Shown in pieces: positions 1-64,000 of a stretch of 64,000 nt of DNA. The notes beneath the pieces were generated by a model. It did no database searches. It saw only the letters and a program-made list of their open reading frames with translations, and was not told where the DNA came from. Made by a program: the position numbers and the translations under genes. The stretch spans positions 2,931,521-2,995,520 of the forward strand of contig NZ_CP144125.1 of assembly GCF_036429475.1 (NCBI RefSeq), in the 5' to 3' direction. How positions within the stretch are numbered: position 1 is the first letter of the stretch; every line of letters starts with the position of its first letter. Source of the DNA: Halalkalicoccus sp. CGA53. GTDB taxonomy: Archaea; Halobacteriota; Halobacteria; Halobacteriales; Halalkalicoccaceae.

Positions 1-1
1 G

Positions 2-391
2 GCGCCGCTCGCGGCCGGCCCCGAGGAGGATTTCTTCGCCGACCTCTACGAAGAGGAGTACGGAAGCGCTCCGGGCGTGTTCAACGCACAGGCGTACGAC
101 GCGACGGCGGTGTTGCTGCTGGCGAACGTCGCCGCCGGCGACAACGACGGCGCGGCGATCCGCGACGCGATCCCCGACGTGGCCAACCCCAACGGCGAGG
201 AGGTCGGTCCCTCGAACCTCGACGAGGCGATCGAGATGGTCGCCAACGGTGAGGAGGTCAACTACCAGGGCGCGTCCAGTTCGGTCGACTTCGACGAGAA
301 CGGTGACATGGTCGCGGTGACCTACGAGATCTTCGAGTTCAGCGAGGAGGGCGTCGAGACGCTCGAGGAGATCGACTTCGAGGCGGAGTAG
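2..391 (+). CDS. ABC transporter substrate-binding protein, C-terminal part (LivK/LivJ-like)
   Basis: The window opens inside this gene: the frame is open from base 2 and ends at a TAG at 389-391, giving the last 129 residues. The tail shows the pattern of periplasmic-binding-protein-like amino-acid binders (FFADLYEEEYG, then FNAQAYDATAVLLLA, then a KxR/PxG-like loop and a terminal strand with YEIFEF). In haloarchaea such proteins are lipid-anchored outside the cell and hand ligand to LivH/LivM permeases. It converges on the livHMGF operon with only 36 bases between, so it is very probably the binding protein of that transporter although transcribed from the other strand. Ligand (Leu/Ile/Val, amide or other) cannot be told from this fragment. 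Confidence 0.8.
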   Translation, partial: APLAAGPEEDFFADLYEEEYGSAPGVFNAQAYDATAVLLLANVAAGDNDGAAIRDAIPDVANPNGEEVGPSNLDEAIEMVANGEEVNYQGASSSVDFDENGDMVAVTYEIFEFSEEGVETLEEIDFEAE

Positions 392-427
392 TCCGGTCGA
401 GTCTTCGTTTTTTCGACGGCGGGGCGC

Positions 428-1132
428 TCAGCCGCCGAGGAAGTCGCGTCTGACCTGTTCGTCCGCGAGCAGCGCCTCGCCGGTGTCCTCGTAGCGGTTG
501 CCGCCCTGTACGAGCACGTACGCCCGGTCACAGCGTCTGAGCGCCTCCTTCGCGTTCTGTTCGACGATCAGGATCGCGGTGCCGTCCTCGTTGATCTCGT
601 CGACGCGGTTGAACGTGGCGGCGACGAGGTCCGGCGCGAGCCCCGCCGAGGGCTCGTCGAGCATCAGCAGGTCGGGATCGAGCATCAGCGCCCGCCCCAT
701 CGCGAGCATCTGCTGCTGGCCGCCGCTCATCGTCCCCGCCTTCTGCTTCGAGCGCTCCTCGAGGATCGGGAAGCGGTCGTAGATCGCCTCCAAGTTCTCT
801 TTTGGTACCTCGTCCCTGATGTACGCACCCATCTCGAGGTTCTCCCGAACCGACAGCGAGGGGAAGACGTTGTCGTTCTGGGGGACGTAGCCGATCCCCT
901 TCGTGATGATCTCCTCCGGGCGCAGCCCGTGGATCTCCTCCTCGTCGAACCGGATCGACCCGCCCATGTACGTCGTCAGTCCGAAGACCGACTTCATCAC
1001 CGTCGACTTCCCCGCGCCGTTCGGCCCGACGATGGCGACGTACTCGCCGTCGCCGACGTCGAGGTCGACGCCGTCCAGGATCTGGAGGTCGCCGTAACCG
1101 GCGTCGAGATCGGAGACCGACAGCAGCGCCAT
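428..1132 (-). CDS. livF: Branched-chain amino acid ABC transporter ATP-binding protein LivF
   Basis: 234 residues, normal LivF size. Walker A is GPNGAGKST at residues 36-44, the signature is MSGGQQQMLAMGRAL near 136, and Walker B is DLLMLDEP, so all nucleotide-binding motifs are present. The short form without a C-terminal extension, and the phrase GYGDLQILDGVDL at the start, mark LivF rather than LivG. The ATG shares a base with the livG stop (TGATG), so translation is coupled. It is the last gene of the operon livH-livM-livG-livF. It would hydrolyse ATP on the cytoplasmic face to drive uptake of branched-chain amino acids or related amides; the substrate is inferred from family only. Confidence 0.93.
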   Translation of the reverse strand: MALLSVSDLDAGYGDLQILDGVDLDVGDGEYVAIVGPNGAGKSTVMKSVFGLTTYMGGSIRFDEEEIHGLRPEEIITKGIGYVPQNDNVFPSLSVRENLEMGAYIRDEVPKENLEAIYDRFPILEERSKQKAGTMSGGQQQMLAMGRALMLDPDLLMLDEPSAGLAPDLVAATFNRVDEINEDGTAILIVEQNAKEALRRCDRAYVLVQGGNRYEDTGEALLADEQVRRDFLGG

Positions 1133-1971
1133 CAGACCGTCCCCCCCAGGTAGGCCTCGATGACCTCCTCGTTCTCCCTGATCTCGGTCGCATCACCCTC
1201 CGCGAGTACGCGCCCCTGGTGCATCACGATCACGTGCTCGCAGTGGTTCATGATCACGTCCATGTCGTGTTCGACTAGGAGGAACGTGTAGCCCTCCGAC
1301 TCGAGGGTGTGAACGTGTTCGAGCAGACGGCGTTCGAGCGAGGGGTTCACCCCCGCCATCGGCTCGTCGAGCAGGACGACGTCCGGATCGGTCAGGAGCG
1401 CCCGTGCGAGCTCGAGGAGTTTACGCTGCCCGCCCGAGAGCCCGCCGGCGTACTCCTCGCCCAGGTGGTCGAGGTCGAAGAACTCGAGGGTCTCCCAGGC
1501 GCGCTCTCTCAGTTCTTCCTCCTGCTTGACAACGTGTCCGCGCGCGCCCGGGAGCACTGAGCGCCAGAGCGACTCGCCGAGCTGGCCCTTCGGCGCGAGC
1601 ATCATGTTCTCGATGACCGTCATCTCGGGGAGTTCGCGGGCGATCTGGAACGTGCGGACGAGCCCCCGGTCGACGATCCGTTCCGGTGGGAGGCCCGTTA
1701 TCTCCTCGCCGTTCAACAGCACGCGGCCCTCGTCGGGTCGGTTGACGCCGGTGATGAGGTTGAACGTCGTCGACTTGCCCGCGCCGTTCGGGCCGATCAG
1801 GCCGGTGATCGACCCGGCGTCGACCGCGAAGCTCGCGCCGTCGACCGCGACGATGCCACCGAAGCGCTTTCGGAGGTTCTCGACGCGGAGTGCGGGTTCG
1901 GCCACCGTTCGGTCGGTCGCAGTCTCGTCGGAATCGGCCCCCCTCTCCGGGACGCTCTCGGTGTCACTCAT
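1132..1971 (-). CDS. livG: Branched-chain amino acid ABC transporter ATP-binding protein LivG
   Basis: 279 residues. Walker A GPNGAGKST lies at 60-68, signature LSGGQRKLLELARAL and Walker B DVVLLDEPMAGVNP follow, and the tail carries the C-terminal LivG motif (VLAEGDATEIRENEEVIEAYLG). About 25 acidic residues precede the ATPase core, a common haloarchaeal extension. Its start overlaps the end of livM by 8 bases and its stop overlaps the start of livF by one base. LivG and LivF form the heterodimeric motor beneath LivH and LivM. Confidence 0.93.
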   Translation of the reverse strand: MSDTESVPERGADSDETATDRTVAEPALRVENLRKRFGGIVAVDGASFAVDAGSITGLIGPNGAGKSTTFNLITGVNRPDEGRVLLNGEEITGLPPERIVDRGLVRTFQIARELPEMTVIENMMLAPKGQLGESLWRSVLPGARGHVVKQEEELRERAWETLEFFDLDHLGEEYAGGLSGGQRKLLELARALLTDPDVVLLDEPMAGVNPSLERRLLEHVHTLESEGYTFLLVEHDMDVIMNHCEHVIVMHQGRVLAEGDATEIRENEEVIEAYLGGTV

Positions 1972-3307
1972 CGGATTCCTCCCGGCCGCCGTCTGCGGCC
2001 GTCGCCGTCGTCCGCGGTCGTCGCGAGAGGTCGGTCGCGGCGGCGATCTCCTTTCTGTGGCCGAGCACGCCGTCGGGCCGCCAGAGCATCAACAGGATCA
2101 ACACCACCCCGACGAGCATGAACCGGATCTGGTCGAGGTTGCCGACGGCGTAGCCGAGCAGCGCGAGCGGGTCGGCGGCGACGACCGCGTCGTAGATCGT
2201 CGGTGGCGACCGCACCGAGAGGTTCGCGTCGACGATCCGCCGGACGAACGGCGGCCCCTCCCAGAGCGCGGCCGCGAAGACGATGCCGCCGACGATGCTG
2301 CCCGCGTTCGAGCCGGCGCCCCCGATGATCAGCGCGACGAAGACGTAGAAGGTGAGGATCGGCAGGAACGAGTCGGGCGTGACGAAGCCCCGGCCGCCCT
2401 GCCAGAGGATCCCGCCGAGGCCCATCAGCGCGCAGCCGAGCATGAACACCGTGATCTTCGTCGTCTTAGTGTGCTTGCCGAGCGATCGGGCGGCGAGTTC
2501 GTCCTCGCGGATCGCCTTCAGCACCCGGCCGAACGGCGAGTACGCGATCCGAGCGAGCAGGACGTAGAGCGCGATCACGCAGGCGAGCAGCACGAGCGTG
2601 TAGAGAGCGCTCTGGATCACCGAGGACTGGATGCCGACCGCCGCGCCGACGGCGAACAGCGCGTCGCCGAGCGCCGAGAGGACGGGGAGATCGAGCAGCC
2701 AGGGGATGACGCTGTTCGTCGCGGTGAAGGAGATGCCGCTCCCCCCGCCGGTCCCGAGTTCGAGCCCCGCGACCTCGAACTCACGGAGCGAACCCGAGAG
2801 CACGCTCAGGCGGATGATCTCCGAGAGCCCGAGCGTGACGATCGCGAAGTAGTCAGCACGGAGCCTGAGCGCGGGGAGCGCGGCGACGAGGCCGACGAGC
2901 GCCGCGGCGGCCATCCCGCCGACGATACCTACCGGGAGCGGGAGACCGAGCCCGGCGGGTGAGCCGTCGACGGGTGCGGTGAGGATCGCCATCGCGTAGA
3001 CGCCGACGGCCATGAAGCCCGCGACGCCGATGTTGAACAGTCCAGTGTAGCCCCAGTGGAGGTTGAGCGCGAGGGTGAGGATCGCGTAGACCGCCGCGAA
3101 GTAGGTGACTCGCCTCAACGTGCTCACGATGCCGTTCAGGCTGAGTCCGAGCGCGAGCCCGAAGAGGACGAAGAGGACGTAGCTGGCGAGCAGAAACCCG
3201 AAGACGAGCAGCAGATCGACCTGCCAGCGCGAGAACCCCTCGGTGCGTTCCTCGACGGCTCTTCGGGCGTCGGAGATCCTCCCACCGATCCGATCGCTCG
3301 CGCTCAT
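1964..3307 (-). CDS. livM: Branched-chain amino acid ABC transporter permease LivM
   Basis: 447 residues beginning MSASDRIGGR. A longer open frame exists upstream but the ATG at 3307 makes a 4-base ATGA overlap with the livH stop, so this start is preferred. About 40 hydrophilic residues precede the first of roughly 10 membrane segments. The LivM hallmark GYTGLFNIGVAGFMAVGVYAM is present, followed by the ADYFAIVTLGLSEIIRL loop that contacts the ATPase and the late motif FYVFVALIIGGAGSNAGSIVG. A 60-residue insertion between segments in the middle (around ELGTGGGSGI) is typical of haloarchaeal forms. Pairs with LivH to make the membrane channel. Confidence 0.92.
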   Translation of the reverse strand: MSASDRIGGRISDARRAVEERTEGFSRWQVDLLLVFGFLLASYVLFVLFGLALGLSLNGIVSTLRRVTYFAAVYAILTLALNLHWGYTGLFNIGVAGFMAVGVYAMAILTAPVDGSPAGLGLPLPVGIVGGMAAAALVGLVAALPALRLRADYFAIVTLGLSEIIRLSVLSGSLREFEVAGLELGTGGGSGISFTATNSVIPWLLDLPVLSALGDALFAVGAAVGIQSSVIQSALYTLVLLACVIALYVLLARIAYSPFGRVLKAIREDELAARSLGKHTKTTKITVFMLGCALMGLGGILWQGGRGFVTPDSFLPILTFYVFVALIIGGAGSNAGSIVGGIVFAAALWEGPPFVRRIVDANLSVRSPPTIYDAVVAADPLALLGYAVGNLDQIRFMLVGVVLILLMLWRPDGVLGHRKEIAAATDLSRRPRTTATAADGGREESDE

Positions 3308-4410
3308 GCGGTCTCGACCCCCCCGAACAGCCCCTGTGGGCGGAAGATCAACACGGCGATCATCAGCCCGAAGGCGGCGACCTCGTTCAGGTCGGAGGGG
3401 ATCCAGACGAGCGAGACGTTCGTCGCGAGCCCGATCACCAGTCCGCCGACGATCGCCCCGTAGATCGAGCCGATCCCGCCGAGGATCACCGCCGCGAAGA
3501 TCAGCAGCAAGAGGAACCAGCCGAGGTTGTAGGTGATCACGCCCCGATCGAGCACGACGAGGTAGCCCGCGACGCCGGCCAGTCCCGCGCCGATCACCCA
3601 GGTGGCCCAGACGACCCGTTCGGTCGGGATGCCGGTGATCAGCGCGAGGTCGCGGTTGTCGGCCATCGCGCGCATCGCGGTGCCGAGTTTCGTGTACTGG
3701 AGCATCAGGTGGACGCCGAGCATGAGCGCGAGCGCCGAGAGCACCATCGTCGCCTGGTGGAGGTTCACCGAGTCGGTCCAGACGATCCAGGAGGCCTCGT
3801 ACTGGGGGGCGGTCGCGGTCACCCCGCGGGTGCTCGAGGTGTAGACGAACGCGATCAGGTACCGAAGCGCGAGCGCGACGCCGACGCTCGCGATCAGCAG
3901 GGCGATCCCGCCTGCCTGACGCATCCGCCGGTAGATCAGTTTGTCGATCGAGAGCGCCACCAGCACCGTCACGACCGCTGCGGTGAGCAGGCCGACGACG
4001 ATCGCGATCGGCTCCGCGAGTATCTGCATGTTCATGTCGCCGGGGGCGGCCCCGCCGTCGGCCCTGAGCAGCAGCCGGCTCGAGAGTTCGGCGATGCCGA
4101 CGCCGCCGACGAGGTAGGCCGCGGTCCACCCGGAGAACGCCCCCGTCGTCACGAGGTCGCCGTGCGAGAAGTTCGCGAACCGGAGGATGCTGTAGGTCAT
4201 CGAGAGCCCGATCGCCGCCAGGCCGATGATCAGCCCGTCGACGATTCCGTTCCAGAGGAACGTCGTGAACGTCCCGATCGCCAGCTCCCCGACGACGAGG
4301 CGGCGGAGCAGATCGACGAACAGCGCGACGAAGACCAGAAGCAACAGTCCCCCGAAGAGTCGCTCGGGCGAGAGCGTCGCCCCCAGCCGCCGTGAGTCAA
4401 CAATACTCAT
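3304..4410 (-). CDS. livH: Branched-chain amino acid ABC transporter permease LivH
   Basis: 368 residues from ATG at 4410 (MSIVDSRRLG); the open frame continues far upstream through the divergent transporter gene, but that part is an antisense shadow. The LivH signature GLSMTYSILRFANFSHGDLVTTGAF is clear, with a later VVLDRGVITYNLGWFLLLLIFAAVILGGIGSIYGA block. Around 8-9 membrane segments. First gene of the four-gene operon. A TATA-like element (aaatata, 4436-4442) sits 26-32 bases upstream of the ATG, so the messenger is probably leaderless. It is transcribed divergently from the Na+-coupled transporter gene. Confidence 0.92.
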   Translation of the reverse strand: MSIVDSRRLGATLSPERLFGGLLLLVFVALFVDLLRRLVVGELAIGTFTTFLWNGIVDGLIIGLAAIGLSMTYSILRFANFSHGDLVTTGAFSGWTAAYLVGGVGIAELSSRLLLRADGGAAPGDMNMQILAEPIAIVVGLLTAAVVTVLVALSIDKLIYRRMRQAGGIALLIASVGVALALRYLIAFVYTSSTRGVTATAPQYEASWIVWTDSVNLHQATMVLSALALMLGVHLMLQYTKLGTAMRAMADNRDLALITGIPTERVVWATWVIGAGLAGVAGYLVVLDRGVITYNLGWFLLLLIFAAVILGGIGSIYGAIVGGLVIGLATNVSLVWIPSDLNEVAAFGLMIAVLIFRPQGLFGGVETA

Positions 4411-4435
4411 ACACGTTCGTATCAGAGAGGGGACC

Positions 4436-4442
4436 AAATATA
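4436..4442 (-). promoter_or_regulatory. TATA box of the liv operon
   Basis: Reads TATATTT on the minus strand, 26-32 bases before the livH ATG at 4410. The spacing fits the leaderless pattern usual in haloarchaea. Confidence 0.55.
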
Positions 4443-4532
4443 GTTCGTGGTTACGATCGGCCGCAGGTCCTCGAATCGAGGTCGGCTCACGGGGACGTGA
4501 GAGCAGGCCGACACTACCCGGCTCAATAACCC

Positions 4533-4539
4533 TTATACT
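4533..4539 (+). promoter_or_regulatory. TATA box of the sodium-dependent transporter gene
   Basis: TTATACT lies 22-28 bases before the ATG at 4561, in the 150-bp divergent region shared with livH. Confidence 0.55.
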
Positions 4540-4560
4540 TGAGTTCGGTGAAGCCGAGCC

Positions 4561-5916
4561 ATGGCAGAACGCGAGACGTGGGCGACACGCACGGGCTTCA
4601 TCCTCGCCGCCGTCGGGAGCGCCGTCGGTCTCGGGAACATCTGGCGCTTTCCGTTCGTCGTCGGCGAGGGCGGCGGCTCCGCGTTCCTCTTCGTCTACCT
4701 CCTGTTCATCGTCCTGATCGGCGTTCCGGCGATCCTCGTCGAGTTCGTCATCGGGCGGCGCACCGAACTCAACCCCGTAGGGGCGCTGCGCGAACTCGGC
4801 GGCGGCGCCTGGCGGTACCTGGGGTACGTCTTCTTCGTGACGGCGTTCGTCATCCTCTCGTACTACAGCGTCGTCGCTGGCTGGTTCGTCCGCTACTTCC
4901 TGATCGGGCTCGGCGAGGGCTACGACGTCGAGGACGCTGAGGCGGCGGGCGCGCTCTTCGAGACGGTCTCGGTGGGACTCGACTCGCTCGCGTTTCACGC
5001 GCTGTTCATGGCCGCGACGATCGGCATCGTCGCCCTGGGCATCAGACGCGGGATCGAACTCGCGGTGAAGGTGATGGTGCCCGCGCTCGTCGTCCTGCTC
5101 GTCTCGCTCGCCGTCTACGCGGCGACGCTTCCCGGTGCGGGCGAGGCGTACGCCTACTACCTCTCGCCCGACTTCGACGTGATCGCCGAGAACTGGCGAA
5201 CGCTGCTCCCCGACGCCGCCGGACAGGCCTTCTTCACCCTCTCCCTGGGGATGGGCGTGATGATCGTCTACGCCTCCTATCTCGGCGAAGACCGCAACCT
5301 CGCCGAGGACGGCGCGATCATCGTGAGCCTGGACACGGCGTTCGCGGTGCTCGTCGGCTTCGTCGTCTTCCCGATCATCTTCTCCGCGGGCGCCGACCCC
5401 GAACAGGAGACCGTCGGGGCGATCTTCTTCAGCCTCACCGAGGCGTTTTCCGGGGTCACCGGCGGGACGGTCCTCGGGATGCTCTTCTTCGGAACCGTCG
5501 CGATCGCGGCGCTCTCGAGCGCGATCAGCCTGCTCGAGTTCGTCGTCGCCTACTTTATGGACGAGTTCGGGCTCCGACGCCGGAGCGCCGCCCTCGTCGC
5601 CGGCGGCTCGATCTTCCTCCTGGGGGTGCCCGTCACCCAGGACCTGATCTTCCTCGACCTGCTCGACGGCTTCGCCGACGCGATCCTGCTCGTCCTCGGC
5701 GGGCTGATGCTCGCGCTGTTCGTCGGCTGGGTGATGCCCGACGTCGCGCGCGAGGAACTCTCGCGGGGGATCGGCGACCTCGGCTCCTGGGGGGTCGCCT
5801 GGATCTGGGCCGTCCGTGTCCCGATCGTAGTCGTCCTCGCCGTCGCGCTCGGACTCGGCGTGATCGAGTACGTCGAGTTCTTGACCGAGGACTTCGCCGG
5901 CTGGCTCTCCGGCTAG
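4561..5916 (+). CDS. Sodium-dependent neurotransmitter-symporter family (NSS/SNF) transporter
   Basis: 451 residues. The N-terminus carries the family fingerprint: TRTGFILAAVGSAVGLGNIWRFPFVVGEGGGSAF, the unwound first helix that binds Na+ and substrate. Around 11-12 membrane segments follow, with the family's second-half pattern (FFTLSLGMGVMIVYASYL, the TM6 substrate region). NSS proteins import amino acids or other small amines with Na+. The gene lies back to back with the liv operon and ends in a 4-base tail-to-tail overlap with the SDR gene. The specific substrate is not deducible; tryptophan, tyrosine or branched-chain amino acids are possibilities from the family. Confidence 0.92.
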   Translation: MAERETWATRTGFILAAVGSAVGLGNIWRFPFVVGEGGGSAFLFVYLLFIVLIGVPAILVEFVIGRRTELNPVGALRELGGGAWRYLGYVFFVTAFVILSYYSVVAGWFVRYFLIGLGEGYDVEDAEAAGALFETVSVGLDSLAFHALFMAATIGIVALGIRRGIELAVKVMVPALVVLLVSLAVYAATLPGAGEAYAYYLSPDFDVIAENWRTLLPDAAGQAFFTLSLGMGVMIVYASYLGEDRNLAEDGAIIVSLDTAFAVLVGFVVFPIIFSAGADPEQETVGAIFFSLTEAFSGVTGGTVLGMLFFGTVAIAALSSAISLLEFVVAYFMDEFGLRRRSAALVAGGSIFLLGVPVTQDLIFLDLLDGFADAILLVLGGLMLALFVGWVMPDVAREELSRGIGDLGSWGVAWIWAVRVPIVVVLAVALGLGVIEYVEFLTEDFAGWLSG

Positions 5917-6623
5917 CGCTTCTCGCCGTAGACCGGCACTGCCGCCCCGCTCGTCACCGGCGTCGCGTCCGAGGAGAGCGCGAGGAACGTCCGTGCGATC
6001 TCTGCGGGGTCGACCCACGCCGAGTGGTCCGCGTCGGGCATCATATCGCGGTTCATCGGCGTGTCGATCACGCTCGGCATGACGCAGTTCGCGCGCACGG
6101 TTCCGACGTTCTCCTCGGCGATCGTCTCGACGAGGAGCCTGATCCCCGCCTTCGTCACCCGGTAGGGGCCGTCGCCGGAGCCACCTTCGAGACCGGATTT
6201 CGCGCTCACCGCCACGAGCGTGCCCTCGCGCTCCTGGAGGTGCGGGAGGGCGTGTTTCGCCGCGAGGAAGGCGGTCTTCAGGTTCACGTTCATCAGCAGT
6301 TCGTACTCCGAGAGGTCGGTCTCCGCTACCGGCTGGCCGCCGCGCCAGGTGCCGGCGACCGCACAGAGGTGGTCGATTCCGCCGTGGTCGGCGGCGACGG
6401 CGTCGACGGCCTCCGCGACCCTCTCCTCGTCGGTGAAATCAGCTTGGTAGAACGAGACGAGGTCGGGATCGAGCAGCGAGTCCTCGGAGTCTACCTCGAC
6501 GACGTCGCTCGCGGCGACGGTCGCGCCGGCCTCGGAGAACGCCTCGCAGACCGCGCTGCCGAGTGCACCACAGGCGCCGGTCACGAGGACGACCCGATCG
6601 CTGAAGTCGAACGAAACGGACAT
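5913..6623 (-). CDS. SDR-family NAD(P)-dependent oxidoreductase
   Basis: 236 residues. The Rossmann glycine motif TGACGALG occupies 15-22, the structural Asn is in MNVNLKTAF (112-114), the catalytic serine region is VSAKSG (140-144) and the catalytic pair is Y154/K158 in YRVTK. This is a classical short-chain dehydrogenase/reductase, cytosolic and normally tetrameric. The C-terminal substrate loop (CVMPSVIDTPMNRDM) resembles 3-oxoacyl-ACP-reductase-like members but the substrate is unknown. Its last codons overlap the end of the NSS transporter gene by four bases. The MDR reductase gene begins about 1 kb upstream on the same strand, 45 bases from its start. Confidence 0.9.
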   Translation of the reverse strand: MSVSFDFSDRVVLVTGACGALGSAVCEAFSEAGATVAASDVVEVDSEDSLLDPDLVSFYQADFTDEERVAEAVDAVAADHGGIDHLCAVAGTWRGGQPVAETDLSEYELLMNVNLKTAFLAAKHALPHLQEREGTLVAVSAKSGLEGGSGDGPYRVTKAGIRLLVETIAEENVGTVRANCVMPSVIDTPMNRDMMPDADHSAWVDPAEIARTFLALSSDATPVTSGAAVPVYGEKR

Positions 6624-6668
6624 GCCTCACGTTCGGGCGCCCGGTCGATAAAGCTCCCCTCGGCGGAA

Positions 6669-7619
6669 TCAGGGGACGAGCACGAGCTTTCCAAGGAAAC
6701 TGTCCTCCATCACCGCCCGCTGGGCCTCGTCCGCCTCGTCGAGGCCGTATCGGCGGGCGACCGTCGCGGAGAGCGACCCGGCCTCCACGAGCGTCGCCAG
6801 TCGGGAGAGTACGGGCGCCATCTCGGGGGTGTTGAACATGCTCATCAAGTGGAGCGAGAACTCGTTCGCGCGGGCGGCCGAGACGTTCTCGAAGCCCGCG
6901 TCCTTCCTGTTTTCGCCGATCCCCACGACGCGGGCGCCGAAGCCAGCGACCTCGGCGTCGAACGAGAGGTAGTCGTCGAGTCGGTGGTCGAGGATCACCG
7001 TCGGTTCGTGGGCGGCGACCCGCTCTCCCAGATCCGCGTCGTCGTAGTCGAAGAGCTCGCTCGCTCCGAGGCCTCGAATCTCGTCGTGGTACTCCGGGGA
7101 GGCGGTCGCGAGGACCTCTGCGCCGGTCGCGGCGGCGAGCTGGACCGCGACGTGACCCACCCCGCCCGAGGCACCGTGGATCAGACAGGTCTCGCCCGGT
7201 TCGAGGCGGGCGTGATCGACGAGCGCCCGCCACGCGGTGACGCCGACGAGCGCGGTCGCCGCGCCGCTCTCGAACTCGACCGCCTCCGGGAGACGCGCCA
7301 CCCGGTCGGTCGGCACCGCTGCGTACTCGGCGTAGGTGCCCTGGTGTGCCTTCCCGAGTCCGGTCGCGAACACCCGGTCGCCGACCTGGAACTCGCTCTC
7401 CCCATCCGTCTCCGCGACCACGCCCGCGAGGTCCGATCCCGGGGTCATCGGCAGGCCGAGCGCCTGGTACGAGCCCTCGCGGAAGTAGGTGTCGACGGGG
7501 TTCACCGCCGCGGCACGCACCTCCACGAGCAGTTCGTCCCGTCCCGTTTCGGGCCGCTCGGTCTCCTCGACCGCTAGTACGTCCGGTCCGCCGTGATCGT
7601 GGTATCTGACAGCCTGCAT
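6669..7619 (-). CDS. Zinc-free MDR family quinone oxidoreductase (QOR-like)
   Basis: 316 residues. N-terminal GroES-like domain (about 1-115), with the family segment NPVDTYFREGSYQ, then a Rossmann domain with GASGGVGHVAVQLA (149-162). The cysteine/histidine zinc ligands of alcohol dehydrogenases are missing, so this is the quinone-oxidoreductase (zeta-crystallin) branch that uses NADPH to reduce quinones or enones. It lies 45 bases upstream of the SDR gene on the same strand and may be co-transcribed. A TATA box (gtataac, 7642-7648, minus strand) lies 23-29 bases before the ATG at 7619. Confidence 0.88.
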   Translation of the reverse strand: MQAVRYHDHGGPDVLAVEETERPETGRDELLVEVRAAAVNPVDTYFREGSYQALGLPMTPGSDLAGVVAETDGESEFQVGDRVFATGLGKAHQGTYAEYAAVPTDRVARLPEAVEFESGAATALVGVTAWRALVDHARLEPGETCLIHGASGGVGHVAVQLAAATGAEVLATASPEYHDEIRGLGASELFDYDDADLGERVAAHEPTVILDHRLDDYLSFDAEVAGFGARVVGIGENRKDAGFENVSAARANEFSLHLMSMFNTPEMAPVLSRLATLVEAGSLSATVARRYGLDEADEAQRAVMEDSFLGKLVLVP

Positions 7620-7641
7620 GGACTCTCATCGTTGCCGACCC

Positions 7642-7648
7642 GTATAAC
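7642..7648 (-). promoter_or_regulatory. TATA box of the MDR oxidoreductase gene
   Basis: GTTATAC on the minus strand, 23-29 bases upstream of the ATG at 7619. Confidence 0.5.
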
Positions 7649-7649
7649 C

Positions 7650-7975
7650 GCTGGTTCCGGGGCCAAGACGGCCGGTGTCGACGGTCACGAGCTGCTGAGA
7701 ACCGTACATTTAAGGGATGGCCCTTCGTGTCACCGACTGACGTGGACGGCCGTGGCACCCGTCCCCGGACGAGCGCCGTCCGTTCGCGTCGACTCGGATC
7801 GAGACGATGATCGCGTCACCCATACGGGGGTGCGGATCGCTGCGTTGGGGCGCCCGGTCCCCGCTCGTGGGATCGGACCACTCTCGGTGCGGGTTTTGTG
7901 GGGTCGCTCGGTGAGAGGCGTCCCCGTTCCGATACTACTAACTCGCCGTTGGTCCCACTCCCGGACGAGTTAGAA
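7650..7975 (+). other. Upstream region of sucCD, no gene seen
   Basis: About 325 bases between the divergent MDR and sucC genes. It holds a TATA-like acatttaagg (7706-7714) followed by a small inverted repeat, aaggg-atgg-ccctt (7712-7725), which contains a 7-codon ATG...TGA frame that is too short to believe. A second weak TATA-like element, gatactac, is at 7931-7938. The sucC messenger may start at either, the first giving an untranslated leader of about 240 bases. No open frame here has protein-like composition. Confidence 0.35.
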
Positions 7976-9121
7976 ATGAGACTTCACGAGTACCAAGCGA
8001 AGGGGATCTTCGCCGAGGCAGGGATGCCGACGCCCGACTCACAGCTCGCCGAGACCACCGACGAGGTGCTCTCGGCGGCCGAGTCGATCGGCTACCCCGT
8101 AGCGATCAAGGCACAGGTCCACGTCGGCGGGCGCGGGAAGGCCGGCGGGATCGAACTCGTCGACGACGAAGCGGAAGCGCGCGAGGCGGCCGACGCGATC
8201 CTCGGAATGGACCTGAAGGGCTACCACGTCGACCGCGTGCTGGTCGAGGCGGCCGTCGACTTCACCGACGAGCTCTACGTCGGTGTGACGATGGACAGAG
8301 GCGAGGGAAAGCCCGTCGCGATGGTCTCGGAGAAAGGCGGCGTCGACATCGAGGCCGTCGCCGAGGAGACCCCCGAGGCGATCGCCCGCGAGCACGTCGA
8401 CCCGGCGTTCGGCCTCCACCCGTACCAGGCCCGGCGCGCGGTCGCCGAGGCAGGGATAGAGAGCGAGATCCGCCGCGACGTCGTGGGCGTGCTCACCACG
8501 CTCTACGACCTCTACGAGTCCCGCGACGCGAGCGATGCCGAGATCAACCCGCTGATGGTCACTGCGGAGAACGAGGTCGTCGCCGCCGACGCCGTTCTCA
8601 ACGTCGACGAGGACGCGCTCTTCCGCCAGCCCGAGCTGGCGGAGATGGAAGAGGGATCCTACGTGGACGACCTCGAACGGAAGGCCGGCGAGTACGGCTT
8701 CGACTACGTCCGCTTGGAGGGGAACGTCGGCATCATCGGCAACGGCGCGGGCCTCGTGATGACGACGCTCGACCTCGTCGACTACTACGGGGGAGAGCCG
8801 GCGAACTTCCTCGACGTGGGTGGCGGCGCGAAGGCCGAGCGGATCACGAACGCGCTGGACATGGTCTTCTCCGACGAGAACGTCGAGTCGGTCGTCTTCA
8901 ACATCTTCGGCGGCATCACCCGCGGTGACGAGGTGGCGAAGGGGATCAACGAAGCCCTGGAAGGGTTCGACGAGATCCCGAAGCCGGTCGTGGTACGACT
9001 GGCGGGGACGAACGCCGAGGAGGGAATGGAGATCCTGAACACCGACCTCGTTCAGGTCGAAGAGACCCTGGAGGCGGCGGTCGAACGTGCGGTCGAGAAC
9101 GCACGGGAGGTCTCGGCATGA
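7976..9121 (+). CDS. sucC: Succinyl-CoA synthetase (ADP-forming) beta subunit
   Basis: 381 residues from ATG 7976 ([16 protein letters not shown]). An in-frame start 26 codons upstream would add an unconserved stretch and is rejected. The ATP-grasp domain shows [15 protein letters not shown] near 45-60, nucleotide and Mg2+ residues in DAEINPLMV, and the C-terminal CoA-ligase flavodoxin-like domain shows [27 protein letters not shown] and [10 protein letters not shown]. SucC/SucD interconvert succinyl-CoA and succinate with formation of ATP in the TCA cycle. The TGA overlaps the sucD ATG by four bases (ATGA). Confidence 0.96.
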
Positions 9122-9987
9122 GCGTCTTCGTCGATTCCGACACGAGGGTCGTCGTCCAGGGGATCACCGGTGGCGAGGGCTCGTTCCACACCGGACAGAT
9201 GATCGAGTACGGCACGAACGTCGTCGCCGGCGCGGTGCCCGGAAAGGGCGGCCAGGAGATCGAGGGCGTCCCCGTCTACGACACGGTACGGGAAGCGGTG
9301 CGCGAGGAGGACGCGAACGCCTCCGTGCTCTTCGTCCCGCCGGCGTTCGCCGCCGACGGGGTCTTCGAGGGGCTCGACTCGGACCTCGACCTCGTCGTCG
9401 CCATCACGGAGGGAATCCCGACTCAGGACATGGCGAAGGTCAGAAAGCGGCTCTCCGAGGTCGACACGCGACTGATCGGGCCGAACTGTCCGGGAATCAT
9501 CACGCCGGGCGAGGCCAAGCTGGGCATCCTGCCCGGGAACATCTTCAGTTCGGGGAACGTCGGCCTCGTCTCCCGATCCGGTACCCTCACTTACCAGGTC
9601 GTCGACAACCTCACGAAGCGCGGACTCGGCCAGACCACGGCGGTCGGGATCGGGGGCGACCCGATCATCGGCACGTCGTTCGTCGACGCGCTCGCCGCGT
9701 TCGAGGACGACCCGGCGACCGAGGCGGTCGTGATGTGCGGCGAGATCGGCGGCGAGGACGAGGAGCAAGCGGCGGCGTTCATCGACGAGAACATGGAGAC
9801 GCCCGTCGCGGGCTTCATCGCCGGGCGGACCGCCCCGCCGGGCAAGCGGATGGGCCACGCCGGCGCTATCGTCTCCGGCTCCGGGACCGGAACCGCCGAA
9901 TCGAAGATCGACGCGCTCAACGACGCGGGCGTCCCGGTCGGCGACACCCCCGAAGAGGTCGCAGAAAGCGTCGAGAGCTTCCTGTAA
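9118..9987 (+). CDS. sucD: Succinyl-CoA synthetase (ADP-forming) alpha subunit
   Basis: 289 residues, the usual length. CoA-binding Rossmann domain at the start ([18 protein letters not shown]), then the phosphate-loop motif [23 protein letters not shown] and the phosphohistidine motif [13 protein letters not shown] with active-site His at residue 247. Forms an alpha2beta2 or alpha-beta enzyme with SucC, whose stop codon it overlaps (ATGA). Cytosolic TCA-cycle enzyme. Confidence 0.96.
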
Positions 9988-10076
9988 AGGTCCACGACTG
10001 CGCCGACCTCGTCCGGTCCCCGTCCCGAACGCGACGGCGAGGTTATCCCCTCCGGCGACGTACGTGATAGCACACC

Positions 10077-10244
10077 ATGAAGAGACTCGACTGCGCGATC
10101 GACGGCTGTCACGCGACCATCGAAGCCGAGAGCGAGGAGGCGGTCATGACCCAGGTCGGCGCGCACGCGGCCGAGGCCCACCCGGACCTGGAGCTGGACG
10201 AGGAGACCGTCGAGGGGATCCGATCGCAGATCCAGACCGTCTGA
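10077..10244 (+). CDS. DUF1059 small protein
   Basis: 55 residues, starting MKRLDCAIDGCH. The order C6...C11-H12, then an acidic EAESEEAVMTQVGAHAAEAHP segment with two further histidines, matches DUF1059 proteins, a small family of unknown function found in archaea and bacteria. The Cys/His residues suggest metal binding, but that is inference. It stands alone 89 bases after sucD and 77 before the next gene. The ATG was chosen because the family begins MKxxxC. Confidence 0.75.
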   Translation: MKRLDCAIDGCHATIEAESEEAVMTQVGAHAAEAHPDLELDEETVEGIRSQIQTV

Positions 10245-10321
10245 AGCGTCTCCGCGGGGGACGGTTTGACGGTCCGATCAGAGCGGTTATTTCCTCTCCG
10301 TGTGAGTGAGAGCCGTACCGC

Positions 10322-10681
10322 ATGGTGTCACGACACACGGAAATGGAGGGCACGGTCAGAAGAACTGGTCGGAGGAGCTTTCTGACGCTGGTCGGCCTGG
10401 CGGTCACCGCGAGTACGGCACAGACTGCAGCGGCTACGGAGCCGGCGGCATCGACGTCCGGTGCCGACCCGATGCTCGTCGACGCCGACCTGGAGCCCGC
10501 GGAGGCGCTTTTGGCCTACGTCGAGGCGGTCTACGGCGACCGACTTGGCGAGGACGACGGGGAGACGATCCTCGCGGGGATCGAGGGCTCGCTCGCCTCG
10601 GGCGACGCCTTCCGCGAGGTCGGCCTGGAGAACGACGACGAACCCGCCTTCTCGTTCTCGGCCTACAGGGGTGAGCAGTGA
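10322..10681 (+). CDS. Tat-signal small protein, AtzG/GatC-like partner of the following amidase
   Basis: 119 residues. The N-terminus has a twin-arginine signal (RRTGRRSFLTLVGLAVTASTAQTAAA), so export by Tat is predicted. The mature part (about 45-119) is one short helical domain: LLAYVEAVYGDRLGEDDGETILAGIEG, then DAFREVGLENDDEPAFSF. This layout, ending in a DxEPAxxF-like tail, resembles the DUF4089/AtzG and GatC small subunits that pair with amidase-signature hydrolases; this match is from memory and weak. Its TGA shares a base with the ATG of the amidase gene (TGATG), so the two are almost certainly made together. Unusual feature: the signal is on this protein and not on the amidase. Confidence 0.7.
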   Translation: MVSRHTEMEGTVRRTGRRSFLTLVGLAVTASTAQTAAATEPAASTSGADPMLVDADLEPAEALLAYVEAVYGDRLGEDDGETILAGIEGSLASGDAFREVGLENDDEPAFSFSAYRGEQ

Positions 10682-12054
10682 TGGTCGATCCCGAACTGCT
10701 CGTCGGATCGATCGACGAACTCGGCCGCGGACTGCGCGAGGGCGCGTTCACCTCGCGCGAGCTGACCGGGGCGTACCTCGAGCGGCTCGAGACGGTCGGC
10801 GAGGAGCTGAACGCGGTGGTCACACTCACGCGCGAGCGGGCGCTCTCTGGGGCGGATCGAGCCGATCGAGAGCTCGAAGCGGGCGAGGATCGAGGGCCGC
10901 TCCACGGGATCCCGTACGGGGTAAAGGACCTGATCGCCACCGAAGGCGACCCGACGACGTGGGGCGCCGAACCCTACCGCGAGCAGGTCACCGAGGAGGA
11001 CGCGGCGGTCGTCGAACGACTGGAGGAGGCCGGTGCGGTACTGCTCGGGAAGCTCGCGACGATCGAACTCGCCGGCGGCTTCGGGTACGACGACCCCGGT
11101 GCCGCCTGGACCGGGGCGACGCTCAATCCCTGGGACCGCGAGGCGTGGGCCGGCGGCTCCTCAAGCGGTCCGGCCGCGGCGACCGCAGCCGGTCTCGTCG
11201 GGTTCGCCATCGGCACCGAGACCTGGGGCTCGCTCACCACCCCGGCGGCGTTCTCCGGGGTGACAGCGGTCCGACCGACCTACGACCGGGTGAGCAGGGA
11301 AGGGGTTATGGCGCTCTCGTGGACCATGGACAAGGTCGGACCGCTCTGTCGCTCCGCAAGCGACTGCGAGACGGTACTCCGGGCGATCGCCGATCCCGAA
11401 ACCGAGGACGTCGACGCCTACGGCGTCTCCGGAGATCGCCCCCGGATCGCCGTCCCCGAGGGTGCGGGCGAGGACGAACAGGAGGGCGTGCGCGAGAACT
11501 TCGAACGAAGCCTGGGGACGCTCTCGGGGTTCGCAGAGGTCGAACGGATCTCCCTCCCGGAGCTCCCCTACGCGGCGATGGCGGGGACGATCATCGACGG
11601 CGAGGCCGCGGCGGCGTTCGACGGCCTCATCGAGAGCGGTGACGTCCACGACCTGGCCGACCCGGTCCACACGCTCGGGAGCTATCGGGCGAGCACCGTA
11701 CTCGCACGCGACTACATCAACGCCAATAGAGTGAGGGCGATCGCCCAGCGGGAACTGGACGCGCTGCTCGCCGAGTACGACGCGCTCGTAACGCCGGCGC
11801 GGTCGTCGGTGGCGAGCAGGGTCGGGGAGTCGATGGGCGAGTTCTTCGGGGAGTTCGCGACGCCGTCGGTGAACGCGGCGGCGAACGTCACCGGCCTTCC
11901 CGGAGTCACGGTGCCGAACGGGTTCGCGGAGGACGGGTTACCGACGGGTGTCGAGGTCGTCTCCCGGGCCTGGGAGGAGTCCGCGGCCCTCGCGGTCGCC
12001 TGTGCGTTCGAGCGGCGGTCCGAGCGGCCGCCGTACGCCGACCTGCTCGGGTAG
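10681..12054 (+). CDS. Amidase-signature family hydrolase
   Basis: 457 residues from ATG 10681; a GTG three bases earlier is also possible. Catalytic residues of the Ser-cisSer-Lys triad are in place: K82 in GVKDLI, S160 in WAGGSSSG, nucleophile S184 in the segment GTETWGSLTTPAAFSG. The canonical GGSI is WGSL here, and the usual GSIRxP arginine is replaced by threonine (GSLTTP), so the substrate pocket differs from GatA. Family members hydrolyse amides, carbamates or ureides. No signal peptide is visible; the preceding coupled gene encodes a Tat-signal protein that may be its small subunit. Confidence 0.88.
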   Translation: MVDPELLVGSIDELGRGLREGAFTSRELTGAYLERLETVGEELNAVVTLTRERALSGADRADRELEAGEDRGPLHGIPYGVKDLIATEGDPTTWGAEPYREQVTEEDAAVVERLEEAGAVLLGKLATIELAGGFGYDDPGAAWTGATLNPWDREAWAGGSSSGPAAATAAGLVGFAIGTETWGSLTTPAAFSGVTAVRPTYDRVSREGVMALSWTMDKVGPLCRSASDCETVLRAIADPETEDVDAYGVSGDRPRIAVPEGAGEDEQEGVRENFERSLGTLSGFAEVERISLPELPYAAMAGTIIDGEAAAAFDGLIESGDVHDLADPVHTLGSYRASTVLARDYINANRVRAIAQRELDALLAEYDALVTPARSSVASRVGESMGEFFGEFATPSVNAAANVTGLPGVTVPNGFAEDGLPTGVEVVSRAWEESAALAVACAFERRSERPPYADLLG

Positions 12055-12061
12055 GGGTCGC

Positions 12062-13168
12062 CTACGACGCACCCTCGCCGACGATCCGGTCGAGCGACGA
12101 CCGCTGCAGACGCTCGACGTCCGCCTCGAGACACCGGGCCAGGTCGAGTCGCAGGTCGCGCGCCTGTCGCTCTCCCATCTGGCGCTCGCCGTCGATTCGG
12201 TGGGTGAGCGGCCGATAGGCGGAGACGTCGAAGCCCATCCGGTCGAGGTAGGCCCGCACCTCGGGCGACTCGAGACCGGTGGTGATCGCCTCGTCGGTCA
12301 GGTCGCGGAGCGTCCCGAACCCCGGGAGCGAGATCAGCTCCTCGCCGACCCGTCCCTCCTCGTCGCCGATCACGACATCGGTCTCGGGGACGCGTTCCAT
12401 CACGGCGGCCATCTCCCGGACGAGTCGGAGCGTCTCGCTCGGCAGGGCGACGTCCGGCGAGCGCCACTCGACGGTCGGGACTTCGGTCCGCAGCCTGAGC
12501 GGCGTCCAGACGGTGTCCTCGGGCGAGAAGTGTTCTCCGAACAGCTCGGGGTCGATCCCCTCCTCCATCGCGGCTGCCTCGAACTCCCTGAAGCGGTGCT
12601 CGAGGAGCTGGTTCCACTGCTCGACGCTGTCGACGTACTCCCAGAGCTGTCCGTGGCGGGGGAACGTCTCGTAGCTTCGCTTGCGGTAGATGAACGCGCG
12701 CGCACAGGCCGCGACGCGTCGGCCCCCGTAGTAGGGCGAGGAGCTGAGCAGAGCGAGGGCCGGGTCGAACGCGATCAGCGTGTTGAGCTGGTCGGTGACG
12801 TCCTCGCGGTCGAAGTGGACGTGCGTGCCCGCACAGTGGGCGGCGTACTCGAAATCCTCGCCAACGACCGCACGCTGGATCGCACCGCGTTCGCCCTCCT
12901 GTTCGGTGACCTCAGCCGGGCCGATCGGCGTCCCGGTCGGGACGAGCATGCGGTCGCGCGCGTTCGCCTCCTCCAGCACCCACTTCAGGCGGGCGACGAA
13001 CTCGTCGTAGAGCGCACGCACGCTCTCACAGGGGGAGGTCTTTATCTCGAGGAGCGGCTCGACGAACTCCGGGACGACGTGTTCGGAGAGGTCGGTCAGC
13101 CCGCCGGGGTCGGCGAGCGCCCCGCTCCGGTCGATCACCCAGTACTCCGCTTCGATGCTGACGTGCAT
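12062..13168 (-). CDS. GCS2-family glutamate-cysteine ligase-like carboxylate-amine ligase
   Basis: 368 residues from ATG 13168 (MHVSIEAEYWVIDRSG). The active-site opening S-I-E-A-E-Y-W-V-I-D is the GCS2 pattern (usually GxEEEF), followed by LLEIKTSPCES, AHCAGTHVHFDRED and WTPLRLRTEVPTVEWRSPDVALP, the ATP and glutamate-binding segments. GCS2 proteins join glutamate to an amine such as cysteine with ATP. Haloarchaea make gamma-glutamylcysteine as their thiol, so GshA is one option; however the N-terminus differs from the GshA sequences I remember, so a paralogue with another amine substrate is equally possible. Convergent with the amidase gene (7 bases apart) and divergent from the second amidase. 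Confidence 0.75.
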   Translation of the reverse strand: MHVSIEAEYWVIDRSGALADPGGLTDLSEHVVPEFVEPLLEIKTSPCESVRALYDEFVARLKWVLEEANARDRMLVPTGTPIGPAEVTEQEGERGAIQRAVVGEDFEYAAHCAGTHVHFDREDVTDQLNTLIAFDPALALLSSSPYYGGRRVAACARAFIYRKRSYETFPRHGQLWEYVDSVEQWNQLLEHRFREFEAAAMEEGIDPELFGEHFSPEDTVWTPLRLRTEVPTVEWRSPDVALPSETLRLVREMAAVMERVPETDVVIGDEEGRVGEELISLPGFGTLRDLTDEAITTGLESPEVRAYLDRMGFDVSAYRPLTHRIDGERQMGERQARDLRLDLARCLEADVERLQRSSLDRIVGEGAS

Positions 13169-13338
13169 GTGTTGGTGGTCCGTGTCCGTGCGACCGGTCG
13201 ACGAGCGGGAGATCCGGCCGCGAGAGGCCGATATGTGTAGAGAGTGACGACCCTGCCTGGAAACCATCGTCCCTGCGGGTGCAGGGAGTGACGCTCCCGA
13301 TACGCTAATCCTTTCGGTGCCGGCCACACAGGGGGAGT

Positions 13339-14859
13339 ATGCCGATCCGCCCGCCGACCGAGACGGACCTGCGCGAGTTCGGGGAGCGACTCCACCTCGA
13401 CCTGCGAGAGGAGGAGCTCGCCGAACTCGCCGAACTGGCCGCCGACCAGCTCGTGGACTACGAGACGGTCGCCTCCTACACGCCGACGGTGCGGGCGGAC
13501 GGCGAGGCGGTCCGCCCGCGGAGCGCCGGCCTGCGCGTTCCGTCGGTGGAGAACCCGAAGAACGCGTGGGTCTCGCGCTGTACGGTGGAGGGGGACGAGG
13601 AGGGCCCGCTCGCCGGCTGGGAGGTCGCCGTGAAGGACAACGTTAGCGTCGCGGGCGTCGAGATGACCTGCGGCTCGCGCGTACTCGAGGGCTACGTGCC
13701 CGACGCCGACGCGACCATCGTCACCCGGCTGCTCGACGCCGGCGCGACCGTCGTCGGGAAGACGAACATGGACGACATGGCGATGACGACCACCGGCCAC
13801 AGCGCGTTCGGCCCCGTGCTCCACCCCGAGAGCGAGGACCACCTCGCGGGCGGCTCCAGCGGGGGGAGCGCTGTCGTCGTCGCGACCGGCGAGGTCGACG
13901 CGGCGATCGGCACCGACCAGGGCGGGAGCGTCCGTCTCCCGTCGGCGTACTGCGGGATCGTCGGCCACAAACCGACACACGGGCTGATACCCTACACGGG
14001 CTGTGTGGGCCTCGAACACACGATCGACCACCCCGGGCCGATGGGGCCCGACGTGGAGACGGTCGCCCGCCTTCTCACGGTGTTCTCCGGCGACGGGCCT
14101 GAGGGGGCCGCGGCCGACGACCGCCAGCCCCGGTCGATCCCCGACGAGCGGTACCACGATCTAGAGGGGGAGGTCTCGGAACTACGGATCGGCGTCCTCC
14201 GCGAGGGGTTCGACCGGCCGGACGCCGATCCCGCGGTCCTCGACCGGGTTCGGGCGGCGATCGACCTGCTCGCCTCGGCCTGCGGAGCGATGGAAGAGGT
14301 CTCCGTGCCGATGCACGCCGACGCGCGCGCGATCCACTCGGTCTGTGCCTCGGAGGGGCTGGTCGCCGCGATGGCCGGCGAGGGCCTCGGCCACGGTCGC
14401 CGGAAGTGGTACGACACGACCTGGGTCGACGCGTTCGGGAAGTTCCGCCGGACCGCCGGCGGCGAGTTCCCGGCAGCGCTCAAGCGGTCGCTGCTCGTCG
14501 GGGCGTACGCCGCCGAGAAGTACCACGCCCGCTACTACGCCCGCGGGATGAACCTCGTCCTCGACCTGACCGAGGGGTACGACGCGCTGTTCGAGGAGGT
14601 AGACCTGCTCGCGATGCCGACGACGACGCGGACCGCACCCGAACACGACCCCGAACGGAGCGAGTTCGACCGGCTCCGCGACGGACGGGAGGCGGCCAAC
14701 ACCGCCGCGTTCAACCGGACCGGCCACCCGGCGATCTCCGTTCCTGCGGGGGCGGTCGACGGCCTCCCGGTCGGGCTGATGCTCGTCGGTCCCGAGTTCG
14801 AGGACGCGAGGGTGCTCGAGGCAGGCTACGCGCTGCAACGGATCCGTTCGGACGGCTGA
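13339..14859 (+). CDS. Amidase-signature family hydrolase (second copy)
   Basis: 506 residues. Triad is complete: K99 (VAVKDN), cis-Ser S173 (GGSSGGSA), nucleophile S197 in the canonical GTDQGGSVRLPSAYCG. The N-terminal 60 residues form an extra helical part (EELAELAELAADQLVDYETV), as in bacterial/archaeal broad-spectrum amidases. The longer, canonical signature separates it from the amidase at 10.7 kb. It likely releases ammonia from aliphatic or aromatic amides in the cytosol. Convergent with the threonine-synthase-like gene, 4 bases apart. Confidence 0.9.
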   Translation: MPIRPPTETDLREFGERLHLDLREEELAELAELAADQLVDYETVASYTPTVRADGEAVRPRSAGLRVPSVENPKNAWVSRCTVEGDEEGPLAGWEVAVKDNVSVAGVEMTCGSRVLEGYVPDADATIVTRLLDAGATVVGKTNMDDMAMTTTGHSAFGPVLHPESEDHLAGGSSGGSAVVVATGEVDAAIGTDQGGSVRLPSAYCGIVGHKPTHGLIPYTGCVGLEHTIDHPGPMGPDVETVARLLTVFSGDGPEGAAADDRQPRSIPDERYHDLEGEVSELRIGVLREGFDRPDADPAVLDRVRAAIDLLASACGAMEEVSVPMHADARAIHSVCASEGLVAAMAGEGLGHGRRKWYDTTWVDAFGKFRRTAGGEFPAALKRSLLVGAYAAEKYHARYYARGMNLVLDLTEGYDALFEEVDLLAMPTTTRTAPEHDPERSEFDRLRDGREAANTAAFNRTGHPAISVPAGAVDGLPVGLMLVGPEFEDARVLEAGYALQRIRSDG

Positions 14860-14863
14860 TCGA

Positions 14864-16018
14864 CTACGAGAGCCGGCGATCGAGGTCCGAGAGGTCGATC
14901 GTCTCGGCGTCGACGTCGGCCTCGATCGACTCCTTGAACCCGCTCCCCGTCACGACGAGCACGGCGTCCTCGCCCTCGCGGATCTCTCCACGCTCTCGGA
15001 GACGGGAGACGCCCGCGAGCGTCACCGCGGACGAGGCCTCGACCCGGAACCCTCCGTCCCGCGCGAAGCGTCGCTGTGCCTCGCGGATCTCGTCCTCGCG
15101 CACGCTCACCGCACCGCCGTCGGTCGCCCGGAGGGCGGCCAGCGCCCGGTTTCCACTCGGCGGGTCGGCGTTCGCGATGGAGTAGGCGACCGTCTCCCGC
15201 TTCTCGATCCCCGAGACCGCCGTCTCGCCCGCTTCGAACGCGCGAACGATCGGGTCACAGGCGGCGGCCTGGACCGCGTAGAGCCGGGGGAGACGGTCGA
15301 GGAGGCCGCCCGCCTGGAGTTCACGGAGCGCCTTCCAGAGACCGGAGAGGTGGCCGCCGCTCGAAACGGGGAGGACGATGGCGTCCGGCACCGAGGGGGA
15401 GAACGCCTCGCAGATCTCGTAGGCGGTGGTCTTCTGGCCCGCGACCCGGAGGGGCGTATCCGAGTTGAGAAACGGCGTCTCGACCCCCGGAGAGAGCGTC
15501 CGCCGGTAGAGGTCGCCGTAGTCCCCCTGGACGCGAAGGATCTCCGGGTCGTACCGAGCGATGTTGGAGAGGCGCTCGTCGGAGATGTCCGCGGGAACCA
15601 GCACCGTACAGTCGAGACCGTGGGCGGCCGCGTGCGCCGCGACGCTCATCGCCATGTTGCCGTGCGAGACGGTTCCGACGCGCGTCCCGCCGCCCGCGGC
15701 GACGGCCGCGACGCCGACCGCGCTCCCTCGGTCCTTGAAACTCCCCGTCGGGTTCTGCCCCTCGTCTTTCACGTACGTCCCCACGCCCTCCGCGTCGAAC
15801 GCGGGCGTGCGGACGAGCGGCGTTCCGCCCGCCGCCGCCCCGACGCCCGACGGCACGTCGGTGGGCAACACGCGCTCGTAGCGCCACATCCCCGGATCGC
15901 TCGACGCGGGCCACGTGCTCGGTGCAGGGACGTCGATCCAGAGGGGTTCGCCACAGGAACAGCGGGTCCTGCTGATCGGCTCCGAGCGCTCGCCACAGGC
16001 GTAACAGACGAGGTCCAT
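14864..16018 (-). CDS. thrC: Threonine synthase (PLP-dependent) or close homologue
   Basis: 384 residues from ATG 16018. An N-terminal zinc-ribbon-like C5-C8/C20-C22 set precedes the fold-type II PLP domain. PLP lysine K95 lies in PTGSFKDRG, phosphate binding in VLPVSSGGHLSG, and catalytic-loop VSHGNMAMSVAAHA is typical. Archaeal threonine synthases convert O-phosphohomoserine to threonine. No hom or thrB gene is nearby, so a paralogue (for example a cysteate- or other beta/gamma-replacement enzyme) is possible. A TATA-like GTATTTTTC (minus strand, 16042-16050) is 24-32 bases upstream of the ATG. Confidence 0.82.
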   Translation of the reverse strand: MDLVCYACGERSEPISRTRCSCGEPLWIDVPAPSTWPASSDPGMWRYERVLPTDVPSGVGAAAGGTPLVRTPAFDAEGVGTYVKDEGQNPTGSFKDRGSAVGVAAVAAGGGTRVGTVSHGNMAMSVAAHAAAHGLDCTVLVPADISDERLSNIARYDPEILRVQGDYGDLYRRTLSPGVETPFLNSDTPLRVAGQKTTAYEICEAFSPSVPDAIVLPVSSGGHLSGLWKALRELQAGGLLDRLPRLYAVQAAACDPIVRAFEAGETAVSGIEKRETVAYSIANADPPSGNRALAALRATDGGAVSVREDEIREAQRRFARDGGFRVEASSAVTLAGVSRLRERGEIREGEDAVLVVTGSGFKESIEADVDAETIDLSDLDRRLS

Positions 16019-16041
16019 GTGATCCGCCTCGCGCGCGCGTC

Positions 16042-16050
16042 GAAAAATAC
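16042..16050 (-). promoter_or_regulatory. TATA box of thrC-like gene
   Basis: GTATTTTTC on the minus strand, 24-32 bases before the ATG at 16018. Confidence 0.5.
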
Positions 16051-16300
16051 CCCCGGTTAACGTCCCCGGGTGCCGGCCGTCGTCTCGCCGACCTCTCTCC
16101 AGGGCGACCCTCGACCTCGCGCGATTCGACATCGGCCACTGGTCCGACGTCGTTGTCGGAGGCCCCGGGCTCGCTGCGAGGACCGGGTGGGGTTCGAGCG
16201 CTCGCCGACTGATCGGGATGCGAACGGAGGTCGAACGAACCGCTCCGAAACCCCGATAACCCGCCAATACTTACAAGGTAGCATATCTCATGGAGGGGCG

Positions 16301-16591
16301 ATGAACGACCTCACGGGGTTCCAACGAGACCTGCTGTACGTGATCAACGGCCTCACCCAGCCACACGGTCTCGGGATCAAAGACGAGATGGAAGGCTACT
16401 ACGCGAGCGAGGTCCACCACGGTCGGCTCTACCCGAACCTCGACGCACTCGTGCAGAAGGGGTTCGTCTCGAAGGAGGAACTCGACCGGCGGACCAACGC
16501 CTACTCGCTCACCGAGCGGGGAGAGCGCGAACTGGGGGCGCGACGCGAGTGGGAGGACAGCTACGTCGGGTCGCTGCTCACAGAACCCTGA
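16301..16591 (+). CDS. PadR-family transcriptional regulator
   Basis: 96 residues from ATG 16301, preceded by a GGAGGGG ribosome-binding-like stretch (16291-16297) and a TATA-like aatacttacaa at 16266-16276. The protein is a single winged helix: helix FQRDLLYVINGLTQPHGLGIKDEMEGYY, recognition region VHHGRLYPNLDALVQKGFVSKEELDRRTNAYSLTERG. This is the haloarchaeal short PadR type, without the long C-terminal dimerisation helix of bacterial PadR. Target genes are unknown; it lies convergent with the GNAT gene. The 280 bases before it hold only the two divergent promoters. Confidence 0.88.
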   Translation: MNDLTGFQRDLLYVINGLTQPHGLGIKDEMEGYYASEVHHGRLYPNLDALVQKGFVSKEELDRRTNAYSLTERGERELGARREWEDSYVGSLLTEP

Positions 16592-16627
16592 TCGGTACCA
16601 GAGCGGGAGGGGAGAGGTTCGACGTGG

Positions 16628-17380
16628 CTACAGGTACGCCGCGTCCCAGCGGGTCGCCTTCCGGACGTTGCCACAGCCGTTGCAGACGACCCGCCCCATC
16701 GTGTCCATCGAGTTGTCGAAGCTCTCGCAGGCCGAGCAGAACCAGCCGTACGGCGACGTCCGATCCCTGTCGTGGTACGCCGCGTGGAAGGTTCCCTCCG
16801 ATCCGATCGACGCCTCCCGGTAGGCGACGAACACCTCCTCGCCCGCCTCGGTCGTCCAGGGCTCGGTCTCCCGACGCCACGGCTCGTCGTCCGGTACGGT
16901 GACCCAGACGTTCTCGGTGTGCTCTCCGCCGGCGATCGACTGCTCTCTGGTGTACGCCCGCTCGAACCCACGTGACTCGTAGAAGGCGTTGCCGGCCTCG
17001 TTCTCGGCGAAGACGAGCCCCTTCAGCCGGTCGATCCCCTCCTCCTCGAACGCCGAGACGAGGTGATCGAACAGCGCCGACGCGTGGCCCTGACCCCTGA
17101 ACTCGGGGTCGACGTGGAGCCAGTGGATCTCGCCGACCTGCTCCGGGTGCTCGACGACGTGGCACTGTGCGAAGCCGGCGACCGAGCCCTCGACGTCGAC
17201 GACGGGGAGCGAGACATCGTCGTCGGTGAGGAGGTCGAGCAGTCGCTCGTCGCTGTACCACTGATCGACCGCCTCGTCGATCGTCCCGGCCTCGATGAAG
17301 TCGTAGGACTCGCGCAGCGACCTGCGGGCGACCTCGCGCAGCGACTCTACGTCCTCGGGCGTCGCGTCTCTGATCTCCAT
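16628..17380 (-). CDS. GNAT N-acetyltransferase with C-terminal zinc-ribbon tail
   Basis: 250 residues from ATG 17380; a GTG two codons earlier is less likely. The GNAT domain (1-150) has the acetyl-CoA loop VDPEFRGQGHASALFDHLV and the late motif NEAGNAFYESRGFE. The second part (160-250) ends with two CxxC pairs (CSAC, CNGCG) and a basic stretch, a haloarchaeal tail I recall as DUF5816. It probably acetylates an amine or protein N-terminus; the acceptor is unknown. A TATA-like taaact (minus strand, 17404-17410) is 24-30 bases upstream, directly beside the left arm of an 80-bp inverted repeat. Confidence 0.82.
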   Translation of the reverse strand: MEIRDATPEDVESLREVARRSLRESYDFIEAGTIDEAVDQWYSDERLLDLLTDDDVSLPVVDVEGSVAGFAQCHVVEHPEQVGEIHWLHVDPEFRGQGHASALFDHLVSAFEEEGIDRLKGLVFAENEAGNAFYESRGFERAYTREQSIAGGEHTENVWVTVPDDEPWRRETEPWTTEAGEEVFVAYREASIGSEGTFHAAYHDRDRTSPYGWFCSACESFDNSMDTMGRVVCNGCGNVRKATRWDAAYL

Positions 17381-17410
17381 ACCCACCCTGGGACGTACAG
17401 GTAGTAAACT

Positions 17411-17489
17411 ATACTGTCGGCTGTAACCGTGTGAAGACTCCCGGCACCACGCGGTTCGATACTCGTGAACGACGTACAGCCGGCAGTAT
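17411..17489. repeat. Inverted repeat of about 80 bp
   Basis: Arms atactgtcggctgta (17411-17425) and tacagccggcagtat (17475-17489) are complementary at 14 of 15 positions, with a 49-base middle. It lies just upstream of the GNAT promoter. Its left arm (GGCTGTAACCGTGT) resembles, weakly, the reverse strand of the palindromes at 19.6 and 58.3 kb. Confidence 0.6.
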
Positions 17490-17574
17490 GTTTGCCCAGG
17501 AACCCCGACCGTTCGATCACTCCCCTACGAGGAGCGTTCGTTTCGTTCCCCTGACCGGCCCCGGACCGGGCAAC

Positions 17575-17581
17575 GCTTATG
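17575..17581 (+). promoter_or_regulatory. TATA-like box of the 42-residue membrane protein gene
   Basis: GCTTATG, 25-31 bases before the GTG at 17606. Confidence 0.4.
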
Positions 17582-17605
17582 CCGCTCGCCTGACTCCGCT
17601 CGCCC

Positions 17606-17734
17606 GTGTTCACCGACGCCCTCGCCTTCGAGCGCGAACAGCTCGCACCTATCGTGGTCCTCACCACCGGGCTCCTGATCGCGCTGTTCGCCGTCGGCGT
17701 CCTCCTCCGCGCGCTCTCGCTCGTCGGACTCTGA
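17606..17734 (+). CDS. Small single-span membrane protein
   Basis: 42 residues from a GTG start. Short polar head (VFTDALAFEREQLAP) then one hydrophobic helix, about residues 17-38 (IVVLTTGLLIALFAVGVLLRAL). A TATA-like element is at leaderless spacing, and codon use is GC-rich in third positions like true genes here. Convergent with the glycosyltransferase gene, 9 bases apart. No function known; small membrane proteins of this form are common and poorly annotated in haloarchaea. Confidence 0.55.
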   Translation: MFTDALAFEREQLAPIVVLTTGLLIALFAVGVLLRALSLVGL

Positions 17735-17743
17735 TCGAACCCC

Positions 17744-18982
17744 TCAGCCGAGACGGTCGAACAGGTCGAGGTAGTCGCCCAGCTGTCTCGGCAACAGAAA
17801 CCGGTCCCTGACGTGCTCGCGCGCGTTCTCCCCAAGTCGCTCCCTGAGCGTTCGATCGTTGAACAGTCGCGTGACCCGGTCCGCGACCGCCGCCGTGTCC
17901 CGCGGGTCGGTGAGGTAGCCGGTCTCGCCGTCGTCGATCTGGAGCGGGATGCCGCCGACGCGCGAGGCGACGACCGGCGTCCGCTTCCAGAGCGCCTCCG
18001 AGACCACGAGGCCGAAGCCCTCCCGGATCGATTTCTGGACGACCACGTCGGAGTGAGACTGGACGTAGTTCACCGTCAGGTCCGGCTCGTTCGTCAGGAG
18101 GTGGACCCCCGCGTCCTCGCCCGCCTCCGCGAGCACGCGCTCGTACACCTCCCTGCCTTCGGGGTCGTCGTCGGCCATCCCGCCGAGCAGCATCAGCTGG
18201 GCGTCGGGAATCCCCTCCTGTACCTCCCTGAACGCATCGATCACCCCGAGCGGATCCTTCCAGGGATCGAACCGCGAGACCTGCGTCAGGATCGGTTCCT
18301 CGCCATCGAACGGCACGGACGAGAGACGGTCGCGTTCGGCCCGTTGCTCACTCTCGGTCAGCGGGCGGTTCTTCTCGGTGAACGGATCGATCGCGGGGTA
18401 GACGACCGACCGGGGTTCGATACCGATCGTCTCCCCGTAGACCTCGCGGCTGAACACCGCGTGGTCGATCCCTTCGAGGTGCTCCCAGAGGAGGTCCTGA
18501 TACGGCTCCGAGGCGGCGGTACAGTCGATGTGGCAGCGCCAGACGAACTGGCTGTCGGGAAACCGCTCGCGGAGGAGTCCGATCATCCCCAGCGGCTGTG
18601 GGTCGTGGAGCACGACCACGTCGTACTCGCCGGAAAACGCGCGCGCGTTGCGCTCGGTCGTCTCCCGGTACGTCTCGTGCATCTCCGGGGTGAGGCCCTC
18701 CTCCTCACCCTGAAGCCCGTTGTGGATCCGTTTGGTCACGTCGAAGAAGGGTTCGTCGGCCTCCATCACGGCCCAGTCGGTCTCAACCCCCACGTCCTCG
18801 AACAGCGGGACGAGCGAGCGGAGCAGTTCGGCGACCCCGCCGCCCGAGGCCGTCGAGTTGACGTGACACACCCGCGTTCCGGCGACGTTCTCACCTCGAT
18901 CCCTGAGGTCGTCGAGACGCTCTTCACCCAGGAGGTCGGCGTACGCGCTCAACGGTCGGTCGGGGGTGGGTGGGCGCTCCAT
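17744..18982 (-). CDS. GT4 glycosyltransferase, trehalose-synthase (TreT)-like
   Basis: 412 residues from ATG 18982 (MERPPTPDRPL). N-terminal domain has HVNSTASGGGVAELLRSLVPLF, the sugar-acceptor region of TreT proteins, then FVWRCHIDCT. The C-terminal donor domain has TQVSRFDPWKDPLGVIDAF and QKSIREGFGLVVSEALWKRTPVVAS, the nucleotide-sugar motif with ExFGLxxxE. TreT makes trehalose from NDP-glucose and glucose; trehalose is a compatible solute, plausible in a halophile. A different glucosyl acceptor cannot be excluded. The start has a fragment of tRNA-Val sequence about 90 bases upstream (see repeat at 19067). Confidence 0.83.
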   Translation of the reverse strand: MERPPTPDRPLSAYADLLGEERLDDLRDRGENVAGTRVCHVNSTASGGGVAELLRSLVPLFEDVGVETDWAVMEADEPFFDVTKRIHNGLQGEEEGLTPEMHETYRETTERNARAFSGEYDVVVLHDPQPLGMIGLLRERFPDSQFVWRCHIDCTAASEPYQDLLWEHLEGIDHAVFSREVYGETIGIEPRSVVYPAIDPFTEKNRPLTESEQRAERDRLSSVPFDGEEPILTQVSRFDPWKDPLGVIDAFREVQEGIPDAQLMLLGGMADDDPEGREVYERVLAEAGEDAGVHLLTNEPDLTVNYVQSHSDVVVQKSIREGFGLVVSEALWKRTPVVASRVGGIPLQIDDGETGYLTDPRDTAAVADRVTRLFNDRTLRERLGENAREHVRDRFLLPRQLGDYLDLFDRLG

Positions 18983-19066
18983 GGGTCGGTTCGGGCCAAG
19001 AGACGGAGTGTGCCGGCTTATCACTTTCCTACCGAGCGGTAGGACCGTGCTCGCCGCGAAAACGGT

Positions 19067-19089
19067 GGGTCGGGGCGGATTCGAACCGC
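19067..19089 (-). repeat. Truncated second copy of the tRNA-Val 3' end
   Basis: 23 bases identical to the acceptor stem and T-arm end of the tRNA gene at 19184-19206, in the same orientation and 117 bases away. After the shared block the two sequences diverge, so this is not a second tRNA gene. Such 3'-end copies are left when an element integrates into a tRNA gene. Confidence 0.7.
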
Positions 19090-19148
19090 GGTCGTTCCTC
19101 TCGCTCGCGCTCGCTTCACTCCCTGATTCGAATCCGTCCGAGTCCAAA

Positions 19149-19178
19149 CCGGTCGCTCGCGAGTGTGCTCGCGACCGG
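19149..19178 (-). terminator. Hairpin just downstream of tRNA-Val
   Basis: Outer stem ccggtcg/cgaccgg (7 bp) and inner stem cgag-tgtg-ctcg, separated by a 4-base bulge. It begins 6 bases after the tRNA 3' end on the minus strand. May help termination or 3' processing; no T-run follows. Confidence 0.3.
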
Positions 19179-19183
19179 AATAT

Positions 19184-19257
19184 GGGTCGGGGCGGATTCG
19201 AACCGCCGATCTCCTCCGTGTGAAGGAGGTGTCATAGCCAGACTAGACCACCGACCC
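19184..19257 (-). tRNA. tRNA-Val (anticodon CAC)
   Basis: 74 bases fold as a full cloverleaf: acceptor GGGTCGG/CCGACCC (7 bp), D-arm with GTCTAGTCTGGCTATGAC, anticodon stem CCTCC/GGAGG with loop TTCACAC (anticodon CAC, reads GUG), T-arm GGCGG-TTCGAAT-CCGCC. CCA is not encoded. A TATA-like CTTAAG (minus strand, 19284-19289) is 27 bases upstream. No intron. The T-arm/acceptor part is duplicated at 19067-19089. Confidence 0.95.
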
Positions 19258-19282
19258 TCGCTCTCACCTCTCTCCGCGCCGG

Positions 19283-19290
19283 ACTTAAGA
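19283..19290 (-). promoter_or_regulatory. TATA box of tRNA-Val
   Basis: TCTTAAGT on the minus strand, 26-33 bases before the tRNA 5' end at 19257. Confidence 0.45.
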
Positions 19291-19301
19291 ATTACCTTCG
19301 T

Positions 19302-19421
19302 TCAGTCCGCGTGCGGGGCCGCCGCCTCGGATCCCGTGAGTGGGAGGACGTAGCCGCAGTCGGGACAGGTCTCGTAGCCCTGGACGATCGCGAGCGTCGT
19401 ATCGCAGTTCGTGCAGTTCAT
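19302..19421 (-). CDS. 39-residue zinc-ribbon protein
   Basis: Starts MNCTNCDTTL and contains two metal knuckles, C3-C6 and C19-C22 (CPDCG), the layout of haloarchaeal single-domain zinc-finger micro-proteins. A strong TATA (CCTTATATT on the minus strand, 19449-19457) is 28-36 bases upstream. It lies 45 bases upstream of tRNA-Val on the same strand. Function unknown; such proteins are thought to act as regulatory adaptors, which is only inference here. Confidence 0.75.
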   Translation of the reverse strand: MNCTNCDTTLAIVQGYETCPDCGYVLPLTGSEAAAPHAD

Positions 19422-19448
19422 CGTTACACGACTGTAGATCCGCCCAGC

Positions 19449-19457
19449 AATATAAGG
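19449..19457 (-). promoter_or_regulatory. TATA box of the 39-residue zinc-ribbon gene
   Basis: CCTTATATT on the minus strand, 28-36 bases before the ATG at 19421. Confidence 0.6.
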
Positions 19458-19571
19458 CTATCTTGATATACCGTACATTCTCACCCACATTAATACGTAT
19501 CGTAAGAGGATCTGTGAAGATCCTCTAGGATGTCAGTAGGAGGGACGTTTGCACGCTCCGTGGGACGGGTC

Positions 19572-19653
19572 ATACGGACTACTGTGAGTCTGTACCGCTC
19601 AGACCGGAAGACGGGTACCGGTCTGAGCGGTAAACAGTTACAGTAGTCCGTAT
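19572..19653. repeat. 82-bp near-perfect palindrome, copy 1
   Basis: Outer arms of 14 bp (19572-19585 with 19640-19653) and inner arms of 15 bp (19593-19607 with 19618-19632) are exactly complementary, separated by a 7x7 internal loop and a 10-base apical loop. The right edge touches the TGA of the minus-strand gene ending at 19653. The right half matches the element at 58305-58341 at 32 of 37 positions. Could be a REP-like element, a miniature mobile element, or a strong bidirectional terminator. Confidence 0.85.
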
Positions 19654-19910
19654 CAGGCCGGGGGTCGCTCGCGGCGCTCCTCGACGCGCGCCTTGGCACC
19701 CTCGATCGCCGGGTGGCTATCGATCGCTCTCACCCGTCGCGTCATGGCCTCGATGCCCGACGGCTGCGGTTCGGGATCCGGCTCGGACCGGCGACCGAGG
19801 AGGCCTGCGATCCTCGCCTCGACCGGGCGGAACTGCTCTTCGATACCGAGTTTCGTGTGCTCGCCTGCTCGCTTGAGATAGTACGCTGCATCTCTGAAGT
19901 GATCTGGCAT
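19653..19910 (-). CDS. Conserved haloarchaeal small protein (about 85 residues)
   Basis: 85 residues, MPDHFRDAAYYLKRAGEHTKLGIEEQ at the start, then FRPVEARIAGLLG, a proline/glutamate linker (SEPDPEPQPSG) and a charged helix. The fold appears to be two amphipathic helices with a flexible middle. The opening matches a family of uncharacterised haloarchaeal proteins (I recall DUF7553, not checked). A strong TATA, TTATATAAGG on the minus strand (19931-19940), is 21-30 bases before the ATG, consistent with leaderless high expression. Its stop codon abuts the 82-bp palindrome. Confidence 0.7.
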   Translation of the reverse strand: MPDHFRDAAYYLKRAGEHTKLGIEEQFRPVEARIAGLLGRRSEPDPEPQPSGIEAMTRRVRAIDSHPAIEGAKARVEERRERPPA

Positions 19911-19930
19911 ACACCGATTCTATCCGATCA

Positions 19931-19940
19931 CCTTATATAA
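19931..19940 (-). promoter_or_regulatory. TATA box of the 85-residue protein gene
   Basis: TTATATAAGG on the minus strand, 21-30 bases before the ATG at 19910. Confidence 0.6.
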
Positions 19941-19963
19941 TTTTTGTGGCCTGTTTCGTAGGA

Positions 19964-20497
19964 TCAGTAGGTCGGGCTCTCCTCGGGTTCCCCGTCGCGG
20001 GCGTTGACCGCCCGTCCGAGGGTAAAGAGGAGATCCGAGAGCCGGTTGAGGTAGACGACGGTAGCCTCGTTGATCGGGTCGTCGACGGCTAGCGCGACGA
20101 CGCGGCGTTCGGCCCGCCGCGAGACCGCCCGGGCGTGGTGCAGCGCCGCGCCAGCCTCGCTCCCGCCGGGGAGGACGAACCGCGCGAGCGGCTCTAGCTC
20201 CTCGTCGTAGGTGTCGATCCACTCCTCGAGCGTCTCGACGTGCTCGTCGCGGACCTGCGGGTCGTCCTCGTCCGGGTCCGGGTTCGCGAGGTCCGCTTGA
20301 ACGACGTGGAGGTGGTTCTGCACGCGTTCGAGACAGCCGTCGACGTCGTCGTGTCCCGTCGGGCGGATGGTCCCGACCAGCGCGTTCAGTTCGTCGACGG
20401 TCCCGTACGCCTCGATGCGCGAACTCGTCTTCGAGACCCGCTGCATGTCCTTCAGATCGGTCATCCCCTCGTCGCCGCGGCCGGTGTAGATCTTCAC
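19964..20497 (-). CDS. Cob(I)alamin adenosyltransferase, PduO type
   Basis: 177 residues. N-terminus MKIYTGRGDEGMTDLKD (ATP site), then KTSSRIEAYGTVDELNALVG, FVLPGGSEAGAALHHARAVSRRAERRVV and VVYLNRLSDLLFTLGRAVN, all diagnostic of the PduO/MMAB-type enzyme. It transfers the adenosyl group of ATP to reduced cobalamin, giving adenosylcobalamin. It works as a trimer in the cytosol. No other cobalamin gene lies nearby in this window, so it may serve an AdoCbl-dependent enzyme elsewhere. Confidence 0.93.
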   Translation of the reverse strand: MKIYTGRGDEGMTDLKDMQRVSKTSSRIEAYGTVDELNALVGTIRPTGHDDVDGCLERVQNHLHVVQADLANPDPDEDDPQVRDEHVETLEEWIDTYDEELEPLARFVLPGGSEAGAALHHARAVSRRAERRVVALAVDDPINEATVVYLNRLSDLLFTLGRAVNARDGEPEESPTY

Positions 20498-20563
20498 AGC
20501 GAGGGGACGGATCGGACCGACTTAGGCCTATGTAGCCGGCGACGCGTGCCGAATCGACAAGCG

Positions 20564-20570
20564 CTTTATC
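20564..20570 (+). promoter_or_regulatory. TATA-like box of the MFS gene
   Basis: CTTTATC, 27-33 bases before the GTG at 20597; this spacing decides the start choice for that gene. Confidence 0.4.
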
Positions 20571-20596
20571 ACTCCTGGTGTTACGACTCGAAATAT

Positions 20597-21895
20597 GTGG
20601 GCGAGTCCGGGATCGAGAGGGACGACGGAGGCGGCGACCCGGTGAGACGGCCGGAGCCGGTCGTTCTGGCAGTTATACTGAGCACGTTCTTCGTCGGCTT
20701 CGGCGGCGGCGTCGTCTTCCCGATCCTCCCAAATCTGGGTACCGTCCTCGGCATCTCCGCCTTCCTCGTGGGGCTGATCCTGAGCGCGAACCGCTTTGCG
20801 CGTATCCTCGCGAACGCACCCGCGGGCGCGCTCGTCGATCGGGTCGGCACCCGGACACCGTTCGTGATCGGGCTGTTCGTCGAGGGGGTCGCGACGCTCG
20901 GCTACATCGTCGCGATGTGGTCGGCCGCTCCAGAGGTCTGGTTCATGCTCGCGCGGATCCTCTGGGGGCTCGGCAGCGCGCTCGTCTTCGCGACGGCGTA
21001 CACCATCGCCGCGGACGTGAGCAAGGGCGACTCGATGGGGACGAACATGGGCGTCGTCCGCGGCGGGATGACCCTCGGGTTCCCCTCGGGACTCGTCCTC
21101 GGCGGGATCGTGAGCGAACTCGCCGGCATCGTCGAGGCGTTCGCCGTCGCCGCCGCCTTCGCGCTCCTCGCGAGCGCGCTCGCGTACTGGACCGTCCCGG
21201 AGACGCACGTCGAGGGCGAGCGGAAGGCGGTCAAGCCGTGGGAGATCGAGAAGACGATCCCCGCGCTGACCGTGGGCCTGGTGAACTTCGGGCTCTACTT
21301 CGCCTACATCGGCGCGCTGTTCGCGACGCTCGTGCTCTTTCTCGACGCGAACGACCTGACGGTCCCCGCGCTCACCGTCGCCGGCGTCGGCACCCCCGCG
21401 TTCGGCTCGCAGGGCTCCTCGGGCATCTTCATGGCGATCACGGTGATCTCGGCGTCGGGGTTCATGCTGCTCGGGGGTGCGGTGAGCGACCGGATGCGCG
21501 CTCGCGTCCCGGTGTTGCTCGCGTTCGTCGTCACCTCGTTCGTGGGCTTTCTCCTCCTGGCAGGGGCGTCGACGCTCGGCCAGCTCGCGCTCGCGTGTGT
21601 CTTCATCGGTATGGGACAGGGAGGGACGAGCGGCCCGCTGATCGCGCTGCTCGCCGACCTCACCCCCGACGAGCGGATGGGGCGGGCGATGGGGACGAAC
21701 AACGTCTTCGGGGACATCGGCGGCGGTCTCGGTCCGATGCTCTCGCTCCCGCTCGTGGAGACGGTCGGCTTCGCGCCGATCTACGTCGCCTGTGCCGTGA
21801 TTCCCCTGATCGCCGGCGGGATCCTCGTCTGTGGCGTCTACGCCCAGACCGGTTCGCTCAGCCCCCGGACGACGCTCGACGCCGAGCAGGGCTGA
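20597..21895 (+). CDS. MFS transporter
   Basis: 432 residues if started at GTG 20597; GTG 20642 is the alternative, and no ATG is in frame before the first helix. 12 membrane segments: FFVGFGGGVVFPILPNLG opens TM1, the family loop between TM2 and TM3 is ILANAPAGALVDRVGTRTPFVIG, and the second half repeats it with GGAVSDRMRARVPVLLAF. It resembles drug/sugar-efflux type permeases; the substrate is unknown. Followed 37 bases later by the nucleoside hydrolase gene, so a nucleoside or base substrate is one possibility. Confidence 0.85.
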   Translation: MGESGIERDDGGGDPVRRPEPVVLAVILSTFFVGFGGGVVFPILPNLGTVLGISAFLVGLILSANRFARILANAPAGALVDRVGTRTPFVIGLFVEGVATLGYIVAMWSAAPEVWFMLARILWGLGSALVFATAYTIAADVSKGDSMGTNMGVVRGGMTLGFPSGLVLGGIVSELAGIVEAFAVAAAFALLASALAYWTVPETHVEGERKAVKPWEIEKTIPALTVGLVNFGLYFAYIGALFATLVLFLDANDLTVPALTVAGVGTPAFGSQGSSGIFMAITVISASGFMLLGGAVSDRMRARVPVLLAFVVTSFVGFLLLAGASTLGQLALACVFIGMGQGGTSGPLIALLADLTPDERMGRAMGTNNVFGDIGGGLGPMLSLPLVETVGFAPIYVACAVIPLIAGGILVCGVYAQTGSLSPRTTLDAEQG

Positions 21896-21932
21896 CCCCA
21901 GAGTTTTTGCCGGTTCGCCTCGCGGGGAGGGC

Positions 21933-22868
21933 ATGACCGCCGACCGACGGCTGCTCGTCGACACGGATACAGCGAGCGACGACGCCATCGCCCTCCTGCT
22001 CGCCGCAGGGTCGGAGGGCGCGGGGATCGAGGGTGTGACGATCTGTGCGGGAAACGCCCCGTTCGACCAGCAGGTCGAGAACGCCAAGTACACGCTCGAC
22101 CTCGCCGGCGCGGACGTGCCGGTCCACGAGGGCGCACGGACACCGTTGCTCAAAGAGCACGAGTACGCGAACGACGTCCACGGCGAGAGCGGTCTCGGCG
22201 AACTCACCCCGGAGACCGAGATCGCCTCCGCCGACGAGTACGCAGTCGACTACATCGTCCGGAGCGCGAGGGAGAATCCGGGAGAGTTCACCCTGGTCTG
22301 TCTCGCGCCGCTGACGAACGTCGCGCTCGCACTCGCACGCGAACCGGATCTCCCCGACCTGCTCGAGGAGGTCTGGATCATGGGCGGGGCGGCGTTCGCG
22401 CCCGGCAACGTCACCCCGGCCGCCGAGTTCAACTTCTGGGCCGACCCCGACGCCGCGCGGATGGTCTGTTCGCGCGTCGAGCACACGCTCGTCGACTGGG
22501 GCGTTTGTGTGAGAGACGGCACGGTCGACGCCGGGTTCTTCGAGCGAGTACGTGACCTCGACACGCCGCTCGCTCACTTCTTCTGCGACGCGCTCGCTCG
22601 CGTACGCGCGTTTAACGCCGAGACTGACGATGTGGACCGAGCGACGATCCCCGACGCACTCACCGTCGCCTGCCTGCTCGATCCGGATCTCGTCGTCCAC
22701 TCGACGGAGGTCGGCGTCTCGGTCGACGAGAGAGAGGGACTGACCCGGGGGGCACTCGTCGTCGACGAACTCGGGAGGACGTTCGAACCGCGGACAGAGC
22801 TAATCAGGGAGGCCGACACGGAGGAATTCGAGCGAACGATCCTCGATACGCTCGGCGGGGCTCGCTGA
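21933..22868 (+). CDS. Inosine/uridine-preferring nucleoside hydrolase
   Basis: 311 residues from ATG 21933. The Ca2+-binding aspartate cluster DTDTASDDAIAL (D10, D12, D16, D17) is intact; later AGNAPFDQQVENAKYTLDLAG, LAPLTNVALAL and MGGAAFAPGNVTPAAEFNFWADPDAA give the substrate and remaining Ca2+ ligands. These enzymes cleave the N-glycosidic bond of nucleosides to ribose and base for salvage. Likely in an operon with the preceding MFS gene (37 bases). Confidence 0.92.
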   Translation: MTADRRLLVDTDTASDDAIALLLAAGSEGAGIEGVTICAGNAPFDQQVENAKYTLDLAGADVPVHEGARTPLLKEHEYANDVHGESGLGELTPETEIASADEYAVDYIVRSARENPGEFTLVCLAPLTNVALALAREPDLPDLLEEVWIMGGAAFAPGNVTPAAEFNFWADPDAARMVCSRVEHTLVDWGVCVRDGTVDAGFFERVRDLDTPLAHFFCDALARVRAFNAETDDVDRATIPDALTVACLLDPDLVVHSTEVGVSVDEREGLTRGALVVDELGRTFEPRTELIREADTEEFERTILDTLGGAR

Positions 22869-22921
22869 ATCGATATCGCGGCCAGTGGTATATCGGGGAC
22901 GTGGGCTCGAAAATCAGTACC

Positions 22922-22928
22922 GATAAAT
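22922..22928 (+). promoter_or_regulatory. TATA-like box of the 54-residue zinc-ribbon gene
   Basis: GATAAAT, 23-29 bases before the ATG at 22951. Confidence 0.45.
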
Positions 22929-22950
22929 CGACCCGCCACGCACGGTGGAT

Positions 22951-23115
22951 ATGGCACAAGAGCTCGATCACGACTGTCCGGAGTGTGACGAGACCCTCAC
23001 GTTCTACCGGGCGGCGAGCACACGGGTTCACCTCGGCGAGAAGATCAAGTGGCACTGTCCCGACTGCGACTACGGCTTCGTGACGATCGACGGGATCGAC
23101 TCGAGCGCGGTGTAG
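22951..23115 (+). CDS. 54-residue zinc-ribbon protein
   Basis: MAQELDHDCPECDETL at the start; two knuckles C9-C12 and C36-C39 (CPDCDYGFVTID) with about 23 residues between, a classic beta-ribbon. Conserved small haloarchaeal family of unknown function. TATA at leaderless spacing. It is the last gene before the 511-bp gap. Confidence 0.78.
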   Translation: MAQELDHDCPECDETLTFYRAASTRVHLGEKIKWHCPDCDYGFVTIDGIDSSAV

Positions 23116-23626
23116 GCCACTCACCTCCTCTTCGTTCACCGAACCGTTGGAGCGACGGCGCCCAGCTCATCGACGCGAGGAACCGGCGTGAGTTCCACCG
23201 AGATGACCGGCTATGGTCACCGGTTCTCGACTTCGACTCGGATCGGTCGGGTGTTCTCACAGAAAGCGACGCCGGCCGATCGGAATCGACTCACGTTCGT
23301 TCCCCCGGAATCGCCCTTCGAATGGTCTCCCCTCCGGTCTAGGGGATTCGACCGGTAGCTCTTCCGGTCGGATGTGATCGAATCGAGACGCTCAACCGGG
23401 ACCGGGCAGCCTCTCCCCGTCCCGGGGATCGAACTCCCTCCCTCCGGTGCGCCGGTCGCTACTTCACCCCGTCCGTAAACCACTAATCGCGATAGCAAAT
23501 CGGGCCGGTGGCGACGCTCCCACCCGGGAGAGCGCTCCGAAGGGCGTCGCTACCGGTACTAAAGAGAAGCCGTAACCCTGTGAACGAGCCGAGGTGGGGA
23601 CCCTCGCGCCGTGTCGAGAGCGTCGC
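23116..23626. other. 511-bp intergenic stretch, no coding gene seen
   Basis: Lies between two convergent genes. Short open frames here (up to about 93 codons) lack the acidic composition, motifs and promoter spacing of real genes. The notable content is a long RNA-like stem at 23505-23556 (separate entry) and a T-loop-like ggatcgaactcc at 23427-23438 that does not complete a tRNA. Confidence 0.6.
23505..23556 (+). ncRNA. Candidate structured RNA (13-bp stem)
   Basis: Arms ccggtggcgacgc (23505-23517) and gcgtcgctaccgg (23544-23556) pair over 13 bp on the plus strand with one G-U wobble, which would be a C-A mismatch on the minus strand. Inside, ctccc-acc-c-gggag can form a second small hairpin. 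The strand-specific wobble favours a plus-strand transcript. No known RNA family is recognised, and a transcription start is not obvious. Confidence 0.25.
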
Positions 23627-24052
23627 CTACCGAGCGAGGGCGGCGGTGAAATCGTCGACTGGAATTACCGAGTAATCGACGGTGAGGATATCGCTCGTCG
23701 CGCGCACTTTCCCGACGAACTCGGAGATACCTTCCAGATCGCCCTCGAGGATGAACAGCTCCATGCAGTAGCGGTCGCCGACGTGACTGTGGAAGTTCGA
23801 GGTGACCAGTTCCTCGTGTTCGTGGCGCAGACGCATCATCCGCTCCTCGACGCTGGTGGTCTCGTAATCGAAGAGGACGGTGACGACGCCCATCAGGTCG
23901 TGGTCCTCTAGCTCTCTGTCCTGGAACTCCCCGAGGAGGTTCCGCGAGGCCTCCCTAACCACTTCGCTCCGCCCCGTGTAGCCGTGGTCGGTCGCGAACT
24001 CGTCGATCCGTTCGAGCAGTTCCTCCGGCATCGAGACGCTGACGACTGCCAT
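23627..24052 (-). CDS. nikR: Nickel-responsive regulator NikR
   Basis: 141 residues. Ribbon-helix-helix DNA-binding part [40 protein letters not shown] at 1-40, then the ACT-like metal domain. High-affinity Ni(II) ligands are in the expected order: H77 or H79, H88, H90 and C96 ([10 protein letters not shown]), matching E. coli H76/H87/H89/C95. NikR represses nickel-uptake genes when nickel is ample. No nickel transporter is next to it here; it sits downstream of the gcv genes. TATA-like CTTTAGT (minus strand, 24076-24082) is 24-30 bases before the ATG, with a second TTTTAGC just beyond. Confidence 0.92.
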
Positions 24053-24122
24053 GTGGCAAAAGAGCGTTGACGTCTACTAAAGGTTGCTAAAATACACCGA
24101 AAATATGGGGTCGAGTTGTGAA

Positions 24123-25553
24123 CTACTCGTCGATCGCCTGCCAGGAGAGTCGCGGGTTCCGCGCCGCGGAGGTCTGGTCGATCCGGCGGGCGCTCGTCCG
24201 GTTCGGCGCGGAAGCGAGCGTCTCCTCGTCCTCGCCGGCGACCGCGTTGAACGCCGCCGCGAGCTGGTCGAGGCTGCGTTTGCTCTCGACCTCCGTCGGC
24301 TCGGTCATCAGCGCCTCGGGGACGAACTCCGGCCACTTCGTCGTCGGGGGGTGCACTCCGTAGTCGAGCATCCGCTTCGCGACGTCCGCGGCGTCCTGCT
24401 CGCCGGCGCTCGCGACGAACTCGTGGTGGAACGGTCCGTTCGGGATCTCGTACTCCAGCCGTGAGGCGAGGTAGTTCGCGTTCAACACGGCTTTCGCGCT
24501 GGCGTCGCCGAGTCCCTCGTCGCCGAGGCGGGCGATGTAGGCGTAGGCCTTGATCAACACGAGCCAGTTCCCAGTGTAGCCGTGGACCTTTCCGACCGAC
24601 TCCTCGGGCTCGAAGAACTCGTACTCGCCGTCGCTCTCTCTGACCTGTGGCGTCGGCAGGTACGGTTCGAGGTCCGAGACGACCCCGACCGGGCCCGCAC
24701 CGGGCCCACCGCCGCCGTGGGGCGTCGCGAACGTCTTGTGGACGTTGTAGTGCATGATGTCGAAGCCCATGTCGCCCGGACGCGCCCTCCCGAGGAGCGC
24801 GTTCAGGTTTGCCCCGTCGTAGTAGAGCAGGCCGCCGACATCGTGGACCATCGCGGCGATCTCCTCGATCTCGCGCTCGAACAGCCCGAGCGTGTTGGGG
24901 TTCGTGAGCATCAGCGCCGCGGTCTGCTCGGAGAGCGCGGCGTCGAGCGCCTCGATCTCCACGCGGCCGTCGTCCCCCGACGGGAGTTCGACGACGTCGT
25001 ACCCCCCGAGCGCCGCGCTCGCGAAGTTCGTCCCGTGGGCGCTGTCGGGAATGACGACCTCGGTCCGCTGATCCGCCTCGCCGTTGGCCCCGTGGTAGGC
25101 GCTCGCAAGCAGGATGCCCGTGAACTCGCCGGCGGCACCCGACGGCGGCTGGAGCGTCACCGCGTCCATCCCGCCGATGCGGGCGAGGTAGTCCTGAAGG
25201 TCGTAGAGCAGTTCGAGCGTGCCCTGCGTGCTCGCCTCAGATCGATCGGGGTGGACCAGCCCCGAGGGGAGTGCCGCGACGTCCTCGGTGAACTTCGGGT
25301 TGTACTTCATCGTACAGCTTCCCAGCGGGTACGGCCCGCTCTCGACACCGTAGTTCATCTGCGAGAGCCGGGTGTAGTGACGCGCGAGTTCGGGTTCGGT
25401 GAGGTCCGGTAACGTGAGCGAGTCGCGTTTCAGGTCGTCGGGGAGCGGGACGTCGTCGGTCGAGACGGTCTCCAGGTTCTTCTCCGAGAGCAACGGTTCG
25501 TACCCCTCGCTGTCCGGGTCCTCCCATCGCGCCTGGTCGTAGTGGAGCGTCAC
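24123..25553 (-). CDS. gcvPB: Glycine dehydrogenase (decarboxylating) subunit 2
   Basis: 476 residues from GTG 25553, which overlaps the gcvPA stop as GTGA; the longer upstream frame is an artefact. PLP lysine K273 is in [28 protein letters not shown] and [12 protein letters not shown] are also typical of the P-protein C-terminal half. With GcvPA it decarboxylates glycine and loads the aminomethyl group on GcvH. The C-terminus has a 30-residue extension ([29 protein letters not shown]-like region) beyond the conserved core. Confidence 0.94.
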
Positions 25554-26881
25554 GCCGCCACCTCCTCGACGGCGGCGACGAGGTCGTCGACCGCTCCGGC
25601 GTTCGTCTCCGTGACACAGAGCTGGACGTGGTCGTCGTCGATCACGTGGATCGAGAAACCACGTACTTCGAGCCCCGCTCTGATCTCGTGGGCCGAACGA
25701 TCGGTCCGGGCGACGAACTCGCGGAAGTGGTGTCTGTCGTGGACCGGTGCCTCGACCCCATCGATCGCGTCGAGTCGCTCGGCGAGGTCGGTGGGACGTT
25801 CGAGGCAGTCGGTCGCGAGGTCGACCAGCCCCGACGCGCCGAGGCTCGCGGCGTGCATCGCTGTGCGCAGCGCGACCCACGCCTGGTTCGTACAGATGTT
25901 CGACGTCGCCCGTTCGCGGCGGATGTGCTGTTCTCGCGTCTGGAGCGTGAGCGTGTACGCCCGTTTTCCCGCACCGTCCTCGCCCGCGCCGACCAGCCGG
26001 CCCGGTACCTGTCGGAGGAATGCCTCTCGGGTGGCGAACAGGCCGAGGCCCATCCCGTAGCTCGTCGGCAGCCCGAGGGTAGCTGCGTCGCCGACGACCA
26101 CGTCGACGCCGACGTCTGCCGGTCGGGAGAGCACGGAGAGCGCGACCGGGTCGGTGCCCAGAACGAACATCGCGTCGTTCTCGTCGGCGAGGCCGCCGAT
26201 CTCTCCGAGGCGTTCCTCGATCGTCCCCCGGACCGTGGGGTTCTCGGCGTAGACCATCACGACGTCCTCGTCTACCGCATCGGAGAGCGCCTCGACGTCG
26301 GCGTTCGCGTCGTCGGTCGGGTACGTCTCGACGGCGAGTCCGGCTCCGTCAGCGTAGTTCTCGAGCACCGATCGGCGTCCCTCGCGGATCAGATCCGGCA
26401 CGAGGATCCGGTCACCGCTGGTCTCTCTGACCCTCTTTGCGAGCGTCGCCGCCTCGCCGAGCGCGGTCGCCGCGTCGTGCATCGAACAGTTCGCCACATC
26501 CAGCCCGGTCAGCTCCACGAGCATCGACTGGTACTCGAAGAGCGCCTGGAGGAACCCCTGGGTGAGTTCGGGCTGGTACTGGGTGTAGCTCGTGAGGAAC
26601 TCCTGGCGGTCCGCCACGTGGTCGACCAGCGAGGGGACGTAGTGGTCGTAGTGACCCCGGCCGAGGAACTCGGTGAGGTCGTCGTTCCGTCCGAGCACCC
26701 GCTCGACCTCATCTCTGATCTCGCGCTCGTTCCTCGCCTCGATGCCGAACTCCCCGTCGAAGCGTACGGCCTCCGGGATGTCGAAGAGCGCCTCCTCGTC
26801 CTCTGCGCCGATCGCCGAGAGCATCTCGTCGACCTCCTCGGCCGTGTGCGGCGCGAACGGACTGCCCTCCGTTCGGCTCAT
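25550..26881 (-). CDS. gcvPA: Glycine dehydrogenase (decarboxylating) subunit 1
   Basis: 443 residues from ATG 26881 ([13 protein letters not shown]). Family landmarks: [60 protein letters not shown] and [19 protein letters not shown]. It is the non-PLP-binding partner of GcvPB in two-gene P-proteins. Starts 88 bases downstream of gcvH, and its stop codon overlaps the gcvPB start. Confidence 0.94.
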
Positions 26882-26969
26882 CGGAGCCCTCCGAACCGCC
26901 TGCGGTGTCCGTGGTCGTCCATCACACGGTACGGTTACGGGCGCTTCTATATGATAGCCGTGGTTGGAC

Positions 26970-27353
26970 TCAGGCGATCTGCTCCTCGTACTCCTCGGGG
27001 GTGAGCAGCGCGTCGAGTTCGTCGGCGTCTTCGGGGTCGACCTCAATCATCCAGCCCTCCCCGTACGGGTCGTCGTTGACGAGCTCTGGTTGATCGGCGA
27101 CCGCCTCGTTCACCGCCGAGACGGTGCCAGAGACCGGCGCGTAGAGGTCCGACACCGCCTTGATCGACTCCACGACGCCGAACGCCTCCTCTTGACCGAC
27201 CTCCTCCCCCTCGCCGGGGAGTTCGACGAACACCACGTCGCCGAGTTCGTCCTGTGCGAAGTCGCTGATGCCGACGCGGACGGCTCCGTCCTCCTCGCGC
27301 GCCCACTCGTGGCTCTCCAGGAACCGCAGGTCGTCTGGTATCTCGAAGGTCAT
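26970..27353 (-). CDS. gcvH: Glycine cleavage system H protein
   Basis: 127 residues. N-terminal [16 protein letters not shown] is typical of GcvH and the lipoyl lysine is K65 in [17 protein letters not shown]. Carries the aminomethyl group between P, T and L proteins. The ATG overlaps the gcvT stop (ATGA). Confidence 0.95.
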
Positions 27354-28429
27354 ACTCCCTCCACGAAACGGGGGGACTCAACCCTTGCCCTTTTTTCCTC
27401 GCCGCGGATCTCCACCGCGACCTGGGTACCTGGCTCGGCGAGTTCGCACCTGACGTAGCCGAGGCCGATCGGCTCGCCGAGGGTGGGACTCATCGTCCCG
27501 CTCGTCACCTCGCCGACCCTCTCCCCGTCGCGGACGACCGGGTAGCCGTGGCGCGGGATCCCGCGCTCCTCCAGGGCGACCCCGACGAACAACTCGGCCG
27601 GCCCTTCCTCCTTCTCGCGCGCGAGCGCGTCGCGCCCGACGAACTCGGTCTCCAGGTCGACCGCGAAGCCGATCCGCGCCTGGAACGGGGTCCGGGGGTT
27701 CTCCTCCGGGTGAAAGTCCTGGCCGGAGAGGAGGAAGCCCGCCTCCATCCGGAGCGTGTCGCGCGCGCCGAGGCCGCAGGGCTGACACTCGAGCGCGTTC
27801 CAGACCGCCTCGGCCTCGTCCCACGGACAGAGCACCTCGAAGCCGTCCTCACCGGTGTAGCCCGTCCGGGCGACGAGACAGTCCGCCCCCTCGATCGTGG
27901 TCTCCGTGAACGCGAACCGGGAGGTCTCGGAGACCGCCGAATCCGCGGCGCTGTCCAGTAGTTCCGGTGAGTCAGGCCCCTGAACGGCGAACATCCCCCA
28001 CCCTTCGGTCTCGTTCTCCACGTCGCAGTCGAGACCCCACTCGTCTCGGTGCTCGACCCACCGTGCTTCCACCTCCTCGTCGTGGCCGGCGTTCGGTACG
28101 AAGAGGAACTCCTCCTCGCCGAGACGGTAGAACACCGTGTCGTCGAGCATGATCCCCTCGCTATCGGTGATCGCGGCGTACTGGGCCCGGCCGACAGCGG
28201 TGCCTACCGCGTCGTTGGTCGTGAGCCGGGTCATCAGCTCCGCGGCGTCCAGTCCGGAGACACGGATCTCGCCCATGTGCGAGACGTCGAAGATCCCCAC
28301 TTCCTCTCGGACCACCGTGTGCTCCTCTCGTATCGAGTTGAACTCGACGGGCATGTCCCAGCCACCGAACTCGATCACCCGCGCGCCGTTTGCCTCGTGG
28401 GCGGCGGCGAGCGGCGGATTGCGTGCCAT
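27350..28429 (-). CDS. gcvT: Glycine cleavage system T protein (aminomethyltransferase)
   Basis: 359 residues. [35 protein letters not shown] is the classic N-terminal T-protein signature; [12 protein letters not shown] and [13 protein letters not shown] give the tetrahydrofolate (or archaeal pterin) site. First gene of gcvT-gcvH-gcvPA-gcvPB. Moves the methylene group to the folate carrier and releases ammonia. Divergent from the cupin gene at 28.65 kb. Confidence 0.95.
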
Positions 28430-28609
28430 GGGCCCACGCTCGACCGCCAGCGTCTAAGGGTTTCGTATCCCGGCCGCGACCGAGTAAACCGTGTGTCGAG
28501 ATACGGAATACGTCGACGCCGATGGTCAGCGGGAAGAGCCGCGTTCGGCGGTTCGGTCCACGTCCGTATCCTCGACCCGGAGTTCGGGCCGGAAGCGGTG
28601 AGAACGACG

Positions 28610-28632
28610 GCGGATATGACGCTTATATCCGC
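28610..28632 (+). promoter_or_regulatory. Inverted repeat overlapping a TATA box (operator candidate)
   Basis: gcggatat (28610-28617) and atatccgc (28625-28632) are exact complements around a 7-base spacer. The TATA element ttatat (28623-28628) is inside it, 24-29 bases before the cupin ATG. A second palindrome, cgtccg-ccgaa-cggacg (28632-28648), follows at once. Together they look like a regulator-binding site. Confidence 0.5.
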
Positions 28633-28651
28633 GTCCGCCGAACGGACGGTC

Positions 28652-29041
28652 ATGACGAACGGGTTCAGTATCGTCGATGAGGCCGACGTCCCACGCGAAC
28701 GGTTTCCGGAGTCGGGGATCACCCATCGAAAACTCACCGAAGCACTCGGCTGCACCGAACTGCGCGTGAACACCGTCACGCTCGCCCCCGGCGAGGCGAC
28801 GGCACCCCACTCACACGCGCGCCAAGAGGAGGTCTACGTCGCGCTCGACGGCGGACAGGTCCGGATCGAGGGTGAGGTCTACGAGCTGTCGTCGGGCGAC
28901 CTCGTCCGGATCGGGCCCGGCACCGTGCGGAGCGTCCACAACGAGGGCGAGGAGAGCCAGACCTGGCTCATGTTCGGCGCACCGCCTCTCGGCACTGTCG
29001 ACGATTTCGGCGAGTACAGGATGCCCGACCGAGATGGGTAG
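28652..29041 (+). CDS. Cupin-domain protein
   Basis: 129 residues from ATG 28652; the long upstream frame is antisense to gcvT. Cupin motif 1 TAPHSHARQEEVYVALDGGQVRIEG supplies H, H and E ligands, and motif 2 is GDLVRIGPGTVRSVHNEGE with the third histidine. A single-domain bicupin-like metal-binding barrel. Substrate unknown. Its promoter carries two inverted repeats, suggesting tight control. Confidence 0.82.
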   Translation: MTNGFSIVDEADVPRERFPESGITHRKLTEALGCTELRVNTVTLAPGEATAPHSHARQEEVYVALDGGQVRIEGEVYELSSGDLVRIGPGTVRSVHNEGEESQTWLMFGAPPLGTVDDFGEYRMPDRDG

Positions 29042-29300
29042 GAGAACGTGCAGAAGCGGGTTCCGTGGAGGAGAGCTGGCGAGAGGTGTCGTCGTACGGA
29101 CGGTTTCGGGACTCGGAGACGCCGGCGTCCGGATCCGTATCGGAAGCGAGCCGGGTGAGGCGATCGGTGGAGCTTCCGACGGAAACGGGGGACACGTCGG
29201 GTGATGTACCGTCAGTGACGATATGAAACCGGGTCGGAGAGGAACGATCGGTCCCGAGCGGATCCGATGGGCTTTCGGCGACGAACGGACAGGAGACGGT

Positions 29301-29753
29301 ATGAAGCGGTTTCTGGAGCGAGCGATCGACCTCGACCGAGCCCCGCGTGTCGGGCTGTTCGTCGACGGTCCGAACGTCCTCAGGGAGGAGTTCGACGTCG
29401 ACCTGGACGACGTGCGGGCGGCCGCCGAGCGTTTCGGCTCGCTCTCGGTCACCCGGCTCTACCTCGACGAACACGCGACGCCGGGGCTGATCCAGGCGGG
29501 CGAGGCCCGCGGCTTCGAGGTGGTGATCACGAGCGGTGACGTCGACGTCAGGCTGGCGATCGACGCGACCGAACTGATCTGCGAGGAGGCGTTCGAGGTA
29601 CTGGTCGTCGTCTCCCGCGATACGGACTTCAAACCCGTCGTCGAGCTCGCGGGCCGCCGAGGCGTCGAGACGGTCGCAGTCGCGCCGGGGCTGCACGGCC
29701 GTTCGGACGCGCTCGCGAACGCCGCTGGCGAGGCGTTCTCCCTCGGCGAGTGA
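29301..29753 (+). CDS. NYN-domain (PIN-like) nuclease, TIGR00288-like
   Basis: 150 residues from ATG 29301, with an aggaga ribosome-binding-like stretch just upstream; an in-frame ATG at 29223 is the alternative. Active-site acidic residues sit in GLFVDGPNVLREEF, TSGDVDVRLAIDATEL and VVSRDTDFKPVVELAG, the three NYN acid motifs. Archaeal members are predicted RNases. The next gene (TatD) follows 34 bases later. Confidence 0.85.
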   Translation: MKRFLERAIDLDRAPRVGLFVDGPNVLREEFDVDLDDVRAAAERFGSLSVTRLYLDEHATPGLIQAGEARGFEVVITSGDVDVRLAIDATELICEEAFEVLVVVSRDTDFKPVVELAGRRGVETVAVAPGLHGRSDALANAAGEAFSLGE

Positions 29754-29787
29754 GAGCGCTTTTGAGCGGCGCAGTCCGAGGGAGGGC

Positions 29788-30630
29788 ATGAGCGAGTTCG
29801 AGACGCCGGTCCTCGACAACCACCTCCACCTCGATCCGGTCCGCGGTCGCGGGATCGAGGCGGTGAAGGAGTTCGCCCGCGCGGGCGGGACGCACCTCCT
29901 CGTCGTCAACAAACCCTCCTGGCACCTCGGTGACCTCCCGACGGGGAGAGACTCCTTCGAGCCGGTCTTCGAGACCACCGTCGAGGCGGTCGAGCGCGCA
30001 ACCGACGTGCTACCCGGACGTGCGTGGCCGGTCCTCGGGGTTCACCCCGCCCTCATCTCTCGGCTCGTCGACGCGGGATCGACGCCCGAGGAGGCCCGCG
30101 AGGTGATGGGCGAGGGGATCGACCTCGCCGCGGCGTACGTCGAGTCGGGACGGGCGCTCGCGCTCAAGTCCGGCCGGCCACACTACGAGATCGACGAGGA
30201 GGTGTGGGAGGCCTCGAACGGGGTGTTACGACACGCGCTCGCGCGCGGGGCCGAACGCGACTGCGTCGTCCAGCTCCACACCGAGTCGAGCGAGGACCTC
30301 ACGGAGATCGCGGAGTGGGCCGAGGAGCGAGGGCTCGCGCGCGAGAAGGTCGTGAAACACTTCGCGGGCGGTCGGCTCGAGGGACCGACCCCGAGCGTGA
30401 TCAGCCGGAGGGAGGAACTCCGACGGGCGGCGGAGGGTGGTGAGCCGTTCCTGATGGAGACCGACTTCATCGACGACCCCGACCGTCCCGGGGCGGTGCT
30501 CGGTCCGAAGACGGTCCCCCGCAGGGTCGAGTGGCTGCGCGAGGAAGGCTACGGAGTGGGGATCGAGACGGCGCACGTCGAAACCCCGAGACGGCTCTAC
30601 GATATCGATACATGGGCCGAACTCGCGTAG
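29788..30630 (+). CDS. TatD-family metal-dependent hydrolase
   Basis: 280 residues. Metal motifs DNHLHLDP (HxH), VQLHTE, KHFAGG and ETDFIDDP (Asp) follow the amidohydrolase-type TIM-barrel order. This is the archaeal TatD-like branch with the tail VPRRVEWLREEGYGVGIETAHVETPRRLYDI. Bacterial TatD is a 3'-5' nuclease; whether the archaeal branch is the same is unknown. Lies in a row with NYN, DUF2150 and HMG-CoA synthase genes, all on the plus strand. Confidence 0.85.
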   Translation: MSEFETPVLDNHLHLDPVRGRGIEAVKEFARAGGTHLLVVNKPSWHLGDLPTGRDSFEPVFETTVEAVERATDVLPGRAWPVLGVHPALISRLVDAGSTPEEAREVMGEGIDLAAAYVESGRALALKSGRPHYEIDEEVWEASNGVLRHALARGAERDCVVQLHTESSEDLTEIAEWAEERGLAREKVVKHFAGGRLEGPTPSVISRREELRRAAEGGEPFLMETDFIDDPDRPGAVLGPKTVPRRVEWLREEGYGVGIETAHVETPRRLYDIDTWAELA

Positions 30631-30667
30631 AGAAAGGACTTTGACGCCACGTCCGCTCTCCTCTGCT

Positions 30668-31243
30668 ATGAGCACACCACCGGAGGCGTTCTACTCGGAA
30701 GAGCGGTGGCAGAACTGGATCGACCGGATCGAGGACGAGGAGCTCGATCCCGAGGACGAGGGGTCTGCGCGGCTCCTGTTGAACCTGCAGGACGACGCCG
30801 CCATCGCGGTCGCGAAGGTCCTCTCGGCCCACGAGGAGGGGACGCTCGACGACGAGGAAGCGATGGACGAACTCGCGGAGATCAGGGAGATCGTCCTCGC
30901 GGAGCCGGGGATCGAGGACGAGGAGACGGCGTTCCTGATCGACGGCGTTCAAACCAGCCTGCTCTGTGTCTTCGCCGCCGCCGAGGAGTTCGTCGCCGCC
31001 GGGCCCGTCGAGGAGGGCGAGCCCCACGCCTACGTCCAGGCGGCCGCCGACGCCGAGGCCGAAGAGGAGTTCGACGCGGCGCTCGCCTACTGCGTCCAGG
31101 CGGGCACGCTGATCATCGACGGCGAGGACCTCGACTTCGAGGTGCTCGGCGAGTTCGAGTACGGACTCGTCTCCGAGTGGGTCAACGGCCTCGACAGCCT
31201 CCAGAGCGCGGTACGAGACCCGGAAGTCATCGAAGAGGAGTAG
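30668..31243 (+). CDS. DUF2150 family protein
   Basis: 191 residues from ATG 30668 (MSTPPEAFYSEERWQNWIDRIEDEELDPEDEGSARLLLNLQDD). This opening is that of the haloarchaeal DUF2150 family; the protein is very acidic and mostly helical, without catalytic motifs. Function unknown. It lies 37 bases after TatD and 75 bases before HMG-CoA synthase. Confidence 0.82.
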   Translation: MSTPPEAFYSEERWQNWIDRIEDEELDPEDEGSARLLLNLQDDAAIAVAKVLSAHEEGTLDDEEAMDELAEIREIVLAEPGIEDEETAFLIDGVQTSLLCVFAAAEEFVAAGPVEEGEPHAYVQAAADAEAEEEFDAALAYCVQAGTLIIDGEDLDFEVLGEFEYGLVSEWVNGLDSLQSAVRDPEVIEEE

Positions 31244-31290
31244 GTCTCGGTACCGACTTCGACGCGTGTCGAAGGATCTATCGACAGACA

Positions 31291-31297
31291 GATATAG
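31291..31297 (+). promoter_or_regulatory. TATA box of hmgB
   Basis: GATATAG, 22-28 bases before the ATG at 31319. Confidence 0.55.
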
Positions 31298-31318
31298 CGA
31301 CGGCGCCCTCGTCGGGCT

Positions 31319-32662
31319 ATGACCGAGGTCGGCATCGACGCGATCGAGATACGTACCGGCAAGCTTCGGCTCGACCTCCCCGGGGAGTTCGCGCCCGTGA
31401 AAGGCGACGACCCCGAGAAGTACACCAAGGGACTCGGCCTCTACGCGAGCTCCTTCCCCGACGTCTACGAGGACATCGTGACGATGGGCGCGAACGCCGC
31501 CTACGAACTCATGCGCCGGGAGGGACTGTCTCCCGAAGACATCGGCCGAATCGACGTCGCCACCGAGAGCGCATTCGACCACTCGAAACCCGTCTCGACG
31601 TACATCGCGGGCTGTCTGGAGAAGGTCTTCGACGGGGACTTCCACCACGCGAACAAGGGCGAGCGGAAGTTCGCCTGTGTCGCGGGCACCCAGTCGATCG
31701 ACGACGCCTACAACTGGATCAAAGCGGGGCGCAACAGGGGCCGAGCGGCGCTCGTCATCGCCACCGACACCGCGCTCTACGCGCGTAACGACCCCGGCGA
31801 AGCTACGCAAGGCGCGGGCGCGGTCGCGATGCTGATCGACGAGGAGCCCGACATCGTGAGCCTCTCGACCGAGCAGGGATATGGAAGCGCAGACGAGACC
31901 GACTTCCTCAAACCGAACCAGCAGTTTCCCTCGGTCGACGGAAAACGCTCGGTGCAGGTCTACCTCGCCCGGATGCGCGAGGCGTTAGAGGACTACGAGT
32001 CGATGGTCGGCCGGACCCACCCCGACGACTTCGCCTACATTCCCTTCCATACACCGTTCCCCGGGATGGTCCGGAAGGCAGCGCTGTTCGGCTACCGCCA
32101 CATGATCCGCGATACGGAAATCGAGGACGAACTCGCCGACGAGATCGGCCGCCAGCCCCGCGCCGAGGACTACGAGTACGACGAGGAGTTCACCGAGGCG
32201 ATGACCGTCTACATGGACGACCTCAAACGGACCGAGGCGTACCAGGAGTGGTACGACCGGGTGATCGACCCGACGCTCACCATCTCGCGTGAGGTGGGCA
32301 ACTGGTACACCGGCTCGGTCCACATCGCCCGCGCGAGCGCGCTCAAGACCGCCCTCGACGAGGGTGTCGATCTCACCGGCGAGCGCCTCCTGGTAGGTTC
32401 CTACGGCAGCGGCGCGCAGGCCGAGATCCACGTCGAGCGGGTGAACGAGAACTGGGCGGAGAAGATCGCCCGAATGCCGATCGACGAACAGCTCGACGCG
32501 CGCTACGACATCAGCTTCGAGGAGTACGAGCGCGTCCACGACGTCCACAACCACGACGTCGAGACCGGCACCGAGGTCGAGGAGTTCACCGTACCTGACG
32601 GCGAGTTCGTCTTCGACGGCTGGGGCCGGATGAACGAGCGGAAGTACCGGTTCGTGGAGTAG
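31319..32662 (+). CDS. hmgB: Hydroxymethylglutaryl-CoA synthase
   Basis: 447 residues. Catalytic residues are E83 (ATESAFDHSK), C120 (KFACVAGTQ) and H244 (IPFHTPFPGM), all in the expected order. Condenses acetyl-CoA with acetoacetyl-CoA to HMG-CoA, first committed step of archaeal isoprenoid lipid synthesis; the reductase is at 56.98 kb in this window. About 50 residues longer than many bacterial synthases because of an insertion (RQPRAEDYEYDEEFTEAMTVYMDDLK), as in haloarchaeal forms. Confidence 0.96.
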   Translation: MTEVGIDAIEIRTGKLRLDLPGEFAPVKGDDPEKYTKGLGLYASSFPDVYEDIVTMGANAAYELMRREGLSPEDIGRIDVATESAFDHSKPVSTYIAGCLEKVFDGDFHHANKGERKFACVAGTQSIDDAYNWIKAGRNRGRAALVIATDTALYARNDPGEATQGAGAVAMLIDEEPDIVSLSTEQGYGSADETDFLKPNQQFPSVDGKRSVQVYLARMREALEDYESMVGRTHPDDFAYIPFHTPFPGMVRKAALFGYRHMIRDTEIEDELADEIGRQPRAEDYEYDEEFTEAMTVYMDDLKRTEAYQEWYDRVIDPTLTISREVGNWYTGSVHIARASALKTALDEGVDLTGERLLVGSYGSGAQAEIHVERVNENWAEKIARMPIDEQLDARYDISFEEYERVHDVHNHDVETGTEVEEFTVPDGEFVFDGWGRMNERKYRFVE

Positions 32663-32701
32663 ATCGGACGACGGGCCCATCCCGACCGATCGTCCGAGTC
32701 C

Positions 32702-33221
32702 TCACAGCCCTCGTTCGTAGATCACCGAGGGATAGGAGTCCTCTGCGATCTCGAACGCCGTCGATCCCCGTTTCGTGAACCCACGTGACTCGTAGAACGA
32801 TCGACCCGTCTCGTTCGCCTCGAAGCTCTCGAGGACGACCGCCGTCGTCGGCTCCGGGACGCGGTCGAGCCCCGCCTCCAGGAGCCACGTCCCGACTCCC
32901 TCCCCCACCGATCCGGGTGGACGTAGAGCGTCCGGATCTCGGCTTCGTCCCCGTCGACGTACTCTCTCGTCAGGTTTCGGTCCCAGATCAGCGACGACCA
33001 CCCGATGATCGCTCTGTGGTCGTCGGTGACCAGGGAGACGCCGTCGTCCAACCTGCGGATGCCGAGATAGCGATCGTCGAGATCGTCGGGATCGGCAGGA
33101 GTTCGACGGCCTCGAATGCCTCCTCGTTGACGATGGGGGAGAACGCCTCGCGCCAGGCGTCGGCAGTCAGCGAGGGGGCCGCGTGGAGTTCGGTCGGTGA
33201 CTCCGGTTCACGGATCTCCAT
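32702..33221 (-). pseudogene. GNAT acetyltransferase gene broken by two frameshifts
   Basis: Three consecutive reading frames each encode one part of a GNAT protein. N-terminal part from ATG 33221 (MEIREPESPTELHAA...AFEAVELLP), middle part in a second frame up to TLYVHPDRWG, and C-terminal part in a third frame (GVGTWLLEAG...NETGRSFYESRGF...YERGL) ending 32702. The first shift is near 33085-33097, the second in a G-rich run at about 32896-32912 (minus GGTGGGGGAGGG). Either a dead gene or sequencing errors; the second site is a run prone to both. It is not counted as a working gene. Confidence 0.8.
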
Positions 33222-33440
33222 CGGCGGCGTTTCGGGGCGTCGTCACGTCACTCTTCACGTCCGCACCTCGAGACCGATCAGGCCGACTGCGATCCGCCAA
33301 GGTCCGTGCGAATCGACTCGACCCCTTCGCCCCGCCCTCGACGCGCTTCTCTGCCACCTCGTGATGGACCTCGAACTTGTCGGACGGTCGATCAGTGATG
33401 GTCGGTTCGACGAGGATCGGTCGTGATCGGGAGAACCCCC

Positions 33441-33788
33441 GTGACCGAGTGGTGCTTTCTCATCGACGAGAACCTGGGCAGGCAGGTCGCGACCTACCTC
33501 GTGGCAGAGGGTAGCCGGGGCGAACACGTCTCCGACGCGCTGTTTCCCGGTGCGGACGACTTCGAGGACATCCTCCCATACGCTCGCAAAGAGGACCTCA
33601 TCGTCGTCACGAACGACGTCCTCGGTTTCAAACCGCTCTCGGAGGACCAACACGAGGGAATCGTCATCGTCTACAACCAGCGTCTGTCGCCGTGGTCGAT
33701 CGCGACCGGTCTCTTTCGACTGATTGAGCGCTATTCCGATCGTGGCTCGCTCCCCGGTACGGAGGTACTCGATCCGTACGTCGAGTAA
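33441..33788 (+). CDS. DUF5615 / PIN-like toxin-type protein
   Basis: 115 residues from GTG 33441, after a gggag stretch (33429-33433); GTG 33423 is the other option. Opening CFLIDENLGRQVATYLVAEG and VVTNDVLGFKPL give the conserved acidic residues of DUF5615 (PIN-like, often the toxin of a type II pair with a DUF433 antitoxin). No DUF433 gene is visible upstream; only a 20-residue frame (MDLELVGRSISDG...) precedes it, overlapping the GTG at 33423. So it looks like an orphan. Confidence 0.7.
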   Translation: MTEWCFLIDENLGRQVATYLVAEGSRGEHVSDALFPGADDFEDILPYARKEDLIVVTNDVLGFKPLSEDQHEGIVIVYNQRLSPWSIATGLFRLIERYSDRGSLPGTEVLDPYVE

Positions 33789-33800
33789 CCGTCGCGAGCC

Positions 33801-34514
33801 TCACGGAAACTCCCGGAGTTCCTCCAGCAGCTCCTCTAACCCGGTCTCACACACGGCGAGCGAGAAGCCGTCGATCCTGGCGAGGTCGGCGGCGTGTTCC
33901 CAGACCGCCTCTTCACCGAGTCCGTGGAGGACGACCGCGTTCGGCGTCGGGGTCACCACGCGGAGTGCGACCAGCGGGGACTCCCCGCGAGTGACGTCGG
34001 TGAAGACGAGCGCTCGGTTCGTCGACTGTCCGTACAACCGGTAGAACTCGTCGGACGAGAGCGTCGTGATCGCCTCGATGCTGTTGATCACGGTGTGGCC
34101 GCTGATCCGCTCGAAGGTACCGGAAACGAGTTCGCTCGCGCCGATGGCACCGTAGAACCGGGTGATCGGGACCGTCGCCGAGTACTCCCTGAGATCGTAG
34201 ACGACGTCGCTCTCGAAGCCCGCCGAGAGCACCCGACCGTACTGGCGGATCCGGTCGCCGCCTCGCCGTTCGTCGATGTCGAGCAGTGCGACGACGATCC
34301 GGCTCACAACGCCGATGCCGGGGCTCTCGCGCCGCCCGCTCTCGTAGTCCGAGACCACCGAGGAGGAGACGTCGAGTTCGCGAGCGAGGTCGGTCTGTGA
34401 GACCGAGAAGTCCGTGCGCCACTTCCGGAGTGTCGCCCCGGGGTCGTCGCTCAGCGTCACCTCGCCGGCGATCTTCTCCGCTAGGTCCGCGCGCGGGCTC
34501 CGATCCCCGCTCAT
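33801..34514 (-). CDS. COG1709-type transcriptional regulator (XRE-like HTH)
   Basis: 237 residues. The helix-turn-helix (about 30-65) reads FSVSQTDLARELDVSSSVVSDYESGRRESPG. The rest is a sensor-like domain (FYGAIGASELVSGTFERISGHTVINSIEAITTLSSDEFYRLYGQS) seen in archaeal COG1709 regulators. Ligand and targets unknown. Convergent with the DUF5615 gene, 12 bases apart; a role as its regulator is possible but unsupported. Confidence 0.82.
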   Translation of the reverse strand: MSGDRSPRADLAEKIAGEVTLSDDPGATLRKWRTDFSVSQTDLARELDVSSSVVSDYESGRRESPGIGVVSRIVVALLDIDERRGGDRIRQYGRVLSAGFESDVVYDLREYSATVPITRFYGAIGASELVSGTFERISGHTVINSIEAITTLSSDEFYRLYGQSTNRALVFTDVTRGESPLVALRVVTPTPNAVVLHGLGEEAVWEHAADLARIDGFSLAVCETGLEELLEELREFP

Positions 34515-34641
34515 CTCCCGCTTCCCTCGACAAGCCGTCGCATACCCGCTCTACCGCTGATCGGCGCAAAAGCGTGTCGAACCCGGGTCGACGATCGCCG
34601 GGAACGGGAAGGCCTTGACGACGGCGAACGGAGACGACCGC

Positions 34642-35127
34642 ATGGAGTACAGGCCGTACGACCCGGAGCGGGACCGTGAAGGGCTGTGGGCGTGTAAGCG
34701 TGCGTTCGAACTCGGCCTCGGGTCAGGTACCGGAGACGACGCGAAGACCGAGACGTACGAGGGGAAACTCACCGACCGGTACAGGGAGCGGTATCTCGCG
34801 TGGGTCGATCGGTGCGTCGCGGACGACCCCGGCTGTGTGGCCGTCGCCGTCGAGGAGGACGTCGTCGGCTACGTCTTCGTCCTCCCCGGAGAGCTCTCGC
34901 TGATCTGGGACTCCGCAGTGGTAAACGAACTCTACGTCGATCCCGAGCACCGGGGAACCGGCGTGGCCGACGAGCTGATCGAGGCGGCCTACGCGGTCGC
35001 GCGCGAACAGGACCTCCCCCTCGACAGGATCGTCCTCGACGTCGATCGGGCGAACGAGCGCGCGCGAGCGTTCTACGCCCGCCACGGCTTCGAACACTGG
35101 GGGGAGATGGTCGCCAGGGAGCTGTGA
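34642..35127 (+). CDS. GNAT-family N-acetyltransferase
   Basis: 161 residues from ATG 34642. Acetyl-CoA-binding motif VDPEHRGTGVADELIEAAY (Q/R-x-x-G-x-A/G) and the tail DVDRANERARAFYARHGFEHWGEMV are clear. Acceptor unknown. Convergent with the FMN-binding gene (7 bases). Confidence 0.85.
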   Translation: MEYRPYDPERDREGLWACKRAFELGLGSGTGDDAKTETYEGKLTDRYRERYLAWVDRCVADDPGCVAVAVEEDVVGYVFVLPGELSLIWDSAVVNELYVDPEHRGTGVADELIEAAYAVAREQDLPLDRIVLDVDRANERARAFYARHGFEHWGEMVAREL

Positions 35128-35134
35128 GTGCGGA

Positions 35135-35566
35135 TCAGGCTGTCCTTCCCGTTATCGTCTCGACGCGGAGCGCGAACAGCCGCGGTTCGAGGTCCTCGAT
35201 CGGTTCGCCGAAGACCCGGAGCGGGACGAACTTCGTCTCGACGTCCCCGATCGTTTCGCGGTCGGCCTCGGTGGCGGGCTCGATCGGCCCCCTGACGAGG
35301 ACGCTCCAGGACTCCTCCAGAGGGTCGTCGTCGTAGACGAGGAGGCAGGCGCGGTCGGTCGCAGCGAGGAACCCCCGTTTCGTACTTCCCGGCTGGACCG
35401 CGAGTCGGAGGTAGACAGCGTCCTCCTCGTAGTGGATCGCGACCGGGATGGCGTAGGCCTCGTTTCCCTCCGCGAGCGCGAGCGTGGCGGTGTTCGCCTC
35501 TCGCAGTCGCCGCCCGACTGCCTCGTCGCTCATCCCTCCGGTGTAGGTGTACTCGAACTCCTCCAT
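35135..35566 (-). CDS. Pyridoxamine 5'-phosphate oxidase-like FMN-binding protein
   Basis: 143 residues from ATG 35566 (MEEFEYTYTGGMSDEAVGRRLREAN). Split-barrel features TATLALAEGNEAYAIPVAIHYEEDAVYLRLA and LLVYDDDPLEESWSVLVRG are those of haloarchaeal flavin-binding PNPOx-like proteins. These often bind FMN or F420. Divergent from rfcL, 85 bases apart. Confidence 0.8.
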   Translation of the reverse strand: MEEFEYTYTGGMSDEAVGRRLREANTATLALAEGNEAYAIPVAIHYEEDAVYLRLAVQPGSTKRGFLAATDRACLLVYDDDPLEESWSVLVRGPIEPATEADRETIGDVETKFVPLRVFGEPIEDLEPRLFALRVETITGRTA

Positions 35567-35651
35567 GCGAAGACCACGACGACGAGGGACAAAGCCGCTT
35601 TGAGAACGGGGGTTCGCAACACCTAACCGAGGGTCGGACTTAGGGGTGATA

Positions 35652-37127
35652 ATGGCCGACTGGACCGAGACGTACCGCCCGACGACGCTCTCGGAGGTGC
35701 GCGGCAACGACAAAGCTCGGGACGCGCTCTACGAGTGGGCCGACACGTGGGAGAGCCACCGGACGGCGGTGATCGTCCACGGCAGTCCGGGTGTAGGAAA
35801 GACCTCGGCCGCGCACGCGCTGGCCGCGGACATGGGCTGGCCGACGATCGAACTCAACGCGAGCGACCAGCGCACGGCGAACGTCATCGAACGGGTCGCC
35901 GGCGAGGCGGCGATGAGCGGAACGTTGACGGGGGGCGGAGCGGGCAGGAAGCTCGTGATCCTCGACGAGGCGGACAACATCCACGGGACCTACGACCGCG
36001 GCGGCGCACGGGCGGTGACCCGGCTCGTGAAGGAGGCGGGCCAGCCGATGGTGCTGATCGCCAACGAGTTCTACGACATGTCCCGCGGGCTCAGGGACGC
36101 CTGCGAGACGATCGAGTTCCGCGACGTATCTTCTAGATCCATCGTCCCGGTGCTGCGGGACATCTGCCGGAAGGAGGGCGTCGAGTACGACGAGGAGGCG
36201 TTGAAGGCGATCGCGGAGCAGACCAGCGGCGACCTCCGGTCGGCGGTGAACGACCTCCAGGCGCTCGCCGAGAGCCACGAGAGACTCACCACCGAGGCGG
36301 TCGTCACCGGCGAGCGCGATCGATCGCTGGGGATCTTCGAGTTCATGGACGATCTCTTCAAGGAGGAAAGCCCCGAGGGCGCGTTACGCGCCTCTTACGC
36401 GGTGGACGAGACGCCCGACGACCTGATCAACTGGATCGAGGACAACGTCCCGAAGGTGTACGAGGGGCCAGAGCTCTCGGGTGCGTACGAGTCGATCGGC
36501 CGCGCCGACGTCTGGCTCGGCCGCGTGCGGGCGAGTCAGAACTACAGCTACTGGCGGTACGCCGCGGACAACATGACCGCCGGCGTCGCGGCCGCCCGAC
36601 AGGAGCCGAAAGGTGGCTGGACGCGCTACGGACCGCCGAGCTACTGGTCGAAGCTCGGTCGGTCGCGCGCGGCCCGCGATCGGCGGGACTACGTCGCCAG
36701 GAAGATCGCCGAGACGGGAGGGATCAGCATGGCGAGTGCGCGCAGGGAGGTCCTCCCGTTCCTCTCGACGATGACCCATCACTGTAAGAACCGGGAGCTG
36801 ACGGTGGCGATGGCCGCACGGTACGACCTCGCGGAGGAACACGTCGCGTTCGTCACCGGCAGCGGGAAGGACACGAGGAAGGTCGAATCGATCGTCGAGG
36901 AGGCCGCAGAACGCAGAGGAGAGGCGGTCGTCGAGGGCTCCGGCGGCGCGTTCGAACCGGGCGAACGAACGGAGGAGTCAGAGGAGAGCGATGCGCCCGC
37001 GCGCGAGGGGGACGACGAGGGAGAGCGGTCGGAGCGAGAGACGGGAACCGAGGACGGAGCCGGCGATGGCGACGGCGACCCACCGGAACCCGCGAACGAC
37101 CAGTCCGGGCTCTCGGACTTCGTTTAG
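35652..37127 (+). CDS. rfcL: Replication factor C large subunit
   Basis: 491 residues from ATG 35652. AAA+ domain: Walker A HGSPGVGKT (43-51), Walker B LVILDEAD (101-108, D105/E106), sensor LRSAVNDLQ. The C-terminal collar domain is followed by a 90-residue acidic tail that ends QSGLSDFV, a PCNA-interacting (PIP-like) sequence. RfcL with RfcS loads PCNA on DNA for replication. No rfcS in the window. No intein interrupts the Walker A region. Confidence 0.95.
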   Translation: MADWTETYRPTTLSEVRGNDKARDALYEWADTWESHRTAVIVHGSPGVGKTSAAHALAADMGWPTIELNASDQRTANVIERVAGEAAMSGTLTGGGAGRKLVILDEADNIHGTYDRGGARAVTRLVKEAGQPMVLIANEFYDMSRGLRDACETIEFRDVSSRSIVPVLRDICRKEGVEYDEEALKAIAEQTSGDLRSAVNDLQALAESHERLTTEAVVTGERDRSLGIFEFMDDLFKEESPEGALRASYAVDETPDDLINWIEDNVPKVYEGPELSGAYESIGRADVWLGRVRASQNYSYWRYAADNMTAGVAAARQEPKGGWTRYGPPSYWSKLGRSRAARDRRDYVARKIAETGGISMASARREVLPFLSTMTHHCKNRELTVAMAARYDLAEEHVAFVTGSGKDTRKVESIVEEAAERRGEAVVEGSGGAFEPGERTEESEESDAPAREGDDEGERSERETGTEDGAGDGDGDPPEPANDQSGLSDFV

Positions 37128-37210
37128 GTCCCATCATATCCCGATTGGTCGGTGCCTTATCGGTCGTTACGGACGTGATAGTAAAGGTGACTGTTCACCT
37201 GGGCGTAGAT

Positions 37211-37375
37211 ATGGCCCGGTCGGACGTAACGGTGTGCTGTCCCCGCTGTGGCTCTCCACTCGACTCGAGCGCTCACGGCGACACGACCATCCACCACCAT
37301 CCATCCGATCGCCTGAAAGGCACCCGTGCGAACTGCACGATCTGTGAGAGTGACGTCGACGTCTACTACTACTGA
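37211..37375 (+). CDS. 54-residue zinc-ribbon protein
   Basis: Starts MARSDVTVCCPRCGSPL. Knuckles C10-C13 and C42-C45 (CTIC) with a histidine-rich spacer (HHH). A TATA-like gatagtaaagg at 37177-37187 is 24-34 bases before the ATG. Same style as the zinc-ribbon proteins at 19.3 and 22.95 kb, but the spacer differs. Function unknown. Confidence 0.72.
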   Translation: MARSDVTVCCPRCGSPLDSSAHGDTTIHHHPSDRLKGTRANCTICESDVDVYYY

Positions 37376-37434
37376 TCGTTCGCGCACGGATCGACTCCAA
37401 CCCACCGGCGTCCCCGGGTCATACCACACGTTTC

Positions 37435-38268
37435 TCAGGAGGTCCGTTCGGCGAGCCGCGGCCGTCGGGGCTCGACGCGGGAGGCGAGCGTGAGCGCGCA
37501 GATCGCGAGCACGGCCGTCGCCACGAGCGTCGCCGCGTCGAGGAGCTGGATCAGCTCGGTATAGACGAACCGCCCGACCAGCAGCTGGAGGCCGACGACG
37601 ACCGCCCCCACCGACGAGACGACCCGAAGAGCGTCGAGACGACCCTTCGCGGAGAGCAGCGCGCTCCACGCCGCGACGACCACGAAACCGGTGAACGCGA
37701 GCAAGCCGGCGGCGTTATAGACGACCTGCACGACGGGAGTGTGTACGAAGAAGAGTCCCGGCGAGAGCGCGAGCATCACCGGAACCGCGCCGACGACGGC
37801 GAGCAGGGCGTATCGGACGCGGGCGACGGAGACGGCGTCGTCCCCGTAGGACCAGAGCGTTGCGAGCGCGAGCGAGGCGAAGATCACCAGCGCGGTCGAG
37901 AGGTGGGCGGTGAGGTAGACGAACGTGTACTGGAGGACGGTCCCCGCGCCGAGTAACGCCTGCACGGGAAAGAGGACGAGCGCGAGCGTCACGGAGAGCC
38001 GTACTCTGCGATCGGACTCCCAGCGCCAGGCGCCGTAGGCAGCGCCGATCACCAGGAAGCCGGCGACCATCGCGATCAGCCGGTGGAACCACTCGATGAA
38101 GCTCGGCCAGTTCGCCGGGAACAGCCCGAAGACCGCGCCGTCACAGAGCGGCCAGCGCGCCTCGCAGGTCAGTCCCGCACCGGCCGCGGCGGTGTAGATC
38201 CCGATCAGGATCAGGGCGGAGGTCGTCGCCGTCGTGGCGAGCAGCAGCGAACGGAGCCGGCCGTTCAC
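37435..38268 (-). CDS. ctaA: Heme A synthase (CtaA/Cox15-type)
   Basis: 277 residues from GTG 38268; a GTG at 38331 would add 21 unconserved residues. About 8 membrane segments. Landmarks: the paired cysteines C35/C42 in GLTCEARWPLCDG, E59 and H62 in EWFHRLIA, and the second heme histidine set in LTAHLSTA and FVHTPVVQVVYN. Converts heme O to heme A for cytochrome oxidase in the membrane. Divergent from the M24-like gene. Confidence 0.88.
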   Translation of the reverse strand: MNGRLRSLLLATTATTSALILIGIYTAAAGAGLTCEARWPLCDGAVFGLFPANWPSFIEWFHRLIAMVAGFLVIGAAYGAWRWESDRRVRLSVTLALVLFPVQALLGAGTVLQYTFVYLTAHLSTALVIFASLALATLWSYGDDAVSVARVRYALLAVVGAVPVMLALSPGLFFVHTPVVQVVYNAAGLLAFTGFVVVAAWSALLSAKGRLDALRVVSSVGAVVVGLQLLVGRFVYTELIQLLDAATLVATAVLAICALTLASRVEPRRPRLAERTS

Positions 38269-38388
38269 GACCACACACCTCGGTACGGAGGTCCCCTCTG
38301 TCGCATACCCGGTTCTCGGGGTGGTGCGCACTTAGCTCTGTCCGACCGTCTCCGGCAGGTTTGTGTGCGTTCGGGTGCCAGGGTCGCC

Positions 38389-39465
38389 ATGCGAGAGGAA
38401 CGTCTCGATCGGTACCTCGACGAACGGGAGCTGGAGGCCGTCTGGTTCGCCGAACCGGCGAGCTTCGCGTGGCTCACCGGCGGTGACAACGTGGTCAGCC
38501 GCGGGGAGCGCGTCGGCGTCGCTGCCGCTGGCTACACCGGATCGGGAGTGGAGGTGGTGACGGACTCGATCGAGGCCGCCAGGCTGAGAGAGGAGGAACT
38601 CGCTTCCGAGACCACGGTCACCGAGTTCCCCTGGTACGAGACGACGCTCGCGGAGGCGGTGAGAAGGCGATCCCCGACGCCTGCAGCGGCGGACTTCGAG
38701 GTCGAGGGGATGACGCGGATCGACGCCTCGACACTCCGTCAGCCGCTCTCCGATCGCGATATCGACGGCTACTGGTCGCTCGGGCGCGACGCGGCGGCGG
38801 CGGTCGAGGGCGTCTGTCGGGAGGTCACTCCCGAGACGACCGAACGAGAGGTCGCGGCGTCGCTCCGCGGGGCGCTCTTCGCTCACGGAATCGACTCGCC
38901 AGTCGTCCTCGTGGGAGGGAGGTATCGCGCGCCGCGCTATCGTCACTACACCCCGACCGACGTCGAGGTCGGCGACTACGCGCTCGTCTCCGTGACGACC
39001 GAACGCGACGGGCTGTTCGCCAGCCTCACCCGGACGGTAGCGTTCGACCCGCCCGAGTGGCTCGCAGAGAGACACCGAGCAGCGGCGGAGGTCGAAGCGA
39101 GGGCGCTCGCGGCCACCCGCCGGGTCGGACTCGACGACGGGACGGCGGGCGAGGTCTTCGACGCGATCCGGGCGGGGTACGCCGACGTGGGCTGGCCCGA
39201 CGAGTGGCGTCACCACCACCAGGGCGGGGCGGCCGGGTTCTCCGGGCGGGAGTGGATCGCGAGGCCGGGGGGCGAAGAGGCGGTCCACCTCCCGATGGCC
39301 TACGCCTGGAACCCTACGGTGAGAGGAGCGAAGGGAGAAGACACTGTCCTCGTCGCCGAGGAGGGGTTCGAGGTACTCACGACGACGGACGAGTGGCCGA
39401 CCGAGACGGTCCGGGTGGGCGACCGCGACCTCGATCGGCCGGCGATCTATCACGCGAACGACTGA
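38389..39465 (+). CDS. M24-like (Xaa-Pro dipeptidase fold) protein, metal ligands lost
   Basis: 358 residues from ATG 38389. Creatinase-type N-domain (ERLDRYLDERELEAVWFAEPASFAWLTGG) and pita-bread C-domain (ALVSVTTERDGLFASLTRTVAF ... HHHQGGAAGFSGREW ... GAKGEDTVLVAEEGFEVLT). The two metal-binding aspartates usual before and in xTRT are S/A here, and the EPG glutamate is replaced (YAWNPT). So metallopeptidase activity is unlikely; a creatinase-like or scaffold role is possible. Such degenerate M24 genes recur in haloarchaea. Confidence 0.78.
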   Translation: MREERLDRYLDERELEAVWFAEPASFAWLTGGDNVVSRGERVGVAAAGYTGSGVEVVTDSIEAARLREEELASETTVTEFPWYETTLAEAVRRRSPTPAAADFEVEGMTRIDASTLRQPLSDRDIDGYWSLGRDAAAAVEGVCREVTPETTEREVAASLRGALFAHGIDSPVVLVGGRYRAPRYRHYTPTDVEVGDYALVSVTTERDGLFASLTRTVAFDPPEWLAERHRAAAEVEARALAATRRVGLDDGTAGEVFDAIRAGYADVGWPDEWRHHHQGGAAGFSGREWIARPGGEEAVHLPMAYAWNPTVRGAKGEDTVLVAEEGFEVLTTTDEWPTETVRVGDRDLDRPAIYHAND

Positions 39466-39527
39466 CACTGATTCCCGGGAGTGTCCACACGGACCGGCTC
39501 GTCGGGAAGCGAGCACGGCCGTCGCTC

Positions 39528-40154
39528 TCAGTCGTCGGCCTGACCGGTCGCGTGGCGGTCGGCGCGGGAGGGCGGTGGGACCTGCACGGAGGGAGCCGAC
39601 GTCGGGCGCACCGGCTCTCGGTTGACGTGGTCGTAGCGCTCTGGGGTGTTCGCGAGCGGGTGGGCCGGGTTCTCGCCGCCGTCGAGGACCGCCGCACGGA
39701 GCTCGCCGAAGGAGTCGAGTCGCGCGCGGATCGACCGCCAGTGTGACTGACTGGCGGGCGGGACGCAGAGCTCCGAGAGCGACTCCCAGTCGGGCTGGCG
39801 CCGGGTGAGCGTCGCCAGGTTGACGTTGCTCGCGAGCTGGTCGTGATCCAGGAGGACGCCGACGCGAGCCGAGGGCGGCGCGTGGGCGGCGAGGAGGTCG
39901 AGGCCGAGGTCGAGCGCCTGGTACTCGGCGACGTTGTTGTCCGGGGCGACGGTCGAGAGCGCACGCCGGGCGACGCGCGCGCCGTCTCGCGTCTCGATCA
40001 CGACCCCGAGACCCGCCTCGCCCGTCGCACGGCGGAACGAGCCGTCCGTCGCGACGTAGAAGTCGCGGTGGTGGGTTCGTGGCGGGTGGGCGATGTGCGG
40101 GGTCGACGCCAGGTCGAAGCGATCACGGAGGGACCGACGGCCGTAGGTGGCCAT
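39528..40154 (-). CDS. RNase H-like protein
   Basis: 208 residues from ATG 40154. The RNase HI acid set is visible: D37 (YVATDGSF), E77 (NNVAEYQALDLGLDLL) and D103 or D105 (LLDHDQLASN). After the domain (about 1-150) a proline-rich tail of 55 residues follows. TATA (AATTTTATG, minus strand, 40179-40187) is 25-33 bases before the ATG. Likely cleaves RNA in RNA-DNA hybrids. Confidence 0.8.
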   Translation of the reverse strand: MATYGRRSLRDRFDLASTPHIAHPPRTHHRDFYVATDGSFRRATGEAGLGVVIETRDGARVARRALSTVAPDNNVAEYQALDLGLDLLAAHAPPSARVGVLLDHDQLASNVNLATLTRRQPDWESLSELCVPPASQSHWRSIRARLDSFGELRAAVLDGGENPAHPLANTPERYDHVNREPVRPTSAPSVQVPPPSRADRHATGQADD

Positions 40155-40178
40155 GGTTACCACATACCGTCCCACAAG

Positions 40179-40187
40179 CATAAAATT
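40179..40187 (-). promoter_or_regulatory. TATA box of the RNase H-like gene
   Basis: AATTTTATG on the minus strand, 25-33 bases before the ATG at 40154. Confidence 0.5.
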
Positions 40188-40272
40188 CACGTCAAGGGCC
40201 GAGATCGAGTGAAACGAGGCGAAACCGCCGTGAAGCGGTGACTGCGTGTCTCTCGCGTGCGTTAGTCGAAAG

Positions 40273-40278
40273 CTATTT
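40273..40278 (+). promoter_or_regulatory. TATA-like box of the dpp operon
   Basis: CTATTT, 25-30 bases before the ATG at 40303. Confidence 0.4.
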
Positions 40279-40302
40279 GCGTACACTGTGTGAGAAGATT
40301 CC

Positions 40303-41952
40303 ATGGCACCAGAACGACGCGGTCGGGCGGTCGGTCGGAGAACGTACCTTCGGTTCGCAGGGGCAGCGACGGCGAGCGCGATGCTCGCCGGCTGCCTCGA
40401 CGGGGAGGACCCGGACGACCCGGACGACGTCGCGGACGACGACGCCGACCCCGACACCGACGACGCGGACACGGACGACGACGACGACCCCGATACCGAG
40501 GACGACGACGCCTCGGTGACGATCACACAGGGACAGTTCGCCTCGACGCTCGACCCGCAGGACCACCGCGAGACGCCGACGGACAACGTCATCCTCCAGG
40601 CGTACGAGGGCCTGCTCGATCGCGAGCCCGACGGCACGATCAGGGAGGGGCTGGCCACCGACTGGGAGTACATCGACGAGCAGGAGGGCCAGGTCCGCTT
40701 CGAGTTCAGGGAGGACGTCACCTTCCACAACGGCGACGAAATGACGATGGACGACGTCGCGTTCAGCATCCTCCGCGTCGTCGACCCCGACGTCGGAATC
40801 GTGAGCCCGCAGGCCGACCAGCTCGCGGGCGTCGTGGACGCCGAACCCGACGGCGAGAACGCGGTGGTCGTCACCTCCGACGGCGTGAACCCGATGGTGT
40901 TCGGCAACTTCGCCTCCTACTGCCAGGTGATGCAGGAGTCGTGGGTCGAGGAGGCGGGCGACGAGGTCGGCCAGGACATCAACGGGACCGGGCCGTACCG
41001 GCTAGAGGAGTTCACCGAGGACGAGTTCGCCCGGTTCGTCGTCTACGACGACTACTGGGGCGACGAGGTCGAGGTCGAGGAGGTGGTCTACGACGCTGCC
41101 TCGGAGTCGAGCACGCGAGTGAACAGCCTGCTCGCCGGCGAGAGCGACGTGGTCGAGAGCGTCCCCCCACAGGACGCCCCCCGGGTCGAGGACGAGGACG
41201 GAACGAGGATCGAGGCGGTCCCCAGCACGCGGGTGCTGTTCATGCCGATGCGGAACAACGTCGAGCCGTTCGACAGCCTCGAGTTCCGCCAGGCGATGAA
41301 CTACGCGATCGACCTGGAGACGATCATCGACGAGATCCTCGCGGGCTTCGGCGACCCGACCGGCCAGCCGACGCTCGAGGGCTACGTCGGCTACAACGAG
41401 GAGATCGAGCCGTACCCGTACGATCCCGATACGGCCGAGGAGCTGGTCGAAGAGAGCGGCTACTCGGATGCGGAGATCGAACTCCACGCGCCCGCTGGAC
41501 GCTACCTGGGCGACATCGAGATCGCACAGGCGGTCTCGGGCTACATCGACGACCTGCCGAACGTCTCCTGTGAGCTCGAACAGCGCGAGTTCGGCTCGCT
41601 CGCCGACGAGATCTTAGACGGTGATCTGGACACCTCCCCCGAGTTCTTCATGATCGGCTGGGGCAACACCACGTTCGACGCGAGCCAGACGATCATCCCG
41701 TGGTTCGGCGAGGGAACCGCGACGCAGGCGTTCGTCGACGAGGAGGTCTACGGACTGATCGACGAGGCACAGAACGAGGCCGACGAGGAGACCCGAGAGG
41801 AGACGCTTCGAGAGACCAACGAGTACCTCAACGAGCAGGCGCCGTGGGTCTTCCTCAACCGTCAGTACAGCGTCTACGGCATCAGCGACCGGCTCGACTG
41901 GGAGGCCAGACAGGACGAACACATCCTCGCGAAGGAGATGGGTCTGCAGTAG
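40303..41952 (+). CDS. dppA: Peptide/oligopeptide ABC transporter substrate-binding lipoprotein
   Basis: 549 residues. Tat signal (GRRTYLRFAGAATASAMLAGC) with lipobox cysteine, so the mature protein is lipid-anchored outside the cell. An aspartate-rich linker (40396-40511) follows, as in many haloarchaeal lipoproteins. The SBP_bac_5 fold shows VILQAYEGLLDREPDGTIREGLATDWE and RQAMNYAIDLETIIDEILAG. First of five dpp genes. Ligands in the family include dipeptides, oligopeptides, nickel chelates and sugars; the actual ligand is unknown. Confidence 0.93.
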   Translation: MAPERRGRAVGRRTYLRFAGAATASAMLAGCLDGEDPDDPDDVADDDADPDTDDADTDDDDDPDTEDDDASVTITQGQFASTLDPQDHRETPTDNVILQAYEGLLDREPDGTIREGLATDWEYIDEQEGQVRFEFREDVTFHNGDEMTMDDVAFSILRVVDPDVGIVSPQADQLAGVVDAEPDGENAVVVTSDGVNPMVFGNFASYCQVMQESWVEEAGDEVGQDINGTGPYRLEEFTEDEFARFVVYDDYWGDEVEVEEVVYDAASESSTRVNSLLAGESDVVESVPPQDAPRVEDEDGTRIEAVPSTRVLFMPMRNNVEPFDSLEFRQAMNYAIDLETIIDEILAGFGDPTGQPTLEGYVGYNEEIEPYPYDPDTAEELVEESGYSDAEIELHAPAGRYLGDIEIAQAVSGYIDDLPNVSCELEQREFGSLADEILDGDLDTSPEFFMIGWGNTTFDASQTIIPWFGEGTATQAFVDEEVYGLIDEAQNEADEETREETLRETNEYLNEQAPWVFLNRQYSVYGISDRLDWEARQDEHILAKEMGLQ

Positions 41953-41985
41953 CATCGCGTGCGAACTACCACCGAGATATACTGA

Positions 41986-42975
41986 ATGTCGCTAGCACGG
42001 TTCGTCCTCCGCCGAGTGCTCCAGGGGCTGTTCGTCATCTGGGGCGTCATCACCGTCGTCTTCGCGCTGCGGTTCGTCACCCCGGGAAGCCCGGTCGACG
42101 CGGTCGCCCCGCTCGACGCCTCGCCCGAGCTCCGGGCACGGATCGCCCAGGAGCTCGGCCTCGACCAGCCGATCTACGTACAGTACGTCGACTACCTCTT
42201 CGGCCTGCTCCAGGGCGACATGGGCTACTCCTACATCTCGGGGACGCCCGCCGCGGTGCGCGTCTTCGCCAGACTGCCCGCGACGATCGAACTCGCGGTG
42301 GCGGCGACGCTCGTCGCGCTCGTCTTCTCGATCCCGCTCGGCGTGATCAGCGCCACGCGCAGACACAAGCCCGCCGACTACGCCGCGACCTCGTTCTCGC
42401 TCGTGGGCATCAGCACGCCGAACTTCTGGCTCGGCATCATGCTCATCCTGATCGTCTCGGTGAACCTCGGACTCCTTCCGACGAGCAGACGACCGATCGG
42501 GCTGCTGCCGGCGCTCGAACTGCTCGTCTTCCAGCTCGAGGTCACCGGGGTCCGGACCTGGATCGCGCACATGATCCTGCCGGCGCTCACCCTCGGGACG
42601 TACTTCACGGCGCTGATCGTCCGGCTCACGAGGAGCGGGATGCTCGACGAACTCGGCAAGTCCTACGTGCGGGCGACGCGGGCGAAGGGACTGCCCGAGA
42701 CCCTGGTCCGGTACAAACACGTGCTACGGAACACGCTGATCCCGATCGTGACGATCCTCGGCCTCCAACTGGGTACCTTGATCGGCGGGGCGGTGATCAC
42801 GGAGTTCGTCTTCTCGTGGCCCGGACTCGGCACGCTCGTGATCAACGCGATCACCAGCCGTGACTGGACGATCATCCAGGGCTCGTTGATCGTCATCGGT
42901 GCCGGGTTCGTGATCGTGAACACGGCCGTCGACGTGCTCTACGCGACGATCAACCCGCAGGTGATCTACGACTGA
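41986..42975 (+). CDS. dppB: Peptide ABC transporter permease DppB
   Basis: 329 residues, six membrane segments. N-terminal LARFVLRRVLQGLFVIWGVITVVFALRFVTPGSP is the DppB hallmark; the EAA-loop (RATRAKGLPETLVRYKHVLRNTLIPIVTILGLQLGTLIGGAVITE) contacts the ATPases. Stop overlaps the dppC ATG (TGATG). Confidence 0.94.
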   Translation: MSLARFVLRRVLQGLFVIWGVITVVFALRFVTPGSPVDAVAPLDASPELRARIAQELGLDQPIYVQYVDYLFGLLQGDMGYSYISGTPAAVRVFARLPATIELAVAATLVALVFSIPLGVISATRRHKPADYAATSFSLVGISTPNFWLGIMLILIVSVNLGLLPTSRRPIGLLPALELLVFQLEVTGVRTWIAHMILPALTLGTYFTALIVRLTRSGMLDELGKSYVRATRAKGLPETLVRYKHVLRNTLIPIVTILGLQLGTLIGGAVITEFVFSWPGLGTLVINAITSRDWTIIQGSLIVIGAGFVIVNTAVDVLYATINPQVIYD

Positions 42976-43985
42976 TGCTCACGGACAGGACGAAACGGAA
43001 CCTCAAACGCGAGCTGAAACACAGCTTGCTCGCGAAGATCGCGCTCGTGACGGCGGTGTTCATCTTCCTCGTCGCGCTGTTCGCGCCCTTCATCGCGCCG
43101 TACGACCCGACGACACAGGAGCTCGCCGGGTCGAACCTGCCGCCACTGGGGGTCTCGACGACGACCGAGACGACCGCGATGGTCGACGGCGAGATGACTC
43201 GCGTCGAGGAGGAGGTCGCGGGGACGGCCGCCCACCCGCTGGGAACCGACGCGCTCGGCCGGGACATGCTCTCGCGGGTGATCTACGGCGCGCGGACCTC
43301 GCTGCTCGTCGGCATCATCGGGACGGCGCTGGCCGCCGTCTCCGGGGTCACCGTCGGGATGGTCGCGGGCTACTACGGCGGGCGCGTCGACGACGGCCTG
43401 ATGCGCTTTGCGGACATCATGCTCGCCTTTCCGGCGCTGGTGCTCGCGATCGCGCTGATCGCCATGTTCGGCGCGGGACGGCTATTGGTGCCCGACCCGT
43501 GGGTCGAACTCGGCCTCGTCTCCGGTCGGCCCGAACGGTTCGTCTTCCCCGGCACCGTGACGCTCGTCGTCGCGCTGGTCAACTGGGTCTGGTTCGCCCG
43601 GATCGCCCGTGGCGAGGCGCTCTCGATCCGCGGCGAGGAGTACGTGAAAGCAGCCCGCTCGATCGGCGCGTCAGACCGCTACATCATCAGGAGACACGTC
43701 CTCCCGAACAGCATCACGCCGATCCTCGTGCTCGCGACGATCCAGGTCGCCGCGATCATCCTCTTAGAGAGCTCGCTCTCGTTTCTCGGCTTCTCGGGGA
43801 CGACGCTATCGTGGGGGTTCGACATCGCACAGGGACGTGACCGGCTCGCGACCTCCTGGTGGATCGCGAGCATGCCCGGGCTCGCGATCGTCGTGAGCGT
43901 CGTCAGCATCAACCTCCTGGGGGACTGGCTGCGCGACGCGCTCGATCCCGGGCTCGAGGGCACGGGGGGTGGTGGCGGTGCCTGA
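42975..43985 (+). CDS. dppC: Peptide ABC transporter permease DppC
   Basis: 336 residues. LFAPFIAPYDPTTQELAGSNLPPLG, AHPLGTDALGRDMLSRVIYGARTSLLVG and the EAA-loop (KAARSIGASDRYIIRRHVLPNSITPILV) are typical. An insertion of about 35 residues precedes the AHPLGTD motif (VSTTTETTAMVDGEMTRVEEEVAG), a haloarchaeal feature. Starts on the last base of the dppB stop. Confidence 0.94.
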   Translation: MLTDRTKRNLKRELKHSLLAKIALVTAVFIFLVALFAPFIAPYDPTTQELAGSNLPPLGVSTTTETTAMVDGEMTRVEEEVAGTAAHPLGTDALGRDMLSRVIYGARTSLLVGIIGTALAAVSGVTVGMVAGYYGGRVDDGLMRFADIMLAFPALVLAIALIAMFGAGRLLVPDPWVELGLVSGRPERFVFPGTVTLVVALVNWVWFARIARGEALSIRGEEYVKAARSIGASDRYIIRRHVLPNSITPILVLATIQVAAIILLESSLSFLGFSGTTLSWGFDIAQGRDRLATSWWIASMPGLAIVVSVVSINLLGDWLRDALDPGLEGTGGGGGA

Positions 43986-45151
43986 GGAGGTACTCCGGGT
44001 CAGGGATCTCACGACCCGGTTTTTCACCGACGAGGGCCAGGTGAACGCGGTCGAGCGGGTGAGCTTCGACGTGCGCGCCCGTGAGATCTTCGGCATCGTC
44101 GGCGAGTCCGGCAGCGGCAAGAGCGTCACCGCGCTCTCGGTGCTCGATCTCGTCGACGCGCCCGGGAGGGTCGTCGAGGGAGAACTCTGGTACAGGAACG
44201 CCGATCTCGCCGAGGAGATGGGAGAGAAACGGCCGGAGGCGGTCGACGGCGGGTTCGTCGACCTGCTGCGGCTCTCGAAGGGCGAACGGCGCGCGCTCCG
44301 GGGCTCGGCGTTCAGCATGATCTTCCAGGACCCGATGAGCAGTTTCAACCCCTCGATAACGGTGGGAGAGCAGATCGCGGAGGCGGTCGAGGTCCAGCGG
44401 AGGGCGCGGGCGAACCCTCGGTCGACCCGCTCGCGGACCCAGGGCTACGGCCTCGGCTCGTACCTGAGTTCGCTCGTCTACCCCTCGAACGAGTACGTCA
44501 CCGACGGGAGCCACGAGCGCGCGGTGACGCTGCTCGAGCAGGTCGGCATCCCCGACCCGGCCGCGCGAGCCGAGGAGTACCCCCACCAGTTCTCGGGCGG
44601 GATGCTCCAGCGAGCGATGATCGCACAGGCGCTCGCGGGCGAGCCGGACGTGCTGATCGCGGACGAGCCGACGACGGCGCTCGACGTCACCATCCAGGCA
44701 CAGATCCTCAACCTGCTCCGGGACCTGCAGGAAGAGACGGGGATGAGCATCGTCCTGATCACCCACGACCTCGGCGTCGTCGCCCGGATGTGCGACCGGG
44801 TGGGCGTGATGTACGCGGGCGAACTCGTCGAGCGCGGCGAGCTTTCCGACCTCTTCGAGCGCTCGGTCCACCCCTACACGGAGGGGTTGCTCGGCTCGAT
44901 CCCCGACCTCGAGGAGCCCTCCCCCCGGCTCCAGCCGATCCCCGGGAACGTCCCGGATCTGATCGCCGCGGAGATGGGCGATCGGTGTTACTTCGTCGAC
45001 CGGTGTCCGAAGGCGATGCGCGAGTGTCTCACGAAGCCCCCGGAGTTCCAGATCGACGACGAACACGGCGCGAAGTGTTACCTCGCGGAGGATGAGTACG
45101 CGCCCGAGCGCGCGCTCTCGCCCGAGGAGCTGGCGGAGGAGGTGCCGGCCG

Positions 45152-45159
<8 letters not shown>
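43978..45159 (+). CDS. dppD: Peptide ABC transporter ATP-binding protein DppD
   Basis: 393 residues from GTG 43978, which overlaps dppC by 8 bases; GTG 43969 is the alternative. Walker A GESGSGKS, signature [15 protein letters not shown] and Walker [16 protein letters not shown] are intact, with the oligopeptide-type C-terminal CxxxxCPxxxxxC iron-sulfur-like motif ([17 protein letters not shown]). A 40-residue insertion sits between the Q-loop and signature ([18 protein letters not shown]...). Its stop overlaps the dppF ATG by 8 bases. Confidence 0.93.
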
Positions 45160-46777
<1,618 letters not shown>

Positions 46778-46778
46778 C

Positions 46779-47027
46779 TCAGTCGCTTCCGTGTCGGTGG
46801 CCGACGACGACCGAGACGACGTGGAGGGCGACGAGGACGAAGAAGGCGGTCATGTGCGAGCCCGTCTGGAGTCCCTCTACGAACAGCAGCGGGATGTAGA
46901 GGAACGGGAGGGCGATCGCGCTCCAGAAGGCGATCGCTCGGAGCGGTCGCACGGCGGCGCGCGAGAGCGCGCGGTGGTCTAGTGTCTGTGCGTCGTCGGT
47001 CGGGGTGGGGATGGAGGGGGTCGACAT
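46779..47027 (-). CDS. Small two-span membrane protein
   Basis: 82 residues from ATG 47027 (MSTPSIPTPTDDAQ). Two hydrophobic helices: about 33-52 (IAFWSAIALPFLYIPLLFVEG) and 58-76 (MTAFFVLVALHVVSVVVGH). Convergent with dppF; the stops are one base apart. A TATA-like catatac (minus strand, 47063-47069) is 36-42 bases upstream. Function unknown. Confidence 0.65.
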   Translation of the reverse strand: MSTPSIPTPTDDAQTLDHRALSRAAVRPLRAIAFWSAIALPFLYIPLLFVEGLQTGSHMTAFFVLVALHVVSVVVGHRHGSD

Positions 47028-47084
47028 CCTGGGGACCTCACCTACCGTACCACGGAGTGACACATATACCCTGACGAGGGTTTA

Positions 47085-47135
47085 TCATATTTCAGCACTA
47101 TTTATCAGTGTATCGGAGAGGTTGTGTCGTTTCAT
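47085..47135 (-). other. 16-residue mini-ORF with its own TATA box (uncertain)
   Basis: ATG 47135 to TGA 47085-47087, encoding MKRHNLSDTLINSAEI. A strong AT-rich TATA (GTATATTAAAA, minus strand, 47159-47169) is 24-34 bases upstream, the leaderless spacing. The composition is AT-rich, unlike nearby genes. May be a micro-protein, a leader, or chance. Confidence 0.2.
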
Positions 47136-47260
47136 AACGCGCGCAGCGGGGAGGAGACGTTTTAATATACGATTAGAAACAATGTTTTAGATTACTACTT
47201 TCGTTCGTACGTCACGCCCGAACGGGTGTTCGGTCTCCTCCCTGGGGAGAGCGACACGAA

Positions 47261-47689
47261 CTATCTGACGACGGTGACCGGCACCGGCGAGCGCCGGACG
47301 ACCGACTCGGCGACGCTCCCGAGGAGGATGCGCGAGACGCCCTCGCGGCCGTGGCTCCCCATCACCACGTGATCGAACCCGCCCTCCTCGGCGACCTCGA
47401 CGATCGTTCGCGCCGGACGACCGATCTCGGTCTCGGTCACGAGGTCGACGCCCGTTTCGTCTGCGATCCCGCGGGCCTTTTCGAAGTGTGACTCGGCGCG
47501 TTTCTCGGCGGTCGCCATCCACTCGTCCGCGTTGACCGCCATCGCGACCTCGGTGCCGGCACCGACCTCTGCCGGATCGAGCACCGTGAGGGCGGTGATC
47601 GTCGCGTCGCCGAACTCGGAGGCGGCGTACTCGAGCGCGTCGAACGACTGTTCGGAACCATCTACGGCCACGAGGACGTTACTCGCCAT
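47261..47689 (-). CDS. Universal stress protein UspA family
   Basis: 142 residues from ATG 47689 (MASNVLVAVDGSEQSFDALEYA). The ATP-binding motif GSHGREGVSRILLGSVAESVVRRSPVPV (G-x2-G-x9-G-S) is present, so it is the nucleotide-binding type. TATA gataaaa (47713-47719) is 24-30 bases upstream on the minus strand. A stress role is likely. Confidence 0.92.
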   Translation of the reverse strand: MASNVLVAVDGSEQSFDALEYAASEFGDATITALTVLDPAEVGAGTEVAMAVNADEWMATAEKRAESHFEKARGIADETGVDLVTETEIGRPARTIVEVAEEGGFDHVVMGSHGREGVSRILLGSVAESVVRRSPVPVTVVR

Positions 47690-47712
47690 AGGTCGGTTTC
47701 GACGTCCCGGCC

Positions 47713-47719
47713 GATAAAA
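47713..47719 (-). promoter_or_regulatory. TATA box of the UspA gene
   Basis: TTTTATC on the minus strand, 24-30 bases before the ATG at 47689. Confidence 0.5.
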
Positions 47720-47728
47720 CCTCATACT

Positions 47729-47750
47729 GCCGGCGAAGACCTCCGCCGGC
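47729..47750. other. Short hairpin (7-bp stem)
   Basis: gccggcg (47729-47735) and cgccggc (47744-47750), loop of 8 bases, upstream of the UspA promoter in the 203-bp gap before the HerA gene end. Could be a terminator of the HerA messenger or a protein-binding site. Confidence 0.3.
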
Positions 47751-47892
47751 ACTGGGTGAGGAGGAACCGGACGTGGGTACGTCCCTCGGTCTCACAGGAA
47801 CCGTCGGAGACGTTCGTCGTTCTTCGATTTCGGATCGAACGAGATCGGTGAGACGTCTACCTGAGCGATCGGGTTGGCTACGAGGATCCCTA

Positions 47893-49680
47893 TCAGTCCC
47901 TCCCGTGGCGGGTGAGACAGACCGACAGGCCACAGAGTTCGACCGGTTCGGAGTTATCGGGCGAGTAGACGACCGCCTGGCCCTTCTCCATGTAGGGGAC
48001 CTTCCCCGCCAAGCTGCCCGGAATGTTCACCGCCCTGATCACCTCCTCGTCACCGAGGTTCAGGACGAGTTTCGTGTTCACCTGTTTGAAGATCGACTCG
48101 GCGATGTCCTGGGGGTCCTGCGTGACGAGGAACAGTCCGAGACGCTCCTTTCTCCCCTGTTTCGCCGCCTCGGTGAACTTCCCGATCACGCGCCCTGCCT
48201 GTGCACTGTCGGCCCCCGAGAGGAAGTTGTGCGCCTCGTCCATCCCGATCACGAGCGGCGTCTCCTTGATCCGGTCGAACCGGGGGTCGTTCGAGAGCTT
48301 CTCGTCGATCAGCAGGCTCGCTACCGCGAGGACGACCACCTCCGTCGCCCGGCTGTCGTTTACGTGGTAGGTCGGGACGACGCTCAGCCCGCCCGGGCGG
48401 ACGAACTCGTGGACCATCTCGGTGATCGGCCGGGCGTCGCCGTCGAAGACAGCGTCGAAGCCCCACGCGCGGCGTTTCACCGCGTCGTAGGTCGCCTCGT
48501 GGACCCTGCCGGACTCGTCGAGTTCCTCCCTGAGCGCCGGATCGTCGAGAAAGGTCGTGAACTCGTCGTAGGTTCCCCCGTTCCCGTACTGGCGGAAAAA
48601 GCGCTCTAACAGGTGCGTCAGCGCGTTGTACTGGTTGTCGTTCAGGCTCGCGCCGGCGACGAGCCACTTGTTCGACCGGACCATCGAGAACGGGATCGTG
48701 AACTCGACGCGCTCGGCACCGTGGTGGCTCGCCTCGTAGCTCGTTCCCGCCACGCTCGGGACGAACACCGTCGTGTCGTCGTAGCCGCCGTAACTGATCC
48801 CCTCGCGGTCGAACCCACGGGCCTGCTCGGCGGTTACCTGCGGGTTGTCGTCGTGCATCTGGGCGTACTCGTCCTGCGGGTCGAACTGCACGACCGCGAG
48901 GCCGGGCGTCCGACCGTCGTCCATCTCGTACTCCCGACCGAGGTACTGTCTGAGGACGTTCTTCGTGCTGTGGGTCTTCCCCGATCCCGTGCCGCCGGCG
49001 ACGAGCGTGTGTCTGAACACCAGCGGGTCGCCGTCGGCGTAGTCGTCTTTCAGTCGATAGTCGATCGTCGGGGGGGAGGCGGCGGTCCTCACCCGTTCAC
49101 CCCCGACCGCGAGGTGACCGAGGAAGACGCCCTCTTCGGGGATCTTCAGTCCGGTCTTGATCTCCTCGGTGTCCGTCGCCCGCCGGACGACCGCGTCCGG
49201 CTTCGGGACCCGGTCGGTCATCCGCCGTTTCAGCTCTCCTCCATCGTCGTAGAGCACCGCGACGGGCTCGAGCGTCGCGACGAACTTGAAGTCGCGCTCG
49301 GCCTCGCCGTTCCACGTCCGGCGCATCGCCCGTCGGGCGTGGATCTCGGTCGCGTCGTCGGCCTGGAACTCCCGGGCGTACTCGAGGGCTGTGATCCGCG
49401 AGAAGAGCAGTTCGCCGTCGGGATACGGCACGAGAAGGTAGCTTCCGAGCCGTATCTCCGAGCGGTTGCCGGTCGTCACGTAGGCCCTGATCCGGCACTC
49501 CTCTCCCTCCTCGGCGATCACGAGGCCCTCGCTGACCGCGACCGTCCCGATCCCCCGATCGGTGCCGACGGCCTCGGCCTCGTACTCGGTGAACTCCTCT
49601 CCGACGTCGGTCGAGCGGGTCGAGTTCTCGCCGTCCGACGCGCCGGAACCGGACGCCTGGAAATCACCGAGATCGGTCAT
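47893..49680 (-). CDS. herA: HerA-like DNA-translocating ATPase (DUF87)
   Basis: 595 residues from ATG 49680. N-terminal HAS-barrel region (about 40-150), then the RecA-like core with Walker A AGGTGSGKTHS (228-238), Walker B LVIGMDEAHNFLSG and the downstream LVTQDPQDIAESIFKQVNTKLVLNLGD. HerA works with NurA in DNA-end resection and repair; a NurA gene is 1.5 kb away on the same strand. The two are separated by two plus-strand genes, unusual for the pair. Confidence 0.9.
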   Translation of the reverse strand: MTDLGDFQASGSGASDGENSTRSTDVGEEFTEYEAEAVGTDRGIGTVAVSEGLVIAEEGEECRIRAYVTTGNRSEIRLGSYLLVPYPDGELLFSRITALEYAREFQADDATEIHARRAMRRTWNGEAERDFKFVATLEPVAVLYDDGGELKRRMTDRVPKPDAVVRRATDTEEIKTGLKIPEEGVFLGHLAVGGERVRTAASPPTIDYRLKDDYADGDPLVFRHTLVAGGTGSGKTHSTKNVLRQYLGREYEMDDGRTPGLAVVQFDPQDEYAQMHDDNPQVTAEQARGFDREGISYGGYDDTTVFVPSVAGTSYEASHHGAERVEFTIPFSMVRSNKWLVAGASLNDNQYNALTHLLERFFRQYGNGGTYDEFTTFLDDPALREELDESGRVHEATYDAVKRRAWGFDAVFDGDARPITEMVHEFVRPGGLSVVPTYHVNDSRATEVVVLAVASLLIDEKLSNDPRFDRIKETPLVIGMDEAHNFLSGADSAQAGRVIGKFTEAAKQGRKERLGLFLVTQDPQDIAESIFKQVNTKLVLNLGDEEVIRAVNIPGSLAGKVPYMEKGQAVVYSPDNSEPVELCGLSVCLTRHGRD

Positions 49681-49857
49681 GTTTCCGGCGATGGGTGCGC
49701 GGAGCAAAAGTCTTGCTCGACGGTGTCCTTTTGGGGTGTCGCGGCGTACTCGGTGTATGTCCCCCGCAGAACCGCGGTCCGGCTACGCTCCGCGACGACG
49801 ACCCGGCTCGACGGTCTCGGCCGCCGCCTCCAGCAGCCTCCACCGGGCGGTGGTCCG

Positions 49858-50199
49858 ATGTTGCTGATCCACGGGAGCGCGGGTGGGACCGCCCTCACCG
49901 GAACGCTCTTCGAGCGGGGCGAGCGCTCGCCCACCTTCAGCGGCGCGCCGAACGAGGAGGCCCCGTACGTCTGGGTCTGCGACGAGTTCTACGAGGTCGA
50001 GTCGGGAGGGACGGTGCAGAGAATCGACGGACGAGAACTCCACGTCGCGTTCGAGTCGCCGATGCCCCGCGGCTTCGACACGCGCGAGCAGGCCGTCGCG
50101 GCGGCGAAAGACCACATCCGCACGCAGTTCGCCCGCGTCGGCGTCGACCCGGAAGAAGTCGAGTTCGAAGTGGAGAAACGCCCGTCTCTCGCGCGGTAA
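49858..50199 (+). CDS. Haloarchaeal small protein (DUF7113-like)
   Basis: 113 residues from ATG 49858, MLLIHGSAGGTALTGTLFERGERSPTFSGAPNEEAPYVWVCDEFYEVESGG. This opening matches a conserved haloarchaeal family I recall as DUF7113 (not checked). Acidic alpha/beta protein with no catalytic motif seen. Divergent from herA. Confidence 0.72.
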   Translation: MLLIHGSAGGTALTGTLFERGERSPTFSGAPNEEAPYVWVCDEFYEVESGGTVQRIDGRELHVAFESPMPRGFDTREQAVAAAKDHIRTQFARVGVDPEEVEFEVEKRPSLAR

Positions 50200-50378
50200 G
50201 CGAGGAGTTGCGGAGAGAGGTCTCGGACTGTGTGGACGACGGGTCATCGGTAGTGGTGTGAAGGAGACGGTGAGGAAAGGTGACTCACACCGCGCGTATC
50301 ACGGCTACGGCCGAATCGAGAGGAGAGACGGTATCCGATACGAAGTAGTCAAGGGACTCGCTCTCGAAGGCGCGAGCA

Positions 50379-51035
50379 GTGAGTGTGGACCTCATCGCGG
50401 CACTGTTCGGTGATCCGTTCGCCGTGATGAACACGATCGGCCTGGTCGCGTTCGCACTCGTCGGATCATCCAAGGCGATTCGTGAAGAGTTCGACCTGTT
50501 CGGGATCACGATCGTGGGACTGGCGATGGCGTTCGCTGGAGGAGTGACGCGCGATCTCCTCGTAACGAGGGTTCCACTGGCGCTTCAATCCCCGGTCGAG
50601 ATCGCGCTGGGCCTGTTCGGAGTCGGGTTGGCGATCGCGCTGAGCGTCGTTCTGACCTCACCGGATGCACATCCGATCACCCTCGTCTCGGATGCTATCG
50701 GACTCGCCGCGTTCGCTACGACGGGCGCCATCGTCGCGACCGAGACGGGCGTCTCGGCGTTCGGTGTCGTCGCTATCGCGACGATCAACGCCGTCGGTGG
50801 CGGTGCGGTTGCAGACATCCTGCTCGACCGGTCGCCGTTCATTCTCTTCGAGGACTTCTACGCGAGCTGTGCAGTCTTGGGCGGGAGCGCGTATTTCGTA
50901 GCGAGTAGCGTCGGAACGCCTGGAACTACCGCCGCGATGGTGTGTGCGATAGTCACCGTCGCGACACGACTCGCTGCGGTTACGTACGGCTGGAACCTCC
51001 CGACCGTACAGGGACTGGGGTCGATCAAACGGTGA
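50379..51035 (+). CDS. TRIC/UPF0126 (YicG-like) membrane cation channel
   Basis: 218 residues from GTG 50379; GTG 50385 is possible. Seven hydrophobic segments in two repeats: AVMNTIGLVAFALVGSSKAI and LVSDAIGLAAFATTGAIVATETG, each followed by GGVTRDLL or GGGAVADILL. This is the duplicated UPF0126 fold, related to trimeric intracellular cation channels. Likely transports K+ or another cation. Confidence 0.88.
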   Translation: MSVDLIAALFGDPFAVMNTIGLVAFALVGSSKAIREEFDLFGITIVGLAMAFAGGVTRDLLVTRVPLALQSPVEIALGLFGVGLAIALSVVLTSPDAHPITLVSDAIGLAAFATTGAIVATETGVSAFGVVAIATINAVGGGAVADILLDRSPFILFEDFYASCAVLGGSAYFVASSVGTPGTTAAMVCAIVTVATRLAAVTYGWNLPTVQGLGSIKR

Positions 51036-51180
51036 ACCGATATCCGTCGGACGTTCGTGTTCCGAGACCGGTTTCTCGTTCTACGACTGGGTCGGTACGA
51101 CGCTGTGCGTAGTTCGCAGGTCCCACGCGGCGGCCGGTTCACGAGAGCTGTCGGCGAACCCCGGTTCTGACGGCCGAGCC

Positions 51181-52449
51181 TCAGAACTCGCCCTCGGCCC
51201 ACCGGACGTCGTCGTAGGTCCGCCTCGCCTCGGAGTCGGTCTCGCGTTCGATCATCCTCGTGATCGCTCTCTTCTCTCCGCTCCTGATCCGTGCGAGTTC
51301 GTCGGCCTTCGCGATCGCCTCCGGCGGTCCCCGCTGGGCGGCGACCTCCGAGAGCACCTGCCGGGTGAGCGCCTCTCTCGTCCCCTCCTCGCGCGTGAGG
51401 CCGTAGGGCGCTTCGACCTTGTAGAGCACGTCGTCGCGGGGGTCGTAGATCAGGAAGAAGCTTACCTCGTACGATTCTGGGTCGTACCGCCTCCGAATAC
51501 CGAGGGCGTCGCCGTCGCTCGCGAACGCCCGATCCGCGCCCGAGCGCGAGCGGAACCAGTTGGTGAACGTGAGCGCCTCGCGCAGGCGCTCGGCCTCGGC
51601 GCGGCGTTCGAGTAGACGGACGAAGAGGCCGGTGTCGTCGGACCAGCGCGTCTCGATCCCGGTCTCGTCGTTCTTCGCGAGCTTCTCACGGAGCGTCCGA
51701 GTGATCGTCCGGGAGGCAGGGTTCTTCACGAACCCAACGAGCGGCACCCCCCTGTCGAGCGCTGACTCGACCAGGTGGACGTAGTTCTCGACTGCTTCCA
51801 GGGGGAGGCCCTCTTCGAGGCGGGTCTCGAGGTGAGAATCGAGGGCCCGCCAGTTGAGCAGGCCCTTGGGATAGAGCGGACCGTCGAGGTAGAGCAGGTC
51901 GTCGATCCGATCGACGAACCGGAGGGCGTGATAGCCCTCGGCGAGGTAGAGCGCGAGCGCGTGGACGACGGGTTCGGTGTAGCGGTCGATCCCGCGGACG
52001 TGGACGATTCGCTCCTCTGCGAACCCCTCGTCGTAGGGTCGCCAGCCGCCGCCGCCGTAGCGTTTCGAGACGTCGTCGAAGTGCAGCGCGAGGACGACGC
52101 TCCGCGCGCGGTGGGTGTCGAGATCCGAGGGGACCGAGCCGACCGCGGCGTGTGCCGCGTCGAGGACGACGCCGTTCTTGAACGTCGTCGGGTTTATGGT
52201 ACCCGAATCCACCCCGTGGCTCGTCTCGAACGGTCGTTCGGTGAGCGAGAGGTCCTCGCAGTCCGCACGGCCCCTGTACTGCTCCCCGATCGGCTCGAGC
52301 ACGACCCGCCCGGAACCATCGGTGAGCGGGGAGAGAAACCGTTCCCAGACGGTCTCGGCGAACGCCCTCCCCTCGCCGTCGTCGACGTCGCGACCGACCT
52401 GTCTGGCGAGCCTGACGATCCCCTGTGCGTGGACGGGGTCGAGCGTCAT
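51181..52449 (-). CDS. nurA: NurA-like nuclease
   Basis: 422 residues from ATG 52449 (MTLDPVHAQGIVRLARQVG). Metal motif GVDSGTI (79-85, D81) and second acidic motif YLDGPLYP match the NurA 5'-3' exonuclease active site. Pairs with HerA. The gene is divergent from gpmI. Confidence 0.87.
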   Translation of the reverse strand: MTLDPVHAQGIVRLARQVGRDVDDGEGRAFAETVWERFLSPLTDGSGRVVLEPIGEQYRGRADCEDLSLTERPFETSHGVDSGTINPTTFKNGVVLDAAHAAVGSVPSDLDTHRARSVVLALHFDDVSKRYGGGGWRPYDEGFAEERIVHVRGIDRYTEPVVHALALYLAEGYHALRFVDRIDDLLYLDGPLYPKGLLNWRALDSHLETRLEEGLPLEAVENYVHLVESALDRGVPLVGFVKNPASRTITRTLREKLAKNDETGIETRWSDDTGLFVRLLERRAEAERLREALTFTNWFRSRSGADRAFASDGDALGIRRRYDPESYEVSFFLIYDPRDDVLYKVEAPYGLTREEGTREALTRQVLSEVAAQRGPPEAIAKADELARIRSGEKRAITRMIERETDSEARRTYDDVRWAEGEF

Positions 52450-52532
52450 TGGCGTGGCTGGGCGAGGGAGCGAAAAAAACACTCCGGTCGGGAGAGCGAA
52501 GCGGGTTTGGGGGTGCGAGCGGAGTGAGGAGT

Positions 52533-54134
52533 ATGGACGCGGCGCTCGTTATCCTGGACGGCTGGGGGTTGAGTGGGACGGGTGACTCGGAGAGCGCGGG
52601 TCACCGGGATGCAGTACGGGCGGCGGAGACGCCCGTCTTCGACCGGATTCGAGAGGAGGGTGCGTTCGGGACGCTCGATCCCACGGGGAGGGCGGTCGGC
52701 CTCCCGGACGGACAGATGGGAAACAGCGAGGTCGGCCACCTCACGATCGGCGCCGGTCGGGTCGTCAACCAGGCGTACACCCGGATCGACGACGCGATCG
52801 AGGTGGGCGAACTCGCGGAGAACCCGGCGATCGCCGGCGCGTTCGAACACGTGCGATCGACCGGAGGCCGGCTCCACTTCATGGGGCTGGTGAGCGACGG
52901 CGGCGTCCACTCGGATCAGGCACACCTGCACGCGCTGATCGAACTCGCCGCGGAGAACGGCGTGGCGGCCGTCACGCACGCCTTCACCGACGGCCGGGAC
53001 ACCGACCCACACGGCGGCGCGGAGTACCTCCGGGCGCTCTCGGCGGCGGCCGAGGAGTACGGGACTGGCCACGTCGCGACCGTTTCCGGAAGGTACTACG
53101 CGATGGACAGAGACGGAAACTGGGAGCGGACGAAGCGGGCATACGACGCGATCGTCCTCCGCGAGGCCGAGCACGTCGCGCCCTCGGCACCGGGCGCGGT
53201 CGAGGCGGCCTACGAGCGGGAGGTGACCGACGAGTTCGTCGAGCCGACGCTGATCGAAGGTGGGGTCGGTGTAGATGACGGCCACAGCACCGACCACGGG
53301 TCGGCCGGAAGCGATCTCGCGGTTCGAGACGGTGACGCGGTCGTCTTCTTCAACTTCCGGGGCGACCGGGGCAGGCAGCTCACCCGGATGCTCGCGGACA
53401 TCCGACCCGAGTGGAGGTTCGAGGTCACCACCCCCGAGATCCACCTCGTCACCGCGACGGAGTACGACGCCACGTTCGGACTCCCGGTCGCGTTCCCCCC
53501 ACAGCAGCCCGAGGAGACGCTCGGGGAGGTACTCGCCCGAGAGGGGCACACCCAGCTCCGGATCGCCGAATCCGAGAAGTACGCCCACGTCACCTACTTC
53601 CTGAACGGCGGCCGCGAGGTGGAGTTCGCGGGCGAAGTTCGGAAGATCGTCCCCAGTCCGGGCGTGCCGACGTACGATCTCCAGCCCGAGATGAGCGCTC
53701 CGGCGGTGACCGACACGGCTCGTGAGGTGATCGAATCGGAGGACCCGGACGTGCTCGTGCTCAACTACGCGAACCCGGACATGGTCGGACACACCGGGGA
53801 CTTCGAGGCGGCCGTCGCGGCCTGCGAGGCGGTCGACGCACAGCTGAGTCGGCTCCTGGAGACGCTTCGAGCACACGGATCGCACGTCGTCGTCACCGCG
53901 GACCACGGCAACGCCGACGACATGGGAACCGAGGAGCGCCCGCACACCGCCCACACGTACAACCCGGTCCCCGTGATCTACACCGCCCCCGACGGGACCG
54001 ACGGGGGCTACGCGATCCGCGAGGGCGGGACGCTCGCCGACCTCGCACCGACGCTGCTCTCGCTTCTCGGAGTGGTAAAACCCGGAGTGATGACCGGCGA
54101 GAACCTCCTAGTGAGCGCTCAGCGGCCGTCGTAG
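52533..54134 (+). CDS. gpmI: 2,3-bisphosphoglycerate-independent phosphoglycerate mutase
   Basis: 533 residues from ATG 52533. Metal/phosphatase-type motifs: D9 in LDGWG, catalytic S65 in GQMGNSEVGHL, HAFTDGRDTDPHGG, FFNFRGDRGRQLTRML, and the late ADHGNADDMG. Interconverts 2- and 3-phosphoglycerate with Mn2+. Tail-to-tail overlap of 16 bases with the amidohydrolase gene. Confidence 0.95.
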   Translation: MDAALVILDGWGLSGTGDSESAGHRDAVRAAETPVFDRIREEGAFGTLDPTGRAVGLPDGQMGNSEVGHLTIGAGRVVNQAYTRIDDAIEVGELAENPAIAGAFEHVRSTGGRLHFMGLVSDGGVHSDQAHLHALIELAAENGVAAVTHAFTDGRDTDPHGGAEYLRALSAAAEEYGTGHVATVSGRYYAMDRDGNWERTKRAYDAIVLREAEHVAPSAPGAVEAAYEREVTDEFVEPTLIEGGVGVDDGHSTDHGSAGSDLAVRDGDAVVFFNFRGDRGRQLTRMLADIRPEWRFEVTTPEIHLVTATEYDATFGLPVAFPPQQPEETLGEVLAREGHTQLRIAESEKYAHVTYFLNGGREVEFAGEVRKIVPSPGVPTYDLQPEMSAPAVTDTAREVIESEDPDVLVLNYANPDMVGHTGDFEAAVAACEAVDAQLSRLLETLRAHGSHVVVTADHGNADDMGTEERPHTAHTYNPVPVIYTAPDGTDGGYAIREGGTLADLAPTLLSLLGVVKPGVMTGENLLVSAQRPS

Positions 54135-55639
54135 ACGACCTCGCCGTCGACGAGCGTCAGCGCCACCTCTACCTCGTCGATGCTGTCGACCTCCCAGGGC
54201 GACTCGTCCAGAACGACGAGGTCGGCCAGTTTGCCGGTCTCGACCGTTCCCATCCGGTCTTCGTCGAATCCGGCGTACGCTCCGCCGGAGGTGTAGGCCC
54301 TGAGCGCCTCCGTGACCGAGAGCCGTTGCCCCTCCGCTGGTGCGGTGACCGCCTGGTGAACACCGAACAGCGGATCGAGCGGCATGCAGTCGCTGCCGAA
54401 GGCGAGCGGCGCGCCCGCGTCGAGCAGCTCTTTGTACCTGTTCGTCGCCTCGCGGCGTTCGGCCCCGAGTCGGGCGTCGTAGAGACCCTCCGGCCGGGCC
54501 CACTTGAGGAAGTTCGGCTGGACGGAGGCGACGATCTCTGAACCGGCGAATCGCCCGATCGCCTCGTCGCTCGCGAGTTCGACGTGCTCGACCCGGTGGC
54601 GTCTCTCGCCCGGCGTCGCACAGCCCTCGAAGGCGTCGAGACAGGCGTCGATCGCCTCGTCGCCGATCGCGTGGGCGGCGAGCTGAAAGCCCGCCCCGTC
54701 GGCCTCCTCGGCGAGCACACCCAGCTGCTCGGGACCGACGACCCACTGTCCGGTCCCCTCGCCGTCGGAGTACGGTTCGGAGAGCTTCGCGGTCCGACCC
54801 CCGAAGCTGCCGTCCGTGTACGTCTTGATCGCGCCCGTCCGAACGAACTCGCTGCCGTGGTTCGTCGACAGCCCCGCCTCCCGTACCGCGTCGAGGTGGT
54901 CGCTCCAGTAGTTGATCCGGACGCGAAGGGTGAGTTCGTCGGCGAGGTCGAGCTCGCGGTAGACCCGCGGGGCGTGGGAATCGCGAACCATGTCGTGAAC
55001 CGCGGTCACACCCAGTTCGTTCGCGCGCTCCTGGGCCGCGACGAGCAGCTCTCGGGTCTCCTCGGGACCCGGCGCGACCGCCTCGTAGATCACGTCGACG
55101 GCCTCCTCGACGATCACCCCGGTCGGTGTCCCATCCCCGAGTTCGACGTCCTCGTCGGGCATCTCCCCCACGTGGCGTTCGATCGCGACCGAGTTGAGCG
55201 AGGCGACGTGCATGTCCTCGCGGAACGCACAGACCGGCCGGTCGGTACTCACTCGGTCCAGCTCCTCTCGGGTGAGGTACTCGCCTCCGGGCCAGCCGCT
55301 CTCGTCGTAGCCGAAGCCGAGCAGCCACTCGCCTTCCTCCCCGGAATCGAACCGCGCGAGACACTCCTCGGCGTCGCTCGCGCCCGAGAGGTCGGCGTAG
55401 ACGAGGTACCGGCCGAGCGTCTCCATGTGGGTGTGAGCGTCGACGAACCCGGGGAGGACGACGCGGCCCTCGCAGTCGATCACCTCCGTCCCGACGCCCG
55501 AGAGGAACTCGACCTCGTAGGCGCTGTCGACGCGGACGATCCGGCCGTCGCGGATCGCGAGCGCTTCGTGTACCTCGTCGGGCTCCGCGAGGCTGTGGAC
55601 CTCCGCGTTCGTGAGCACGAGGTCCGCGGGATCGGTCAT
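54119..55639 (-). CDS. Amidohydrolase (YtcJ-like)
   Basis: 506 residues from ATG 55639 (MTDPADLVLTNAEVHSL). Metal sites: DAHTHME (HxH), KTYTDGSFGG (carboxylated Lys), HAIGDEAI, HRVEHVE and FGSDCMP. YtcJ-type enzymes hydrolyse N-acyl or cyclic amides. It may act with the carbamoylase 44 bases upstream on the same strand, but the substrate is unknown. Confidence 0.88.
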   Translation of the reverse strand: MTDPADLVLTNAEVHSLAEPDEVHEALAIRDGRIVRVDSAYEVEFLSGVGTEVIDCEGRVVLPGFVDAHTHMETLGRYLVYADLSGASDAEECLARFDSGEEGEWLLGFGYDESGWPGGEYLTREELDRVSTDRPVCAFREDMHVASLNSVAIERHVGEMPDEDVELGDGTPTGVIVEEAVDVIYEAVAPGPEETRELLVAAQERANELGVTAVHDMVRDSHAPRVYRELDLADELTLRVRINYWSDHLDAVREAGLSTNHGSEFVRTGAIKTYTDGSFGGRTAKLSEPYSDGEGTGQWVVGPEQLGVLAEEADGAGFQLAAHAIGDEAIDACLDAFEGCATPGERRHRVEHVELASDEAIGRFAGSEIVASVQPNFLKWARPEGLYDARLGAERREATNRYKELLDAGAPLAFGSDCMPLDPLFGVHQAVTAPAEGQRLSVTEALRAYTSGGAYAGFDEDRMGTVETGKLADLVVLDESPWEVDSIDEVEVALTLVDGEVVYDGR

Positions 55640-55683
55640 ACCGGGTGGGCGAGGCCGACCGGAATAAGCGTACGGAAACCGGC

Positions 55684-56904
55684 TCACTCCGTCGCGAGGT
55701 CGTACGTCGCGCCCGCGAAGACCCGCGCGCCGGCGACGGCGTCCTCCCAGGGCGTGAACTCCCGCTCGTTGTGCGTGATCCCCTCCGCGCTCGGGACGAA
55801 CACCATCCCCGACTCCGCCACCGGGGCGAGCGAGACGGCGTCGTGACCCGCCCCGCTCGGAAGGTGCTCCACGGCGACGTCACGGCTCTCCGCGGCCGCG
55901 GCGAGCGCGTTCCGAACGACCGGGGAGAACGTCACACGGTCGGATCGCCACCGTTCATCTAGATCGAACGTCGTCCCGTGGCGATCACAGGCAGCCGCGA
56001 GCTCCCGCTCCACGCGCTCGATCGCCCGATCGACGACGGTGTCCGAATCGGCACGGACGTCGACCGTGAACGTCGCCCGCGCGGGGATCACGTTGATCGA
56101 ATCGGGTTCGACCGAGATCCGACCCACCGTCGCGACCGCCTCCGGCGAGAGCCTCCCGGGGAGCTCCCCGATCGCGTCGATCGCGTCCACCGCCGCCGCG
56201 AGCGCGTCCTTCCGGGCGTGCATCGGCGTCGGCCCCGCGTGGTTCGCCTCGCCCTCGATCGTGACCCGGAGCCACGCCATCCCGAACACCCCCTCGACGA
56301 TCCCGACCGACACACCCCGCTCTTCCAGTCGCGGTCCCTGTTCGACGTGGAGTTCGAGACACGCCGCGGGGTCGATCTCGCCGGGTTCGCCCCGGTACCC
56401 GATCTCGGAGAGCGCCTCGCCGAGTGAGGTACCGGTGTCGTCGGTGAGCGAGAGCGCCTCGGAGAGCGATGTCCGTCCGGCGAAGACCGCGCTGCCGAGC
56501 ATCGCCTGCTCGAAGCGCGAGCCCTCCTCGTTCGTCCAGTCGACGAGTTCGACCGGTCGATCCGTCTCGACGCCTCCGTCCTCGAACGCCCGGAGCGTCT
56601 CGAGCGCCGCGAGGACGCCGAGCTGTCCGTCGAAGCGCCCGCCCTTCGGCTGCGAGTCGAGGTGCGAGCCGATCAGCACGGGGTCGGCGTCGGGGTCGAG
56701 TCCCTCGCGGCGGGCGAAGACGTTCCCGATCCCGTCGACCCGCACGTCGAGGCCGATGGCCTCCGCGTCGGAGACGAGCGCGTCGCGTGCCTCGCGGTCC
56801 GCCTCGGTACAGGTGAGCCTGTCCAGTCCGCCGTTCTCGGTCGCGCCGATCTCCGCGTAGCGGTCGAAGCTCTCGCAGAATCGCTCGGGGTCGATCTCGA
56901 TCAT
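55684..56904 (-). CDS. Zn-dependent hydantoinase/carbamoylase (M20 family)
   Basis: 406 residues from ATG 56904. Metal ligands GSHLDSQPKGGRFDGQLG, TNEEGSRFEQ, LELHVEQGP and THNE are the allantoate amidohydrolase/N-carbamoyl-amino-acid hydrolase set. Cleaves N-carbamoyl or allantoate-type ureides. Probably in one operon with the amidohydrolase gene (44 bases). Divergent from hmgA, 77 bases. Confidence 0.9.
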   Translation of the reverse strand: MIEIDPERFCESFDRYAEIGATENGGLDRLTCTEADREARDALVSDAEAIGLDVRVDGIGNVFARREGLDPDADPVLIGSHLDSQPKGGRFDGQLGVLAALETLRAFEDGGVETDRPVELVDWTNEEGSRFEQAMLGSAVFAGRTSLSEALSLTDDTGTSLGEALSEIGYRGEPGEIDPAACLELHVEQGPRLEERGVSVGIVEGVFGMAWLRVTIEGEANHAGPTPMHARKDALAAAVDAIDAIGELPGRLSPEAVATVGRISVEPDSINVIPARATFTVDVRADSDTVVDRAIERVERELAAACDRHGTTFDLDERWRSDRVTFSPVVRNALAAAAESRDVAVEHLPSGAGHDAVSLAPVAESGMVFVPSAEGITHNEREFTPWEDAVAGARVFAGATYDLATE

Positions 56905-56981
56905 GACGGCGAGACGGGCGAGGGGACGAAGAACGCTCGCCTCTCGGAACCCCTTTGACGGCCGCGGTCGCAGGTGGGGCC

Positions 56982-58199
56982 ATGACCGATCCCGACGCCG
57001 AGGAACTCGCAGAGCGCGTGCGCGAGGGCGAGCTTCGTCTCCACGAACTCGAGGAGCACGCCGATCACGAGACGGCCGCGACCGCCCGGAGACGGTATCT
57101 GGAGAGTGAAACGGGCGTCTCGCTCGAGACGACCGGGGCGTACGCCTTCCCGGCCGAACGTGCCGACCCGAACGTCGAGAACATGATCGGGGGGACGCAG
57201 ATCCCGACCGGCGTCGTCGGCCCGCTCCCGGTCGAGGGGAGTTCGGCCTCCGGAGACTACCACCTGCCACTCGCGACGACGGAGGGCGCGCTCGTCGCCT
57301 CGGTGAACCGGGGTGCGTCGGTGCTTCGGAGTGCCGGGGGCGTGACGACGCGCGTGTTGAAGTCGGGGATGACCCGGGCGCCGGTCTTCCGGGTCTCGGG
57401 CGTCGCGGAGGCCGCGACCGTCGTCGAGTGGGTCGGCGAGAACGAGGAGCGACTCGCCGAGCGCGCGGAGGAAACGACGAGCCACGGCGAACTGCTGGGG
57501 ATCGAGCCCTACGTCGTCGGGGACAACGTCTTCCTGCGATTTCTCTTCGACACGAAGGACGCGATGGGGATGAACATGGTGACGATCGCGACCGAGACGG
57601 CCTGTTACCTGGTCGAGGAGGAGACGCCCGCCTCGCTCGTCGCGCTCTCGGGCAACCTCTGTACGGACAAGAAACCCGCCGCGATCAACGCGATCCAGGG
57701 CAGGGGTCGGACGGTCGCCGCGGACGCGCTGATCCCCCGCGAGACGGTCGTCGAGCGGTTGCACGCCGCGCCCGAGGCGATCGCCGAGGCGAACACCCGG
57801 AAGAACCTGATCGGGAGCGCGAAGGCCGGGAGCCTGGGGTTCAACGCCCACGCCGCGAACGTCGTCGCCGCGGCCTTCCTCGCCACGGGTCAGGACGGGG
57901 CGCAGGTGGTCGAGGGCGCGAACGCGATCACGACCGCCGAGGCACGCACGGAGGGGCTCTACGTGAGCGTCACGTTCGCGAGTCTGGAGGTCGGAACCGT
58001 CGGCGGCGGGACGAAACTCCCCACCCAGGCCGAGGCGCTCTCGCTGCTCGGGCTTCGCGGCGGTGGCGACCCGCCGGGATCGAACGCCGACGCGCTCGCC
58101 GAGGTGATCGCGGCCGGCGCGCTCTGTGGCGAACTCTCGCTTCTGGGCGCGCTCGCCTCGCGACACCTCTCGAGCGCACACGCCGAACTCGGTCGGTGA
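56982..58199 (+). CDS. hmgA: HMG-CoA reductase (NADPH)
   Basis: 405 residues from ATG 56982. Class I marks: ENMIGGTQIPTGVVGPLPV, catalytic E101 (TTEGALVASVNRG), K230 (LCTDKKPAAIN), D193 (DAMGMNMVT), NADPH site GTVGGGTKLPTQ and catalytic H400 near the C-terminus (SSAHAELG). Makes mevalonate for archaeal lipids; target of statins in haloarchaea. The start excludes nine upstream in-frame residues. Confidence 0.96.
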   Translation: MTDPDAEELAERVREGELRLHELEEHADHETAATARRRYLESETGVSLETTGAYAFPAERADPNVENMIGGTQIPTGVVGPLPVEGSSASGDYHLPLATTEGALVASVNRGASVLRSAGGVTTRVLKSGMTRAPVFRVSGVAEAATVVEWVGENEERLAERAEETTSHGELLGIEPYVVGDNVFLRFLFDTKDAMGMNMVTIATETACYLVEEETPASLVALSGNLCTDKKPAAINAIQGRGRTVAADALIPRETVVERLHAAPEAIAEANTRKNLIGSAKAGSLGFNAHAANVVAAAFLATGQDGAQVVEGANAITTAEARTEGLYVSVTFASLEVGTVGGGTKLPTQAEALSLLGLRGGGDPPGSNADALAEVIAAGALCGELSLLGALASRHLSSAHAELGR

Positions 58200-58260
58200 G
58201 CCTCGAGGGGGCTGTCGTCCCGGCCCGACGATCGCCAGCCCCCGGTCACCGGTTGGTTTC

Positions 58261-58341
58261 ATACGGGCTGCTCTCCGTCCGTCCCCTTCTGACAGAGCGG
58301 CGGATACCGGTCCGAGCGGTACACAGGTACAGCAGTCCCTA
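58261..58341. repeat. Degenerate 80-bp palindrome, copy 2
   Basis: Right half (58305-58341) matches the 19.6-kb palindrome at 32 of 37 positions; the left edge atacgggctgct matches that copy's left edge at 10 of 12. The inner left arm has decayed. Its right edge overlaps the TAG of the minus-strand HalOD1 gene (58339-58341), as copy 1 abuts a TGA. Confidence 0.75.
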
Positions 58342-58662
58342 ACTGGGGTCGAGCGGACCGATCAGTATCTCGCCGTCGGCGTCGACCCGGACCAGATAGC
58401 CCCCGTACGGGAACTCGACGTGTCCACGCATCCCCTCCCTGTGTCCGCCGATCGGCTGGAACAGGCCGTCGAGGCACTCCGGGTCGATCACCTCGTAGAG
58501 CGGCATCTCCGCCATGGACCGTTCGGTGACCGACTCCACCGCGAGGATCACCGTCGTGCTCAGCGCCGTGGGTCCGTCGAACTCGTGACGCACCCGGTAG
58601 ACGTCGCCGTCCGGATCGACCCGGATCACCTCCGGTCCGCCCTCCGTGTCAGCCACCACCAT
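58339..58662 (-). CDS. HalOD1 output-domain protein
   Basis: 107 residues. The pattern STTVILAVESVTERSMAEMPLYEVIDPECLDGLF ... VEFPYGGYLVRVDADGEILI is the HalOD1 domain (haloarchaeal output domain), often fused to sensor proteins but also standing alone as here. AT-rich AATATTCAAG on the minus strand (58691-58700) is 29-38 bases upstream. Confidence 0.85.
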   Translation of the reverse strand: MVVADTEGGPEVIRVDPDGDVYRVRHEFDGPTALSTTVILAVESVTERSMAEMPLYEVIDPECLDGLFQPIGGHREGMRGHVEFPYGGYLVRVDADGEILIGPLDPS

Positions 58663-58861
58663 GGTTGGGCGAGTATCGAGGGTCCTCGCTCTTGAATATT
58701 TCGACCGAGAAGAAGTTAATCAGTTAGATGGGATACAGAAACCAACAGTGGATCGGGACGAAACGTTTTACTTTCACCCTGCCCGTGGCTCGGGGTTATT
58801 GTTCCAGACGTGAATCGGACGAACGGTATCCACCGGGTGAGCACCCGCGGATACCACCACC

Positions 58862-58981
58862 ATGGCACGGAGACGAGACGGCCCCACGCGTCGAAAAGAG
58901 CGGACGCTCCTGCGCCTGCGGATCGTACAGACGGCGCTCGCGGCGCTCGCGACCGCGCTCGCGATCTGGCAGGCGATCTAG
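58862..58981 (+). CDS. 39-residue basic protein with a hydrophobic tail
   Basis: MARRRDGPTRRKERTLLRLRIVQ, then a hydrophobic helix (TALAALATALAIWQAI). Basic head plus one membrane-like helix. The stop overlaps the stop of the DUF5817 gene by three bases. Promoter not clear; a real but tiny gene is plausible. Confidence 0.4.
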   Translation: MARRRDGPTRRKERTLLRLRIVQTALAALATALAIWQAI

Positions 58982-59493
58982 AGCACCCGGTAGCGCCCGC
59001 GGTGTTCGGTGAGCGTCCCCGACCGAACGAGTTTTTCGAGCAGGGGTTCGGCCGTCGAACGGTCGAGACCTCGCTCCCCCGCGACCGACAGGATCCGTTC
59101 TTCGCTCGGCTCCTCGAGGTCCGAGACGACCTCGAGGAGGAGCGTCTTCCGGTCGGTCGATCCCCTGAAGGGGCGCTCCGCTGCCGCGGCCGCCTCCTCC
59201 GGATCGATCCCCGCGGCCTCGAGGAGGCTCTCGTCGTCGATCACCGGTTCGCCCGCCCTCCCGTCGGTCTCTGCGAACGAGCCGACCGACGCGAACGCCT
59301 CTCCCTCCCCGCTCCGTTCCGCGAGCATCGCCGCACGGACGTCCCGGGCGTGGTCGGCATCGTCGGTCTCGACGAACGACCGGAGCCGCTTTCGGGGGGT
59401 GCGTTTCTCACAGCGCGGGCAGGTGGCCGTCTCCGCCCGCCCCTCGAGGATCCAGAGCGCCGAGCACCGGGAGCAGCCGACGACAGCGTACAT
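58978..59493 (-). CDS. DUF5817 protein (zinc ribbon plus winged helix)
   Basis: 171 residues from ATG 59493 (MYAVVGCSRCSALWILEGRAETATCPRCEKR). Knuckles C7-C10 and C25-C28, then acidic FVETDDADHARDVRAAML. The C-terminal 60 residues read as a winged helix (EERILSVAGERGLDRSTAEPLLEKLVRSGTLTEHRGRYRVL). I recall this as DUF5817. Likely nucleic-acid binding. Confidence 0.8.
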   Translation of the reverse strand: MYAVVGCSRCSALWILEGRAETATCPRCEKRTPRKRLRSFVETDDADHARDVRAAMLAERSGEGEAFASVGSFAETDGRAGEPVIDDESLLEAAGIDPEEAAAAAERPFRGSTDRKTLLLEVVSDLEEPSEERILSVAGERGLDRSTAEPLLEKLVRSGTLTEHRGRYRVL

Positions 59494-59541
59494 ACGGGCG
59501 GTTGGAGGTCGACCACCGTGAACCCTGCGGCCACGCATAGC

Positions 59542-59548
59542 GTTATTC
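59542..59548 (+). promoter_or_regulatory. TATA-like box of the cupin gene
   Basis: GTTATTC, 23-29 bases before the ATG at 59571. Confidence 0.4.
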
Positions 59549-59570
59549 CCCCCGTGCTCGTAGGCCGGCC

Positions 59571-59906
59571 ATGGAGCGCGTCCCACTGACCGAGACGACC
59601 GAAGCGGGAGCGGGTATCAACCTCGCACAACTCGCGGCGGGCGAACTGATGAGCGTCCAGTACTTCCGGATCGATCCCGGTGCGGAGGTCCCGCTGCACG
59701 ACCACCCACACGAGCAGGCGGGGTTCGTCTACAGGGGCGAGCTGACGTTCCTCGACGGCGAGGGCGAGGAGACCGTCGTCGTCGCGGGCGACTCCTACAC
59801 GATCCCCGGCGAGGAGGCCCACGCGGCCGAGAACCGCGGCGACGGTCCCGTCGAGGGCGTCGACATCTTCAGCCCGCCACGGGAGAACCCGCCCTGGCGG
59901 GACTGA
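59571..59906 (+). CDS. Cupin-domain protein
   Basis: 111 residues. Motif 1 PLHDHPHEQAGFVYRGELTFLDG (two H, one E-like Q) and motif 2 GDSYTIPGEEAHAAENRG give the metal site. A standalone cupin, different from the one at 28.65 kb. Substrate unknown; the E1 operon begins 83 bases downstream. Confidence 0.85.
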   Translation: MERVPLTETTEAGAGINLAQLAAGELMSVQYFRIDPGAEVPLHDHPHEQAGFVYRGELTFLDGEGEETVVVAGDSYTIPGEEAHAAENRGDGPVEGVDIFSPPRENPPWRD

Positions 59907-59989
59907 GAGCAGCAACAGCCGGGAACGGACGATCGTCACCGGGAAAACAGTTAACCAGCCCGTCGTCGCAGCGGTATCGGGGAGAGTGT

Positions 59990-61029
59990 ATGCCAAGCGT
60001 TAGCGAACTACACGAGATGTGCGAGCACGCGGTGACGGCGCGTCGGTACGAAGAACGCCTCCAGGAGGAGTACCTCGAGGGAAAACAGCCAGCCTTCGAC
60101 ATCTCCGCCGGGCCGATCCCGGGCGAGTTACACCTCGCGGCCGGCCACGAGGCCGCCGCCGTGGGCGTCTGCCAGCATCTCCGCGCGGACGACGTCGTGA
60201 CCGCGCCACACCGACCGCACCACGTCGCGATCGCGAAGGGTGTCGACCTGCGACGGATGACCGCCGAGATCTTCGGCCGCCGAACGGGGCTGTCGAAGGG
60301 AAAGAGCGGACACATGCACCTCTACGATCCCGGGGTGAACTTCGCGAGCAGCGGCATCATTGCCCAGGGCTGTCCGCCCGCGGTCGGTGCCGCGCTCGGG
60401 GCGAAGAAACGGAACACCGACGACGTCGCCGTGGTGTACCTCGGCGAGGGAGCGATCAGCCAGGGGGCGTTCCTCGAGTCGCTCAACCTCGCGGGGCTGC
60501 ACGACCTGCCGGTCGTCTTCGTCGTCGAGGACAACGACTGGGCGATCAGCATGCCCAAGGGGCGCGTGACCGACGTCGACGACGGCTCCCTGCGGGCCGA
60601 CGGCTTCGCGGTGCGCGGCGAGCGCGTCGACGTCGACGATGCCGTCGCCGTCTACGAGGCCGCCGGCGAGGCGATGGGACGGGCGCGAAACGGCAACGGC
60701 CCGACGCTCCTCGAGGTGCAGGTCCACCGACGGATGGGCCACTTCATGGGTGACCCCGAGAGCTACCGGCCCAGGGAGGACGTCGAGCGGGCGGAGGCGC
60801 TCGACTCGATAGAGCGACTGGAAGAGCGCCTCCGGGCACACGGCGTCGAGGACGACGAGATCGATGGGATCCGCGAGCGTGCCCACGACCGCGTCGAAGA
60901 CGCGATCGAGTGGGCGAAAGACCAGCCCAGCCCGACCCGGAGGAGGCCTACGAGGACGTCTTCACACAGCAGCCGGAGGGATGGCCGGAACGCCCCGAGA
61001 TGGCCGCGACCGACGGGGGTGAGGAGTGA
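59990..61029 (+). CDS. 2-oxoacid dehydrogenase E1 alpha subunit, frameshifted near its C-terminus
   Basis: Thiamine-diphosphate motif GEGAISQGAFLESLNLAG...VEDNDW and the start MPSVSELHEMCEHAVTARRYEERLQEEYL are E1-alpha. The frame breaks between 60928 and 60929: restoring one G gives DQPEPDPEEAYEDVFTQQPEGW and so on to a stop at 61027-61029, which then shares its last base with the E1-beta ATG (TGATG). Expected length is 346 residues. As written, the frame runs on to 61672 through E1-beta in another phase, which is meaningless. So this is either a one-base deletion (inactivating the last 35 residues) or a sequencing error. The normal role is oxidative decarboxylation of a 2-oxoacid. Confidence 0.82.
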
Positions 61030-62075
61030 TGGCGCAGGTCGAGGCACCCGGTCCGGAGACGACCGATCGGGAGCTGACGATGAGCCGGGCGATGGTCGAG
61101 GCGATCCGCTCGGAGATGGAAGAGAGCGAGGAGGTGTTCGTGATGGGCGAGGACGTCGCGGACTACGGCGGCATCTTCGACTCGACCGAGGGGCTGCTCG
61201 AGGAGTTCGGCCAGGACCGGGTGATGGACGTCCCGATCTCCGAGACGGGGTTCATCGGCGCCGCGGTCGGCGCAGCCATGCAGGGGATGCGCCCGATTGC
61301 CGAACTGATGTTCGTCGACTTCTTCGGCGTCTGTATGGACCAGATCTACAACAACATGGCGAAGACCGCGTACATGAGCGGCGGATCGGTCTCGGTGCCG
61401 ATGGTGCTCACGACGGCCGTCGGCGGGACGTACAACGACGCCGCCCAGCACTCAGGGACGCTCTACGGCACGTTCGCCCACCTGCCGGGGATGAAGGTCG
61501 TCGTCCCCTCGACCGCCTACGACGCGAAGGGGCTGATGCACGCGGCGATCCGCGACGACGACCCCGTCGTCTACATGTTCCACAAGCGGCTGATGGGACT
61601 GGGGTGGATGCCCGCGCCCGAGGGGCCGAAGACCCCGGTCCCCGAGGAGCCCTACGAGATCCCCTTCGGTGAGGCCGACGTCAAGCGCGAGGGCGAGGAC
61701 GTCACCGTCGTCACCCAGGGACTGCACGTCCACCGGGCGCTCGAGGCGGCCGAAGAGCTCTCCGACGAAGTCGACGTCGAGGTGATAGACCTCCGGACGC
61801 TCGTCCCGCTGGATACGGAGACGGTCCTCGACTCGGTCCGCAAGACCGGCCGGCTCGTGGCCGTCGACGAGGACTACCGCTCGTTCGGCGTCACGGGCGA
61901 ACTCCTCGCTCGGGCCGCAGAGGGCGCGCTCGACGACCTGGAGGCGGTCGAGCGCGTCGCGACCCCGGACGTACCGATCCCGTACGCACGACCGCTGGAA
62001 GAGGAGGTACAGCCCGGCGTGGAGGACGTCGTGGAGGCGGTCCGGGCGGTCCGGGCGGTCCGGGCGGTCCGGTGA
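61029..62075 (+). CDS. 2-oxoacid dehydrogenase E1 beta subunit
   Basis: 348 residues from ATG 61029 (a GTG three bases earlier is possible). TPP/transketolase motifs: GEDVADYGGIFDSTEGLLEEFGQDRVMDVPISETGFIGAAVGAAMQGMRPIAE, and the tail TGRLVAVDEDYRSFGVTGELLARAAE. The last residues are a VRAVRAVRAVR run from a 9-base tandem repeat (62037-62072). Stop overlaps the lipoyl gene ATG. Confidence 0.92.
   Translation: MAQVEAPGPETTDRELTMSRAMVEAIRSEMEESEEVFVMGEDVADYGGIFDSTEGLLEEFGQDRVMDVPISETGFIGAAVGAAMQGMRPIAELMFVDFFGVCMDQIYNNMAKTAYMSGGSVSVPMVLTTAVGGTYNDAAQHSGTLYGTFAHLPGMKVVVPSTAYDAKGLMHAAIRDDDPVVYMFHKRLMGLGWMPAPEGPKTPVPEEPYEIPFGEADVKREGEDVTVVTQGLHVHRALEAAEELSDEVDVEVIDLRTLVPLDTETVLDSVRKTGRLVAVDEDYRSFGVTGELLARAAEGALDDLEAVERVATPDVPIPYARPLEEEVQPGVEDVVEAVRAVRAVRAVR
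62037..62072 (+). repeat. 9-bp tandem repeat (4 units) at the end of the E1-beta gene
   Basis: Unit gcggtccgg repeated four times exactly, encoding AVR repeats just before the stop codon. Being a multiple of three, it can change copy number without altering frame. Confidence 0.9.
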
Positions 62076-62317
62076 TGGTCGCGGTCGACGCCGGCACGAT
62101 CTGGCCCGAGGACGCCGCGGACGTCGAGGAGGGGATCGTCGCCACGTGGTTCGTCCGCGACGGGTCGACCGTCGAGGAGGGCGATACGCTCTGTGAGGTC
62201 CAGATCGAGAAGGTGAGCGTCGACGTGGTCGCGCCCGTCGGTGGGGTCGTAGAGAGGGAAGTCGGGGAGAACGAGCCGTTCGACCGGGAACGGACGCTCG
62301 CGCGTATCGAACCCTGA
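62075..62317 (+). CDS. Free-standing lipoyl (biotinyl) domain protein
   Basis: 80 residues from ATG 62075. Lipoyl lysine K46 in EVQIEKVSVDVVAPVGG; the beginning IWPEDAADVEEGIVATWFVRDGSTVEEGD is the E2 N-terminal domain. There is no E2 catalytic domain or E3 gene after it. It shares a base with the E1-beta stop (TGATG). This is the unattached lipoyl-domain form seen in some haloarchaeal oadh clusters. Confidence 0.88.
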   Translation: MVAVDAGTIWPEDAADVEEGIVATWFVRDGSTVEEGDTLCEVQIEKVSVDVVAPVGGVVEREVGENEPFDRERTLARIEP

Positions 62318-62400
62318 GATCGATCGCCCGCTTCGACGGGATCGGCGTCCGACCGGGCGGCCGCCGGGATGAGTAAAACGACTCTTTGAGTTATCAGGAA

Positions 62401-62411
62401 ATATATATTTA
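62401..62411 (+). promoter_or_regulatory. TATA box of the SIMPL lipoprotein gene
   Basis: ATATATATTTA, 21-31 bases before the ATG at 62432, the strongest TATA in the window. Confidence 0.6.
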
Positions 62412-62431
62412 TTCGTCCCGAACGACCCGGC

Positions 62432-63184
62432 ATGCGACGACGAACCTTCCTGACCGCGACCTGTACCGCCACTGCGCTCGCGCTGGCCGGCTGCCTCTCT
62501 GCGGACGACGCCGACGGACGGGATCCGCTCACGGCCGCCGGTGTCGAAGTCGACGTGGACGGATCGGAGGCGACGGCGACGATCCAGGTCGCCGGTACCG
62601 GCGAGGCGGAGGCCGACCCGGACGTCGCCGTGCTGTCGGTCAGCGTCGAGGAGAGCGGCGACGACGCGGAGTCGGTGCGGAGCGGTCTGGCCGAGCGGAC
62701 GACCGAACTCCGGGACGCGCTGATCGGCGCAGGTGTGGACGACGACGGTATCACGACGGGACGATACGACATTCGCGAGCGACGACGGGCACCCGGGTTC
62801 GAGGGTGTGCACACCTATCGAGCCGAGGTGGACGACGTCGATTCGGTCGGCGAGGTGATCGACGCCGCCGTCGAGGGCGGCGCGGACGGCGTCGGCCGGG
62901 TGACGTTCACACTGAGCAACGACCGGCGCGAGGCGGTAAGAGCAGAGGCATTGGAGGAGGCTATCGGATCCGCTCGCTCGGAAGCGGAGGTGATAGCGAG
63001 CGCGAAGGGCGTCGACCTGGTCGGGGTCGTCGCCGTCTCCACGACGGGTACGGATCTCCGTCCACATCGGGGGACGGTCGTCGAGACCGACGACGTCGCG
63101 GACGAGGCGGCCGCACCCACCGAGATCGACGAGGGTGCGGTCTCGGTCTCCGCACGAGTCGAGGTCGTCTACGCGATCGACTGA
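62432..63184 (+). CDS. SIMPL (DUF541) domain lipoprotein
   Basis: 250 residues. Tat-type signal RRRTFLTATCTATALALAGC with lipobox cysteine, so membrane-anchored outside. SIMPL domain: TIQVAGTGEAEADPDVAVLSVSVEESG opens it and VVETDDV... SARVEVVYAID closes it. Bacterial members (for example BP26/OMP28-like) are of unclear role, some in stress. Strong TATA upstream. Confidence 0.88.
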   Translation: MRRRTFLTATCTATALALAGCLSADDADGRDPLTAAGVEVDVDGSEATATIQVAGTGEAEADPDVAVLSVSVEESGDDAESVRSGLAERTTELRDALIGAGVDDDGITTGRYDIRERRRAPGFEGVHTYRAEVDDVDSVGEVIDAAVEGGADGVGRVTFTLSNDRREAVRAEALEEAIGSARSEAEVIASAKGVDLVGVVAVSTTGTDLRPHRGTVVETDDVADEAAAPTEIDEGAVSVSARVEVVYAID

Positions 63185-63268
63185 GGAGAGGCGCACGGGA
63201 TCGTTTCGACGTCTCGCGTCGAGAGTGTGAGGGACCGAAACGCGTTCGCCGAGAGCGTCTCGATGCCG

Positions 63269-63288
63269 TCAGATCCGCCGGGATCTGA
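63269..63288. terminator. Bidirectional hairpin between convergent genes
   Basis: tcagatcc (63269-63276), loop gccg, ggatctga (63281-63288), a perfect 8-bp stem midway between the SIMPL stop and the isocitrate dehydrogenase stop. Confidence 0.4.
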
Positions 63289-63304
63289 TCGCTCGATCCG
63301 GTGG

Positions 63305-64000
63305 CTACGCCAGCGTCTCGATGTTGGCGACGACCGCCTCGGCGAACTCGCTGGTCGCGACCTTCTCGCCGCCGTCGATCTGCCGGTGGAGGTCGTAGGT
63401 GACCGTCCCCTCGGAGATGGTCGCCTCGACCGCGTCGCGGACGAGCTGTCCGGCCTCCTCCCAACCGAGGTACTCGAGCATGAGCCGGCCCGAGAGGATC
63501 ATCGCCGTCGGGTTCACCTTGTCCTGACCCGCGTACTTCGGCGCGGAGCCGTGGACGGGCTCGGCGAGGCACCTGAGCTCGCCGAAGTTCGCGCCCGGTG
63601 CGATCCCCAGCCCGCCGATCTGTGCGCCGGCGGAGTCCGAGAGGTAGTCGCCGTTGAGGTTCGGCATCGCGAGCACGTCGTACTCGTCGGTGCGGGTGAG
63701 CAGCTGCTGGAGCATGTTGTCGGCGATCCGGTCGTTGACGACGACCACGCCATCGGGAACGTCGCCGTCGCGCTCCTCCCAGAGGGTGTCCTCGGTGATC
63801 ACCTCGTCGCCGTACTCCTCCTCTGCGACCTCGTAGCCCCAGTCGCGGAACTGCGCCTCGGTGAACTTCATGATGTTACCCTTGTGTACCAGGGTGACCG
63901 ACTCGCGGTCCTGTTCGAGCGCGTAGTCGATGGCGCGTCGGACGAGGCGCTTGGTCCCGAACTCGGTGATCGGCTTCAGGCCGAGGCCCACGGGCCCGTC
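63305..64000 (-). CDS. icd: NADP-dependent isocitrate dehydrogenase, C-terminal part
   Basis: The 5' end lies beyond the window edge; 231 C-terminal codons are present. Segments DYALEQDRESVTLVHKGNIMKFTEAQFRDWGYEVA, NDRIADNMLQQLLTRTDEYDVLAMPNLNGDYLSDSAGAQIGGLGIAPGAN and HGSAPKYAGQDKVNPTAMILSG are bacterial/haloarchaeal-type NADP-IDH (the RIADNMLQQ Mg2+-isocitrate region). Makes 2-oxoglutarate and NADPH. Joins sucCD in this window as a second TCA enzyme. Confidence 0.94.
   Translation of the reverse strand, partial: DGPVGLGLKPITEFGTKRLVRRAIDYALEQDRESVTLVHKGNIMKFTEAQFRDWGYEVAEEEYGDEVITEDTLWEERDGDVPDGVVVVNDRIADNMLQQLLTRTDEYDVLAMPNLNGDYLSDSAGAQIGGLGIAPGANFGELRCLAEPVHGSAPKYAGQDKVNPTAMILSGRLMLEYLGWEEAGQLVRDAVEATISEGTVTYDLHRQIDGGEKVATSEFAEAVVANIETLA

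Follow-up and report, generated by a model that had tools for sequence, protein, structure and literature searches.

Can an enzyme leave the cell on a signal carried by its partner rather than on one of its own? Two overlapping genes on the forward strand of Halalkalicoccus sp. CGA53 raise this question. They lie in a 64,000-nucleotide stretch of contig NZ_CP144125.1 (referred to here as the window, with positions counted from its first letter), the first encoding a protein of 119 residues (10322-10681, stop included) and the second an amidase-signature enzyme of 457 residues (10681-12054) with no signal peptide. The small gene, labelled "hypothetical protein" in public records, is supported by its open reading frame, its homologues and dN/dS. 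We consider that the two genes encode one enzyme and that the amidase is exported by Tat hitchhiking on its small partner, a reading to which we assign a probability of roughly 0.8, the export itself being predicted from sequence.

The gene pair in the window

Residues 1-38 of the small protein (10322-10435) form a predicted Tat signal peptide. The twin-arginine motif RRSFL occupies residues 17-21 (10370-10384), with the two arginines at residues 17-18 (10370-10375) in the context TGRRSFLTLVG; residues 17-28 read RRSFLTLVGLAV. Consistent with a Tat substrate, the motif lies near the N-terminus, and the stretch after it is free of charge and moderately hydrophobic. An AxA site (AAA) is found at residues 36-38, and inspection of the sequence revealed no lipobox cysteine in the signal. 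An alternative start at ATG 10343 would leave the signal intact. Our rule for Tat signals was passed by only 1.8% of shuffles of the protein's 42-residue stretch (same residues) and by all 60 of the small proteins from split pairs that were called Tat, and the Tat signal originally noticed from the letters of the window is thus upheld. Dual localisation via an internal ATG (codon 50), which would give a signal-less small subunit, was considered and rejected, as this ATG is missing in L002. The small subunit of Halapricum desulfuricans (L325:3804-3992) is annotated from an internal start as a protein of ~62 residues, and the upstream Tat signal is dropped from the record. Directly ahead of the pair in the window is a small Cys/His-containing open reading frame (10079-10243, forward strand, MKRLDCAIDGCHATIEAE...) with no Pfam match.

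The body of the small protein (10496-10678) is predicted to comprise two helices plus an extended tail that terminates in DEPAFSFSAYRGEQ, based on alignment, links to PF13318 and gatC, and the fold of homologues. The sequence-only reading had described it as AtzG/GatC-like, a likeness that is undetectable from the window protein alone, which as a single query (P0001) had no match in Pfam, NCBIfam or the PDB, and that emerges at the level of the family: the AtzG-like model PF13318 matches four of 24 family members (small-domain sequences) with a best E of 1.7e-5, and 0.006 is the best E among gatC models. The family profile gave only chance-like matches against the PDB. In the window, as for the homologues, the small gene adjoins the gene of its amidase partner. 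AtzG is non-catalytic, AtzE is insoluble without it and their complex is obligate (PMC6219798).

That the amidase belongs to the amidase-signature family is clear from its match to Pfam Amidase (PF01425; E 1e-81, 275.6 bits against a curated cut-off of 27) and from its Ser-cisSer-Lys triad, comprising the catalytic Lys82 (codon 10924-10926), the cis-Ser160 in GGSSSG (11158-11160) and the nucleophile Ser184 in TWGS (11230-11232), all three invariant in alignments. It falls well below the NCBIfam equivalog cut-offs for both AtzE (220.4 of 461 bits) and GatA (TIGR00132; 219.9 of 481.1 bits). No N-terminal signal was found on the amidase, as had been claimed at the outset. Approximately 1.3 kb downstream, the window encodes a second amidase-signature enzyme (13339-14859, forward strand; NCBIfam PRK07235, 535.5 of 545 bits), which has no signal and carries an N-terminal extension, maybe GatC-like, on the same chain.

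The two genes meet in a GTGATG overlap (10678-10683), in which the small gene's TGA (10679-10681) contributes its third base as the A of the amidase ATG (10681-10683), giving TGATG. The amidase had been said to start one base into the stop codon; the overlap is real, and the start is in fact the last base of that codon. A GTG at 10678 overlaps as well, and GGGGTGAG just 5' of the overlap could serve as the Shine-Dalgarno sequence of the amidase. Against two congeners, dN/dS was 0.31 and 0.48 for the small gene and 0.11 and 0.15 for the amidase; purifying selection acts on both. Across five haloarchaea we found no conserved gene neighbourhood that would name a substrate.

To model the complex we used L067, in which small gene and amidase share one frame, so that reading through the stop yields a single chain with 43% identity to the joined window pair. 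AlphaFold returned a pLDDT of 91.7 and a pTM of 0.92 for this chain, the two helices of the small part scoring ~91-96 and the linker being disordered, while for the natural fusion L222 the values were 95.1 and 0.94 and the connecting tail was ordered. Helices and tail of the small part are seen in both homologue models, their packing being read from the confidence scores. A Foldseek search with the L067 model retrieved GatA structures first, with AtzE (6c62) and plant FAAH close. Small partner and amidase are confidently predicted to pack together in homologues, and a corresponding complex would be expected in this organism.

Distribution of the pair and placement of the signal

A small-protein search spread evenly over the haloarchaeal class found true homologues adjoining an amidase in 13 genomes, and two further ones came from searching relatives. 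Sixteen distinct haloarchaeal pairs, including one from a contig scan, were classified. An RR signal is present on the small protein in 16/16 and on the amidase in 0/16, and the genes overlap with a start offset of -1 or -4 in 14 of the 16. A separate amidase search of the class sample found the enzyme in 12 of 384 genomes, representing eight of 85 genera, a patchy spread that suggests horizontal transfer. All 12 of these genomes were also recovered by the small-protein search, with the small gene next to that of the amidase, so the co-occurrence check proposed with the initial reading came out positive. TatC had three matches in the window's genome and was present in all 14 other genomes tested.

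To place the pair in a broader context, 84,980 species genomes were scanned with an amidase alignment, followed by phylum-level searches, which recovered relatives from Acidobacteriota, Bacteroidota, Planctomycetota, Chloroflexota, Gemmatimonadota and others. After removal of identical amidases, 292 were classified, revealing three arrangements: split genes without a signal (21), split genes with a Tat signal on the small protein only (66, plus two with RK), and a single chain of signal, small domain and amidase (182 fused proteins, invariably in this order). In the remaining 21 the small gene was undetected, some of them having a shortened or overlapping small open reading frame missed by the profile and some lying at a contig end. 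The signal sits on the small protein, and the amidase is without one, in the split pairs that carry a signal (n = 68); none of the 89 split amidases passed the Tat rule or had a strongly hydrophobic N-terminus. The two RK cases, L054 and L085, are Eremiobacterota small proteins in which RK replaces RR and the stretch after it is ordinary and Tat-like; the comparable Eremiobacterota proteins L078, L081 and L082 carry RR. In the Chloroflexota loci L208, L209, L211 and L212 a short open reading frame ending TEPPT(F/V)(F/Y)RP or similar precedes the amidase, and these may be reduced small subunits of which only the last part is kept.

Signal type in split and fused forms

A folded partner could not be carried along if the small protein had a Sec signal, whereas a fused protein could take either route. 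Hitchhiking thus leads to the expectation of Tat-only signals in split pairs and of Tat or Sec signals in fused proteins. By the automatic rule, signal-bearing split pairs divided 60 Tat to two others (L054 and L085, both RK), with no clear Sec signal in any split pair, and fused proteins divided 94 Tat to 76 Sec, membrane or lipoprotein (n = 170); Fisher's test gave 7e-11 with relatedness ignored. The automatic rule overlooked weak Tat signals and counted as Tat some RR upstream of the start codon. Corrected by hand, the ratios are 66:2 for split and 100:81 for fused, the latter becoming ~95:86 once RR upstream of the start codon is removed.

The contrast in signal type rests on few independent events, as split and fused forms switched only about twice on a FastTree of the amidase domains, in which they are near-cleanly apart (support 100). 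A test of independent pairs had two pairs only and no power. Counting changes along branches, the eight Tat/Sec changes over 49 units of fused branch length lead to an expectation of 3.9 over the 24 units of split-Tat branches, on which none was observed (P ~0.02). A Tat-small-amidase fusion within the split clade, L271 (G459:C51), is sister to the split pair L140 (support 100) and is a separate fusion event. The 21 signal-less split pairs, all bacterial, form a single monophyletic clade surrounded by Tat-bearing pairs, which fits a return to the cytosol, a direction that we infer.

Proposed export by hitchhiking, its alternatives and known systems

In our proposal the small protein would serve the amidase as a structural partner of the AtzG/GatC type, binding it via two helices and an extended tail. 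Coupled translation would produce both subunits in step, so that they could fold together in the cytosol. The small protein's twin-arginine signal would be recognised by the Tat translocase, which would move the folded complex across the membrane, the amidase thereby leaving the cell without a signal of its own; the signal would then probably be cleaved. Outside, the complex would act as an amide hydrolase, most likely in nitrogen or carbon scavenging from small amides or peptides. For the window pair we infer export, signal cleavage and substrate alike. Hitchhiking had been raised as a possibility in the sequence-only reading, and it gains support from the fusions, from the 68 split pairs with the signal on the small side and from the confident homologue models. 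The natural fusions of signal, small domain and amidase indicate that small part and enzyme make up a single protein located on one side of the membrane. Weighing against it are the two pairs with RK, the small number of split/fused switches behind the contrast in signal type, and the 21 signal-less split pairs and 21 amidases with no detected small gene, since part of the family manages with no export or, it would seem, with no partner. We think it likely, if with somewhat less assurance than for hitchhiking itself, that an obligate folding partner of the AtzG/GatC type doubles as the export ticket, such that only partner-bound amidase leaves via Tat. As part of the same reading, the partner would have been split, fused, given or stripped of a Tat signal over time, and yet the signal is always on the partner's side.

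The alternative that survives best, although we regard it as distinctly the less probable outcome, is that the complex forms and the Tat signal remains uncleaved as an anchor, leaving the complex held at the membrane, either on its outer face or not fully translocated. A strong cleavage site cannot be proved, and tethered forms are widespread in the family: membrane or lipoprotein signals occur in many of the fused relatives, and a lipobox follows the Tat signal in the split small proteins L140, L177, L216 and L218, whose pairs may be membrane-tethered lipoproteins. The haloarchaeal small proteins, however, lack the lipobox cysteine and several have Ala-rich AxA sites. Anchoring is in any case a variant of the main explanation, as hitchhiking is needed either way.

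It is highly improbable that the complex stays in the cytosol, with an RR stretch that arose by chance or is the defunct remnant of a fused ancestor. The signal-less clade does indicate that cytosolic forms exist, but all 16 haloarchaeal small proteins have retained RR and a hydrophobic stretch in an otherwise divergent N-terminus, and the low pass rate of the shuffles and the purifying selection also speak against such a remnant. Equally improbable is that the small protein is exported alone and the amidase works in the cytosol, with the overlap mere operon compaction: the amidase has no signal and overlaps are frequent in compact genomes, but the natural fusions hold both parts on one chain behind the signal, the small protein's family is that of an obligate amidase partner, and both genes occur in 12/12 amidase genomes.

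In the open-access literature we found no previous account of an amidase-signature enzyme that hitchhikes or is otherwise linked to Tat, in agreement with the initial remark that such export is not known for these enzymes, and as far as that literature shows this predicted Tat hitchhiker is new for the family. Hitchhiking through Tat would then reach beyond cofactor enzymes to a family of cofactor-free hydrolases, and a class of subunit familiar from the amidation of tRNA and the breakdown of triazines would have been reused for export. Annotation will probably place the amidase in the cytosol, as it has no signal of its own. The natural set of split cytosolic, split Tat, fused Tat and fused Sec forms offers a way to ask what Tat requires of its passengers.

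Among known systems, AtzG-AtzE (the 1-carboxybiuret hydrolase of Pseudomonas sp. ADP) is similar in having a gene for a small non-catalytic partner just before that of an amidase-signature enzyme, in the PF13318 link and in the closeness in fold of AtzE 6c62 to the L067 model. It differs in that descriptions of it present a metabolic complex and note no export signal, and the window amidase is far under the AtzE cut-off. GatCAB has the same type of small helical partner in GatC, and GatA heads the fold matches; however, GatCAB performs tRNA amidation in the cytosol and needs GatB, and the window amidase is far under the TIGR00132 cut-off. AmiA and AmiC are likewise Tat-exported and called amidases, but they are unrelated zinc N-acetylmuramoyl-L-alanine amidases of peptidoglycan, each with its own signal. 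The single-chain exported amidases of the subfamily (L088, L089, L100 and others, from Acidobacteriota, Gemmatimonadota, Bacteroidota and Planctomycetota) have the same small domain and amidase behind a leading signal; being single polypeptides, and frequently bearing a Sec or lipoprotein signal, they have no need of hitchhiking. The established Tat hitchhikers, namely Ni-Fe hydrogenase, formate dehydrogenase and PaoABC, bear out the earlier statement that two-subunit enzymes can be exported in this manner, with a twin-arginine signal on one partner and a signal-less partner carried along (PMC10924467, PMC4273604); those are cofactor enzymes, whereas here the passenger is a cofactor-free hydrolase and the signal lies on a small structural subunit.
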